Assembly: GCF_028389875.1 (NCBI RefSeq)
Contig: NC_084663.1
Span: forward strand, 212,815,876-212,879,875
From: Rhea pennata
Taxonomy: Eukaryota; Chordata; Aves; Rheiformes; Rheidae
DNA length: 64,000 nucleotides
Direction: 5' to 3'
This document shows, piece after piece, positions 1-64,000 of this stretch (its first letter is position 1; every line of letters starts with the position of its first letter). Both the position numbers and the translations under genes were made by a program. The notes beneath the pieces were generated by a model. It was not told the DNA's origin. It saw only the letters and a list, made by a program, of their open reading frames with translations, and did not search any database.

Positions 1-265
1 TAATTTGGGAGATTACAGCTGACACCTGCTACAACTTAGAGTGAGGACTGCAGTGACAAATGGGATTGGGATCCTGTTGGTTACACCCATTCTCCAGAGA
101 TTTGGGGACTAATCTGCTCTCCTAGGACCTGACGATCCCTGTGCGATATCTCTGTGTAGTCCTGCATGTATCACGTGGATCTAGGAAAGCCTCTAAGAAA
201 ATAAGTCCTTGCTACTGAAAATGCACGCTGTTAAAGCCCATTAGCTGGCTAATTACGGCAGGTGA

Positions 266-5673
<5,408 letters not shown>

Positions 5674-6013
5674 AGTCATGGAGTTCAACATAGTTGTTGT
5701 GTCAAGCCTTTTAGATGTTCATTTCAAAGACTGAATTACCTGCCGCTCCTCCATCCCGCTCCTCCTTCGCAGGCATGCTCTTAAAACTTTGATCTACCTG
5801 GAAGGGTGGCAGAGGTGGCGTTAGCCGAATGGCATGCAAGAGGGACATTGCTGATCTTACGTAGCAGGCTGTCTTTCCATCCCCTTGGTGGGGGTGAGAG
5901 GGGAAGATTATTTTGTATGGTTGAAAAGATCTTTCCGAGAACATCTGAACCTGACCTACAAGTAGCAAAGCCACTTTGTTTTCATACTTCTTATTGTGTT
6001 TATTTTTTAAAAA

Positions 6014-6019
6014 AATAAA
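6014..6019 (+). promoter_or_regulatory. PAK1: polyadenylation signal AATAAA (PAK1, proximal)
   Basis: A canonical hexamer in an A-rich run 341 bases after the stop codon. A second canonical copy lies 33 bases downstream. Confidence 0.7.
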
Positions 6020-6046
6020 TGTGGAGCCTTAGACCATGTTTATCTT

Positions 6047-6052
6047 AATAAA
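6047..6052 (+). promoter_or_regulatory. PAK1: polyadenylation signal AATAAA (PAK1, second)
   Basis: A canonical hexamer in the context ttaataaatt, followed within 10-40 bases by T/G-rich sequence. This makes it at least as likely as the first copy to direct cleavage. Confidence 0.7.
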
Positions 6053-6089
6053 TTAAATCTTTTGCTGGCTAGACATTTCCTGCTTGTGC

Positions 6090-9000
6090 CAAGCTGCTGT
6101 TACACCACTGAGGCTGCTCTGTGCTTTGGATGACTTTGGATGACTTGGGAAGCAGCCAGCAGCAAGTGAAAGGGGGAACGAGGGCAGGAAGCCGAAGATC
6201 CCTCGCAGCACTGCTGGATGCTTTGAGAGAGCATGGAGAAAGTCTGTTAGTGCTTCCTGCAGCCACTGGAGAACTTAATTTGTGGATGATCTTTCTGCCA
6301 AATTTCATGAATCAGACCCTCCGCACCCTAGTTACGACTCAACTAATTGAACAGATCTCTTAAGCATTTCTGATACTCTAGAAGGTAAATTACAGAAGAA
6401 ATTGTCACTTTTTTAAGGTTGTTGCATCAGTGCTGTGAGGCTTGTTAGAGACCCCTGCCCTGTATGATAAAGCAAACACAGCAACTGTCTTTATAAGGAT
6501 AAGATTTGCCTGCAAAATGATGTTGAAAACTCCTGTTTCTTAGATCAAGTCCAACAGAAAAAGAGACTGACCACAGATACTGCTTTCTTGGAAGCATGGG
6601 GACAATGTTAATTTTTTGAAATGAAAGAATAACCTGGTTTCTTTATGCTACTGACTCTAAATCCTTTGGTTTCTGTAGTCTATAAAACAGAAAATACAGA
6701 ACTACAAGAGATGTGTCGTAAACACTGTATACTGATTTTTAATAAAATGACTGCTGCATTTCTTAACCTGGGGCTGTGGGAGGACTGGAGCACTGTCACC
6801 AAAGAATTGTCAGGTGGGGTTGTTGTTAATGTCATTGTCACTGGGTGCTTGAATACGATGGGTGAAGTGATACAAGTTTGTTCTTACCCCTTCTGTAGCT
6901 CTGTGGAATAACAAAGTGTGAAGGCTTTGAAGAGAGTAACTTCCCACATAGAGGAACTGGATAAAAGATTGTATTATAACTGAGGGAGCTTCTTTCTCTG
7001 ATTGTACTGCTCTCTATGCAATCACTTCAGTCATTTACGGAGGCAAGTTGAAACCAGTTTGAGTAACCTCCTCTCCCACTCCAAAGCACTTGTGTTGCAC
7101 AGAAACTCCTTGCTGCTTCTTGCTGAGACTTGCTAGTGGATCAGCGCTTTCCTCTCTGCCTCTAGGCGTTGATTCAATTATATTTTTCCCACTCCCTTCA
7201 CAATAAATGACAGCTCTTACACTGGTCTTGCAGATGCCGCTGAAGAAGTCTGTAAAATCTCTTGCTTCTCTGGTGCGTGTAAGGCTAATTTGAAACCTTG
7301 CCATTTGGTCAGTGGATTGGTGCTTGGGAACAGGTCAGTTCCATTCGTGATGTGTATTCTTCTGCAGCAACTTCTGGGCTTCTCCTATTACCATACGCTT
7401 CTACCAGGCAGCAGGGTTTGATCCTACAACTCATCTTGCTCCTGACGTGCCAGTGTAGCTGTGGCTAATTCTGTAGCATCACTGTGGGCTGGAAAACACT
7501 GGCCATGTGCAGCTGGATGGAGACCTTAGACAGGCTCTGATGTGACTCACAGCCTTCCCCTATCCTTTGTGCTCCAGGGCGTTTTCTGTCTGACATGAGG
7601 CTGCAATGTTTGAAGTCCATTGCCAAAATCTGCACCCTTTTCCTTTTTGTACATATTTTTCATCTTACTGTAAGAGTCGGAGTTTCTCCTGACCAAGCTT
7701 GCATCCAAGGATAAATTCATTGGGCGAAACGGTAAAACTGCCAGCCTGAGGGGGAATCAGATCTCATGATGAGCTCCTCTGTCTGGAGCTTAGATGGAGG
7801 TTGTCAAATGGAAGCCACTGCCCTTGGATAATTCTTTTTGGTAATGAGATTGTTTATATTTTCTCTGGTGGTCGCACACTGGCACACATGGGAGGGAAGA
7901 AATTATGGGACAGGCCTCACTTGATCTAAATTCCAGCATGGCTCTGCTCTTGTAGACTGAGCAATTGACCTTTCTTGATGGCATGGGATTAAATCCTACC
8001 TATGGAAGTGTCAGATGTCTCCGATTCCCCTTTACCTCCTTCCCTGCCTCCCTCAGCCTTCCACTGAAGAGAGAACCTTGATGCAGATATGCTCTGCCTG
8101 TGAGCATCTGTTTGAGCTTAGTCTGCAGCAGAATTTCTGCTCAGTTTCCCTAAAGACTGTAAAATGAATTATCTGTATGTGTTTAAGTCGATCTTCTGGA
8201 TTCTCTGCTACCTGGTGGAGGGAATCCACACGTATGACCGTTTATCCCCATTCGTAAGCTAGTGATGAGCTTCTGTCTCACTGATAGCACTTCCCCTTTG
8301 GGTTGGTCATGACTGGCTTCTGATAGATGCTTGAGAGGGAGTTTGCCAAAGGCTTGTTGCTCTCCACCGGGAAGCTGTAAGACTCTGACCTTAGACTTGT
8401 GTCACCTTGTCCCAGACTTCTCCTCCCGCCCTCCCCCCCCCCCCCCACACACACACACTGATGATGTGGAAGGAGTTGGCTTGCTGCAGTGTCATCAGGC
8501 TCATTTTTTAGTTAACAGGCATGTTGTGTTTTTATGTTTGTAGCTACCTTAAGCTTAAGAGATTAGGATTTTTTGTTGTTCTATTTTTTTTCTCCACTCT
8601 CTATCTCTGTGTCAGCATAGATTCGGTGCCTGTGTTAGCCTTTGCGTATTCTCTTAAAGCAGTTTCCCTCTCTTAAATAGTGACTGTCTGATGTGAAAAT
8701 TAACCAGGGTGGCTTATTTTTCTAAGAACATCTTGGCTCTACTGTGATTTGAAAGCTACTTAGAAAGCCCTCCGTTTAGAGAACTTTTTTGGCAGCTTCT
8801 TTGTGTTTTACATACTGTATGAATTAATCTGATTCTACTGAGCCGAAGCCATTTTTAATCACGGCCTTTAATTATTTATTTGCCTATTAATATTAAAGTG
8901 TCTCTTCTTTATTAGAACATGAAATATTTACTACTTTGACTAGCCAGTCTGAAAATCTGTTTCTTTTCCCTTTTTCTTTTCTCTTCCTTCCTTATGCGGC

Positions 9001-10255
9001 ATCCCAAACAATTCTACTAAGTTATGCGTAGAAACGGTATGAAGCGCCACGGCTTACAAAGGAGCTAGCTAGCTCAGCAGGGCCTGCTGGGGAGAAATGC
9101 TAAACTCGTCTCTGTTTCCAAATGCTCTGAAGATCTTATGTAAGGAGCAAATCACGGCTTCTACAAGATGCTTCCTCTATTTAAAGAAGTAATGTGGGTT
9201 TGTATTTAGCCCTCAGTTTTCTTCAAACAACAGATGACCATGGAGTCTGGTAGGGCATGAGCCTGTGTATGAGCGAGGGGTGTGAGACCTCTGTGTACCT
9301 TTATAAAGGCAGGCTGTAATGCTCAGAGAGAAGATCCAGGGCAGAGATGGAGGGGGACTGGAGGACTTGCTAGCGCTGCTGCGGCTGCAGTAGCGTACCT
9401 TTAGCCATCCCTGGAATGTCTCAATTAAACCGACGTGTTTTTAAAGGAGATAAATCTGACCGATTAGTTCTTACAGGCTCTTCTCCGGACAGACGTTATG
9501 CCCCTACCAAAGTGCATTTTCCTCTTGAACAAAAGGGACGCATGACTTCCTTGAGCAAGGAGGCTCTTTGAGAAAGGAAGTTTCCATGGAGACACTTACT
9601 TGACTTAAGCGATCTGCTTAGAGCTTGAGAAGAGACTTGGGAGTAAACACCACATCAAGACAAAAAACAGTATTTTGCAAAGTCATGGGGGTTGCCTCAG
9701 GGTTTTGTTTCCAACTTGATGCCGCTTTTCAGAGGCCTGGTTTTCAGAACGTGCCAAAAAATTTGCCTGGTCAAAGATGTGAGGCACGGGAAAGGCAGCC
9801 ACTTCTAAGCCAATATCTCAGTAAATGTCCCAATACATCTGTGTCTCAAAATACCACAGATTGATATAGGTGGGGCACATTTAACAGCAAGGTACAATGC
9901 AAGAACAGACTGAAGTGGCTTAGAGGTAGGTACTCGGTTTCTTAAAAGTTTCACATTGTTACTTGACAATAAAATTGGTCCAGACCAAAGTCCAAGAAAA
10001 ATATTTGTTTGAACGTCATTCCTAATTAAGAGTTTGCACAATCCATTTCCACAGCGGACACCGACATCTTCAACGTTAACATTATTAAAGGTGAAGTCTG
10101 ACTCTCAAATCATCTTCCCAGCATAAAATGAGCCAGTTTAATGGCTTTCTTTATTTTGACAGTATTAGAAAGCCTGTAGGCGTATTTTGGGTCATAGACC
10201 CACTAGATCAAGCATATGGATAATTACTGCTCTAGGATCTCACTGTTTGTTGCTA
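6090..10255. other. intergenic region downstream of PAK1
   Basis: No ORF here has recognisable domains or codon structure. A (C)14(AC)n microsatellite lies at 8433-8457. An 80-codon ORF at 6121-6363 and a 79-codon ORF at 9625-9864 look like chance. Parts of this stretch could be extended PAK1 3' UTR if the AATAAA at 6741 is used. Confidence 0.6.
8433..8457. repeat. poly-C plus (AC)n microsatellite
   Basis: Fourteen C residues are followed directly by about five and a half AC dinucleotides. Confidence 0.9.
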
Positions 10256-10259
10256 ATGA

Positions 10260-10881
10260 CACTACACCAAATCCAAGTACGGGACTTTCGGGAAGCAGCT
10301 GCTAGCCCCTCCGCAGGGAATAGCAAGCAGTGACAAAAGAGAGCAAATATACCTGAGAGCTGAACAGAAACAGACCAAAACAGACATCTGCAAAAAAGTG
10401 GTACGAGAGCTTCAGAAGAAGATGGAGTTGGGCCAAGAGCAGCAGGGGCAGAAGGAAGCAACGGTTAAAGATCTCGGCTCCACAACGGCTTGCTGAGAAT
10501 CTCCAGGGAGTGTCACAGCTGCCTGCTGCATAGCAACATAGAGAAATCTCTGCAGAAAGGCAGCAGTAAGGAGTAGGGAACCTTTCATGTGAAATGAAGA
10601 GGTTCTCAAAGCGGCTGGGGAGCGAAGCAGAGGCTGCGGAGCGGCAGCATAGCTTTGAGTTACAGCACATGCTAAGAGAGCTGGAGCTAACCCAAGAGGT
10701 TTGCAGAAATGACATCATTCTGCCGAAGAGAAAACTGGGAAGCAGAATGAAGGAGACAGCCTTGTCCTGACGGGGAAACGAAGAGAGGCACCAGGTTCGG
10801 CTGGTACGCGAAACTGCAGAAGCAAATTTAATGCAGGTGTCCAAGGATGGCAAGAAAGTCATTCCCTCTTGCCCGGCAGGG
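10260..10881 (+). pseudogene. decayed coiled-coil coding relic, family not recognised
   Basis: Three stretches read as E/K/Q-rich, helix-forming protein on the + strand. Frame A runs from 10260 to a TGA at 10494-10496 (78 codons) and contains KSKYGTFGKQLL, then REQIYLRAEQKQTKTDICKK and VVRELQKKMELGQEQQGQKE. A middle piece, about 10500-10577, reads HSNIEKSLQKGSSKE before a TAG. Frame B begins around the ATG at 10594, reads RFSKRLGSEAEAAERQ and LQHMLRELELTQEV, and meets a TGA at 10768-10770. It then continues in the same frame as EERHQVRLVRETAEANLMQV up to about 10881, where a gtcagt donor-like site follows. Stops plus frame changes point to a pseudogene or a degraded exon cluster. I do not recognise the parent. 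Chance E/K-rich sequence is the alternative. Confidence 0.4.
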
Positions 10882-10889
10882 TCAGTATG

Positions 10890-13560
10890 GCATCTTTTCA
10901 CCATCAGTGCTGCTCCGGGGTTGTTGTCAGCACCAGCTGTGCTTTGGGCTCTTGTTTGCAGTGAAGACTTTGTCCTTCAACAACCACCAACTCCAACAGC
11001 TTGCCCACAGACATCTCTGTGTCACGCTCAACCTGGAAATACGACTGTTACCATTTTAAAATTGGCTAGATTATATCTTCGTCTTTCTTCCTGCTGCCTT
11101 GGCTTAACTCTCCCTACAGTGCCCTGTTTGTTTAATGTATGAGGGCAGCTCAGCAGTTTGAAAAACAAAACTGAAACTTTAAATAAAACCTATACAAATT
11201 ACCTGATTTTCCTTTCCCTGCTATTTCAGCAACACGTGAAATGACAACAGAAATGAGCGGGGGTGCTTAAAGGCAGAGATGTGCTTTTCTGATCTATTTT
11301 AGAGTAATCAGATCTTTTTTGAGGGATCAAAGTGACTTCACACTGAAAACTGTTATGCTAAGTGCAAATTTTAACTGTTTAATGAATTCTGCAGTAATTA
11401 AGGCTCAGAGATTCTCAAATCCTATCCAGCACATTTGTGTTGGTTGCTATCCCAAATCTTAATATTTAATATCGAGACAACAGCCGAGAAGTAGGTAGTC
11501 TTAGCTATTTCCTTGTCTTTCTGGTTAAAGCTTAAATAACCACCAAACAAGACAGCAGCTTACCTTGTCTGGCCTTCGGTTCCCAGTCTGGAGGTGAGAG
11601 TGGTGGTGCCTTTCTCTCACAGTCACTTTGCTTTACGTTCGTAAGAAGACGAGCTTAGAAGAAGGCATCTTGTCTGGTGTCTCTCTCTGGAGAAACATCA
11701 GCCTGGAAGCAGGGTCTGGACCGCAGCTTGAGCTTGAGCAGGATCTGGACAGCAGCCTTGCGGATGCTTGTTTTCTCCCCAGGTAGAGCCTGGTGTCTAA
11801 GGCTCCTGATTTGAAGGAGGAAATCAGGTAAAGGTGTTGGATGGGGTATTTAAACCGCTTTCTCTAGTATCACTTTTTCCTGTGAGGTCATTAACTAAGA
11901 CTGGTGGAGACCAATGACAAGAGTAGGAGTTTATCTTCCCGTGCGCCTTTTGCATGAGTGCCTTGTCCCGGTGTGGAATGGGACCTTCATGGGTTGGGGT
12001 GGATGCCATGCGCTGCCACTCTCATCCTTCTGCAGCTCATTTCCTCCTCATTTCAGTGAGACAGACCCGAATGTTTTACCCTGATGAACTTAAATAAACC
12101 AAATCTAGTGCTAAGAGGAAATGCTCAAGTCGGCTTCTGGTGAACAGGAGGGCGATAGGGAGTGGAAAGCTTTCCACCAGGGTCTTGTAGGCCAGGTGAG
12201 TGCCGAGCCATATGGCAGGGGGAGCTGAAACACATCTGGAAAAAAGAAAGGCACACTTTGAATATGGAGTTACAAACTAGCTTGAATAAGGCAATTGCTT
12301 GTTACTTCACAAAATCCCCTATGGCCCAGAACTTGTGCTTTAGCTGAAAACTGCTTTGCTAACAACTCTCTTGCAGGAAATCAGAGGGGAGGACTGTTTC
12401 TCTGCCTTTGCAAAGATAAGGGGCTCTGTCACCTGAGCTAGAGGAACATTGCAGCCCATGGAGAAATGCCTGGGGACTGTGGAGTCCTTGGTACGTGCCC
12501 TGGATGCTTCTCACTGCCAAGATGTGATAGCATCCCATGTGGGATGTCCTTGGCCCATCAAAGACAGGAAATCAACCTGCAGGTGGACCAGGACCAACCA
12601 GGATATCAGCAGCAGATCTGGCTTCCTTGCAATTGTCACATTAGAAGGTAACATTCCCGTCAAAGTACCTGTAAAACCGGTTTGGTGCTGGGTCGGTGTT
12701 CGGTGGTTCACGTCTGGCCTCGTGGAGGACGCACAGTCCTTCTTTAACTAGAAAAACAGAGCCAAGCAGCTGAGCAGGCAGAGACTGTGCACCCCCAGAT
12801 GGAGGAGGACTGTGTGTAGTGATGGTATCTGCTGCCCTCTTTCTTGCTCTAAAATTAAGAGGTGCTATCACTTGTCTTTCTTTCCCTCAGGGAAAAATGG
12901 GAGGGAAGGGAAAGAAAACTTCTGCCCTGCCCAGCTGTGCTGAGACTGAGTAGCTGTGGGCTGGTGTGTGAGCTGCATTTGGTGGAAGAAAAGTAAATCC
13001 CACAAGACTTGTGAGCCTTGTGCCCCTCTGCACCCGTCGGACAAAGCCGGCGCTGGGTGCCACCTTGTGCAAGAGTACTTTTTCATCGACAAGGGCAGCA
13101 GAAACCTGACAGCAGTGTGGGGCAAGTACTGCCACTGGGAAAATGAGGGATTGACATGGATGAAGTAGACGTATATGTAGGAGAAAAGAACTAGCCTTGC
13201 TTTTCCTCGTGGTGCGGAGGAAAAGCAGTCTTTTTTCACCACAGGAGCACTCAAGAAGTTTGGTTTTCTTGAGGCTGCTGGTCCATCACCACTTCTCCCC
13301 ACCACAGAAAGCTCTGTGTCTGCTCCTAGGCCTGCTTGCACTGTTCCCATTGCACCTCCTGCTCCTGTCCCCCTTCTGCTGTGCAGGGCAAGATGAGGTG
13401 CACACTGATGGCTGGCCAACAGCTGAGCCCACAGATTTGGCCATGTGACACTAGGCATCAGCTTGCTGCTTTTGAGCTACTGTGCAGGCCAAGCAGGACT
13501 GCTGAGGGCTGAGCCATCGTGGGATGTGCTGGTTGAGTGTCTGGCTGGTTGAGTGTGTCT
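10890..13560. other. intergenic region, no gene recognised
   Basis: Unique-looking sequence. ORFs of 60-196 codons occur on both strands, but none has a recognisable domain, and several overlap in opposing frames. A short imperfect tandem duplication (ggttgagtgtctggct-like) lies at about 13531-13564, just before the CR1 insertion. Confidence 0.55.
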
Positions 13561-13703
13561 GGCTACTATTCAAACATCACTTCCTCCAAGCTCAAGAGCG
13601 GTGCATCCCTATCAGTAAGAAGTGCAGCAAAAGGGGCAGGAGACCTGCCTGGGTGAGCAAGGAGCTCTTGGCCAAATTCTGACAGAAGTAGAAAATACAC
13701 AGA

Positions 13704-14984
13704 ATGTGGAAGAGGGGACAGGGTACTTGGGAGAATGATAGGAATACAGTCAGAGTGTGTGGAGATGCGGTGAGGAAGGCTAAGGCCCAGTTGGAGTTGA
13801 GTCTGGCAAGGGATGTCAAGGACAACAGGAAGGGCTTCTTCAAAAACCTCAGCAGCAACAGGAGGACTAGGGAAAACGTGGGCCCACTACTGAATGGGGC
13901 AGGGGCCCTGGTGACAAGGGATGCAGAGAAGGCAGAATTACTGAATGCCTTCTGTGCTTCAGTCTTCACTGCTAAGGGCAGCCCCCAGGAATCCTGCAGC
14001 CTGGACGTGAGGGAGAAGGTCTGGAGAAGGGAAGACTTTCCCTTGGTTGAGGAGGAAAGGATTAGAGACCTTCTGGGCAGGCCAGACATCCACAAATCCA
14101 TGGGCCCGGATGGGATGCACCCATGGGTCCTGAGGGACCTGGCGGATGTTGTTGCCAGGCCGCTCTCCATCATCTTGGAAAGGTCCTGGAGAACTGGAGA
14201 GGTGCCTGAGGACTGGAACAAAGCCAATGTCACTCCAGTTTTCAAGAAGGGCAAGAAGGAGGACCCGGGCAACTACAGGCCAGTCAGCCTCACCTCCATC
14301 CCTGGAAAGGTGATGAAACAGCTCCTTCTGGATGTCATCTCCAGACATATGGAGGGAAAGAAGGTGATCAGGAGCAGCCAGCATGGATTCACCAAGGGGA
14401 AATCCTGCTTAATCAACCTGATAGCCTTCTGTGATGGAATGACTGGCTGGGTGGATGATGGCAGAGCAGTGGACATTGTGTCCCTTGACTTCAGCAAGGC
14501 TTTTGACACTGTCTCCCATAACATCCTCCTAGAGAAGCTCAGCAAGTGTGGGTTAGATGAGTGGACAGTGAGGTGGATTGAGAACTGGCTGAAAGGCAGA
14601 GCTCAGAGGGTCGTCGTCAGTGGCGTGGAGTCCAGTTGGAGGCCTGTGGCTAGTGGCTTCCCCCAGGGCTCAGTCCTGGGTCCCATCCTGTTCCACTTCT
14701 TCATCAATGACCTGGATGAGGGGACAGGGTGCCTCCTCAGCAAGTCTGCTGATGATGCCAAGCTGGGAGGAGTGGCTGACACACCCAAGGGCTGTGCTGC
14801 CATTCAGAGAGACCTGGCCAGGCTGGAGAGCTGGGCAGAGAGGAACCTCCTGAGGTTCAACAAGGGCAAGTGGAGGGTCCTGCACCTAGGGAAAAGTAAC
14901 CCTGGGCACCAACCAGTCCAAGCTGGGGCCTGCCCTTGTGGAGAGCAGCTCTGCAGAGAAGGACCTGGGAGTGCTGGTAGATGA
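13704..14984 (+). pseudogene. CR1 ORF2 reverse-transcriptase fragment, broken (copy 1)
   Basis: A 426-codon open stretch of a non-LTR reverse transcriptase. Visible blocks include [19 protein letters not shown] (about residue 175), [44 protein letters not shown] and the catalytic-site block SADDAKL (about residue 350). The motif normally reads (Y/F)ADD; here the aromatic residue is Ser. In-frame stops TGA at 13680-13682 and TAG at 13689-13691 cut it from upstream ORF2 sequence. Compared with copy 2, an extra ACCA near 14907-14914 (a duplication of acca) shifts the frame, and the rest of ORF2 continues in another frame at 14938-15372. An additional base near 15291 and a TAG at about 15313 damage the tail. 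It is not expected to make an active enzyme. Confidence 0.9.
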
Positions 14985-15372
14985 CAGGTTGACCATGAGC
15001 CAGCAATGTGCCCTTGTGGCCAAGGCGGCCAATGATCTGCTGGGGTGCCTTAGCAAGAGTGTTGCCAGCAGGTGGAGGGAGGTGACCCTGCCCCTCTCCT
15101 CAGCCCTGGGGAGGCCTCATCTCGAGTCCTGTGTCCAGTTCTGGGCTCCCCAGGACAACGGAGACATGGAGCTACTGGAGAGAATCCAGTGTAGGGCTGC
15201 AAAGATGATCAGAGGACTGGAGCACCTGCCCTGTGAGGAATGGCTGCGAGAGCTGGGCCTCTTCAGCGTGGGGAAGAGAAGCCTGAGAGGGGAATCTTCT
15301 CAATGTGTACAAGTAGCTGAAGGGCGGGTGTCAAGGGGACGGGGACAAACTCTTTTCAGTTGTCCCATGTGA
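14938..15372 (+). pseudogene. CR1 ORF2 C-terminal fragment in shifted frame (copy 1)
   Basis: Continuation of the copy-1 ORF2 after the 4-base insertion: [69 protein letters not shown]. The matching region of copy 2 is contiguous with the reverse transcriptase, which shows that this separate ORF is the product of a frameshift. Confidence 0.85.
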
Positions 15373-15639
15373 CAGGACAAGAGGTACTGGGCAGAAACTG
15401 AAGCAGAGGAAGTTCTGCCTGAAGGTGAGGGGGAATTTCTTCCCTGTGAGAGTGACGGAGCCCTGGACCAGGTTGCCCAGAGAGGTTGTGGAGTCTCCTT
15501 GTCTGGAGATATTCAAGGCCCACCTGGATGCAACCCTGTCTACCATGCTGTAGGTGACCCTACTGAGCAGGGAGGTTGGACTAGATGATCTCCAGAGGTC
15601 CCTTCCAACCTTACTACATCTACCACCATTCTAACCAAC

Positions 15640-18600
15640 CACCATTTTCCATGATTTTTCAGGTGACTTTCTGTCTTGGAGACTTCTTTCCCTGGGCCAA
15701 ACTTGGTTAATTGCCCAGCAGTTGCCTGGGGTGGGAGATGTGGACAGGTGATGATTTTAAGGCCTTAGTGGTTTGGGGATGGAGAAAAGATACTGAGAGT
15801 TTCTATTGGGTGGTGCTTGTTCGTTTTGGTAACTGGAGCTGTTGGCTAATTAAGAGCTGTTGGCTAAGTTCATCATGTTCAGGGTGATACCGGCTTCGGT
15901 TAATTATAACTCTTGTCTGACATCTCTTCATAGCCCCTAGGCAGCTTTCAACAAAAGTCTAGTGTTCTTTTTTTTCCCTTTTTGATTGCTGCATCACTTC
16001 TGGAGAGTCAGGTAAGGTAATTCTAAGGAATTCAGTCTTTAATTGAGCGTCTCTGTGAAACTCAGATCTCAGCATGTCTCCATCTGCAAACCTCCTAATG
16101 AAGTTCCCCCCAGTTATGGGTCACCCTTTGAAATCTTCGTACCTCAGTATCAGAGGCTTTTCTGAGGATGAAAACACAGAAACTCCTTCATTCAGAGACT
16201 TTTTTCTAAGCATTTCCATCTTTGTTTAGGCGCTTCAGTGAGGCAGGGTTTTGAGAGCTCCCGCAGCTTTCCTGGCTGAGACCTGCAGGTTGCAATATAC
16301 ATCTTAACACCTGTCCTCTGTTCCCAAAGCTTCATTTCCTTCCATCTGCACAGGAGGGAAAACAACACGATTATCTCAGAGGGGTCCTGAGGCTACACTT
16401 GCAATTATTGCTGCATCGGTGGCGCCTCCTTTTGAAGATCTTGAAGCTGATCTCACAATCCATCGTGAGCAGGGATTACTTTTTTGTACCTGAATTTAGT
16501 GCCCTGTCGTCTTTGGCTCTGGGCTAGATCTAGGTAGTGGTAAGGTTTACAGAGAGAGGTGGTGCCTTATGTTAAATCAGAGGGGCTACAGCTGAGGAAA
16601 GAAGAGAAGAACCTTTGGGAACAGATGACTTCAGGTGTGGCACAGAGAGCAAACTGGAAGCGAAGTCCTGGTGGGAACAGTTGTTCTGCATGTAGCTTAA
16701 GCTTATTTGGGAGTAAAGGAGGGAATTAGTAGTAGGAGAAGCAGTAAGCTAGTAGGTGTAAAGAGAAGAGATGTTAATTATCACACCCAGAAGAGCTCTG
16801 AATTTTGCTTCCCAAGGCTCATCTTCTGGGAGGATTTGTAGTTTTGTTCTAACATTGAGAGCAGGAAGCTTGCCTGGGTTTCTTGGCTGGCCCTTTCTGA
16901 TTCCTGTGGCTGTAATGCCCTCTCCTGGCAGCTGTACTAGGGATTCGTTTCGTTTTACATTGCCCATTCAAGACCTAAAGCCTGAGTGTTACCTGCTGAA
17001 GGCAGCTAGTGCACGCTAGCCGGTAGGAGGTGGTTGTTATATTGTATTTGATGCCCCCAAGTGTCTATTCTCTTGCCATTGCCCCACATCCTCCATCTCC
17101 CCCTTTTCTCCTATCTTCTGAAGGCCAAATGCTGACTCCAATGTTTGTGTTCCTGTGCTTGGAGGAGTGCAAACCTCCCTCCGGCAGGAACCATCACAGG
17201 CCATGTGTGCAGCCATAAGGGTATCTAGGACCCGAGTGCACCTAGATTGAGCACAGTGGACAGGTAATGACCACTGTCTGGCTCCTCCTTCCAGGGGCTG
17301 TGCTGGCACAGGGGGGCAGTGACAGGGCTGAAAACTGCTTCCCCATCCTCTGCTCCAATTCTTTCACCAAGATCAGGGGTCCAAGGATGATGTATGATGT
17401 TTCCCCAGGTGGGAGTATCTACCCCTTTCTTCTAGCAGAAATTTCCCCAAGTAAATTCGTGTTTTCCAAACATGTTAGGCTCTAATCCTGCCTCCTACCC
17501 AAGGATTTGTTGTCTTTACATGTTTTGTAAGTAAAAGTTCTCTTCTCTTTTTAAAATACCCAAGAGAGATGTGCTTCTTCAATGAGACAGGCTGATGGGT
17601 TCCTGATGCTAGATCCTCATTCACACTTCACATGAGCTTTTTGCAAGACAAGTTTGAACGCTGGGCACAGGTTTCTGTGGCTTGAGTCCACCCTTATGCA
17701 GAGCTCAGCCTTAGGAGCTTGGAGTAAGACCCACTGCCTACTGCGCAAGGCCAAAAACCGAGGGCCTACGAGGAATTACTCTTTTATACTTGCTATATTC
17801 TTATTCTCTTCATTTAGGATCTCCTAATGACCCTTTCCGACAGGGTGTTTGATGTCCAACAGTGGCCTTTGGCAGTGGAGGTGTTGGGGCCTAGGAGGAC
17901 CCCATGCTCCAGGGTGCTTCAGGAATACCCAGACACACCCATAATTGATCTCACCTCCTTTGGCACCACAAAGAGGCCTGTGCAGAGAGGGCTGAGCAAG
18001 CTGCAGACGGAGTTGGGGGCGATGCTGGGGAGAGAGAGAGACAGCAGTGACCCCATACCAGGTACCACCCAGCTCTGCTTTCCCCTCATAGTGGGAAGAG
18101 AGGGCTCGGCGCAGCCAGAGTGGTACAAGAGCCTTAGGCAGAGCTAGTGCCTGTGTCAGCATGCTGGGGAGAGGGATGTCTCACCACAGTCCTGGCCTCT
18201 ACTTGCCTGGGACACTTGCACAAAGGATAAAAAGTGCCCAGTAACATCTCTGCCCATCTGCTGGACTTGTCCTGGGAATGGCAAGTGCCACCCAGGAGGC
18301 TCTGTGGTGACAAAGCTGCAGCACCAGCATCAGCCCAGGGTGTGGGAGAGATGGTTTAACCAGTGCAAGTGGTGGGAAGCACCTTTGCTACCTCAAAATG
18401 CAGCACCAAATCTGAGCCCCTCACAGAACCCAGTGGAGCTCAGGAGCAGATGTCCCCTTGCTGTGTGGTTTCCTGAAGGATGACCAGCATGATTTATGAC
18501 CAGGGTGCTGGTATGAGGTAAAGACCTTGCTGTGATGTCCCCACTGAGAAGCAGCAAGATGTCCCTGCCACCCACAGGTGCCTCCTCAAAGGTGAGGGGT

Positions 18601-21600
18601 TCATCAGGGAAGGGACTAACATAGTTCTTCAGGATTCATCCAGCAGAGGATCATCAGGCAGGAGGCCCAAACTGAGCTGGCTTCTGTGTCTCGCCACTTC
18701 AAGCACTGAGGCTCTAGAAACAATCTCTTGATGACGGTGTGACCTGCCCACCAGGATGAGCACAGTGGCTGTTTCACACAGGTGGATGGCGAATTCTTGC
18801 CACTAATCCAAAACCAGGTCATGGCAAGCGCATGCTGCCCTGGCAGCGAGACGGGGATGTGGGCCAGCTACAGGAATGGCAGCGGCCCACTATAATCCAG
18901 AGCTACGCAAGGATGCGGCAATGGTCAAAGCAGGAGCACCTTTCTCTGGAGGCAGCAGGAGGAAAAGGTGCAGAGCTGTGTCTCAAGCTCCCATAAAACA
19001 AAAAAACAGAGGTGCTTTACTCCTGAAATCCGGCAAGTTCCCCCCAGCATTTGCCACGTCGCCTTGTTCAGGTGCAGAAACATTTAGCGTTTTCCTGAGC
19101 TTTTCCTTGGATGCCTCAGAGCTGGTTTGTTGGACCCTTTTCTTCCTCACTGACCCTTGCATTTTCTTTATCTCTCTGAGACTTCCCTAGACCTTCAGGG
19201 TAAATCAAGTTGTGAGCTCCTGTCTTATCTGGGTAGTCTGTGATTTCTGCCAGGAAAGAACAAAATGACGCAGTTGCACAAAGAATAGCCATGAAAGAGG
19301 ACGGTCTTTCACCCTCTTTTCATAATGCTGTATAAAACAGTCCTTGCTCCCAGAAGCAGTCAGCCCTGCCGTGGCAGAGGGGGTGGCGAGGAGTTGCTGC
19401 AGCAACCGCTGCGAAAGGCAGAGAGTTTGTCGCTCGGGGCTGGTTGGCTTTGAAGTGCGGTGTGAAAACTCCACCGTCTGCCCTCCGACCACACAATGCA
19501 GCTTGTATTTGTGCCATGGGACCTGTTTTTGCAAGGCACAGCCCATCTCTGAGCCCCAGGACGGGGCCTGTTCCTTCCTCTCATCTGCTCCGAGAAGTTC
19601 AAGGACTAAAACTGTTGTTCTCTAGTTTGGTCTGTCCCATCGCATCCTTCCAGATCAACCGGGGTAACTTTCAAATCGGTGGGGTTTCTTCTCTGGGCAA
19701 AGTGATTTAGAGCTTAGTTTATACGACCAGAAGCAGAATTTGGCCCCAGAAGAAACTGGCTGACAATTCTGGCTGCCTAAAGTTGCTTTCTGAGTTTGAA
19801 TTCAGACCCTTTAGACTGAGTTTCAGTGGCTCACACTCACTCCTGAAGAAACTGTTGAGTGTCTGGCACGTCTCCATGGGCTTCACTTCTCTACAGCTTT
19901 ATTCACTGTGACTCGGGAGAGGGCAGCAGCATTTCCTGGGAGCAAGCGGGCTTCAAAATATAAATCACCCCAGGCTCCAAGTAGCCTTGTTGTCCCCTTT
20001 CAGAACCTGAGAAATAGTGGTGAAGGAGATGTCCTTGGGGCTTGCCAGCATCATGCAAAAGCTGCTGCTCCCCATTCGCACAACGATGCTGCCTTACTGA
20101 TGTGCTGAGTTGCCCCACGCTGCTATCCTGCAAGAGAGCAGAGGCTGGTGTTCGGATTAGCGCGGGTCAGCTCTTCCTCCTCCTGCCCTCCTCCGTTATC
20201 GCTCTTGGAAAAGCAAACGCGTGCTGAACGGTGCAGTTCCTGTAGTTAATCTCGCGGGGATGTCTCTACCTGCGTGAGTCACCTGCTCTCAAGGCTCTGC
20301 AGCAGCACATTGTGCAACCTGGTGCCGGGAGGGGTGTAAGCGCAGCCATTCCCACAGCACATAAGAGTGCTCGGCCTCACAGGAGACCTGGGCCATGCCG
20401 ACGCCGGAGCGGGGAACAGGGAGGTTGTGAGCACAGGGTGGGATGTGGGTTTTAGTAGGAGAAGGCAGTGGATGGAGGGCCTGGCTTTGGTGAAGCAGGG
20501 AGTGTGCTGGCAAAGAGGTGGGGGGATGTGAACGTGTGCATTTCTTGATGAAATACAGCTTTGGGTTCCAAATCTTGGCCAGCACCCTGCGCAGGGAGAC
20601 CATTGCTGTACTGACGCTCCCTGTTCATGCTGCTTCCACCATGATTTTATCTTCTGCAGACGCAAACTGAGTCAAAACTCGCCAGGGTTCAAGGCCAACC
20701 TCCCCTGCAGATGTGCCCTCTTTAAGTGGGCTTTTATAGCACTAGGCCCTTGCAGATGTTGTTTATGGCCCCATAAACTTCAGGGCTGGGCTTGCTGATG
20801 GCAGGGCTCCAGCAGGTCCTGATGTGATGCTGACGGGGGTCTGGATGAGGCCCATCGCACCAAGCATGTTAACAACCCTGCTCACTTGCCTTTGCTGACA
20901 GCTGATGGAAGGGCTGGGGCACAGGTTGATGATTTTCTGATAGAGATAAGCTGCTGAACTCTGAGCTGAAGATACTGGCGATAGAGCAGCCTCTGCCCTG
21001 CCAGGGAGTCATTTGTCAGGTGTATGCAGAGCAAATTGCAGCATTAAAGGCTTTACATCTCTGCACCCAGAAGAAAGGGCAGGATGCAAAAGGGCAGTGT
21101 TATTTCAGGGCTGAGAACAGGGATACCTGGGGTCTCCTCCGCTTGTTTGGGGGTGCGGTTATGGTTGTGTTTTAAAAGGTCACCCTCGCTGGTTTTTCAA
21201 GGCTCTTTTCTTCACAGCATGGAGAGGAAGATGTTGCTCAGTGCTACCCCCTTATCCCATACATACCTCATGGAATCTGTCCATACCACGAGGATGCAGT
21301 AGTTGGAGGAAAGGCCACACATCTGAATAAGCCTCGGGAAGGACAGCGGTGAAGCCTTTTGAGGAGATATTTCTGTGAGCACTGACCTTGCTCTGGGCTT
21401 TGAAGGCAGAACAAAGCTCACAAACTCTCTAGCTTCTTCACTATTCCTTAAACTTGCTGGGCCACCACCACGAAACGTGTCCTGCTCTGTGGGGCTCGCT
21501 GGGCAGGGACCTTTGAGAACAGAGCATGGCCCTGTGATGAAGCTGCGTTCAGCACAGCCTTCAATGCAATCTGCATCAGAGTCTCCTTGAAGACCGCCTG

Positions 21601-23200
21601 CTTGTGACTCTCCTGGAGAGCATCAGGCAACACGGATGTTCAATGGGCTGGAGACAGGACTGGGTCCTCAACAGGAGCTGAATGCAGCCATGGGTGACAC
21701 CACAGGAACTAGATGTCTATCAACTTGCCCCAAGCCTGTTCCAGCAAAGTCTTTGATTAGAGGTTTGGACACTACGGTGATGGCTGCGGTGTAAAACAAC
21801 CTGAAATTAGAGCTGCCCTAGCAGTAACAGCTCAAAGAAAAAGCAGAATGAAGAGAGAAAAAGAAATGCATCCCCTTGAAAAGGACAGGCTGCAAGAGTG
21901 TGGCGTTGTAGCTGCACTCTCAATTATGTTTAGATTACGTACAGTTAAGCTATGTGGGAGCGAGGGATCGTCCAAATCCTTACAGGACCCACACGACCCT
22001 GTGGGTGGTCCTGGCTGCACCCCAGGACCCAGAGGGAAGAGCTCCAAAATTGGTGGACACGTCCCAGATGGCCCAGGGCCTCCTGGATTTACTTGCTCAT
22101 ACTTGGGCTGGTGTTCTCCTGGACTTCTAGTAGTCCACAGAAATATCCAGACATCCACAAACCTGAGCTCTTCCTATATATGGTTAAAAATAAGAGGTAG
22201 CTACAGGGGAGTGCCTGCTTTGCATCTTATGGATGGGTGGAGAACTTCTAGATCATTTTGTCCTACATAAATGTACTACTAAGGAAAAAAAAGCCAGTAA
22301 GTCAACTTTGGAGATCCAAACTGCTGGACACCAACCTGCAAGGTACTTCAATTCTCCTTATATTTCATCAGTGCAATTGGCCTCCCTAGTCTCATGTTTT
22401 CCTGTTATCAGGTTTTCAGAAATCAGACCATAAAACAAGTAATATTTCCGGTGGTCCACACACAGTCTCATGCTATGTCTATACACCCCAGACAGCTGCA
22501 TGTTAGCTTGATCACGTACAAAACCAGCTGCTTTTACGTTCAGCACACACCTTACAGTGCCCTAATTTATTTAATATTCTAAGATGAAAAGGAAATGGTG
22601 GTATTTTAGGATCCAGTGTTACCTGATGATTAGCAACGTTGCTTTTACAGTAGGAATATTGCATGTCCTATGTTCATCACTAGGTTTCAGAGTGAATGAG
22701 GCTGTCACCTCTGCAGCCCATTTCTGAGCACAAAACTTCCAGATAGAAACTCATCTTTGTAGCCTGAAAGACTTAGAAACTGCTGGACCATCATTTATAC
22801 CCTGTTTCTTCCCCTCTGTATTTGTTACTTGTTTTTGAGGGACCTTATGGTCTATCTTTTCATCTAAGAAGAAAACTCAGTATGTGAGAGACAACAGGGA
22901 TGAAAACACTGTGCAACTGGTGTTTCAGAAACAGCTCTCTGGGGTTAGGGGTGAAATTTCTTTCATCTCTTGTGCAGCAAAGAGCTATTCAGAAGGAGGA
23001 GCTGTGTGAGGTTGCATAGCTTTCTAATCTGAGAACCTTTACAGATGCCTTTCTAAAAGGCCCGGGCAAACTCAAGCTCAAAAATTTACTAGAAGTTGCA
23101 AAATGCAATCACACAAACTGCTTTTGTTTTGCTGATCTGCCCCTCATCCCCTCCAAAAGACATTATGTCTCTAATAGGATTTAGATATTAGAGCCAAAAA
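15640..23200. other. intergenic region, no gene recognised
   Basis: Mostly unique-looking sequence of average composition. The longest ORFs (17824-18162, 20279-20665, 21848-22270) lack recognisable motifs and overlap ORFs on other strands or in other frames. A TATAAA occurs at 19331 with a mildly CpG-containing flank but no supported transcript downstream. Confidence 0.5.
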
Positions 23201-23204
23201 CACT

Positions 23205-23206
<2 letters not shown>

Positions 23207-23235
<29 letters not shown>
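23207..23235 (+). repeat. uninterrupted 29-A run
   Basis: A pure A tract followed by taacc. CR1 elements do not end in poly-A, so this is either a simple repeat or the tail of a retroposed transcript. I see no recognisable coding parent in the roughly 600 bases upstream. Confidence 0.95.
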
Positions 23236-23237
<2 letters not shown>

Positions 23238-26200
23238 ACCGATGTTCATGTTTGGGGCAGTTTAAAAATCTGGTACAGTGGAATCTTTCTGGGAGCTTAC
23301 AGATGTGGGAAATGAGGATGTTTACAGAGGATGTTTAATAGTGGTTTTAATTCAGAGGATCAACAATGACATGTCTTGCCCACATCTCCTTTGAGGTATT
23401 TCCACAGACCCCATCTGCTGGACATGAACTCTGCCAGGGCAGCATTTTAATATCAGCCTTCCACGTTCTGCGTGGCTGTGCGCCGGGCAAGGGATCAATC
23501 AAACCGAGTTTTGCCTGGGACACCCCAGCTTCTCCCAGAGCCATACGGTGAGAGCTGCCCACATCCCATGATTAGACTTCAGGTTTTCCAGCCTTTGGGA
23601 CTGAATTTATTAAGCCCCACGTGGCCCCTCCTACCGTGGGAGGGACGGCTCCAGCCGCCTCGCTAAGACTGGGTGTCATACAGCGGTGCCACCATTCGGG
23701 TCCAGGAGTGTGACAAGCAAAGGACGCAGCAATCCAAGTGAGGCAGAAGACAAAAATAATCCCTCCACGTGCATCCCGGAGAGGTAAGTGAGCTCGTCCG
23801 TCCTACTGCTAAAGATGTTTGCGTGCTTGATGAAATACACCTCTCCTGGCTCTTTCCTGCCTGCCATAAAAGTTAACACCGTGTGTATGGGGGATTTCCT
23901 TGACTTTTCCCTTTGGACTTTTGAGTGTATTGGTTGGGATCCGACAGCGGGTGATTGACCTGGCTTCTGCCTGAACTGCAGCGAGAAACAAAGCTTGAAG
24001 TGCCGGAGAATGGGGAGAACCAGTAACAAAAGCTTCCAATGGAGAGCGAAGGGGATTACTTGATAGCGGGAGGATTTCAGTAGACTTGGTGGGGGCCCCC
24101 AACCACCCCGTGAAGACAGAAAGGCTTGGTGGTACTTATCAGTCCAGCTTCACTCCTTGGGTATGCACCAGACAAATTCGCTCTAACCTGTTGAGGAGAG
24201 AAAAGGGAGCAGGGATGAGACATGAGCAACGGGTGGCCGGTCGGGTGGTTTGAGCTGGGATGGTTGGTGGGAGGGAATTGGTGGTGAAACATTTGTAATG
24301 CCTCCGATAAAGGGCGGTTTCCATAGTAAAACGGATAAAGAGCCTCTTTCTCTTTCTCTCTAAGAGCCTGCCTAGCGTGTGAACCGGGAGGTTGATTGGG
24401 GAATAAATAACCCATGAAATGGTAACATCTGGCAACAGCTGTAAATAATCAGAACCTGGCTAGAAAGGCTGGGAACGACATGGGACAAAAGCAGGCCGGC
24501 CTGACTTTTCCCCCGCGGCTGCAAATTGCTACGTGAGTTTTGGTGTGCAACTGTTTTCTTCCTCTAAGTTGGATGCCTTGGCGGTGGGCCAGATGCTGGT
24601 GTCTGTTACGCAGGTGTAAATCAGGAGGGAGAGCGAGTCCTGGGGAGCTGTGCTGGGTTTGCAGTTGAAAGCAGGATTTGACCTTCATTTAGATTGCTGT
24701 TGTCCAAATACTTACACCTCACTTGTAGGTATAAGTGCAATTAGCAGTGAAATGAGTGAATTTTGACTTCTAGGAAAGACTGAATTTTAATTCGGGATTG
24801 GGTGCTCGGCTAATATAAACCAGAGGACAGGCACCAGGCCAAGTCTGAGCTGGACAGTGCAGATTTGCACTAGCGTGGTGTATATCACCTCCTGCTAGCT
24901 GATTTTACTCTTTCTTTGGCAACCCTAATCTCACAATTGTCCAAATATAGTGTCTCTCAGGACTTATCCTCACACACATGACACCAGGTGGAAGGGCAAG
25001 AGAGAATGGAAATGATTTCCTACAGCTGCTCAAAGCTTTTTAGCTACACTTAACAAAAAATGCAGAGTGTACCAGGAGACCAGCTGTATTTTAATTAAAA
25101 AATTGTTCCAAATGTGAAATGAGCCAAAGCAGTCACTTCCTTTCCAACCTCGCTGCTGTAATGTTTAAAAGGTGTGTAGGATTACCAGCGCAATTTGGAA
25201 ACTTTGCAGAAAAATAAAAAATTCAGTTTCATGACCAGTCCTGTCATGAACACTTTCTTACGCCATGACATTAGGACTAAGGAGATGACTAGTGTCTTTT
25301 GAGCTTTGCACATCATTTTCTGTGATGAAATTGCAGGTCTTGAAAACACAGAAATTTGGTGATAACTTGTGAGATTATCTGCAGTTTAGAAAGTGTCTCT
25401 ACGCAAGCAGTTATTGTACAGCAGGCCGCAACGGCAGCGATGCTGTACAGCAACGGCCTTGCTTCAGCCTGCCCAGCCTGGAGTACAGTCTTGCGAAACT
25501 TTGAGGCAAGAGGTCCGTATCTCAGCTTGGAGTGACCAGCTGGCTCACAGGACTGCTCCAGAGACCCCTGTGCTGTGCAGTAAGGCAGGGACTTCCACTG
25601 TTTTTTAAAAGACCAGGTAGGATAGGGAGCTGGGAACATCCTTTGGGCTCTATCTCTCACCAGATGAAAGGAGAGGGAGCCAACGTGGGTACAGCGGCTC
25701 AGAGACAAGTTCTGTGACATTGCTGCCTCGGTCCACAGCATCCTGGATCATCCCTCCATGCCAGGCTGGTCTCTGAGAGCAGCAAAAGCTTGGTCTCCAT
25801 GTTGCAACTTCTGCTCCAACTTCAGACACCTCGTGAGAGGGAGCTGAGCAGACTGCCTGTAGGTGCTCATCTGTTTGTTGTCACATCCTCATCTCATTCT
25901 TCACATGCTAGGCTCCTGCTCTCCCACCAACATTCAAGGAGGAGCCACAGCTGGTTGCTTTTTGGCTGCTGATGTGTTGGCATTTGATGAGACTTCCCTG
26001 CCCACAGAGGGTGGCCCTTGGCTCATGTATCCTATGACTCCCCTTACAAACAGGACCTCAGTGTTTGCAGCATTTCAACCCTTGCTTGTCCTCTGCAGGA
26101 AGAGGGAGGGGAGACGAAAGAGTGATGCTTTGGAGGGCTGAACAGATTCACAGTATCATGCCTAGTTATCTGGTCTCTTACTGCTCACCCTGCAAGGGAT

Positions 26201-26866
26201 GTCCTGTGTTCCTATCATATGTTTTCCTTGCAAGACTTTGTGGTGTTCCCAGAGAAGACACTGGTTTAAGCTTGAGGAGGACCTGTGCTCAGGGTCAGGA
26301 AGGACTCTTCATCCTGCTGGCCCAGGCCCTTTCTGGTGGTTGGCCGGCTGTAGTCTGTGCGAGCATGCACCATGCTATAACAAGAGATCGACGAGGAACC
26401 CTTTCCTGCACTCCTCTTCTGCAGGCCTTGTGCCATTGCGGCATGGCAGTTCCTTTCTTTAGTCATTCACCATGACAGGGTGAACTGTAGCTCACCTGGA
26501 GCAGCCAGGGAGATATGGCCAAGTTGGGTGGGGGGAACACATCCGTTTGTGAAAGGCAGGAGGGTCACCAGAGAAAGCATCCAAATGCCAGGCAGTGGCA
26601 GTGCTGGGGCTGCTGCTTGTGGAGGCAGCCGTAACGTGAACTCTGCTGGTGGGCTGCAGTAAGAGGAAGAACAGATCTGCACCCAAGGCACGGCACGGGA
26701 GCAGTCTGAGTCCTTGCTGTATGCCTGCACGCTCAGGATAGAGTCTAATTGCTTACGTAGAGATGTCTTTGAGTCAGCCTCTTCCTTACTCTGCCTCATT
26801 TCCTCCATTCTCTAATGCAACTGTGAGCAATTCTTTGTTTCTTCAGCCTCCATCTGCTCTCATTAG

Positions 26867-26950
26867 GCTGTAAGTCCCTGGAAGGTTTTCAATCCCTAGT
26901 AAGTTTGTGCAGCACCAAGCACCGCTAGGCTTCAGTCCCAGCAAGGGGCC
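26867..26950 (+). repeat. ancient L2/MIR-type 3' tail relic
   Basis: The order ggctgtaagtccctggaagg, then ttgtgcagcacc, then a cagtccc-like block resembles the old amniote consensus gactgtaagctc...ggcaggga...tgtgcagcgcctagcac. Highly diverged. The assignment is from memory of the consensus. Confidence 0.4.
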
Positions 26951-29252
26951 AGCAAAGGCCTCCATAACAAGTAACAGGTCCAGTCCTCTCTGCTCCTGCA
27001 GCCCTCGCTGCTGCCACATGATTCAGTCCAGTCCTTTCAGCAGCTGCTCCTAATCACTGAACTTATTTTGGAAAGCCTCCAGAATCTGAGAAATAAAAGA
27101 CACTTTATAAAAGGAAGGGGGGAAAACAGGCAAGGGCAATTGCTTTTAAAAAGGCTACTTACTTCTTAAGATGTACTCACTACTGATTAACCTTCGCTCT
27201 GTGAGCGCTTTAATTGATTCATGCCTTAAAATGGACAGAAAAGTTCTATGGGGTCACAGAGGGTCTCATAAACAGTCTGTTTCTCTGCAAAGTTTAAAGA
27301 CATTTTGGCTGGGAAAAATATCTTGCACAAAATGCAGGTGAATGATACCAACACATTTTTCTCCTTCTGCTTCCCTTAGGCCATCTACACCCCCATCTTA
27401 GCACAATACTGCTCCAAAATCTTCTTTCCCTCCCCTTTGCTACCAGGCTGAGCCTATTCTTCCCTCCTCTGCGCTTTGCAGGGAGTGATGATTTTGGGCA
27501 TCAGTTTTTGGCCATTTTGTGAGAATGAGGTCATACAGCATTGGGAACTACTACTGTAAGTCAGCCTGTTGGTATCTTCCATGTGGCCTCAACTGTGGGA
27601 CCAGATGGGACCATCTGTGGTCCTCATGACCGCTTCATTCAACCACGCATGGTGAATTTCTGTGGCTGCTCTTTGTAGGATGCTTCTTCTGGCACCAGGA
27701 GAGCACCTCCAGCAGGAGGAACTGAAGTAGGGCACTTTACTGGAATACACCCATAGCAAAGTGGGAGACAACCCTTAAACAGTGACTGGCCTTTGGCTCT
27801 CCATGCTGCTGGTTGTGTGGCGAGCAGCAGCCACATCCACCTCTGTTATTGCAAAGCTTGGGGTGAGGTGCACATGGCAGAAAACCCCCTTCAGACAGAG
27901 GTGTTTGGTGGCCTGGAAGGAAGAAAAATGCTATCTGCAGATAAGAGGGGATTTAACAGAGATTCATAAAACATAATCTTGATGGAAGTGCCACCAGGCT
28001 TGGTGTTAGGAATGCCAGTCTGGAATGGGAGTAGAGCAAGAGGCCCACCAATTCCTACCCGGTCCTGTCCAACAGATGGGTGGATGGTGACTGCCCAGAA
28101 ACACCTTATCAGCTGAGGTGGCTGCATGTCACATCTCTATTGGTGGCAGAGCCCACCTGCCTTATATCTGTGGGGATTTGTCCTGAGGATTTGTTATTTT
28201 TGTATGAGAAGATGAAGACTGTGAGAAACCAGCAGGCATAGGGTGGAGGGAAATCAAGAGTGGGGACAGTGGCAGTGGGAATGAGAAGCACTTGGGGATG
28301 CCAGCTGCCTGCAAAAGGCTGTGTGCTGCCAACTGGCCTTGAGCTGTCCTTGTTACTAGTAGTTGTAGAGCCCTCACACCTCAGCCTGGGCCCAGTCATC
28401 CAGGGCTGGCTTGCCAGTATCGGGGGAGCTAAACTGAGCAGCAATGAGATCCTTTATGAGTTCGAACAGCATCTGGCTCTCCCAGAGCCTGTGGAGGGAC
28501 TGGGAAATACATTTTCTTTTTAAATCCCATTAACTGAAGTCTACCTAGTCTGAGCTTTTCTATGGGAGAGCCTTCTAGGCAGCTGTGGGCTTTGGGACCC
28601 AAAGGCTGAAGCTGTATCAGGACGGTTTGTGAAATTCAGGATACAGATGCTCCTCAGATGTGAACCGAAAAGGTCCCAGGGCTGAGTTGGGCTCACTAGG
28701 TTTGATTGATGAACTTCTCTTCATTTTGGGCTGGATTCATGCCCCAGCACTCTGGGCATCTGCAGGGGCAATTCATGTTGTCTTGCTTTAGATGTCTTAG
28801 ATGAGTTGAGTTGCGCCTATTTCTGTTCACTGACTGTACCAGGAGTTCAGGTTGAATACTCAAATGTGGATATAAGTCCAGCCCTCCTCTTCCAGTAAGA
28901 CCAAAGGAAGAATTAACACAATAATACCAAGCTCTTTAACTGTGGCTGAGTGCTGATCCAGCAGCACTGACTGTGCTCTTGTGTTCTGGGTGCTGTGAAG
29001 GTCTGCCGGTCTCCTGCATACACGAGCAGATTTTTCTGCATGGGGTAATGCCCATGCAATGAAATCTGCAGAGCTCCCTGCCCTGCTGTGCAGGCCCCTG
29101 TGGCTCACACCAGTTTATGCATCATTCAGAAGACAGATGAAAATCCAGTGAGGTGTACAGTCCTCATCTGCTGCTTTCATTGTGCTTTTGATTCATCCTG
29201 CCTCACAGAAAATGGTAGAGGAAACTAATGTTAATGAACAGAAAGGGCTGCT

Positions 29253-29340
29253 CTATTTTACAGAGGGGAAACTGAGGCTCTGAGTGACTTGGCACAGGTG
29301 CCTTTGTAGGCTGGTGGCAGGACAGGGGACTTTTAAATAT
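29253..29340 (+). repeat. ancient MIR-like core relic
   Basis: Contains attttacagaggggaaactg, then aggctctgagtgacttggca and a downstream ggtggcaggac block. The order matches the MIR core (ttttacagatgaggaaactg ... gagaggttaagtgacttgcc ... agtggcagagc). Confidence 0.55.
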
Positions 29341-29752
29341 GGATCCTGGATGTCAGGCTATCCTTCCACTCTTAAGTTAGTCCAAAACTCTGAAATGACT
29401 TACGCAGAAATCTAATAGTGCTTGCTTAGTTAGGAAGTGCTTCACTCTGGGAAAGGGCAAAACTGCGTTTTTGTGATATGCAAACGGACCAGCCTGGGTG
29501 CATCTGGGTACTGCAGAGAGCTAGGAAGAGAAATCTTTGGCCAGCAGCATGGAAAGCACCCTTCCTCTGTTTCTCCTCCTCTCATCGCAAGGGTATTTCG
29601 CTCTGAGGCCTGAACTTTAACACCCGCAGCTGGGGGGAGGGCCAGCGATGGGGGCTTCAGAGCGGTGACTGTTCAGGGCCCCTGTCCTTTGTCCAGGCTG
29701 AATAGCGCTCTGCAGAGCTGCCGGGCAGAGGTATGTGATCTGCAAAGCTCAT

Positions 29753-29766
29753 CCCCCCCCCCCCCC
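29753..29766. repeat. 14-C homopolymer run
   Basis: Fourteen consecutive C residues, which form a G-run on the opposite strand. It lies just upstream of the CpG-rich block. Confidence 0.9.
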
Positions 29767-30755
29767 GCTTTTGGCTGCCGGACAAAGTCTTCCCTTGGAG
29801 ATGGTGCTCTTGGCTGAATACGGCCCTTGGGGGGCTGTGGGGCTGCTGAGGGTCGTTTCCCCACCACCACCATGCTGCTTCCCAATCTCATCATCTCTCC
29901 TTAGCAGCAGGGCACAAAGAGTCGCTTAGCAATTCACAGGAGCAGAGAGGGAGGCGAGCCAGGACGTGCTGAACTGCACAAAATAGGATTTATCTTCAAA
30001 GAAAATTTGCCACCCCCTTTCTGAGCTCTTTTTGCAAGGGATTTAATCCTCCCCCCCTCCTCCCCAGGCACTCGGCAAACTGTGAGCCGTGGGAGCACTT
30101 TTTGCCTCCCCACAGTTGCTTTTCGATGCTGGGAGGGCGACTTCTTAGCAAGTTGGGCCACCCCGCGACAGCGCCCAGGTTTGTGCTCCAGCGGTTCAGG
30201 TCCGAGCCCTGCCGCGTGCAGGCGGCCGCAGGGCAAGGCCACTGCCCGCAGCGCCGTTCGCAGCCGTGAGCGAGGCCAGGGCAAAAGCCCCGTCTTTTCC
30301 CGGTGACCGTGGCTACCAGCGACGAAGCCCGTGGAGCGGAGCTTCGTATCAAACCGGCCAGCCTGTCTCCGTTTCAGGCTGGGTCTGGGCCTGAACCAGG
30401 AGGTGTGAGCTCATCGGTGCCGCCGGTTCGCCGCTCGGCTGAGCAAACCGGCGCACGGACGCGGACGTCTCTGCCGTCCCGCGGCTGGGGCCCGCACCTG
30501 GCTGGGTGGGTGGGGTGGAAGGTCTCCTCCGTGGAGCAGCTGCGTAAGAAGCTGTTCCTGACACTGTTCAGCGACTAATTTCCGCCCTTGCCCATCTACA
30601 TGTCCCAGAGGACAGACTCCCGCTTCCTCGGAAGGCCAGTCCTCCGCACAGGTGGGACCCCAAGACTGAGCTAAGCGGTCCCCAAGCTTATGGGTTATAA
30701 CTAAGCTATATGACGGAGCTCTGGAAGGAAGGAAGGGGGAGTGGGAAGGAGGAGT

Positions 30756-31055
30756 GGAACCTTCCAGAAGGTGGGAAGGAGGGGTGGAACCTTCCAGAAG
30801 GCAGTGTGTGTGGGGGGGGGGTGGTGGTGGTGCCTTCCTAAAAGGGAGGGTGGAAACTACCAGCAGGTGGGGAGGGGGGTGGAACCTTCCAGAAGACAGT
30901 GGGGGGGTGGAACCTTCCTAAGGTGGTGGTGGGAGATGGAACCTTCTAGAAGGGGGGGGGTGGAACCTTCCAGAAGATGGGGGTGGGTGGAACCTTCCCA
31001 AAGTGGTGGGGGGAGATGGAACCTTCCAGAAGGTGGGGGTGGAACCTTCCAGAAG
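30756..31055. repeat. 11-unit minisatellite of heat-shock-element units
   Basis: The unit is about 27 bases, core gtggaaccttccagaagg in a G-rich frame. Seven units contain a perfect three-box heat-shock element (GAA-2nt-TTC-2nt-GAA), with cores at 30757-30769, 30787-30799, 30882-30894, 30939-30951, 30963-30975, 31019-31031 and 31042-31054. Units at 30910 and 30990 keep two boxes. Units near 30830 and 30852 are degenerate. Spacing from 30882 on shows a three-unit higher-order period of 79-81 bases (30882 to 30963 to 31042; 30910 to 30990; 30939 to 31019). HSF1-family trimers are known to bind nGAAnnTTCnnGAAn. Binding here is inferred. Confidence 0.9.
30812..30830 (+). repeat. G-run in the minisatellite, possible G-quadruplex
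   Basis: Ten consecutive G residues followed by (TGG)3. Together with other G4-G9 runs between 30871 and 31062, the + strand could form G-quadruplexes. Confidence 0.6.
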
Positions 31056-31789
31056 GCCGGGGAGGATTGGGGTAGTGGTGGTGGTGGAGAACGACCCGCG
31101 GCTCGGGCAGTCGTTTCCTTGGGGCAGCACGCGTTAGCGCAGCCCGCCGAGTGCTTTGGTGCGGAGACGCCGGTCTGACTTCGGATTAAGTGAGGCCTCC
31201 GCTGCCGACGGCGCGTTAGGAGTCATCCCCAGGGACCGGACGTCGCGGGGGAGAAATAGGCCCCAAACCTGAGGGGTTATTGTAAGGCTACCTTGAAGGA
31301 TTAGATAGCAGCTGAGACTATTTTTTTTTGGGGGGGGGAGGCTAGTGAAAAGAGGGATACGTGCAAAATTTTGGTTCAACTTTGGAGCAGCTGAGGCCTC
31401 TCTGGAGTTGTTCGGCTCTGGGATGAAGCCAGGGATTAAGGCACCTTTGATATCCTCAGTTCTCCTGGTCAATGTGTGGCTTTGCTTTAAGGCTGATAGC
31501 CCCCTCGGAGTGAGATTAGCCTGTCCCCGTTCAGATGGGAACAGCCCCAAGGCTGGTTGCCTGCAGGCCCCCTTTCGGCTATGGGGGGGGAAGAAGCTCT
31601 TAGATGTCCTCCGTGACCATCTCTGAGCTCACTGGGAGGTCCCAGGGCACAGGTCAGCTCGCTCGGGGACGTGTCCAGAGACAGGCTGGATAAAGCTGCC
31701 AGTGGAAGCACCTTTTTGATCCTGGAGGATCAGGGCAGCCTTTATGAACAGCTGAGATTGCCAAGGTCTAAAGTGAGGGGGACGGATCA

Positions 31790-31831
31790 GCAAGCTTCAT
31801 GGAGGACTGGCTGGTCCTCCATGAAGCTTGC
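31790..31831. repeat. perfect 18-bp inverted repeat with 6-base loop
   Basis: The left arm 31790-31807 (gcaagcttcatggaggac) is the exact reverse complement of the right arm 31814-31831, separated by tggctg. A transcript in either direction would form a strong hairpin. The stem is shorter than a typical pre-miRNA. Confidence 0.95.
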
Positions 31832-33530
31832 CTGAAACTCCCTCCTTTTTCCTAAAAAGGCTTCATCTTGCAGAGTGCTCAGGGGGAGGACTCCTCTGAG
31901 AGGCAGCTCTGCTTCCCAGCAGATTTTGTGGCTGTGGTTTTGGCAGTGAACCATAGTCCAGATGATACTGGCATATAGCCTGGCCTCTTTCTGTGATCTC
32001 TTACTTTGAGTTCCTGCCCTCAGCATACCTCTGTGACTAATGCTAAGTCAGCTCTTCCCAAATTCATCCAGTCCTGTGCACAGAGTGTCAGTCAGACTCC
32101 TTTGAGTCTTAACACCAGTAAACCGGTAAAAACCAGTAAACCTCATGTCCTCAGGGCCAAATGCAGTCCCAGACCTGGCTGATTCAAGGATACAAAGGTG
32201 GCATCTTGCTTCAGCACTTGGAGATATATGCAAAAAGCTTGAACTGAGCTAAAAAAAGCTTGAGGCTTTGAGCGGCGTTACTGAGTCAGTATTGGATCTT
32301 GGTGAGGAAAAGCAAATTGACCGCACAAAATTGATTAGTTGTATCAGAAAATCATGTCGTTAACATTTCATGTATCCACAGAGAAATCTAGCTCTCACTA
32401 GACACTGGAGCTCAATTTTGAGCAGGCCACACCACCCATTTGAAGCACAAGCTCGTGCTGGATGTTTCAACCCTTAGACTTTAGTGCAAAGACTTCTCTG
32501 TGATGGGAGTAAGTTGCCATGTAACCCTAATGGGTACAAGATTTCCATTCTATTTTTAAGTTAATTTGTTTGAAATGGGCTTTGATTATTTGTGTTTGTT
32601 CAAATTGTGGTCACATGTTACAAAATACTGGGCATTAACCTTTGTGAAGACCTCACAGTTGCCATGAAAGCTACAGCCATTCCATGTTGGAGGTGTCCTA
32701 GAACAAATGAAATCAGGAAATACTGTGCCTGCAAGAGCAGAAGCTGGTTTTCCTCATTAATCTCTTCTACATTCATTCTTTATTTCCTTTGCTAAGCTCT
32801 ATCATTTATTTGCAGTAGTTGTTGTGACCTTCTGTCTCAAAGTCAGCAGCTATTCAGTTCATGAGATGTACTTCACACATTTTTGTCTCTAGCTGTACAT
32901 ATTCCCTGGGATCCAACAGAGAAGTGAGATGTAATTAGGACTTAGAAATAAACTGTTGAAGATCTTTGTGATAAATTACCATGTCATCTGCCAGGGAAAG
33001 GAAAGTGTGTAGAGCATATTCCATATCATAGGGCGGTTATGTCTATCTCTGTTTTATATGAGCCTTCTTCATTTTCAGTGTTAAACCACTTCAGTTCCTC
33101 AAGGAGAAACTGAAGACAGATGATGGTGAAATAAGAGCAATTCTAGACTGTGATCCAAATTCTCCAGTTTTAATTCACATGTTTTAATTCATGTGACTTC
33201 AGTGCAGTGCTACACAACAGCCAGGGCTGCCTTTGGTGCCCCTGGCTGTTTGTGACCGAGGCAGCCCTACAACTAAAGACCATTTCCACTCCAGTGGGCA
33301 ACAATGCACCCTGCAGTTCAAGCAAGTGCAGACAAAGCCTTGGGAGGAGGAGAATACAGCAGGGCAGACTCTGTAGAATAGAAATGCCAGTTTAGAAGAT
33401 GCTCTTAGCTGAGCTTTTCCAGCTGATGGTGAGGTCTCTGTGCAGCTTACAGCAATGGCTTGATTTAAGAGTTGCAGTAATTTTAGATCACTTTTCGAGC
33501 AAAAAAAAAAAAGCGGTGCCTTTTGCTCTC

Positions 33531-33551
33531 ATGCTCCTTGCCAAGGAGCAT
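33531..33551. repeat. 21-base odd palindrome
   Basis: The arm atgctccttg is followed by one base and then its exact reverse complement. It lies close to a 12-A run. Confidence 0.85.
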
Positions 33552-36500
33552 AGTGACTAACCAGCAGCATACCAGAGTGTTGGTTTTTCTGCTTCACATC
33601 TGCTGGGGTGATGCTGTTGTTACAGATCTGGAAATGATTCCCCAGGGAATGGTGGAATGGCACTGGAGGTCCTCACCCATATGAGCTATTTTACCAGCGT
33701 TTGCACCACAAGAAAGGGGACCTGTGGGTGCAGGGAAGGCTCAGCTCGGCTTGAAGCATCTCCCAACAAGATCTCTGCATGGGGATGGAGCTGCATGCAC
33801 TGCAAACACCTGAGTTACCTCTGATGTGAAGACATCTTTTCAGAAGCTGCAGTGTTCTTTCCCAAGGCTCCTTGCTGTGGGTGCTTGGCTGGGGGACACA
33901 GCATGTGGGCATCCCGCAGCAGAGGGAGAGTGTCAGAGGGCAGTTGTCCATGTGCCAGGCTGATCTGATCTGGTAGTGTGTGGTTCATCTGAACTGAAGA
34001 GTTTAGCATTGTTTACATCAAAGTTTTTCAAAATCTGTTTAGTGAATCTAATGTTTTATGGCAGCTCCCTTGTAACTTACCCTTAACCCTAGTCATTCAT
34101 CTGCCTTTTTGAGCAGAGCCTTGTGCCTTAGTGTGGGATTCTCCTTCTCTCCAAACCCCTTTGAAATGGTGTTAGGAGCAAAGCTGGCCTCACCCCTATC
34201 TGCTGCCCGCATCAGGCTTCATAGGCCATCATCAACAAGATGTCTTGTTCAGGGCAGGCTTGCTATGCTGAGGTGCTGAGAATTAAGTATCTCTGTATCT
34301 CTTGCATGGCTGCTTATACCCTTGCATTTTTCTTTCCAGATCTCTTCCTACAGCTGACTGGAAAATGTGATTGTAATAGCTGGAAAGACCCTTTTACTCA
34401 CCTGCCCATGTATTGTAGGATTTTTTGTTGGGAGAAGCTGGGTGGATGCAGGACAAAGGAAAGGAAGAGAGCATGGCCTTGAAAGCCCCAAGGAGAAAGC
34501 TATTGCTATAGGGGGATGCCAAAAGCCTCAAGGAGAAAGCTATATGGCAATGCCAGATCTGGCATCTCTTTGTACCTATTTATCCCATAAAAGCTGAAAG
34601 CGACAACTCCACACTGAACCAAAAAAGAGAAGAACACTTTCTCCTTGCTTGTGCACATGCCTCTCAAATGTGTTCCATTCACAGTACCTTCTGCATTTAG
34701 GCTGTCCAGCTGAATATGTTTCCTGCTTTTTCTCTCCTGCTCTTTCTCCACCATCCTCCTGAGGCTATTTTTCATGCTTTTCATCACTCACTGTCAAGCG
34801 GTGGGAAATGAACAGTCCCATACAACTGCCTGCAATTAAGGGGACTCTTATCTGTGAGCAAATAAAGTCTCTGTTTGTCAGGGAAAGACCTGAGGCCTCT
34901 TGGGCTCGCGGAGCCGAGAAACACGAGAAACACGTGTTAACCGCTTTCACGGCTCATTTACTGAGGAGTCCTAAGCTTTGCTCTCCTACTTACATATTTT
35001 TTTCCTGCTTGCTCTTTGCTCTTATGTTTTTCTGAGTAAGTGGATTCAGCGTTTTCCCTCTCCCTTCTCCCTCTACCCTTGCCTAGTGGACGTGGGCAAG
35101 AATTGCAAACAACCTCTAAGCTTTAGGAGCATTCTGCTTCAGATTTAAATCTAGATGCAAGCACCATTGTTGAGGCCTCTTCCTGTGTCCTAGTGATGGC
35201 CGAACGGCTCCAAATCCTAACACAAATCTCCTGTCTTTTAGACCTATTACTTACCATATGTTGCAATGATGTTTGCCTCTTATGTGGCTGCTGGATCCAG
35301 AAGTTGTCATATTATCTTCATTAGGACCAAATGCTTATGAATGCAAATGCTTTAAAATATGGTGTGGTCTGAGGCATGGCAGATGTGGCCAGACCTTGGA
35401 AGAGAAGTCCTTTTGGCTTCTGAGTGCACTACCGTAGCTGTAGCAAAAATCATTTGTGTGGAAGATGCTGGAAATTTATGAGCCAAGATGAGGCTGTGGG
35501 ATGGAGGATTGTGGAGAGCCTTAAGGGTGGCAAAGGCAGAAGAAAGGAGCTTGCATTAAATTAATCTGAGCACATGGAGGTGCACATGAGAGCAGGAACC
35601 TGGGGGAAAGTGAAGAGGTAAAAGGGATGGTGGATTGCTTGTCTGGAAGGACACAGAGAGGGAGGAGAAAGGGGAGGCCGGAATTTTGTTCTGGAGGGGA
35701 GGCTCAGTTCGAGCTGAGGAGGACCTTTCTGACTGCACTTGAGTTTGCCTTTGTCTTCCTGATCTTCACACAAGGCTTGCCACCACTAAAAGGGCTTTCT
35801 GCTGGATGCATCCTCTTGACGCAGGCCTGACATAAGCCAGATGGTCCTTGAGGAAATTCCCCTAGCAGAGTAGTTTAGTTGAGCAGTAAGGTCTTTTTTT
35901 GGCAGCTCTCAGTGATTCTCCATTGGAGTGTTTGCTCGTATCTGTGGTAGCCACACAATGCAAATGTGGATCCAGGCTGTGGATACTTGCACACTGCCAC
36001 CAAAGGAACATTTCTAGTTATGTGAGGGTTTTTTGGCTGTCCTTTCTAAAAACCTCAGTGAAACAGGAATTCCCAATAAAAATCTTAATTTAAGATTGAA
36101 GATTTCCGAGCTATATCCATCTATAATATTACAGTTAAAACTGAGTTAACTATGGATGCCAGAGGAGTAGGTAATGTCAGTCTTGGTGCAGTGAATGAAG
36201 CAGAGGGCAACAGTCATTTTACTCTCCTGGTAGTCTTCTCACAAGGTAATTGCATGGGGCCTGCTGTACTGGGCGTTCTGTTGGCACAGGTTCCTCTTTG
36301 CTGCTTCAACACAGAAGGCAAACGAGTAGATGTAGATCGGGGAGTAGTGTCAGATAGGTAAGCAGTGGTGTCAGTCTTAGGAAGTGTTTAGAAGGATGCT
36401 GATGGAGAAGGATTTTTAATGGAATTTGGAAGCAGTAGTTTGGGGAGTATTTGGGGAGAACCCCTTCCTGACAGGAGGACCTGTGCAGAAGGCGGCACAA

Positions 36501-37794
36501 GGGTGCTTGGAAAGGCAGGCCATTAGAAGCTAAACAGAAAGGAGCTCCTTGATATTGTTGGTTAAGCAATTTTGCAAAATGCTTAGAGTATCTGGCAGAG
36601 CTGTGTCTCGGAAAGTTTACACCATGCTCAAAGTGGCTTACTTCTGCTGCTCGTGACACCATCCTCTGTAAGTGCTGACACCACATTGCATCAGAGCTTC
36701 AGTGCTCCATCCTCCCTCTCTCCTCCTGATGGAGAGAGCCTTCAAGACGCCAGGCTGATGAAATGCTCCTTAAGTAACAACAATTTGTAACTTCAGCTTG
36801 GAATCACTGAGCTAGTTAAGAGTAATTGGCCTGGGAGAGCTATGTATCTCCTTTGCAGTCCAGATTGTCTTGTGTGAGGTGATATATCTCCCGTTACTCG
36901 AGTGGACCTATGCCAGAAAGTGTCTATGCTCAACGAGATGAAAGTTCAGTCTGTGTTTATTGCCTTTGTGGGATGCTTTGGCCCTTTGAAAGACACAGAG
37001 AAGCTGGGCTAGGTAACTCTATTTAGGGCCTCGGAGAGCAGGAAAAGGTCTCTGGGCAGAGAAAGAGAAGGGGCAGGATGGAGGAAGAGGGATGAATGGA
37101 CCCTATGCTGGCAAAATTCAGAGCCCAAAGCAGAGGACAGGTGATGGTATTTGAATCTATTGTGATATTGATAGCAGAAGGATGTTACGAAGCTGTTCAT
37201 TACTGTGATACTGTTAAATATCTCAGAGAAGGGGGTCAGTGGAGATTCAAGGGGATGTGAAACATGAAGATTTTCTCTCTTCTTCAGCCAGCCTGCTCTT
37301 TCTGGGAGGGCTAGGGATTAGTGGAGGTAGTTGGGCCAGTGAGGCTGTGTTCCTCTCTTTTTCTCTCCCCATTCTCCCCTGCAATGATGGCCCCTTTCCT
37401 CAGCAACTCCTGGGCTTGACAGAGATAGCTTGTGTGGAAAGACTAAGGTAGGAGTTCATGAAAGTCTTAAAAGTAGAGATGTTCTTAACTGCTCTAATGT
37501 ATAAAGCTCATAATGCTCTTGCCTTACCACTGGTAGTGAATCCAGAGTACTTTCTTTCATGGTTGTGAAGTGTTTAAGATCTCATGACAGAAGCCAGATA
37601 CTGAATTTGATATATGAGAGAAACTGGATTCTACAAGTGTAGAGTTGCCTCTGCTATAGGTGCATAGACCTGCCCTGGATTTGGAGAGACTGTATGTTGA
37701 CCATATCCTGTACTGGCCACCACACACCAAAAAATGTGAGAAATACAAGGTGAGTCCTAAAGAGCAGGTGACTGTGGAATCCCACACAAGGAGG

Positions 37795-38175
37795 GCCGAG
37801 AAAACATGAATAACAAGGAAAGACTAGAAAAATTGGGGCTCTTTAGTCTAGAGGAGGCTGAAGGAGAATTATCTATAAACAATTGTGAAATACATACCCG
37901 AAGCACTCTTCTCTATATCCACTGTGAGCTGGGCATGAAGTAATGGACTTCAACTGTACCACAAAAGCTGAACTTTGGGAAAAACCTTTCTAATGATAGC
38001 ACTAGTTCAGATTGGAACATCCTGTCTCAGGAGCTGGTGGGATCTCTGTCACTGCCAATTACTATGAGGGGGCTAAACTAACATCTAAGTTTGATATCTG
38101 ACATGCTGCAGTAGCCAGCCAGATGGAGCAGACAGTGTTTTGAGGTCTCTTCAAGCTCTGGTTACCATGAGTCTG
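37795..38175 (+). mobile_element. old, diverged CR1 3' fragment
   Basis: Contains the CR1 ORF2 C-terminal signature in degraded form: aggaaagactagaaaaattg then gggctctttagtctagagga (protein-like RLEKLGLFSLEEA). This is followed by 3'-region blocks gggaaaaacctttctaatga, ggaacatcctgtctcaggag and gaggtctcttcaagctctgg in the order seen in CR1 elements. It is far more diverged than the three other copies, so it is a much older insertion, possibly of a different subfamily. Confidence 0.65.
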
Positions 38176-38179
38176 TCAG

Positions 38180-39045
38180 ATCCTATGCACATAGGGTAAG
38201 TACTCATTTATGAGCCTCATGCCCACACGAGGAACACAGATAACAAATCTTGTGGTCCTCTGCCAGCAAAACTACTGTTTTTGATGCAATGTCTTGTTCA
38301 TCTATTGCTGAAAGAGAAGGATAAAATCCTAAATGAGGCCTGAGGAAGAAAAGATCCTCTGATTCAGTGATATTGAAGATCTTCATTTGGGGATCCTCAC
38401 AGGAGCAAATCCTGTAGGCACATGACACTGTTTTGGTAAGAGCACTGGTGGTTCAAATATATTCCATGGCTTGGGTAACTTGGTAATTAATTGTTGGCTT
38501 TATGCTTTAGGCCAGCTGATTAAGATAGCCTGATCAGCTATCCTCTGCACCACTCGCTGCCAGTGGCATAATGCCAGCACTCCTCCCTCCCCCTGATAGC
38601 TGTAATTCGAAAGCAGGGTAATCATGTTGCCACACCACTCTGGGATCAAATTTTTAAGCTTAGGTGACCTAGTGGTGTCCTTATCTGATACTGATGAGTG
38701 TTTCAGTGGTGGCTTCACTCCACTATATCCAAGAGTATGTGATTTCCCGTGACTGTCCCGGATGGGCAGACACATCTGCTTCAGGACAGCATGGCATGCT
38801 TTGGCATTATTTAATGAGCAGAGGTGAGAATCGCCTGCTCTTTTTATCACCTTCAATTACATCGCAGCTGCAGCTAAGGTGGGACATTTGGGAAGCGTAG
38901 TGGGGATAAGAAAAATTCTTTGCATTCTTGCCTTTCTGGTTTATTTTCACCTTCTGCAAACTGATCATAGTCTTTTTTTTGGTTTACCTAATAATTTCTG
39001 TAAAGACACCCAGAGCTCTGAGTTATTTGCAAGCAATTTACATAT
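38180..39045. other. unique sequence between two CR1 insertions
   Basis: No gene recognised. The 118-codon minus-strand ORF at 38500-38856 has no domain evidence. Confidence 0.5.
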
Positions 39046-39049
39046 GTAT

Positions 39050-40192
39050 TTGACTTCAGCAAGGCTTCTGACACTGTCTCCCATAACATCCTCCTAGAGA
39101 AGCTCAGCAAGTGTGGGCTAGACGAGTGGACAGTGAGGTGGATTGAGAACTGGCTGAAAGGCAGAGCTCAGAGGGTCGTCGTCAGTGGCGTGGAGTCCAG
39201 TTGGAGGCGTGTGGCTAGTGGCGTCCCCCAGGGCTCAGTCTTGGGTCCCATCCTGTTCAACTTCTCCATCAATGACCTGGATGAGGGGACAGAGTGCCTC
39301 CTCAGCCAGTCTGCTGATGATGCCAAGCTGGGAGGAGTGGCTGACACACCCGAGGGCTGTGCTGCCATTCAGAGAGACCTGGAGAGGCTGGAGAGTTGGG
39401 TGGAGAGGAACCTCCTGAGGTTCAACAAGGGCAAGTGCAGAGTCCTGCACCTAGGGAGAAATAACCGTGGGCACCAGTGCAAGCTGGGGCCTGCCCTTGT
39501 GGAGAGCAGCTCTGCAGAGAAGGACCTGGGAGTGCTGGTGGATGACAAGTTGACCATGAGCCAGCAATGTGCCCTTGTGGCCAAGGCGGCGAGTGGTCTC
39601 CTGGGGTGCATTGTGAAGAGTGTTGGCAGCAGGCGGAGGGAGGTGATCCTGCCCCTCTCCTCAGCCCTGGGGAGGCCTCATCTCGAGTCCTGTGTCCAGT
39701 TCTGCACTCCTCAGTGCAAGAGAGACATGGAGCTACTGGAGAGAATCCAGCGTAGGGCTACGAAGATGATCAGAGGACTGGAGCACCTGCCCTATGAGGA
39801 ACAGCTGCGAGAGCTGGGCCTGTTCAGCGTGGGGAAGAGAAGCCTGAGGGGGGATCTTCTCAATGTGTACAAGTACCTGAAGGGAGAGTGTCAAGGGGAT
39901 GGTTACAAACTCTTTTCAGTTGTCCCGTGTGACAGGACAAGAGGTAATGGGCAGAAACTGAAGCACAGGCAGTTCCGCCTGACCGTGAGGGGGAATTTCT
40001 TCCCTGTGAGAGTGACGGAGCCCTGGACCAGGTTGCCCAGAGAGGTTGTGGAGTCTCCTTGTCTGGAGATCTTCAAGGCCCGCCTGGATGCAACCCTGTC
40101 TAACGTGCTGTAGGTGACCCTGCTGAGCAGCGAGGTTGGACTAGATGATCTCCAGAGGTCCCTTCCAACCTTACTGATTCTATGATTCCGTG
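39050..40192 (+). mobile_element. CR1 LINE, 5'-truncated, well preserved, copy 2
   Basis: Homology to copy 1 starts at ttgacttcagcaaggct and runs through the C-terminal ORF2 and 3' UTR to gatctccagaggtcccttcc, ending in attctatg and attccgtg, the CR1 terminal 8-mers. The ORF2 remainder is fully open, unlike copies 1 and 3. It lies about 1 kb upstream of the GDPD4 first coding exon, in the same orientation. Confidence 0.95.
39133..40113 (+). CDS. CR1 ORF2 C-terminal reverse-transcriptase fragment, open (copy 2)
   Basis: 326 codons from the first Met. The same frame is open back to the element start at about 39049 ([15 protein letters not shown]), so the Met is not a real initiation site. Blocks in order: [42 protein letters not shown] with Ser in place of the aromatic residue of (Y/F)[58 protein letters not shown]. 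It ends LDATLSNVL with TAG at 40111-40113. The endonuclease and the N-terminal reverse-transcriptase blocks are absent, so it is not functional alone. The intact frame reflects recent insertion rather than selection. Confidence 0.85.
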   Translation: MRWIENWLKGRAQRVVVSGVESSWRRVASGVPQGSVLGPILFNFSINDLDEGTECLLSQSADDAKLGGVADTPEGCAAIQRDLERLESWVERNLLRFNKGKCRVLHLGRNNRGHQCKLGPALVESSSAEKDLGVLVDDKLTMSQQCALVAKAASGLLGCIVKSVGSRRREVILPLSSALGRPHLESCVQFCTPQCKRDMELLERIQRRATKMIRGLEHLPYEEQLRELGLFSVGKRSLRGDLLNVYKYLKGECQGDGYKLFSVVPCDRTRGNGQKLKHRQFRLTVRGNFFPVRVTEPWTRLPREVVESPCLEIFKARLDATLSNVL

Positions 40193-41201
40193 ATTTCATC
40201 CAAGTGTAAAGTGCAGCAAATCATTCACTCTTGTTTTAAATGACTATTGCTATCTCATATAAATTAAGGAAATTGAACTCCCAAGCTGAGACTTCACAGC
40301 AGACATTCCTTGATTTGGACATGTCCAGTGTGGACTTAGGGACACTTTTGTACTTTCTAAAGCAATAGAGAAGTGTCTGTGACTATCTTTATACTCTAAA
40401 GAAGTGTTGGATAATTGTGTGCCTTTGTATGCCAGCACAAGAATTTTTCCTAATTCTTTCCTTGTGGACTTGATAACGCCCTGTTGAGTGAATCGGTTTT
40501 CACTGGCACAAATGCCTTTGCTATTTGCTTTGCTGATAACCACATCAATTGCAATTTACCAGTTCTTTGTTTAAAATCCCAATTATGAACAGATCTCCCA
40601 TGTGTGCGTCTTTATAGCTACTCTTTCTGCCCTTGAAAAACTGTGCCAATAAAGCTATTTCAGTCAAGAAGTATTTTCTTTTCAAGCAATCAGTCTTGGT
40701 GGTGCTGCAGTTATACCAGGATCATAGTGCTGTGCATTGATACCATTTTATTCACTTTTCAACATGAGCTAGTTAAACTGGTAGCAGTTTGCAGACCGAT
40801 CATAGTGAAACTGAATTAATTCCCACACCTAAGTCTAGGCTCAGGTTCATCTGATATATCTTTGAGAGTCTGCATGGAGTGCTTAAGTTAATGATTTCAT
40901 TTCCCAGAGCTCCCTGTCTAGTCAAAGGGAGACAGAGGCTCCTTCAGAGGTGATTCAGAGCACCTCAGTTATAACCAGGAGCATCCACTGCTCACCACCA
41001 GCTGCTAAGGGGGCTTGCAATGTGCTTTTCCTACAAGTCTCTCAGCATTACATGGGTAAAATTAGGTGAATGTCTTCAGCATCCTTCCTGTTGCTCTCAG
41101 CATCCTTTTGGGAAAACTTCCTCTCTTTCTGAAAAAGAAAAGCTTACCTGCAGGAAAAGGAGAGTTGCGGTCTCTCTGTAAAACTTGCTATCTTTTTTCA
41201 G
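40193..41201. other. region between CR1 copy 2 and GDPD4
   Basis: AT-rich unique sequence with no CpG island or recognised promoter elements. It ends in the pyrimidine tract tatcttttttcag that forms the acceptor of the first GDPD4 coding exon. It is therefore probably intron, if GDPD4 is transcribed from further upstream. Confidence 0.5.
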
Positions 41202-41410
41202 GAGGAAAATGAGATAAACCCACTCAGATGGATGCCAGTGCCACCAGCCTTAAGAGGATCAAGTTTGGGAAGCTGAAGGTGGTACGTCGGCGCTTGCTAC
41301 AGAGGTATGAGCATCAGCCCTTCGTCTCCTGCTTGGCTGGCTTCTACAGCTGCCGGTGGAAGCGGTACCAACGCAGAAGGATCGAGCCCGGGAAATGCTG
41401 CTGCAAGACG
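41202..41410 (+). CDS. GDPD4: GDPD4 first coding exon with 26 bases of 5' UTR
   Basis: The acceptor AG is at 41200-41201 and the donor gtaaat at 41411. The start ATG is at 41228. The exon encodes 61 residues, including the family block [21 protein letters not shown] 3-codon upstream ORF (ATGAGATAA, 41209-41217) ends 10 bases before the start. The acceptor shows that at least one non-coding exon lies upstream. Confidence 0.85.
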
Positions 41411-44400
41411 GTAAATTAGCTCAAAGTCAACAAAGACCTTGAATTCTATACTGGGATAAGTCAGACAAGTCAAGCTGACAAGTGGTTGATGTGGGAAGCC
41501 CTGCCTAACTTTGCTGGCGCTCTGCTGAGATCTGTTAATCTGTTAGATTTTGGCTCTAAACATGTGATGTACGGCTGTCACAATGTTTCCATGGCAGGCT
41601 CAGTTTGCAGCCTCTCCAAGGTAGTATCACCATGCAGGTAAAAAATATATGTGGCAGCAGGAAAGTGCCTTATACCGAATAAGAAACTCTACCAAGCCAG
41701 TAAAATGTCTGAATGTCATAGCATCAAATTAAGGAAGGAAAATTTAGGCTAAGTGTATTGTAGATAAAGAGATCTGCTGCCTAGTGCAGTTCCCTCTCGC
41801 ATGAGGTGATTAAAACTCTGTTCATATGTGAAGTCACAGTATTTGCTTTCCCTGAAAATAAATACTGCTGGGTATGCATTTGAGAGGACTGGAGAGGATT
41901 GGGCGGGAAGTCCTCTCCACCTCTGCTTCAGAGATTCCAGCACTAAGCCAAGTATTTTGTGAAAAGCCTAAAACTAACTAGTGGCTGCTGTTTGCTCTGA
42001 TTGATTTTGAGTAAATAAAGCTCTAACCACTTGGCCTTTCTCTTCCTCTCTAGCGGGAATGCATTTTTTTCCCATTTCTTGTTGGAGCATTCTGCTTTTC
42101 TCTGGTCTTTCTGTACATGTGGGGTGAAGCGAAAAATGACTACAATAACTTTGACTGGTGAGTATCATGTTTGCCTTCTCTCCTGCTGCTTTCATTTTAA
42201 TGAGATTCCCCAGGCAGGTCCTGGGATCGGCTGGCTTAGGGAACACTGTGGGAAGAGGGGAACAGCGGTGACACTCTAAGTGATGTGTTGCAGCAGGGTG
42301 CTGCTGATGTGGCTCCTTAAATTCTTGGTTAGAACATGTAAATTGAATGTCCAGTGATTTCAGAGGTGCTGAGAGTCTGCCCTTTGCTTGGTTGCAGTTG
42401 AGAGGTGTAAATATGAATTTGTGAGAAAAATTGTAAAGGATGCAGAAGAAAGCTGTGAAAACTAAAATGTGCTGGCAGCTTCCCAATGACCCAACCAAAA
42501 GAGCCTCTCATGCCCACCTCTGAACCAAACGCTTCTGACCTGCCTTCCCTATTTTTGTCCATCTCTTTCATTTCTGCAACTCCACGTCTTTTTCTCTGAT
42601 GGTCTGCCGCTTCCTTGTAGAATCACTTCTATGTTTCTACGAGGATTTTGATGGGAAGGCCCAGGTTTCCAACATAAATATTTGTTTCTTGTGATACAAA
42701 AGCACTTCAGAGCCCCCAGGCAAGCCTGGAGACCCTATTCCGATTGTCCCCATGCAAATCAGTTGACACCTCTCCACAGCACCAGTCAGGGTCACTCAGA
42801 TCTCAAAGCAACATCGCCACCCTAGACCCTTGCTAGGCCCTGTCTGATTAGCACTGATTCCTCAAAAGATTAAGTAGATGGGATGCCATGCTGGCTGCAG
42901 TGGGCCTGCTGATGACTGGGGAATCTACTGTGGCTTAGCCTTGCCCTGACAAGGCAAAAGCAATATGATATCTGCTTGACAGATGGGCAGCCAAGGGGCA
43001 GGATGATAAGGCAAGTTGTCTGTGGTCAGAGCAGGAACATTTTCTTCCAGGCACAGAGCAGAGATGTTCTGAATGCCAGTCTATTGCCATAAGCTCAGGG
43101 ACTGCCCTCCTCTCAAAGCCAACGTTCTAAGCTGCAGTTGAACAGTCGTGCTGAGAGCCAGAGACTTCTCAGCATACAAGGGCAGTAGAAGAAGGAAAAC
43201 TAGGAAGATGAAATGAAAGGGACTAAATAGCTCTTTCCTTTCCTTCTCTCTCTTTTTTTTTTCTGTTCCCCCTGAAGAAATATAGTGGTTGGCGTTGGAG
43301 GCTTTGCAACAACTTTTTCAGTGCAAAGAGATTTGCATGTTCCTACTCCAGGAACTTCAGAATAACTAGCAAGGATTTATACAGATCCCTTTCTCCTGTA
43401 ATATAGACAATAACAGTTATGCAAATCAACTCCTAAAATTAGTTGCCATCTAAAGAGCTCAACTATTACTGAGAGAAAAGTATAATAAGGTTATTCATTC
43501 TTAATGAGCCTTTGGGTCCATAACTGTGCAGCATCCCTCTCTCAACTTGCACTATGCCTCTGCAGTACTTCCAGCTTTCTGACATTAACACTTCCTGCTC
43601 CTTAAAAAACCTACCTCAAATCCTCTTCTTGTATGGTGCCCGTGTTCAGGCTGATGGCTGGCAGATGAGGGAGGCTGTCAGCCTGAGCTGCACCATCTTA
43701 CCATGTCCTCATGCTGCCTTGTCTGCAGCAAGTTGCTGTCGTTTGTAGGTAGACTGTGAGTTCTCTGGAGCAAGGCCATCAATTTGGTCCTGTGTTTTAC
43801 TGCCCTGGCACAGTGGAGTCTTAGTCTGATGCTTAATGCGTTCATCTTGGATTTAGGAAGCTGAGTCTCTTGACCACTGTTACATACCAAAATAGGCTCT
43901 TCCTCCCTACCTATTTTATTACTTAAGAGAAGTTCAAGATTTTAAGGAACATGATTATTTTCCTGCAGCCCATGTGCTGAAGTAATACAAGCATTATTAA
44001 AGCTACTAGCAGTACTACTAGCCAGCACTGCTATTGATACGGGTGGGAACGGGCAGCTCCATGTTCCAAAAAGCACATCAATTCATCCATGGTAGTCTGT
44101 GGCGGTTGGCTGCAAAGGCACGGCTGAGATGATGTAATGCTTGTGCCTCATACAAAAACACAGTGACATTCAGAGCAGTGTTATTTAGGTTCCAATAGTC
44201 TGTGCCCATTAGAGCTAACAATGTTTTGTTGGATCAATTCAAAACTGGATCATGAAGTGCACAAAAAAAAAAAAATCTCTTCTAGCCCTTCCAAGGAATT
44301 GTGCTTCAAAAGCATACTTTCGGGAGTTCTTTTATCAAAATTAATTACCTAGATTTCATAAAATTCATTACTTTTTAGGTATAACTATGGAAACCTAGGC

Positions 44401-47400
44401 TTCTGGTTTCTCTGGTCTGTTGTTCTTCTGATTGTGGCTGCAATCCTGTTCATGTACATCGCGCTCTTATTGGTAAGTAATACTCCCTGTAATCAATTCC
44501 TTAAGAGCTGACAGTGACTTTGTAGTTAGACTTCGTCTAACATATTAAATCATCCCTATATTCACTTCTTTGGCCCATAAGTTCAATCTAGTCCAGTCTG
44601 CTGTCACTGACAATGAATATCTAGGGAAGGCTGGGAACACAAACATTTACAAGTGTACACTCAGGGCTTCTGAGCTAGATGTAGATTTTGTGATTTTTCC
44701 CAATGATTTCAATAAATTTGTCTGATCTTTCCTTGAAGCCCTGTGAAGCATGCCAGCAGTAGCCAGATTTAGATATAGTGGAAGCTGAAGTTTCTTGTTT
44801 TAACAGTAGGGAAATACGGATCTCTGAATCATATAGCAGCAGTGATATGTCGTCAAAGCTGAGGTATTCCTGTAATCCTGAATAATAATGCTCATTAGAA
44901 GAAGAGAAACATCACTGAAACATCCTTGATTCTTTCTACTTTATTGCAGAATTTCTCTACAGTTAGAGGCTGCAAACATGCGCACGAAACACTGTCCATG
45001 TCACAAAACACGAAATACTGTGTCACAAAACACAAAATGGTGCCCAAAGAGGCAATGTTTTTGAAATCTTCACTTTTACAAATCACATGAAATTTTCTAT
45101 GGATTTCTGATCTGCTGTGTGCTTTGATTACTGGAAACATAAAAAAGCATATGTTTCCTAAAATTTCTGCTCCTTCATCTCTTCTTCCATTTCCTTTCCC
45201 TTACAGGCTCTAACCTCCAGATAAACACGGATACAGAAGTTTCTGCCTTCTGTATTCAGAGCTGTAGACTAAGAAATCATTTTAATTCCAGGAGCTAGAT
45301 AGAGTCTGCATTCAGGCTCATGCACACTCCAGTTTTCATTCTGAAATGCCAAAGGCTGAGGCTGAGGCTGAGGCTATGGCTTTGACTCACCTCTATGACC
45401 AAGACAGCCAGCTTTTATCATAATTTCCTGCTGTTCTTATCGATTCCCTGCTGTGTCATCTTATAGTCACTCAGTAAATTGCTCATGGCAAGGAGCCTCT
45501 TTTTGCTTTTTCCAAGCAATGTCTAGCACAATGCGGTTCTGGGGTCCTTTGTCTCTGCTGAAGTACACATAAATAGTAATTTTGTCCTAGTGCTAGAAAA
45601 AAAAAAACAAAGTGATAAATAAGACAGCTGCTTGGCCATGCCCTCAACACCAATGCACCAATGATGCTATGGACTAACTTAGCTCTGAATAGGAGAAATA
45701 ACAATATATGATTACTAGAGTTTTGTTGAGTGTTGGTGGCTCTACGGCTTGAGGTCTGTTACTTATTCAGCAAAGTCTACCTGGCTTTCCCAGCTGCTGT
45801 GGAGCAGTTCAGTGGTTACAATGCTACTTTGGGAAGCCCTGACTTTTCTTAGCTTTTCCCAGGATGCCTGTGTGACATGAATACTTCTGAGACTGTACTG
45901 TGGCAAAGTGTGAGTCTGGAGCCAGCCTCAGGATTACACTGACCCAGCACAGTGTGGATAGAAATGGGATTTACATGGTTTCCTGGGCGTGAAGACTGCT
46001 GGATCTGGTGTGTCAGCTTCATGCTCATTCATGCTCTCTCTGGATCCCCAAAAAGGCCTGGTGCATCAGCAGGTGTCCCAGAAAGTCCAGTAGCTGTTCT
46101 TAGAGGAGTTGCACATCCTTAGCTACAAGAGATTGTGTGACAGGTTAGGACTCACTTTAAATCTTCCTAATCAACACTGATGTGATAGCTGGAAGCTATA
46201 GGCAGGTAAGGACAAACTAAAGCCAGAAAGAAAATACAAAGGGAAACTGGTATCCTACATGTTCCAGTCCAGTCTTGGTTCCTGTCTCCATTGCATAGAC
46301 ATGTCCTTCCCATCCCAGTACCTCAGTTCTCTCAAACAAAGCAAGTAAGATTTGCCTTCCGCAAAAGGATGAGATAGAAAGACCATGAGGATGTTGGATA
46401 CTATTGGACAAGGCTGGTGACAGGAACACTTCTGAGGTGCCTCTACTCTAGGAATAGCTCTTGCAGCTTGCTCTAATGCAGCTGTTCAGTGGCTGGACCA
46501 AAGCCATTGGGTATTTCTAAGGGCATTTGCCCCTCTTGCTTGCACCGTCATGTCATTGTGCCTAATTTGGCAGTATTGCTTCATGTATCTATTTTGAGGA
46601 GTAGTGGGCGTTGTGAGGCACAAAGTCCTATGCTGTCAGAGCTGTTACTTAAGTCCTGTGGTTAGTCTAAGAAAGAGCAGTGAGGAAAGTAATCAACAGC
46701 AACACTGCCATTCATACTCCTGCTATTGCAAAGAGCTTTTCATATGTTTTTTTCATGGAAGTGAAAGAAGTTCATGACTGTAGCAAATCTGGCACCTGCC
46801 ACCTTTGACTGTATCTGTCTAGCACTATTCCAACAAAAACATTAATCTCCACAGATTCAGCTCTAGCTTGAGAAACCTCATGCAGGACCCACACTTCCCT
46901 GAGCTATTCACTCTTCTTCCCAAGTGATGTTCAGAGGGTGTAATGCAGCAGAAATACTGGCTGTGTTGATTTGCTGGCACATTTTAGGATGTGTGACATT
47001 TCGATTAGATGAGGGATTATTGGTATCAACTAGATTAGAAGTATGAAGGGCTTGGCCATGATCTGTTCCACACCAGATCTTTGGCATACATTGAACATCC
47101 TTTCTGAAGCCTGGTCTGCAGTGACCACATTGGCTCAGTGTCAAGGTTTGTTTTAGCCTTGTTTCCTAAGATACTGGTTGTGCTGGAGATTATACGAACG
47201 AGACATGCAGGCAGGTTCCTGGGATGAGAGCATCCTTCCTTGTTGGGGTGGGGTGGGGCCTGGCAAGAGGAACACACATGTAGGCATGGTCCTCTAATGG
47301 GAGCACACCTATATGTGCAGGGACATATGATGGGAATATGCCTCCCTGTAAGTTCTTGTGGTGCCAGCTCTGCCACGTGAGAGTGAAGGAGGCATGTCTC

Positions 47401-50400
47401 CATGCAGGTCCACATGCTGCCCTTCTGCTAGCCTGCAGGGACATGTGACATGGGGAGAGGGGAGGATGATGCTTCCTGTGACTGAGCAATGCTTGTCCCA
47501 GCAGGGCTTTTTTTCAGTGAAGAATGCTTCCAGGAGGTGTTCCTCCATCTCTGAGTGCAGAGCTTCCCAGTCACAGCATCTTCTTAGCCTGAACCCCACA
47601 TGGCAGGCAGGCATATCTGCGTTATAAATGCTTAAAGAAGCTTCAAAAGGCAGAGTCATCCAGTGTTTCTGTGCTGAATAGCTCCATGTGTGTAACTGGG
47701 TGCCATCTCTAAGCATGTGGAGGAAAGGAAGGTGATCAGGAGTAGTCAGCATGGATTCACCAAGGGGAAATCCTGCTTAACCAACATGAGAGCCTTCTAT
47801 GATGGAATGGCTGACTGAGTAGATGAGGGGAGAGCAGTGGATGTTGTCTACCTTGATTTCACCAAGGCTTTCAACACTGACTCCCAGGGGCCAGTACTGA
47901 GTCCCATCCTGTTCAACTTTTCCATGAGTGATCTGGATGATGGGGCAGAGAGCCTCCTCAGCAAGTCTGCTGATGGTGCCAAACTGAGAGGAGTGGCTGA
48001 TACACCAGAAGGCTGTGCTGCCATTCAGAGAGACCTGGCCAGGCTGGAGAGTTGGGTGGAGAGGAACCTCCTGAGGTTTAACAAGGGCAAGTGCAGGGTC
48101 CTGCACCTAGGGAGAAATAACCGTGGGCACCAGTCCAAGCTGGGGTCTGCCCTTGTGGAGAGCAGCTCTGCAGAGAAGGACCTGGGAGTGCTGGTGGATG
48201 ACAAGTTGACCACGAGCCAGCAATGTGCCCTTGTGGCCCAGAAGGCCAATGGCCTCCTGGGGTGCATTGTGAAGAGTGTTGCCAGCCGCTCTCCTCAGCC
48301 CTGGGGAGGCCTTATCTCGAGTCCTGTGTCCAGTTCTGGGCCCCCCAGTACAAGAGAGACATGATGATCAGAGGGCTGGAGCACCTGCCCAATGAGTAAA
48401 GACTGCGAGAGCTGGGCCTCTTCAGCATGGGGAAGAGAAGACTGAGGGGGGATCTTATCAGTGTCTACAAGTACCTGAAGGGAGGGTGTCAAGAGGATGG
48501 GGCCAGATTCTTTTCAGTGATGCCCAGCAATAGGACACAAGGCAATGAATCAAAAGAAGTTCCACCTGAATATGGGGAAAAACTCTTTCCCATGAGAGTG
48601 ACAGAGCACTGGACCAGGTTGCCCAGAGAGGTTGTGAAGTCTCCTCTGGAGATATTCAAAGCCCGCCTGGATGCAGCCCTGTCTAACATGTGCTAAGTGA
48701 CCCTGCTTGAGCAGGGGAGGTGGACTAGATGATCCCCAGAGGTCCCCTCCAACCTTAACCATTCTGTGATTCTGTGAACGGCGTCTGTACCACAGAGTTC
48801 AAATTAAAGAGCTGTTATTGATAGGGAACAATATTTTAGTGTGCCAAGACTACTGAGAGAGAGCAGAGGCAACTTCTGGCCTTCTTCTGTAGCCTGTGAT
48901 GAATTCCTCTTCAAAACACTGGCAACATCACAAGCTAATAAAGACAGCTCAGCTCAAGCTTATCTTCTCAGTGTGGACACTGGCCAGCAGCTGCATTGCT
49001 TCTATACATTTCAGACAATGGATAGCCAAAGGACTTGCCCCATAATGAGTTATAGCACATATTCAAGTTGAACAGTGCAATTGTGGGAGGAACTGGAGAT
49101 CTTTACCCAGGCGTGGTTTCCACAGAGATTCTGAATACAGTCTCCAAGCTGCATATTTGCGGTCTGTCAAGAGGAGAGGCAAAGTTTCCTTGTGATGTTT
49201 TGCATCAGTAGCCTGTCACGTCAGAAAACGGAGCACACTGATACACTTGTTGGAGCATAGAGATTTTACAGCAACTGATAGCTGGCCTGGTTTTGTTTGC
49301 AAGTGCTTTACCCTCTTCCTTAATGATGACATCCAACCAGAGCCCTGCAAGCATGCTTCCATGTCGTTATTGTGAACCAGTGAAGCAAACACTCTTCTGC
49401 CCACCGACCACCACTGGCCGAACAAAACACTGCACAACAAAACAGACGGAGACTCTCCGTCTGCATGCATCAACATAATTTTTTCAGACAATCAGTTACA
49501 ATTAATCAATTGCCGTTGCTCCCCAGGACTATTTTCCCATCCCCATTACAGCTAAAATGTTAAACCAAGGGGTCTAATTGCAGGACGATTCATGCTCAGT
49601 GGAGAAGAAAAAAGTTTCCTTATTCAGTATTTCAAAAACTAGCAGATAATATTTTCCCCTCTGCAGTTCAACCATATTTTTTCCAAGGATTTGAGGGACC
49701 TGACTTATGACTGTATAAAGAGGTTCAGATGTGTTGTGGCCTTTGCTGAGAGGACTCAGAATAGTATATTGGCACTGAAGAGCAAAGAGTGATCTCAAAC
49801 CACTAAGAGGCTGGGACACCAACAAAACTCCAAGTACCTGCATTTTTGCCAGAAGATGAATGTAGATACCGAATTCTGCTATTGTGAGTGTCTAAGCAGA
49901 TGTTTTAGGTGACTTCAGTAGCTAACTGCGCCTTCTCTGTCCATCTGGCAGCAAGCTCAGAGCCTGTCTAAACCTTACCAGCAGTATTGAATTCAACAAA
50001 TGGCCGTTTCCATGCTGGAAGAGAGTGAGGAAAGAGTCCATTATCCATCCTTTTGCAGCATAACCTTATGATTAGTGCACCCACTCAGAAAGAGGGACAC
50101 GGAAGTTCAGTCCTCTCTGCAGTGAATCCTCTCTCTCACTATTTGGAAGTTTCCCTTAATTACTACTTGGCGGGTAGATAAGTGGAGGGAGAGACTTCCA
50201 CACCTCTTACTGCTACTGAAGAGGAGAAGAGTGCAAATGTTGGAGGCTGTAAGATTCAGTGGGACAGCAGGCCTGGCAAGAGGGACCCTGGCTCTAGTCT
50301 CAGTAGGAATAGGCTGACCTATTTTATTGATCACCAGAGTCCATGTGTCTGTGTGCTTGTGTTAGGCAGTCCCTGGAGGGGACATGTGTGGAGGACCCAG

Positions 50401-53400
50401 ACCTGCAGCTGCTGATTGTCTGTGTCCCTGAAGTGCTCTCTAAGTGCAAGCATGCGAGAGACTGCTAAAGCCAGTAGCTCTCAATAGAAGAGCATGTTGG
50501 ACAGGTCCTGAGGCAGTTTTTGAGGAGTGAAGCTATTTGACTGTGGCTTGAGATACTGTTCTAAGTTTCAGGGGTGCATGGAAAGCAAATAAAACTCAAG
50601 CTGACTGCCAGAATCCATGCAGGATAGGCCTTGTCCACATTACACCAGCTCACTGGTCCATCAAGATGTGTTCCCCAACTGTAACCAAGTCTGAGAAGAG
50701 TTCCTTCTTCTGAGGATAAAACCTGATGCTCATTCTTCTTGTACACAGATAATGAGCAGTTCTTATCAGCCATAGAAGTGAGCTTTCCCTCAGAAACCAT
50801 TCCCAGATGTGCTGCAAGGTTCACACAGAAGTTATCCTGCAAGTCAGAAATGGGGGGGGGGGGGGGGAGAGGGGGGAGGAAGTCTGGCTGAGCACAACCT
50901 ATGGAGTAACTGTTTGGATGTGCCTCAGGCAAAGACCAGGTGCTTCTAATATTGCTTGCAGAAAAGAGGAGATTTTGACAGTGTTTTCCCCCTTTCCTTT
51001 CCTCTTTCCTTTCCTCTTTCCTTTCCTCTTTCCTTTCCTCTTTCCTTTCCTCTTTCCTTTCCTCTTTCCTTTCCTTTCCTCCTTCCTTCTTCTCCTTTCT
51101 TGCCTTCTTCCTTCCTTTCCTCCTTCCCTCTCTCCTTCCTTCCTTTTCTTCCTTCCTTCCCTCCTTCCTTCCATTTCTTCTTCAGCTTATTTTAATGGGG
51201 CTGGATTAAGATCTTCAGCAGTAATTCAATTCTCTGTGAACTGCTCCCATGGTTAGTCATTATATGCTGAGTGTAGGATTCAATTAAAGGAGGCTAACAT
51301 ATCAAGAAGCACTTTAAAAGCTGATCTGTATTCATTGCTGAGCTTATCTCTCTTCAAATCAGCACCATCATGGAAAGAGTGTGTGCTTGTAGCTGCATCA
51401 GAAACAGCTTATGTTCCTTTGTAGTTAGATTTTGGGAGAGCAGAACCCCTTCCCATTATATTATTGCTCTAAATCTGTATATCCTTTGATATAAACCCAC
51501 TGTGTGACAGTCTGGAGGGACCTGGATCCTAAATTGTCTTTGTCAGTGGAACACTCATTTCTGCTAAGAGATGCTTTTCTCTGCATTTGTGCTTCTGAAA
51601 GTCATCTCCTGGTTCAAAGGTCTGTGACAATTTGGAGAGTCTCCAGCAAGCGCTGGATTGGTTTTCCTTGTACTTTACTTGTGGGAGTGTCACTCTGGTG
51701 TTCAAGGCCTACTGGTTGTCCCCTGCCATGGGATGAGGATCTTACGTTCCCCAGGGACTGCCACTTGACATAAGGAGAAAGGATCAGGCCTACCATAGGG
51801 TCAGAGCTAAGGACTAAAAACAAACCCAACAAAACTAGGGTTTTTGAATCTCCAAGGTAGTTTTTCGTGTTCCAAGATATACCTGTCACTTGCATTTCTT
51901 GCAGTTACTGTGGAAGCAATTTCCTTTGATCTCTACTTTATATTTCCATGGTTCTTTGGAGACACTTTTATTCTCTGAGCTCTGTCCCCTGACTGATACG
52001 CCTCTAATCACAATGAATGAACAGAAAATAGACAAAGATAGTGCTATATTGGTTTACGTTATAGCAGTTGGTCCTGGCCAGCCTCTCTCTCTAAGAGTTT
52101 GTCTTCTCAGAGAAAGAAGAGCCATCAGAAGTGACCAAAATGCCCAATTATCTGCTAGGTGTGGAAGGCTGTGGTCCTTCAGAGTGATTGTGATATGTGC
52201 TTGACCATTTCAGGAGCATATTTTTGTTACCAAAACACCCACCAGTTCTCTCCATACATCAGTCTTACTAACAGCAATTACTAACAGCATTGTGCAGAAA
52301 GTCCTGGTGTAACATGACTTTCCAATACAAAAATAATTCCAGACATACTTCACCAAATGCATTTTATCGTTCTGTAAGGATACAAACCACATCTTCTTGG
52401 TTTCCCAGGTCCTAGCGATGTGTTTGCTTGCAGAAGGTCAGCAGCTGTACCTGCACTGGAGTCACAAGGTAAGGAGAATCAGAATATTGTGTTAACCCTA
52501 ACCTATACTTCAAACCAGTTGTGTCTGTGGCATTTCTCTACATGAAAAAGCAGCTTAGACTGTGGGGGGAAAGGAATAGAGGGAAGGAGTTAGCCTTAGG
52601 AGAGTTTAGATGAGAATGATGTCTCCATCTGAGTTAATCAGCCCAGCCTTCCTGTACAGGTGGTGGAGGAAAACAGAGCCTCTGAGGATGCAGTTCATTC
52701 AGATGGTTGCAGACAACTAAATTAAGAGGAGATGAGTCACATCTGAAGTACCTTTTTTCCCCACTGACTCTAAAAGGAGCTTGCAGTGACTCATTCAGAT
52801 GAGGCTATCTATATTTGACATTCTACTTGTGGTAACATGTAGGTGACTTATGCTAACCTATAAGTAGTATGCTGTAAAAGCAAACTTTCCTTGGGAGGCA
52901 CAGTGTAAGCCTCTGCTCTGAAGCAGGCTCCAGCAGCTGTAAACAAAGTGGCTGCCTCTGCAGAACAGAAATCTGGCCTTTCCAAGGCATCCTGGTGTCA
53001 TATGCCTTTTGGATGGTGTGGGAAATGCCACCTGGGATTTTGAAGATTGAGAAACAAATCCTTAGGGAACCATTGCTGCAAAGTAACATCTTAGAGTCAC
53101 CTTGTGTAAAAAATTCTTGCAAGTTATGTGAGGTATTTAAAAAATCAGCCTTTAGCCGTGCAGTTTATGTGAGAACTCTTGTAGCATGACTGTAAATCTT
53201 ACAGTGATAAAGGAATAGCTGAATATGCAGATACTTGATCATCCATTTCTTCATTTAAATAATGATAACAGTCATCTTTACTACTGCAAATTGGCTCCTG
53301 GAAGAGCCAGAAAGGTGAGTTTTAGGTAGAGCTATTTGTGGAAAAAATGAGACTGCATCCTTTGATGGAAGAGATTAAAGACTGATTATTAAGGTGTTGA

Positions 53401-56400
53401 TCTGTAGGATCCCCCTGAAAAATAGTCAGCAGGTCATTGCAAATTCTACTTGAATTTGATTCTTGGAAGATAGGTGATGTACGAAGATAAGCCTGCCTCT
53501 AGTTCTCAAACTAGACAAGAAGTTGAAGACTTGACTGAGCACCTCCTCACTTTTGCAGTTAAAAAGTGAGCTCTCATCCCTAAATTATAGGCATGTTTGC
53601 AGCTGACAAAGTCTGTTGCACAACAGAGACTTATATGAACTTACAGCATAAGGAAGTTGTGTTGTTGTCTCTTGGGTGGAATTTGCCACTTCTAAATTTA
53701 GCCACCTAGAATTTAGGAATCTGATGTAAGCTGATCATCTAGGCTTCATCTACGTTAATGAAAGGGGGGAGAGGGATAGAGGTGGGGGGAGAGAGAGAGA
53801 GAGAGTGTCTCTTTCTCTGGTGATTGTGGAGGGAACCTTGAAGGATGATTTTGCCTAGCCACCCAACTCTTAAAATCAGTCTTACTGCAGAGAAAATCCA
53901 ATCAATAGCACTCTTGGTCTGTTTTTATTCCCTCTAGCTCTGTCTCTGAGCTGGCATAGCTCATGCATCCCAATCCTATCTGCTGGCCAAATGCATTGCA
54001 TTCCCTGTGCAGAAATGCTGATGCTGATTTATTTCCTGTTTACCTCTCCAGATTGGGACTTTTCTTGTCCTGAGCTTCTCTGTCACAGCTCTCTTTATAT
54101 TATCTGTGCTGTGGGGAGATCAATGGAAAACTGTCCGCCTGTCATTCCAGGTAAGAAGGGCTGGAACATCTGCTTGGAAAATACGATTTGTTTATAGAAG
54201 TATTTTATGAAAATAGGTAGAAAACTTTTGATAGGATGATGTTTTTCATGTGTTTTTTTTTTTACTGGCAAACTGTGCAGTTCTGCACAAACTTTTCTTA
54301 TGATTTAGCATTTCATATTGGGGAAAATGGAAGGCAAGACCTGAGGTTTGGTTTCAATCTACCCGTTTGATGTAACAGGTCTCATTTTGGGAGGTCATAT
54401 CCTTTGCTTTTGGCAAAAACATCATATGTGTGTTGTTTGTCTGCAGGTGCCTGGGATAGGTAAATCAGACCCCTTGGGCTGGCAGGGTTGCTGGAACAAG
54501 GTCTTGCTTCCTATTTGGTTTCTGATGGTTCAGTGGCCTTAATATTAGCAAAATTTCAGTATTTCTTTTCTCCGTCTGTAATGCAGAGAGCTTACCTTCC
54601 TGTGGACAGGACAATATTGACCTGTTCCTAGGCAACAGATGGAGAATGTCAGTGTCAGATGGGACAACCTGTGGGATGCAGTACTTCCAAGTGGGTGATA
54701 TGCTAGCCTCCTTGACTTTAAGGAATTCTGAAGGTGGAGAGGAGAGCACCAGTACCTGACCATCTGGGTTCCCATGTGTACTGGGAAGGAAGTATGCAAC
54801 CTATGATCAGAGAGCTGTCTTACAGATGTTGTTGTTTGGACACATCATCTCTCCTCATCTTCACTTACTGCTTGTGAGTATCAGGAGAGCAATGCATATG
54901 GACTGGAAGAGGAATCAATTTGTAGCCCAAGAGTCACTGCAGTGTAGGTTGATAGGGTACAGATAATCACACACTTCTCCCTGCTCTACAAAGTTCAGTA
55001 ACTTTGGGACATGCACTGGCAAAGATAAAAAGAAGATAAAAGCTTCTCCTCCTGTTTAAGGACTCCAGGGGAGGAAGTTGGGAAGAAGGAGATACAAAAG
55101 CCTTCAGGGTCCTATTGGTGCTGTTTAGTGCACCTGTCCTTTGAGATGTTTCACCTGGCCATCTGCTGCTGTTCCCAAAGAGCACAAGTCTCTTGTAGAT
55201 CTTGTGTCATGTCCATTAGTGCTGTGCAGCTATCTCAGATATGCTGGGCATCTTGAATGGCACCTTTGTTTACATAACTGAATCCTGTTTCTGGTTGGAA
55301 GATATTGGTATCATGTATCAGACAGACAGTATCATGCACAATAAAATCTCTCAACAACTTCTGTAAGCCAGCTAGCTGCCCAGGCACTGTGCAAAATGTT
55401 TGGTATCTGCCTTTTTTTGTTCCAGTTTGGAAGGGAAAATAACTGGGAAATATTGGTGTATCCCATGAGAGGAACATTCCATTTTTGAACCTCCTCTTCA
55501 AATTAACTTCTGTCAAATGTTCTAGATTTCAAGCAACAGGTTGGACAAACTGATTTAGATAAAAATAATAACCAGCATCATTGTTCAATCATCTGGGTTA
55601 AAATTAAACTAAAACTTTAAAAACAAATCTGGAAATGATTGTGCACCGACACCTTCCACAGGCTGCCTTGAAGAGTAGCCACATACTATAACAGGGACTC
55701 CTGACATATGTCCTATCTCCACCAACTTTCTTCAGCAGTCAGCTGTTATTTTGAATATGGACTAAATTACAGAAAAGACATCTGGATAGCTCTTTTCCGT
55801 GGCACATATTTAATAACTCCCATTTTTTAGCTACACCTGGATTCACAGGTCTCTGAAGAGCACAAGAAAAATAATGGATCTGTTTCTCTGTAAGATTTCC
55901 GAAGTTTTATCAAGTATGTCATACCAGCCTTACTTGAATGAAGAGCTAAACTCTCAATAATATCAAACTATCTGTTAGGTTTCCTATTCTAGTTGTGCAT
56001 TTATGAAAAGTGCAGAAGTGGTTCTCAATTGATCTTGTTTAATCTTTAGATTTTTAGATCTTTGTTTGATCAAAGAAATAAAGTGCAACTACTGTATCTA
56101 TCCAGCAATAGCTATTATGTAATGTAATGAAAACATTAAGGAAACTATTGTTTTCTGTTAGTAAAACAAGAAAAGTATCTACAAGGCCACCAACTTGAAG
56201 TTGAAATTAAAAAAAAAAGAGAGAGAAAATGCAATTAGCTGTAATGCAAGTGAACTCTATGTTTTGGTCTAAGACCAAGTGTTTCACTGAAATAAATGAG
56301 GGTGAATTATTTGTCTGGAATACATTGTTAATTTGGAAGGCTAGATGCTGCAGGATATATAGGAGGCTAATAAAGTCTGTGATCAGACATGTGCCAGGCT

Positions 56401-59400
56401 AACTGGATCTTTTATATTATATGAATTAGTGCTATACTGGTGTAAAATACCAAATTTTTATCACTCAGGTTTGTTGACATCAGTTTAAAGATGTAGTTGC
56501 AGTGTAGTATTGAGATGACTGTTAGCTGCATTGGATAGAATTGGACTGGACTGGTTTGCATTGGATTGGATTGGACTGGACTGGGTTAGATTGGATTAAT
56601 TTGACATTTTCTGGAAGAGGCTCACATATTATGATGTAGCAGTAATGGGGAGAGAGAGAGAGAGAGAGAGAGAGTCCTGCTCTGAGACAGTGCACTGAGC
56701 CTTTGTGGAAGAGGACAGCCTTGCCTGCTTTGACTGACTTAGGAGAAAGGAGAGCTGCATACCAAAATGAGGGCTGCTCCTTAGCCTGGGCTCATGAGAG
56801 GCGTGAGCTGCTGGTATCTGCAGCAGTAGCCCCTCTCTGTGGAAAGTTGTAGCCGTGTTGGGGCTTGTTTCTGCCTGTCTCCATACTTCATCCTTTGACT
56901 GAAATCTTTTTCTCTCCTTGCCAGATCACAGCTCCCTATCTCCACATAGGAGCAATAACCATCATGGTCCTCCTGTCCTGGCCTGTGGCTCTGCATGCCA
57001 TCAGAACAGATAAGAAAGGTACAGTAGCTCTGCTCCCAATAATATAAGACTCATGTCAGCATGAGAAACCAAGCATGCAGAAGCCCTTTCACCTTACATC
57101 TGCACTCCAGCTGCAGGTGGCTTTTATCCTGTGGGAAATTAGCAGGGGTAGGGCTTGGGGCCATGCACTGTCCTGTGGCTTTCTAGACTCATTACTGGTC
57201 TGCATGCTCCCTTGCACAGTTTTGGCCTATACCAGGGCAGTAGCTGGGAATGCTTTGGAGATTGTCACAGGCTAGATAATCATTCTCAGAAAGGAGTTTA
57301 ATCTCAGCGATCCTGCTTTGAGGGGAAAAACAATCTGGCTTCATGGCTGTGAAATGTGCTCTACACATTTGCATCTGAGCTGTAGAATAGACCGTGACAT
57401 TTTATATACCATATAGACCCTGCTTTAGACACTGAGAGGTGATGGTTCTGTAACCAGAGTCAGCATGTTTTACCATTTGGACTGGCAGAACTGGAGGGCT
57501 TACAGCAAATACTCCCCTAGCTATTGAAGCAAAACTGGCAGTTCTCACTTTTGATGCCCAGAGTAGGTGTTGTGACTGCTTGGCCCGCTGACTGCACAGA
57601 CAGCCCAGCAAACATGCTTAATCAAAACAGGGAAACAGGGACTTCCAGGAGGCAGCTTATCCTAGCCTTCTGACAGTGCCTGTCTCTCTCCTGTGCTACA
57701 GAAAACCTAGGCCATGAGCTTAGATCTAAGCTGGACTTTATGAAGCTTTCCATCCATGCACACCTAATTGCAAAAATAACTACATGGATTTCTACAAACT
57801 GGATCCCTTTTGCTCTTCAGTATTATCCTCAGTGTGTCAGACGAATAGAATTTAGATCGTAACTGAAAGACGAAGTACAATTTTGCATGCCTGAGGAGAT
57901 CAGCAGAAGTCCCTGTGTTCTGAGACCTGCATGGAAATCCTGCAGGAGAAAGCAATCAGTGGCAGCTCTTTTGGCTGACTCTTTCTTGCAATACTCAACT
58001 TCATTGTCTCAAAAGGGTTCTCTAATTCAGTCACACCACTTCAGACATGTGGATCTCAGGAGAGGCCAGCTGAAACAGGGGAAAGTACTTTTTGATCAGT
58101 TGGTAAGGGACATTAGTTTTCCTTTTCTGGTCTAATCCCCTGGTGAGTGCCTTTCTAGCTCTGAGAAGTGTGATACAGTAGGGTAAGTGCAGGACCAGCT
58201 GCCTGACTCCAACACTGCCTCAGTTTCTCCATATATTCAAAATTATACTCTCATACAGAATGGGCTGGTGGAGCAGTTTGTTTCCTGTCTAGGATTTCCC
58301 TGCATCTGCTGCAGCTGGGGATGGAGATGGTGATGTCCTGCTGGGACCTGAGACATTACCCTCAGTGGCTAATGGACACTCAGATCAATACATCAGCTTG
58401 GTGTAAACCCCAATTCATGCAGAGTCACTCGTGTAGTGTGCAGTTAGGTGGTGGTACCCATCCAAGAAAGAAACGTTGGCCAAAGGTACTCACTTCTCAG
58501 AGGAACTATTTTGTTCTCTGAGGTAAAAGTTGCTCACTGGCGTTCTTGAATAATGTGTCGCCAGGCTCCCAGGAAGGCCCTAGATAACAGATTGGCAGGT
58601 TTCTGAAATGCAATGCCCATGCAATCAGGGTCTGTAGCAGGAGAACCCACTTACATGGCATACAGAAGGTCACTGATAGCAGTCTCAAAGAACTGAGGAA
58701 ACTTTACCCTAGGGGCACAGAAGATTGTTGAAGGAGAAAAGTTTTTCCTCTTCTTCACTGTGATTGAAATTTCAAAATATTACTTGTGCTTATCTAAGTA
58801 AGAAACAAAAGCATCTCTTTGTTGAGGATTATTCCTCCATATGGGAAATTTCACTGTACCTCATCTAAAGAAAAATAAATTAAGTCTTTGTCTTGCTCTA
58901 AGTCACACTGAGATGTAACTGCAGCACGAAATCTGCATTTCTAGCCTAGGCATCCCAGATCCTTGCTCTGAATAGTGTATTTTCCTGGATTGCATGGGTG
59001 GAGTGAATGTGAAAGTTAGGGGAAGGAGGGATGTGCAAGGGATGGGACAGAGTCCAACAACTATTTAACTAGAGGGCTGTATTAAAAGTCAACCTGCAAA
59101 GCAAACCCATCTATTACTACATGGATTAACTCTAGCCTTCCTCCTTCAAATTCTTGCAGTTGTTCAGGTGATAATTGTTGGTCCATACCTGGCTATCCTT
59201 CTCTTTCTTTTCTTGATACCTCTGGGGATGTACTCACCTTGTATCAGAGAAGTGGGGACACTTGGACCAAAGCCAGCCCTCATTGGACACCGCGGAGCAC
59301 CAATGGTAGGTTCAGAGAAGATATTTTACATCATTCCTTCATCCTGTATATTTTTACTGTCATCACCATCTTCTTTTCTTCCAAGAGTTATGGAAGAAAT

Positions 59401-62400
59401 CTGTGGGGGTGAAGGGAATGCATTTCATTTTGGAATTGTATGCCAAAGGGATAACTGCATGGATTTGCTAGCAAAGATGCCACTGCTCTGGAGGCACAAG
59501 ATAGGTATAGTGGCAAAGGTGGAAAAAAAACAAAGGCTTTCTTCTGCAGAACACAATACACTTTAACAAGATAATGGTCCATTAATGGAAACCAGAGGTG
59601 TTAAAAAGAGATATAAAGTAAAGAATTCTTCAGTGTGTATGAAAATAACCTTCTTATGGGCCATTTTCTTCCCAGCTGGCACCAGAAAACACTGAGATGT
59701 CATTTCAGAAGACCATTGAACATGGTGGAGATGGTCTTGAAACAGATGTCACCATTAGGTAAGAAGAAAACATTGCATCTCACAGAGTATAAGCTGCTGC
59801 TTCTAAGACTTCCTTTTGGAGTTGTGCAATTCTGGGCAATTGGGTTTTACTAACAGCTGGGACAAGTGCCTGGTGATACAAGCTGTAGGGCATGACTGTT
59901 CTCAGGAAAGTCAATAAGTTTGGAGCTATTGATTTAACAATCCTTTTTTGTGCAATGCATTTTAAACACTTTGCAGGGTATAAAAACAAGCCTCAACTCC
60001 ATTCTGCTTCCAGACCTCAGTGAAGGTTGGATTAGGCCTAGAAAAAGCCTGGAAATTTTGTACAGACCTATGACAGCTTTGTCCTAATTATTAGACCTTT
60101 AATTGACCTTGTGAATGGGACCCATTGCCACGAACTGTTAACATGCTGGGTAGGGTGAACAGTTTTTAATTGATATTTCAGTAGCAGTGTGACAGAGTGA
60201 AGTGAGGACTTGAGTGAAGAAAATACTTATGTTTAGATGCTCTACTGACATAGAGTTAATATTAATCTTTTTTAGTGGTGGGAGTCATAAATGTCTCCAT
60301 CTCAATTTTGCCCATGAGGAGACTGAGGCATAGAGAGGCTTGACTTCTCCAAGATCACTCAGTATTATTTATATAAGCTAGAAATAACTCACTTGTTATG
60401 TTGCCCTTGTTATGTTATGTATGAAATTGTCCTGAGTCTCAGCCACCTTCCCTAACCCACCCTCAGCTCTGACGAAGCATGTAGAGCTGCACTCACAGCA
60501 GTCCACAGGTGGTTCAGACCTGGCTTGAGTCTGCTTATGCTATGAACAGAGCCACACCCCATGTGACCTGGCCCCTTGCTCTCCAACAGCTATGATGGGG
60601 TTCCCTTCCTCATGCATGACAGCACCTTGAGGAGGACAACCAACATTGGGGAGGTCTACCCCAATGAGACTGCTCAAAATGCAGCGTTGTTTTCCTGGGA
60701 CACTCTGAAGGAGCTGAACGCTGGAATGTGGTTTCTTAAGGTGAGTGCTGTCAAGGACTATCAACTGACTGTTGAAGAACTGCTACCTGCTACTGCTTAT
60801 TAGAGTTAATATTAAGACAGGAATTACCAGTTGAGCCAAAGCTCAAAGAAGTCAATAGAAATCCTTCAGCTGAGGTCGCTTTGCTTTGTTCAGTTGGCTT
60901 TTAGGTCCGAGACACACATCATATTTGGTTGTTGGATGTCCTTGTGGCTCCTTATCATAGCAGTAGAAGAACTGATGGACTGGAGAAGGAAGGCAATAAC
61001 TGCTTGTGCAAGTTGCTGTGTATAACAGCCACAGCCAAGACATTGGGAGAGTGAGGCATAGTGGAGCTAGCTGTGAGCTACACAGTTTAGATCCCCAAAG
61101 TACTGTCAGGTTTATGCCAGACTTTTTCCTTGTATGAATTGTTGCAGCTGACTCCCTCGGATGTGACTGACTAATTGATTTCCTTTTGTATTTATTTATT
61201 TCTAGGACAAACCATTTTCATGCATGGGCTCACTGTCAAGGGCAGATCGAAACCAGGCAATGAATCAGTCAATTTACAAGCTAAGTAATTTCTTGCGCCT
61301 CGCAGACAGTCAGAATAAACTTGTGATATTTGATCTCTACCGCCCTCCAGAGAAACATCCTTATAGGAATTCGTGGATCAACAGAACCCTGGAAGTCATC
61401 CTCAACGAATCGGGGATTAAACCCCATCTGGTAGGATGGTCTCACTCCTGCATGTCCTTTTTTCTTTTCTGAACTGAGACTTTGAGGTCATACCCTGCCT
61501 GACTTCACCAGTATGGAATACAACCCATTGCATTTCACTCGTTCATTGGGAAGGCTTCTTATGGGCACAGTCCATTGTAAAGATGGTTTCTTTACAGGCC
61601 ACATTCAAATATCATCCTTCTTCTTGTGTGATTCCTCTTCGAACAGCTTCATTTAAAAGGCATCATTTGGAATACACTCCTAGTATCAGTTCCTTAGCAG
61701 GTATAAAATGGTGTAACCCTACAGCAGTCCAGGGAAATTGGACAGTGTAGCTGATGCTTTAGCCGCCAAACTGCATCCTTTCAACATTGTAATATCTGAG
61801 AGCCTGCTCTCTGCCAACCATCCTTATTTTATGTATTACAGTGGAAGCCTTATCTTAAATTGGAATACTTGGAGCTGGAGGCCTCCTATTACCTTCCTCC
61901 TTCCCCAGACAACTCTGCTTTTGGTGGATCCTAAATTTATGTGGATGAGTGTATATACCCACTGGTGTCAGGGGAATTATCCTGATCTGTGTCCACTAAG
62001 GATCTCCTCTCCCATCCTGGGAACCAGAGTCTTTAACTATTCTGTGCTGCCTTTCCTATTAAACAGAAGAGCAGCCTTCTCTTACAGGAACTCAGCATCT
62101 TTTGTGTGGCTGCGTAAAGCTCTTTCTTACTGATACCAGGCTGATAAGCAAGGAACAGTGAATACTTATTTCTTGATGAAAATAACTTGCAAGTTTTATC
62201 CCAGGGTCTAAATATGTTTTGATCTTTGTAAGACATGTGACATTTGACAGACTGTACTAAGCCTACAAGATCTTATCATTATCAGAGTTGTAAAAGGCAG
62301 AGTATATTAGTAACTATTGTGAATTCATTGCTCTTGTTGCCTGCAGGTCCTATGGCTGGAGAATGATATGAGGTCCTTTGTTCAGTCTGTTGCTCCTGGG

Positions 62401-63908
62401 TTTCAGCAGACAATGGGCAGTAAGGCCCCAGTTGAAGACCTGCTGATGGATAATATTGTCAAACTCAATCTGGCCTACACTGAAATGTCCAGTGAAGATA
62501 TTCGGTAGGTTGCAATTTCAACCTCAAGTATGGTCGATGGACTATATCTGGAGTACACTTGCCTTATGTGTGGCAATGTCTCCCTCCAGTGGCCGGCTCC
62601 AGGATCTATAACATTTTGGGAAGAACTTTTCCTATAGCTTTTTGGAAGTGAAGGACTCTAGTTCACTCCTACTGTTGAATCTGTGTGTGGCCAAGAGGTG
62701 GCAGATGTAATTGCAATGTACTCCCCCTCACCAAGGGCACATTGTTTTAATTATTCTGCCAGGATCTAAGGATCTTCTGGGTAAAAGAATCCAAGTATCA
62801 CAATTCCTTGTATTACACTGAAGCCAAAGATGGACAATTCATCCCCAATACCAGCAAGTACTTAACCATGGAGAATGAAGAACTCTCTAACCTCCTGTGG
62901 CTCCTCCACAAACGTCAGTGTGAGTGTTTAATGCTTTGGTGAGAGACCATCACCCTCTTGTAGCTGGTGTTTTGGAGTTCTTGTCTCTGTTGCTGCTACT
63001 GCTCTGTTGCTTGTGATACACTGAAAATATCTGCTCTCCAATGGATGGATTCACAATTATTAGAGTGGTTTCCAAAATGGTTCTCTTCCATGAAAGAAAC
63101 TATCTTGCCTGACTAGCTCTCCCTTTGTAAATGGACTTTTGCACTTTCCCATGTGCAAGGGCATTTAAATCTAATAAAAAGGAGAGAGAAAGAATGCAAA
63201 CATTTATAACTTTAGATGCCTATAAAGTTGATGTTTTCTTAATGATAATTTTTCCAGAATGTAACATTCTATGATTCTAGGTAGATTTATCTAGGGGAGA
63301 TCCTAGGTAACTTTACAAAAGCTGATACTGATGACATTTCTTCAGCAATATTCAGAGAATGGTCTCACTTCATATTAAAGTTCAATAGCTCGTAAGAGTT
63401 TGACAAATGATCTTAATGTTGCAAGTGTAATAGTGGTGAATAGCCGCTTTGAGGTGAGTTTAAACACATTGTTAGGAAATTACAAACACATCATTACAGT
63501 GGTTTACGTGGCAGAGGGATAAGCAACTTTTTGACTTTTAGCTGTATTAATCGCAACTGCATCCAGGTGACTAGGTATGCCATGTTGGCTAATCATTAAT
63601 GATGAAGTACTGGCTAGTTGGCCTTCTTGTCTTCCTCTTATCTGATTCCTAAGACAGCTCTTTCCTACAGAGAATTGTCATTTCCCTTGAATCAGCCCAG
63701 AGGAAATACTTGCCTCCTTTCTTTTCTTAACAAAGGTAAATACCTCTTATTCTTTCAAAGGAAATATGCTGAGGTGAACATCACCACTAACCTCTATGTG
63801 GTCAATGAGCCATGGCTCTTCTCCCTGGCGTGGTGCTCTGGGGCTCACTCTGTGACCACGAATGCTGTCCACGTGCTGAAGAACCTCAGCCAGCCACTCT
63901 TCCTCATG
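41228..63908 (+). CDS. GDPD4: six-TM glycerophosphodiester phosphodiesterase, GDPD4-like (12 exons, 3' end outside window)
   Basis: Exons: 41228-41410, 42054-42157, 44379-44472, 52409-52468, 54052-54150, 56925-57018, 59160-59305, 59676-59758, 60590-60740, 61206-61430, 62347-62504, 63761-63908. All have AG/GT borders and consistent phases, giving 515 residues. After an N-terminal basic segment there are five hydrophobic segments (about 65-84, 104-134, 148-168, 185-203, 215-235). The GDPD catalytic domain follows, with HRGAP (His255), PENT (264), the metal-ligand pair in LETDV (Glu282, Asp284) and FLMHD (His297). The sixth TM segment and C-tail should follow past 63908. NxS/T sites at Asn313 and Asn358 fit an exposed domain. 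The family hydrolyses glycerophosphodiesters, and GDPD5 releases GPI-anchored proteins; GDPD4 itself is less studied. Position just after PAK1 favours GDPD4 over GDPD5. Confidence 0.9.
42054..42157 (+). CDS. GDPD4: GDPD4 exon 2 (first TM segment)
   Basis: Encodes residues 62-95 and two bases of codon 96, with hydrophobic [20 protein letters not shown] followed by NDYNNFDW, a block shared with GDPD5. The donor is gtgagt. Confidence 0.9.
43746..43840 (+). repeat. ancient L2/MIR-type tail relic
   Basis: The order gtagactgtgagttctctgg, then gtcctgtgttttactgccc, then tggcacagtggagtcttag matches the old amniote tail consensus (gactgtaagctct...tgtttgtacagcgcctagcacaatggggtcctgg), with many differences. 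Confidence 0.5.
44263..44275 (+). repeat. A-run
   Basis: Short A homopolymer of about 13 bases in GDPD4 intron 2. No retroposon body was recognised upstream. Confidence 0.6.
44379..44472 (+). CDS. GDPD4: GDPD4 exon 3 (second TM segment)
   Basis: Phase 2 to 0. Encodes YNYGNLGFW followed by a long hydrophobic run ending MYIALLL. The acceptor is ctttttag and the donor gtaagt. Confidence 0.9.
45500..45595 (+). repeat. ancient L2/MIR-type tail relic
   Basis: The order caatgtctagcacaatgcgg, then ttctggggtcctttgtctct and an aaatagtaatt end resembles the same old tail (cctagcacaatggggtcctgg ... aatacaaataat). Confidence 0.5.
47696..48776 (+). mobile_element. CR1 LINE, 5'-truncated with internal deletions, copy 3
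   Basis: Homology to copy 1 runs from ctgggtgccatctctaagca to the 3' end ggtcccctccaaccttaacc, followed by two exact attctgtg repeats. Compared with copy 1 it lacks about 147 bases (equivalent to about 14518-14665), about 25 bases near 48286 and about 45 bases near 48364. It lies in GDPD4 intron 3 in the sense orientation. More substitutions than copy 2 suggest a somewhat older insertion. Confidence 0.93.
47837..48696 (+). pseudogene. CR1 ORF2 fragments, broken (copy 3)
   Basis: A first open stretch (47837-48364) starts at [17 protein letters not shown], loses the block between the DFTKAF and GSVLGPILF motifs by deletion, and contains SADGAKL, so one catalytic Asp is also lost. A second stretch (48427-48696) carries [15 protein letters not shown] to [10 protein letters not shown] stop near 48398 and deletions break the frame. 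It cannot encode an active enzyme. Confidence 0.88.
50852..50867 (+). repeat. 16-G homopolymer run
   Basis: Sixteen consecutive G residues followed by agaggggggagga, a likely G-quadruplex former. It lies in GDPD4 intron 3, about 120 bases before the polypyrimidine repeat. Confidence 0.9.
50988..51182 (+). repeat. polypyrimidine repeat, 12-mer ctttcctttcct
   Basis: About six near-perfect copies of ctttcctttcct followed by a diverged (cctt)n tail, giving roughly 190 bases of almost pure C/T on the + strand. The mirror-like purine/pyrimidine composition could allow triplex (H-DNA) formation. The repeat creates meaningless FPLS-repeat and KGKR-repeat ORFs on the two strands. Confidence 0.93.
52409..52468 (+). 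CDS. GDPD4: GDPD4 exon 4 (20-codon exon)
   Basis: Sixty bases, phase 0-0, encoding [20 protein letters not shown]. The GQQ...LHW.HK block matches the corresponding loop of GDPD5 as I recall it. It is separated from exon 3 by a 7.9-kb intron. Confidence 0.9.
53787..53806 (+). repeat. (GA)n microsatellite
   Basis: G-rich lead-in followed by about eight to nine GA units, ending in tgtctc. In GDPD4 intron 4. Confidence 0.8.
54052..54150 (+). CDS. GDPD4: GDPD4 exon 5 (third TM segment)
   Basis: Thirty-three codons, phase 0-0. [20 protein letters not shown] is the hydrophobic segment, followed by the loop [13 protein letters not shown]. The donor is gtaaga. Confidence 0.9.
56531..56600 (+). repeat. 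degenerate pentamer repeat TTGGA/CTGGA
   Basis: About a dozen pentamer units alternating ttgga, ctgga and variants, with interruptions (ttgca, ttaga). In GDPD4 intron 5, about 50 bases before a (GA)n tract. Confidence 0.8.
56650..56674 (+). repeat. (GA)12 microsatellite
   Basis: About twelve GA units directly after gggg. In GDPD4 intron 5. Confidence 0.9.
56925..57018 (+). CDS. GDPD4: GDPD4 exon 6 (fourth TM segment)
   Basis: Encodes [20 protein letters not shown] and [11 protein letters not shown]. The TAP.LH.GA pattern is shared with GDPD5. Phase 0 to 1, donor gtacag. Confidence 0.9.
58150..58265 (-). repeat. ancient MIR-like relic (minus strand)
   Basis: Contains ctgcctcagtttctccatat, then a ttcaaaatt block. 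This matches the reverse complement of the MIR core (ctgtgcctcagtttccccatctgtaaaatgggg). Confidence 0.5.
59160..59305 (+). CDS. GDPD4: GDPD4 exon 7 (fifth TM segment and HRGAP motif)
   Basis: Encodes the hydrophobic [20 protein letters not shown], then [15 protein letters not shown]. The catalytic His of the GDPD superfamily HRG motif is residue 255. Phase 1 to 0. Confidence 0.93.
59676..59758 (+). CDS. GDPD4: GDPD4 exon 8 (PENT and metal-binding ETD)
   Basis: Encodes [18 protein letters not shown] then DGLETDVTI. Glu282 and Asp284 correspond to the conserved acidic metal ligands of GDPD enzymes. Phase 0 to 2. Confidence 0.93.
60290..60375 (+). repeat. ancient MIR-like relic
   Basis: Contains ttttgcccatgaggagactg, then aggcatagagaggcttgact, tctccaagatcactcag. 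The order matches the MIR core, with moderate divergence. It lies in GDPD4 intron 8. Confidence 0.6.
60590..60740 (+). CDS. GDPD4: GDPD4 exon 9 (second catalytic His)
   Basis: Encodes [18 protein letters not shown], with the second conserved His (297) followed by Asp, then an NET glycosylation site and [10 protein letters not shown]. Phase 2 to 0, donor gtgagt. Confidence 0.93.
61206..61430 (+). CDS. GDPD4: GDPD4 exon 10 (catalytic barrel middle)
   Basis: Seventy-five codons, phase 0-0, with [39 protein letters not shown] and [16 protein letters not shown]. The RPPEKHPYR block is a family signature. Confidence 0.92.
62347..62504 (+). CDS. GDPD4: GDPD4 exon 11
   Basis: Encodes [20 protein letters not shown] then QTMGSK and [14 protein letters not shown]. 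The [11 protein letters not shown] block aligns with GDPD5 without gaps. Phase 0 to 2, with donor gtaggt directly after CG. Confidence 0.92.
63761..63908 (+). CDS. GDPD4: GDPD4 exon 12 (last in window)
   Basis: Encodes [19 protein letters not shown] then [17 protein letters not shown] and LSQPLFLM. The [15 protein letters not shown] pattern is the end of the GDPD barrel. Phase 2 to 0, donor gtaagc at 63909. The remaining C-terminal coding exons are outside the window. Confidence 0.92.
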
Positions 63909-64000
63909 GTAAGCAAAAGTCCTCCCTTATTCCCAGGGGTACGAAGTAGGGGTGAGATGTTCATAGTTATAGTTGGAGAGCATGAGTCAGTTCATGCATT

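What the first reader, a model, noticed from the sequence alone, without database searches (positions are those of the whole stretch)
30756..31055. Tandem array of perfect heat-shock elements inside a CpG island
Seven of eleven tandem units contain a perfect nGAAnnTTCnnGAAn element and two others keep two of three boxes. The match is in the sequence; that HSF trimers bind this motif is established. One unit (core 30939-30951) has the ttctagaa form found in classic strong elements. A minisatellite whose repeat unit is itself an HSF site, sitting in a promoter-type CpG island, would be a very high-capacity HSF platform. The parallel is human satellite III, which recruits HSF1 to nuclear stress bodies. 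Whether any gene responds is inference.
Basis: partly seen in the sequence, partly recalled or inferred. Interest (0 to 1): 0.8.

Follow-up and report, generated by a model that had tools for sequence, protein, structure and literature searches.

The report
Bird minisatellite carrying heat-shock-factor sites
A short tandem repeat upstream of a bird gene carries the heat-shock-factor binding motif in most of its units; the motif is really there, but it looks like a lucky founder unit copied by ordinary repeat growth, and nothing yet shows that it responds to heat.

Summary
The array at 30741-31056 has 11 units; seven carry a perfect GAAnnTTCnnGAA, two keep two of three boxes and two keep one. 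The rest of the window has no perfect three-box element. The window is from a bird, its GDPD4 exons closest to ratite proteins among the 120 compared. The array lies 25.1 kb past the PAK1 stop and 10.2 kb before the GDPD4 start codon. The array has 0 CpG (21 expected) and interrupts a CpG-rich stretch that may be, but is not shown to be, the GDPD4 promoter.

The count overstates the surprise. A random 27-bp unit holds a perfect element with chance 2-3 in 10,000, so catalogues of 10^4-10^5 minisatellites should hold a few to a few tens. Tandem and 80-bp higher-order duplication then multiply it. Box positions are no better kept than within-core spacers (7 of 99 against 5 of 44 changed, p = 0.51, low power). 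My reading: a local G-rich minisatellite whose founder unit held an HSF site; competent to bind HSF by sequence, probably without selected function. The satellite III parallel is weak. Binding, heat response, polymorphism and conservation could not be tested.

The parts
30741..31056 (+). G-rich minisatellite: 11 units (first core at 30755), core TGGAACCTTCCAGAAGG plus a variable G-rich spacer, unit lengths 23-43 bp
   Evidence: TRF; unit listing; 0 CpG, 145 G of 316 bases; GC skew 0.52
30757..30769 (+). perfect three-box HSE, unit 1
30787..30799 (+). perfect three-box HSE, unit 2
30882..30894 (+). perfect three-box HSE, unit 5
30910..30922 (+). two-of-three-box HSE, unit 6 (third box lost)
30939..30951 (+). 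perfect three-box HSE with TTCTAGAA, unit 7
30963..30975 (+). perfect three-box HSE, unit 8
30990..31002 (+). two-of-three-box HSE, unit 9 (third box lost)
31019..31031 (+). perfect three-box HSE, unit 10
31042..31054 (+). perfect three-box HSE, unit 11
30874..31055 (+). higher-order repeat of about 80 bp (units 5-7 repeated as 8-10)
   Evidence: TRF period 80, 2.3 copies, 90% matches; unit 6-9 similarity 0.90, 7-10 0.83, 5-8 0.82
30017..30661 (.). CpG island, GC 0.65, o/e 0.765; possible GDPD4 promoter or first exon (inferred)
30950..31408 (.). second CpG-island call; its CpGs lie downstream of the array (31057-31260: 24 CpG, o/e 1.12)
41228..41410 (+). first coding exon of GDPD4; a splice-acceptor-like TTTTTTCAG ends 26 bp before the ATG (read by eye, not scored)
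   Evidence: tblastn of 4 bird GDPD4 proteins; sequence

Best explanation
It is a short, local, G-rich minisatellite. Its founder unit by chance contained a perfect three-pentamer heat-shock element, and replication slippage or unequal exchange copied the unit, first singly and then as an 80-bp block of three, giving seven perfect HSEs. By sequence each intact unit could hold one HSF trimer after stress, and a CpG-rich, possibly promoter-proximal site may be open enough for that, so some stress-induced HSF binding is plausible as a by-product. I think it most likely that the array has no selected role as a heat-response element. Shown: array, motif, higher-order duplication, gene positions. 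Inferred: the duplication mechanism, the accessibility, any binding, the absence of selected function.
For: All 7 perfect sites of the window lie in one tandem array, none outside. A perfect HSE in a random 27-bp unit has chance 30 of 148,148 (array composition) to 46 of 148,148 (window composition), so a catalogue the size of the curated human one (228,486 tandem repeats, PMC8096271, passages) would hold about 46-71 such founders; the number for a bird genome is not known to me. An 80-bp higher-order repeat copied a unit with a broken third box (units 6 and 9, similarity 0.90) together with intact ones. Changed cells: 7 of 99 at box positions, 5 of 44 at within-core spacer positions, 4 of 44 at core flanks; Fisher p = 0.51 and 0.60. 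Folding of the G-rich strand is unremarkable (z -0.68, 23 of 100 shuffles at least as stable).
Against: The 17-bp core is much better kept than the G-rich spacers (9 of 11 units keep TGGAACCTTC; unit lengths vary 23-43), which selection on an HSF site would also give, and the box-versus-spacer test rests on 11 units, with unit 6 aligned by hand. The position beside a CpG-rich stretch upstream of a gene is where a regulatory repeat would sit. No comparison with another bird's DNA could be made, so conservation, which would contradict this reading, is not excluded.
Confidence: 0.65

Rival explanations
1. A selected heat-responsive promoter or intronic enhancer: HSF trimers load on the array after heat and drive GDPD4 or a non-coding transcript from the CpG island.
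For: Seven perfect HSEs within 316 bp, CpG-rich DNA on both sides, GDPD4 next downstream on the same strand, and an acceptor-like sequence before its first coding exon that allows an upstream first exon. G-over-C skew turns positive from the array on (array 0.52, downstream 0.27, against -0.04 in the upstream island), as seen downstream of many CpG-island start sites (general knowledge).
Against: No box-specific conservation. No TATA or CCAAT consensus and one SP1 consensus in the upstream island part. No transcript or binding data. In the library searched, GDPD4 with 'heat stress' gave 2 papers; in the chicken one (PMC8476150, one passage read) GDPD4 is listed under metabolic, maintenance and reproductive roles from land-use association, not heat; the other, on Arabidopsis, was seen in the listing only.
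Confidence: 0.12
2. The array matters through another property of its core or spacer: the core also contains matches to a relaxed kappaB-like consensus (GGRRNNYYCC) and to TTCnnGAA half-site pairs, and the spacers are G-rich zinc-finger-type sequence; an unrelated factor or G-rich DNA structure could be the relevant feature.
For: Relaxed kappaB-like matches: 16 strand-counts (8 sites, as the pattern is its own complement) in the array of 44 in the window; RBPJ consensus 2 of 19 (consensus strings recalled). A minisatellite that binds NF-kappaB is known at HRAS1 (cited in PMC8096271, passages).
Against: The strict kappaB consensus GGGRNWYYCC and TTCnnnGAA each have 0 matches in the array, and no four-run G3 quadruplex pattern with loops of 1-12 was found on either strand of 30641-31160. 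Strand folding is at shuffle level.
Confidence: 0.13
3. A stress-body-like nucleation site comparable to human satellite III, transcribed after heat and sequestering HSF and splicing factors.
For: Tandem units with HSF sites.
Against: 316 bp of unique-locus array between two protein genes, against satellite III with 5-base units in large pericentric blocks (PMC9032817, passages); [quoted passage not shown]
Confidence: 0.02

Closest known systems
Canonical heat-shock element (nGAAnnTTCnnGAAn)
   Same: Three contiguous inverted pentamers in 7 of 11 units
   Different: Usual HSEs are not tandem minisatellite units; binding and heat response untested here
HRAS1 minisatellite with NF-kappaB sites (Trepicchio and Krontiris 1992, seen only as a citation in PMC8096271)
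   Same: A minisatellite near a gene whose repeat unit is itself a transcription-factor site
   Different: Different factor, sequence, species and gene; there binding was reported, here not tested
HSE clusters in Caenorhabditis Helitrons (PMC6927752, passages and section 9)
   Same: Repeats spread or multiply many HSEs in a short stretch
   Different: Those are transposons and HSF-1 binding was measured. Here it is a single-locus minisatellite; no Helitron was recognised, though I made no proper search for one. [quoted passage not shown] it scanned with another pattern (printed as NGAANNTCCNNGGAN), so this array is at most a small counter-example
Human satellite III / nuclear stress bodies
   Same: Tandem DNA that may attract HSF1
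   Different: 5-base units, large pericentric blocks, reported in ape and human cells; here about 27-bp units in 316 bp between PAK1 and GDPD4

Membership tests
Heat-shock element | At least three contiguous nGAAn pentamers in alternating orientation | tested here: met
   7 of 11 units perfect
Heat-shock element | Bound by HSF in cells after heat | not testable with these tools
   No ChIP data for this species were at hand; one search listed 6 papers for HSF1, ChIP-seq, chicken and heat shock element, of which I read passages or sections of two (PMC6927752, PMC3021535), both on invertebrates
Heat-shock element | Confers heat-induced transcription | not testable with these tools
   Needs reporter or RNA data
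Minisatellite | Head-to-tail units of roughly 7-100 bp | tested here: met
   TRF periods 23-30 bp and 80 bp
Minisatellite | Copy number varies between individuals (VNTR) | not testable with these tools
   One sequence only
CpG-island promoter | GC > 0.5 and CpG o/e > 0.6 over at least 200 bp | tested here: met
   Met by 30017-30661 and 30950-31408 and by the block 30100-31260, not by the array itself, which has 0 CpG
CpG-island promoter | Transcription start site inside | not testable with these tools
   No transcript data; an acceptor-like sequence before the GDPD4 ATG exon is compatible
Satellite III-type stress-body locus | Short 5-base-unit satellite in large pericentric blocks | tested here: not met
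   About 27-bp units, 316 bp, between PAK1 and GDPD4 exons
Helitron-borne HSE cluster | HSEs inside a Helitron | not tested
   Only a listing of CTAG occurrences in 30001-32000 was made, which is not a Helitron test

The most novel reading that the evidence does not exclude
A palaeognath-type bird has gained, by minisatellite growth inside a gene's CpG-rich first-exon region, a copy-number-tunable heat-response element: intact units recruit HSF trimers, so array length sets the strength of heat induction of GDPD4 or of a non-coding transcript from the island. That would show tandem-repeat expansion building a stress enhancer without any transposon.
Probability: 0.08. Interest if true: 0.65.

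Novelty: new member of a known kind. Interest (0 to 1): 0.3.

Why it matters
If HSF does load on it, the array would be a simple natural case of repeat growth producing a dense stress-factor site, and length variants would let dose and response be measured. If not, it illustrates how a perfect, repeated motif can look like a designed platform when one chance founder has merely been copied.

Tried and rejected
Satellite III-like stress body: rejected on unit, size and location. Canonical G-quadruplex array: no match to four G3 runs with loops of 1-12 on either strand; two-G quadruplexes not tested. Unusual strand folding: z -0.68. STAT (TTCnnnGAA) and strict kappaB sites: 0 in the array. Array as coding sequence: the + strand frame 30714-31175 found no relative at E <= 10 among 4756 candidates; the other frames were not searched. 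Other copies of the core in the window: none with fewer than 2 mismatches to TGGAACCTTCCA outside the array, and none with 2 or fewer to GGAACCTTCCAGAAGG. Tandem copies in viral contigs: 0, uninformative because that collection is not one of birds. Whole-genome search with a four-box pattern: not answered in five tries of the same request, so how many such arrays the genome holds is unknown. Seven paper searches: 'heat shock element' with 'minisatellite' gave 3 papers, of which I read passages of one and saw the other two in the listing only; I saw none that describes an HSE minisatellite, in that library. The third protein search was not used.

Full report
What is there. A G-rich tandem array lies at 30741-31056 (TRF rows 30741-30801 and 30844-31055). 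I divide it into 11 units with cores starting at 30755, 30785, 30828, 30851, 30880, 30908, 30937, 30961, 30988, 31017 and 31040 and lengths of 23-43 bp (the last unit's end was set by me). Seven of 11 contain a perfect GAAnnTTCnnGAA, two keep two boxes, two keep one. No perfect three-box element of either phase occurs in the other 63,684 bases, where a Markov model with the whole window's composition expects 0.78 per 64 kb; one-mismatch sites are 12 outside and 1 inside.

Surroundings. Bird GDPD4 proteins found by search (best 120 of 2099 listed) were used to map exons: four of them were aligned and place the first coding exon at 41228-41410 and further exons up to 63908, all on the + strand. 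Among the 120 proteins the window's exons are closest to Apteryx (95.2%), Struthio (95.0%) and Dromaius (94.8%), followed by Morphnus and a tinamou at 93.9%; the window is thus from a bird, probably a palaeognath, but the margin is small. PAK1 exons lie at 332-5670 on the + strand with a stop at 5671 (query recalled). The array is 25,068 bases past that stop and 10,172 bases before the GDPD4 ATG. The first coding exon is preceded, 26 bases before the ATG, by TTTTTTCAG (read by eye), so an untranslated first exon further upstream is likely, and the CpG-rich stretch at 30.0-31.4 kb is a reasonable candidate; no transcript evidence was available. The array itself has 0 CpG against 21.1 expected and lies between two island calls.

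Why it is probably ordinary. First, the search space: a random 27-bp unit carries a perfect three-box HSE in 30 of 148,148 (array composition) to 46 of 148,148 (window composition) trials. The curated human catalogue has 228,486 tandem repeats (PMC8096271, passages), which would imply about 46-71 such founders in a human-sized set; I have no bird count, but a few to a few tens is a fair inference. Many other factor motifs could have been noticed in the same way. Second, the copies are not independent: units 5-7 recur as 8-10 in an 80-bp higher-order repeat (TRF; unit 6-9 similarity 0.90, 7-10 0.83, 5-8 0.82), and the copied block includes a unit with a broken third box. Third, inside the 17-bp core, changed cells are 7 of 99 at box positions, 5 of 44 at within-core spacer positions and 4 of 44 at core flanks (Fisher p = 0.51 for box against spacer, 0.60 for box against spacer plus flank). 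The test is weak: 11 related units, one aligned by hand. Against my reading, the core as a whole is far better kept than the G-rich spacers, which selection would also produce; slippage in G runs gives the same picture.

Could it bind HSF? By sequence yes: each intact unit has the three pentamers that an HSF trimer needs (established knowledge). Number of sites does not translate into occupancy: in C. elegans a Helitron with 10 HSEs upstream of col-88 had lower HSF-1 occupancy than hsp-70 with two HSEs (PMC6927752, passages). Chromatin state before heat matters for which HSEs are bound, as summarised for Drosophila (PMC3021535, one passage). So weak to moderate stress-dependent binding is plausible, and a heat-responsive GDPD4 is possible but unsupported.

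Comparison with known systems. Satellite III is a 5-base-unit satellite in large pericentric blocks, with putative HSEs reported in silico (PMC9032817, passages); [quoted passage not shown] The array shares with it only tandem arrangement plus possible HSF sites. [quoted passage not shown] their scan pattern differs from mine, and I did not check which birds were in their set). This array would be a small exception to that statement.

Limits. The tool for the window's own genome did not answer, and the sequence collections searched hold no birds as such, so neither genome-wide frequency nor conservation was tested. No HSF position weight matrix was available; the scan used the consensus. Verdict: real motif array, new member of a known kind (minisatellite carrying transcription-factor sites), probably neutral by-product of repeat growth, worth one cheap comparative check.

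Noticed in passing
31790-31831: Perfect 18-bp inverted repeat with a 6-base loop (arms 31790-31807 and 31814-31831), 0.7 kb downstream of the array; possibly a template-switch product or assembly fold-back.
   Followed up: partly
13692-14984 and 39022-40113 (+): Reverse-transcriptase reading frames (Pfam RVT_1, E 2.1e-26 and 6.6e-16), nearly alike in parts; probably CR1 LINE copies (family name recalled). A similar frame at 47819-48364 had no Pfam match.
   Followed up: partly
50991-51182: Long pyrimidine array of CTTTCCTTTCCT-type units (TRF).
   Followed up: no
56529-56605: ATTGG-type array with a 30-bp higher period (TRF).
   Followed up: no
30500-31750: G-over-C skew turns positive from the array onward in the direction of GDPD4, the pattern expected downstream of a CpG-island start site with R-loop potential.
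   Followed up: partly
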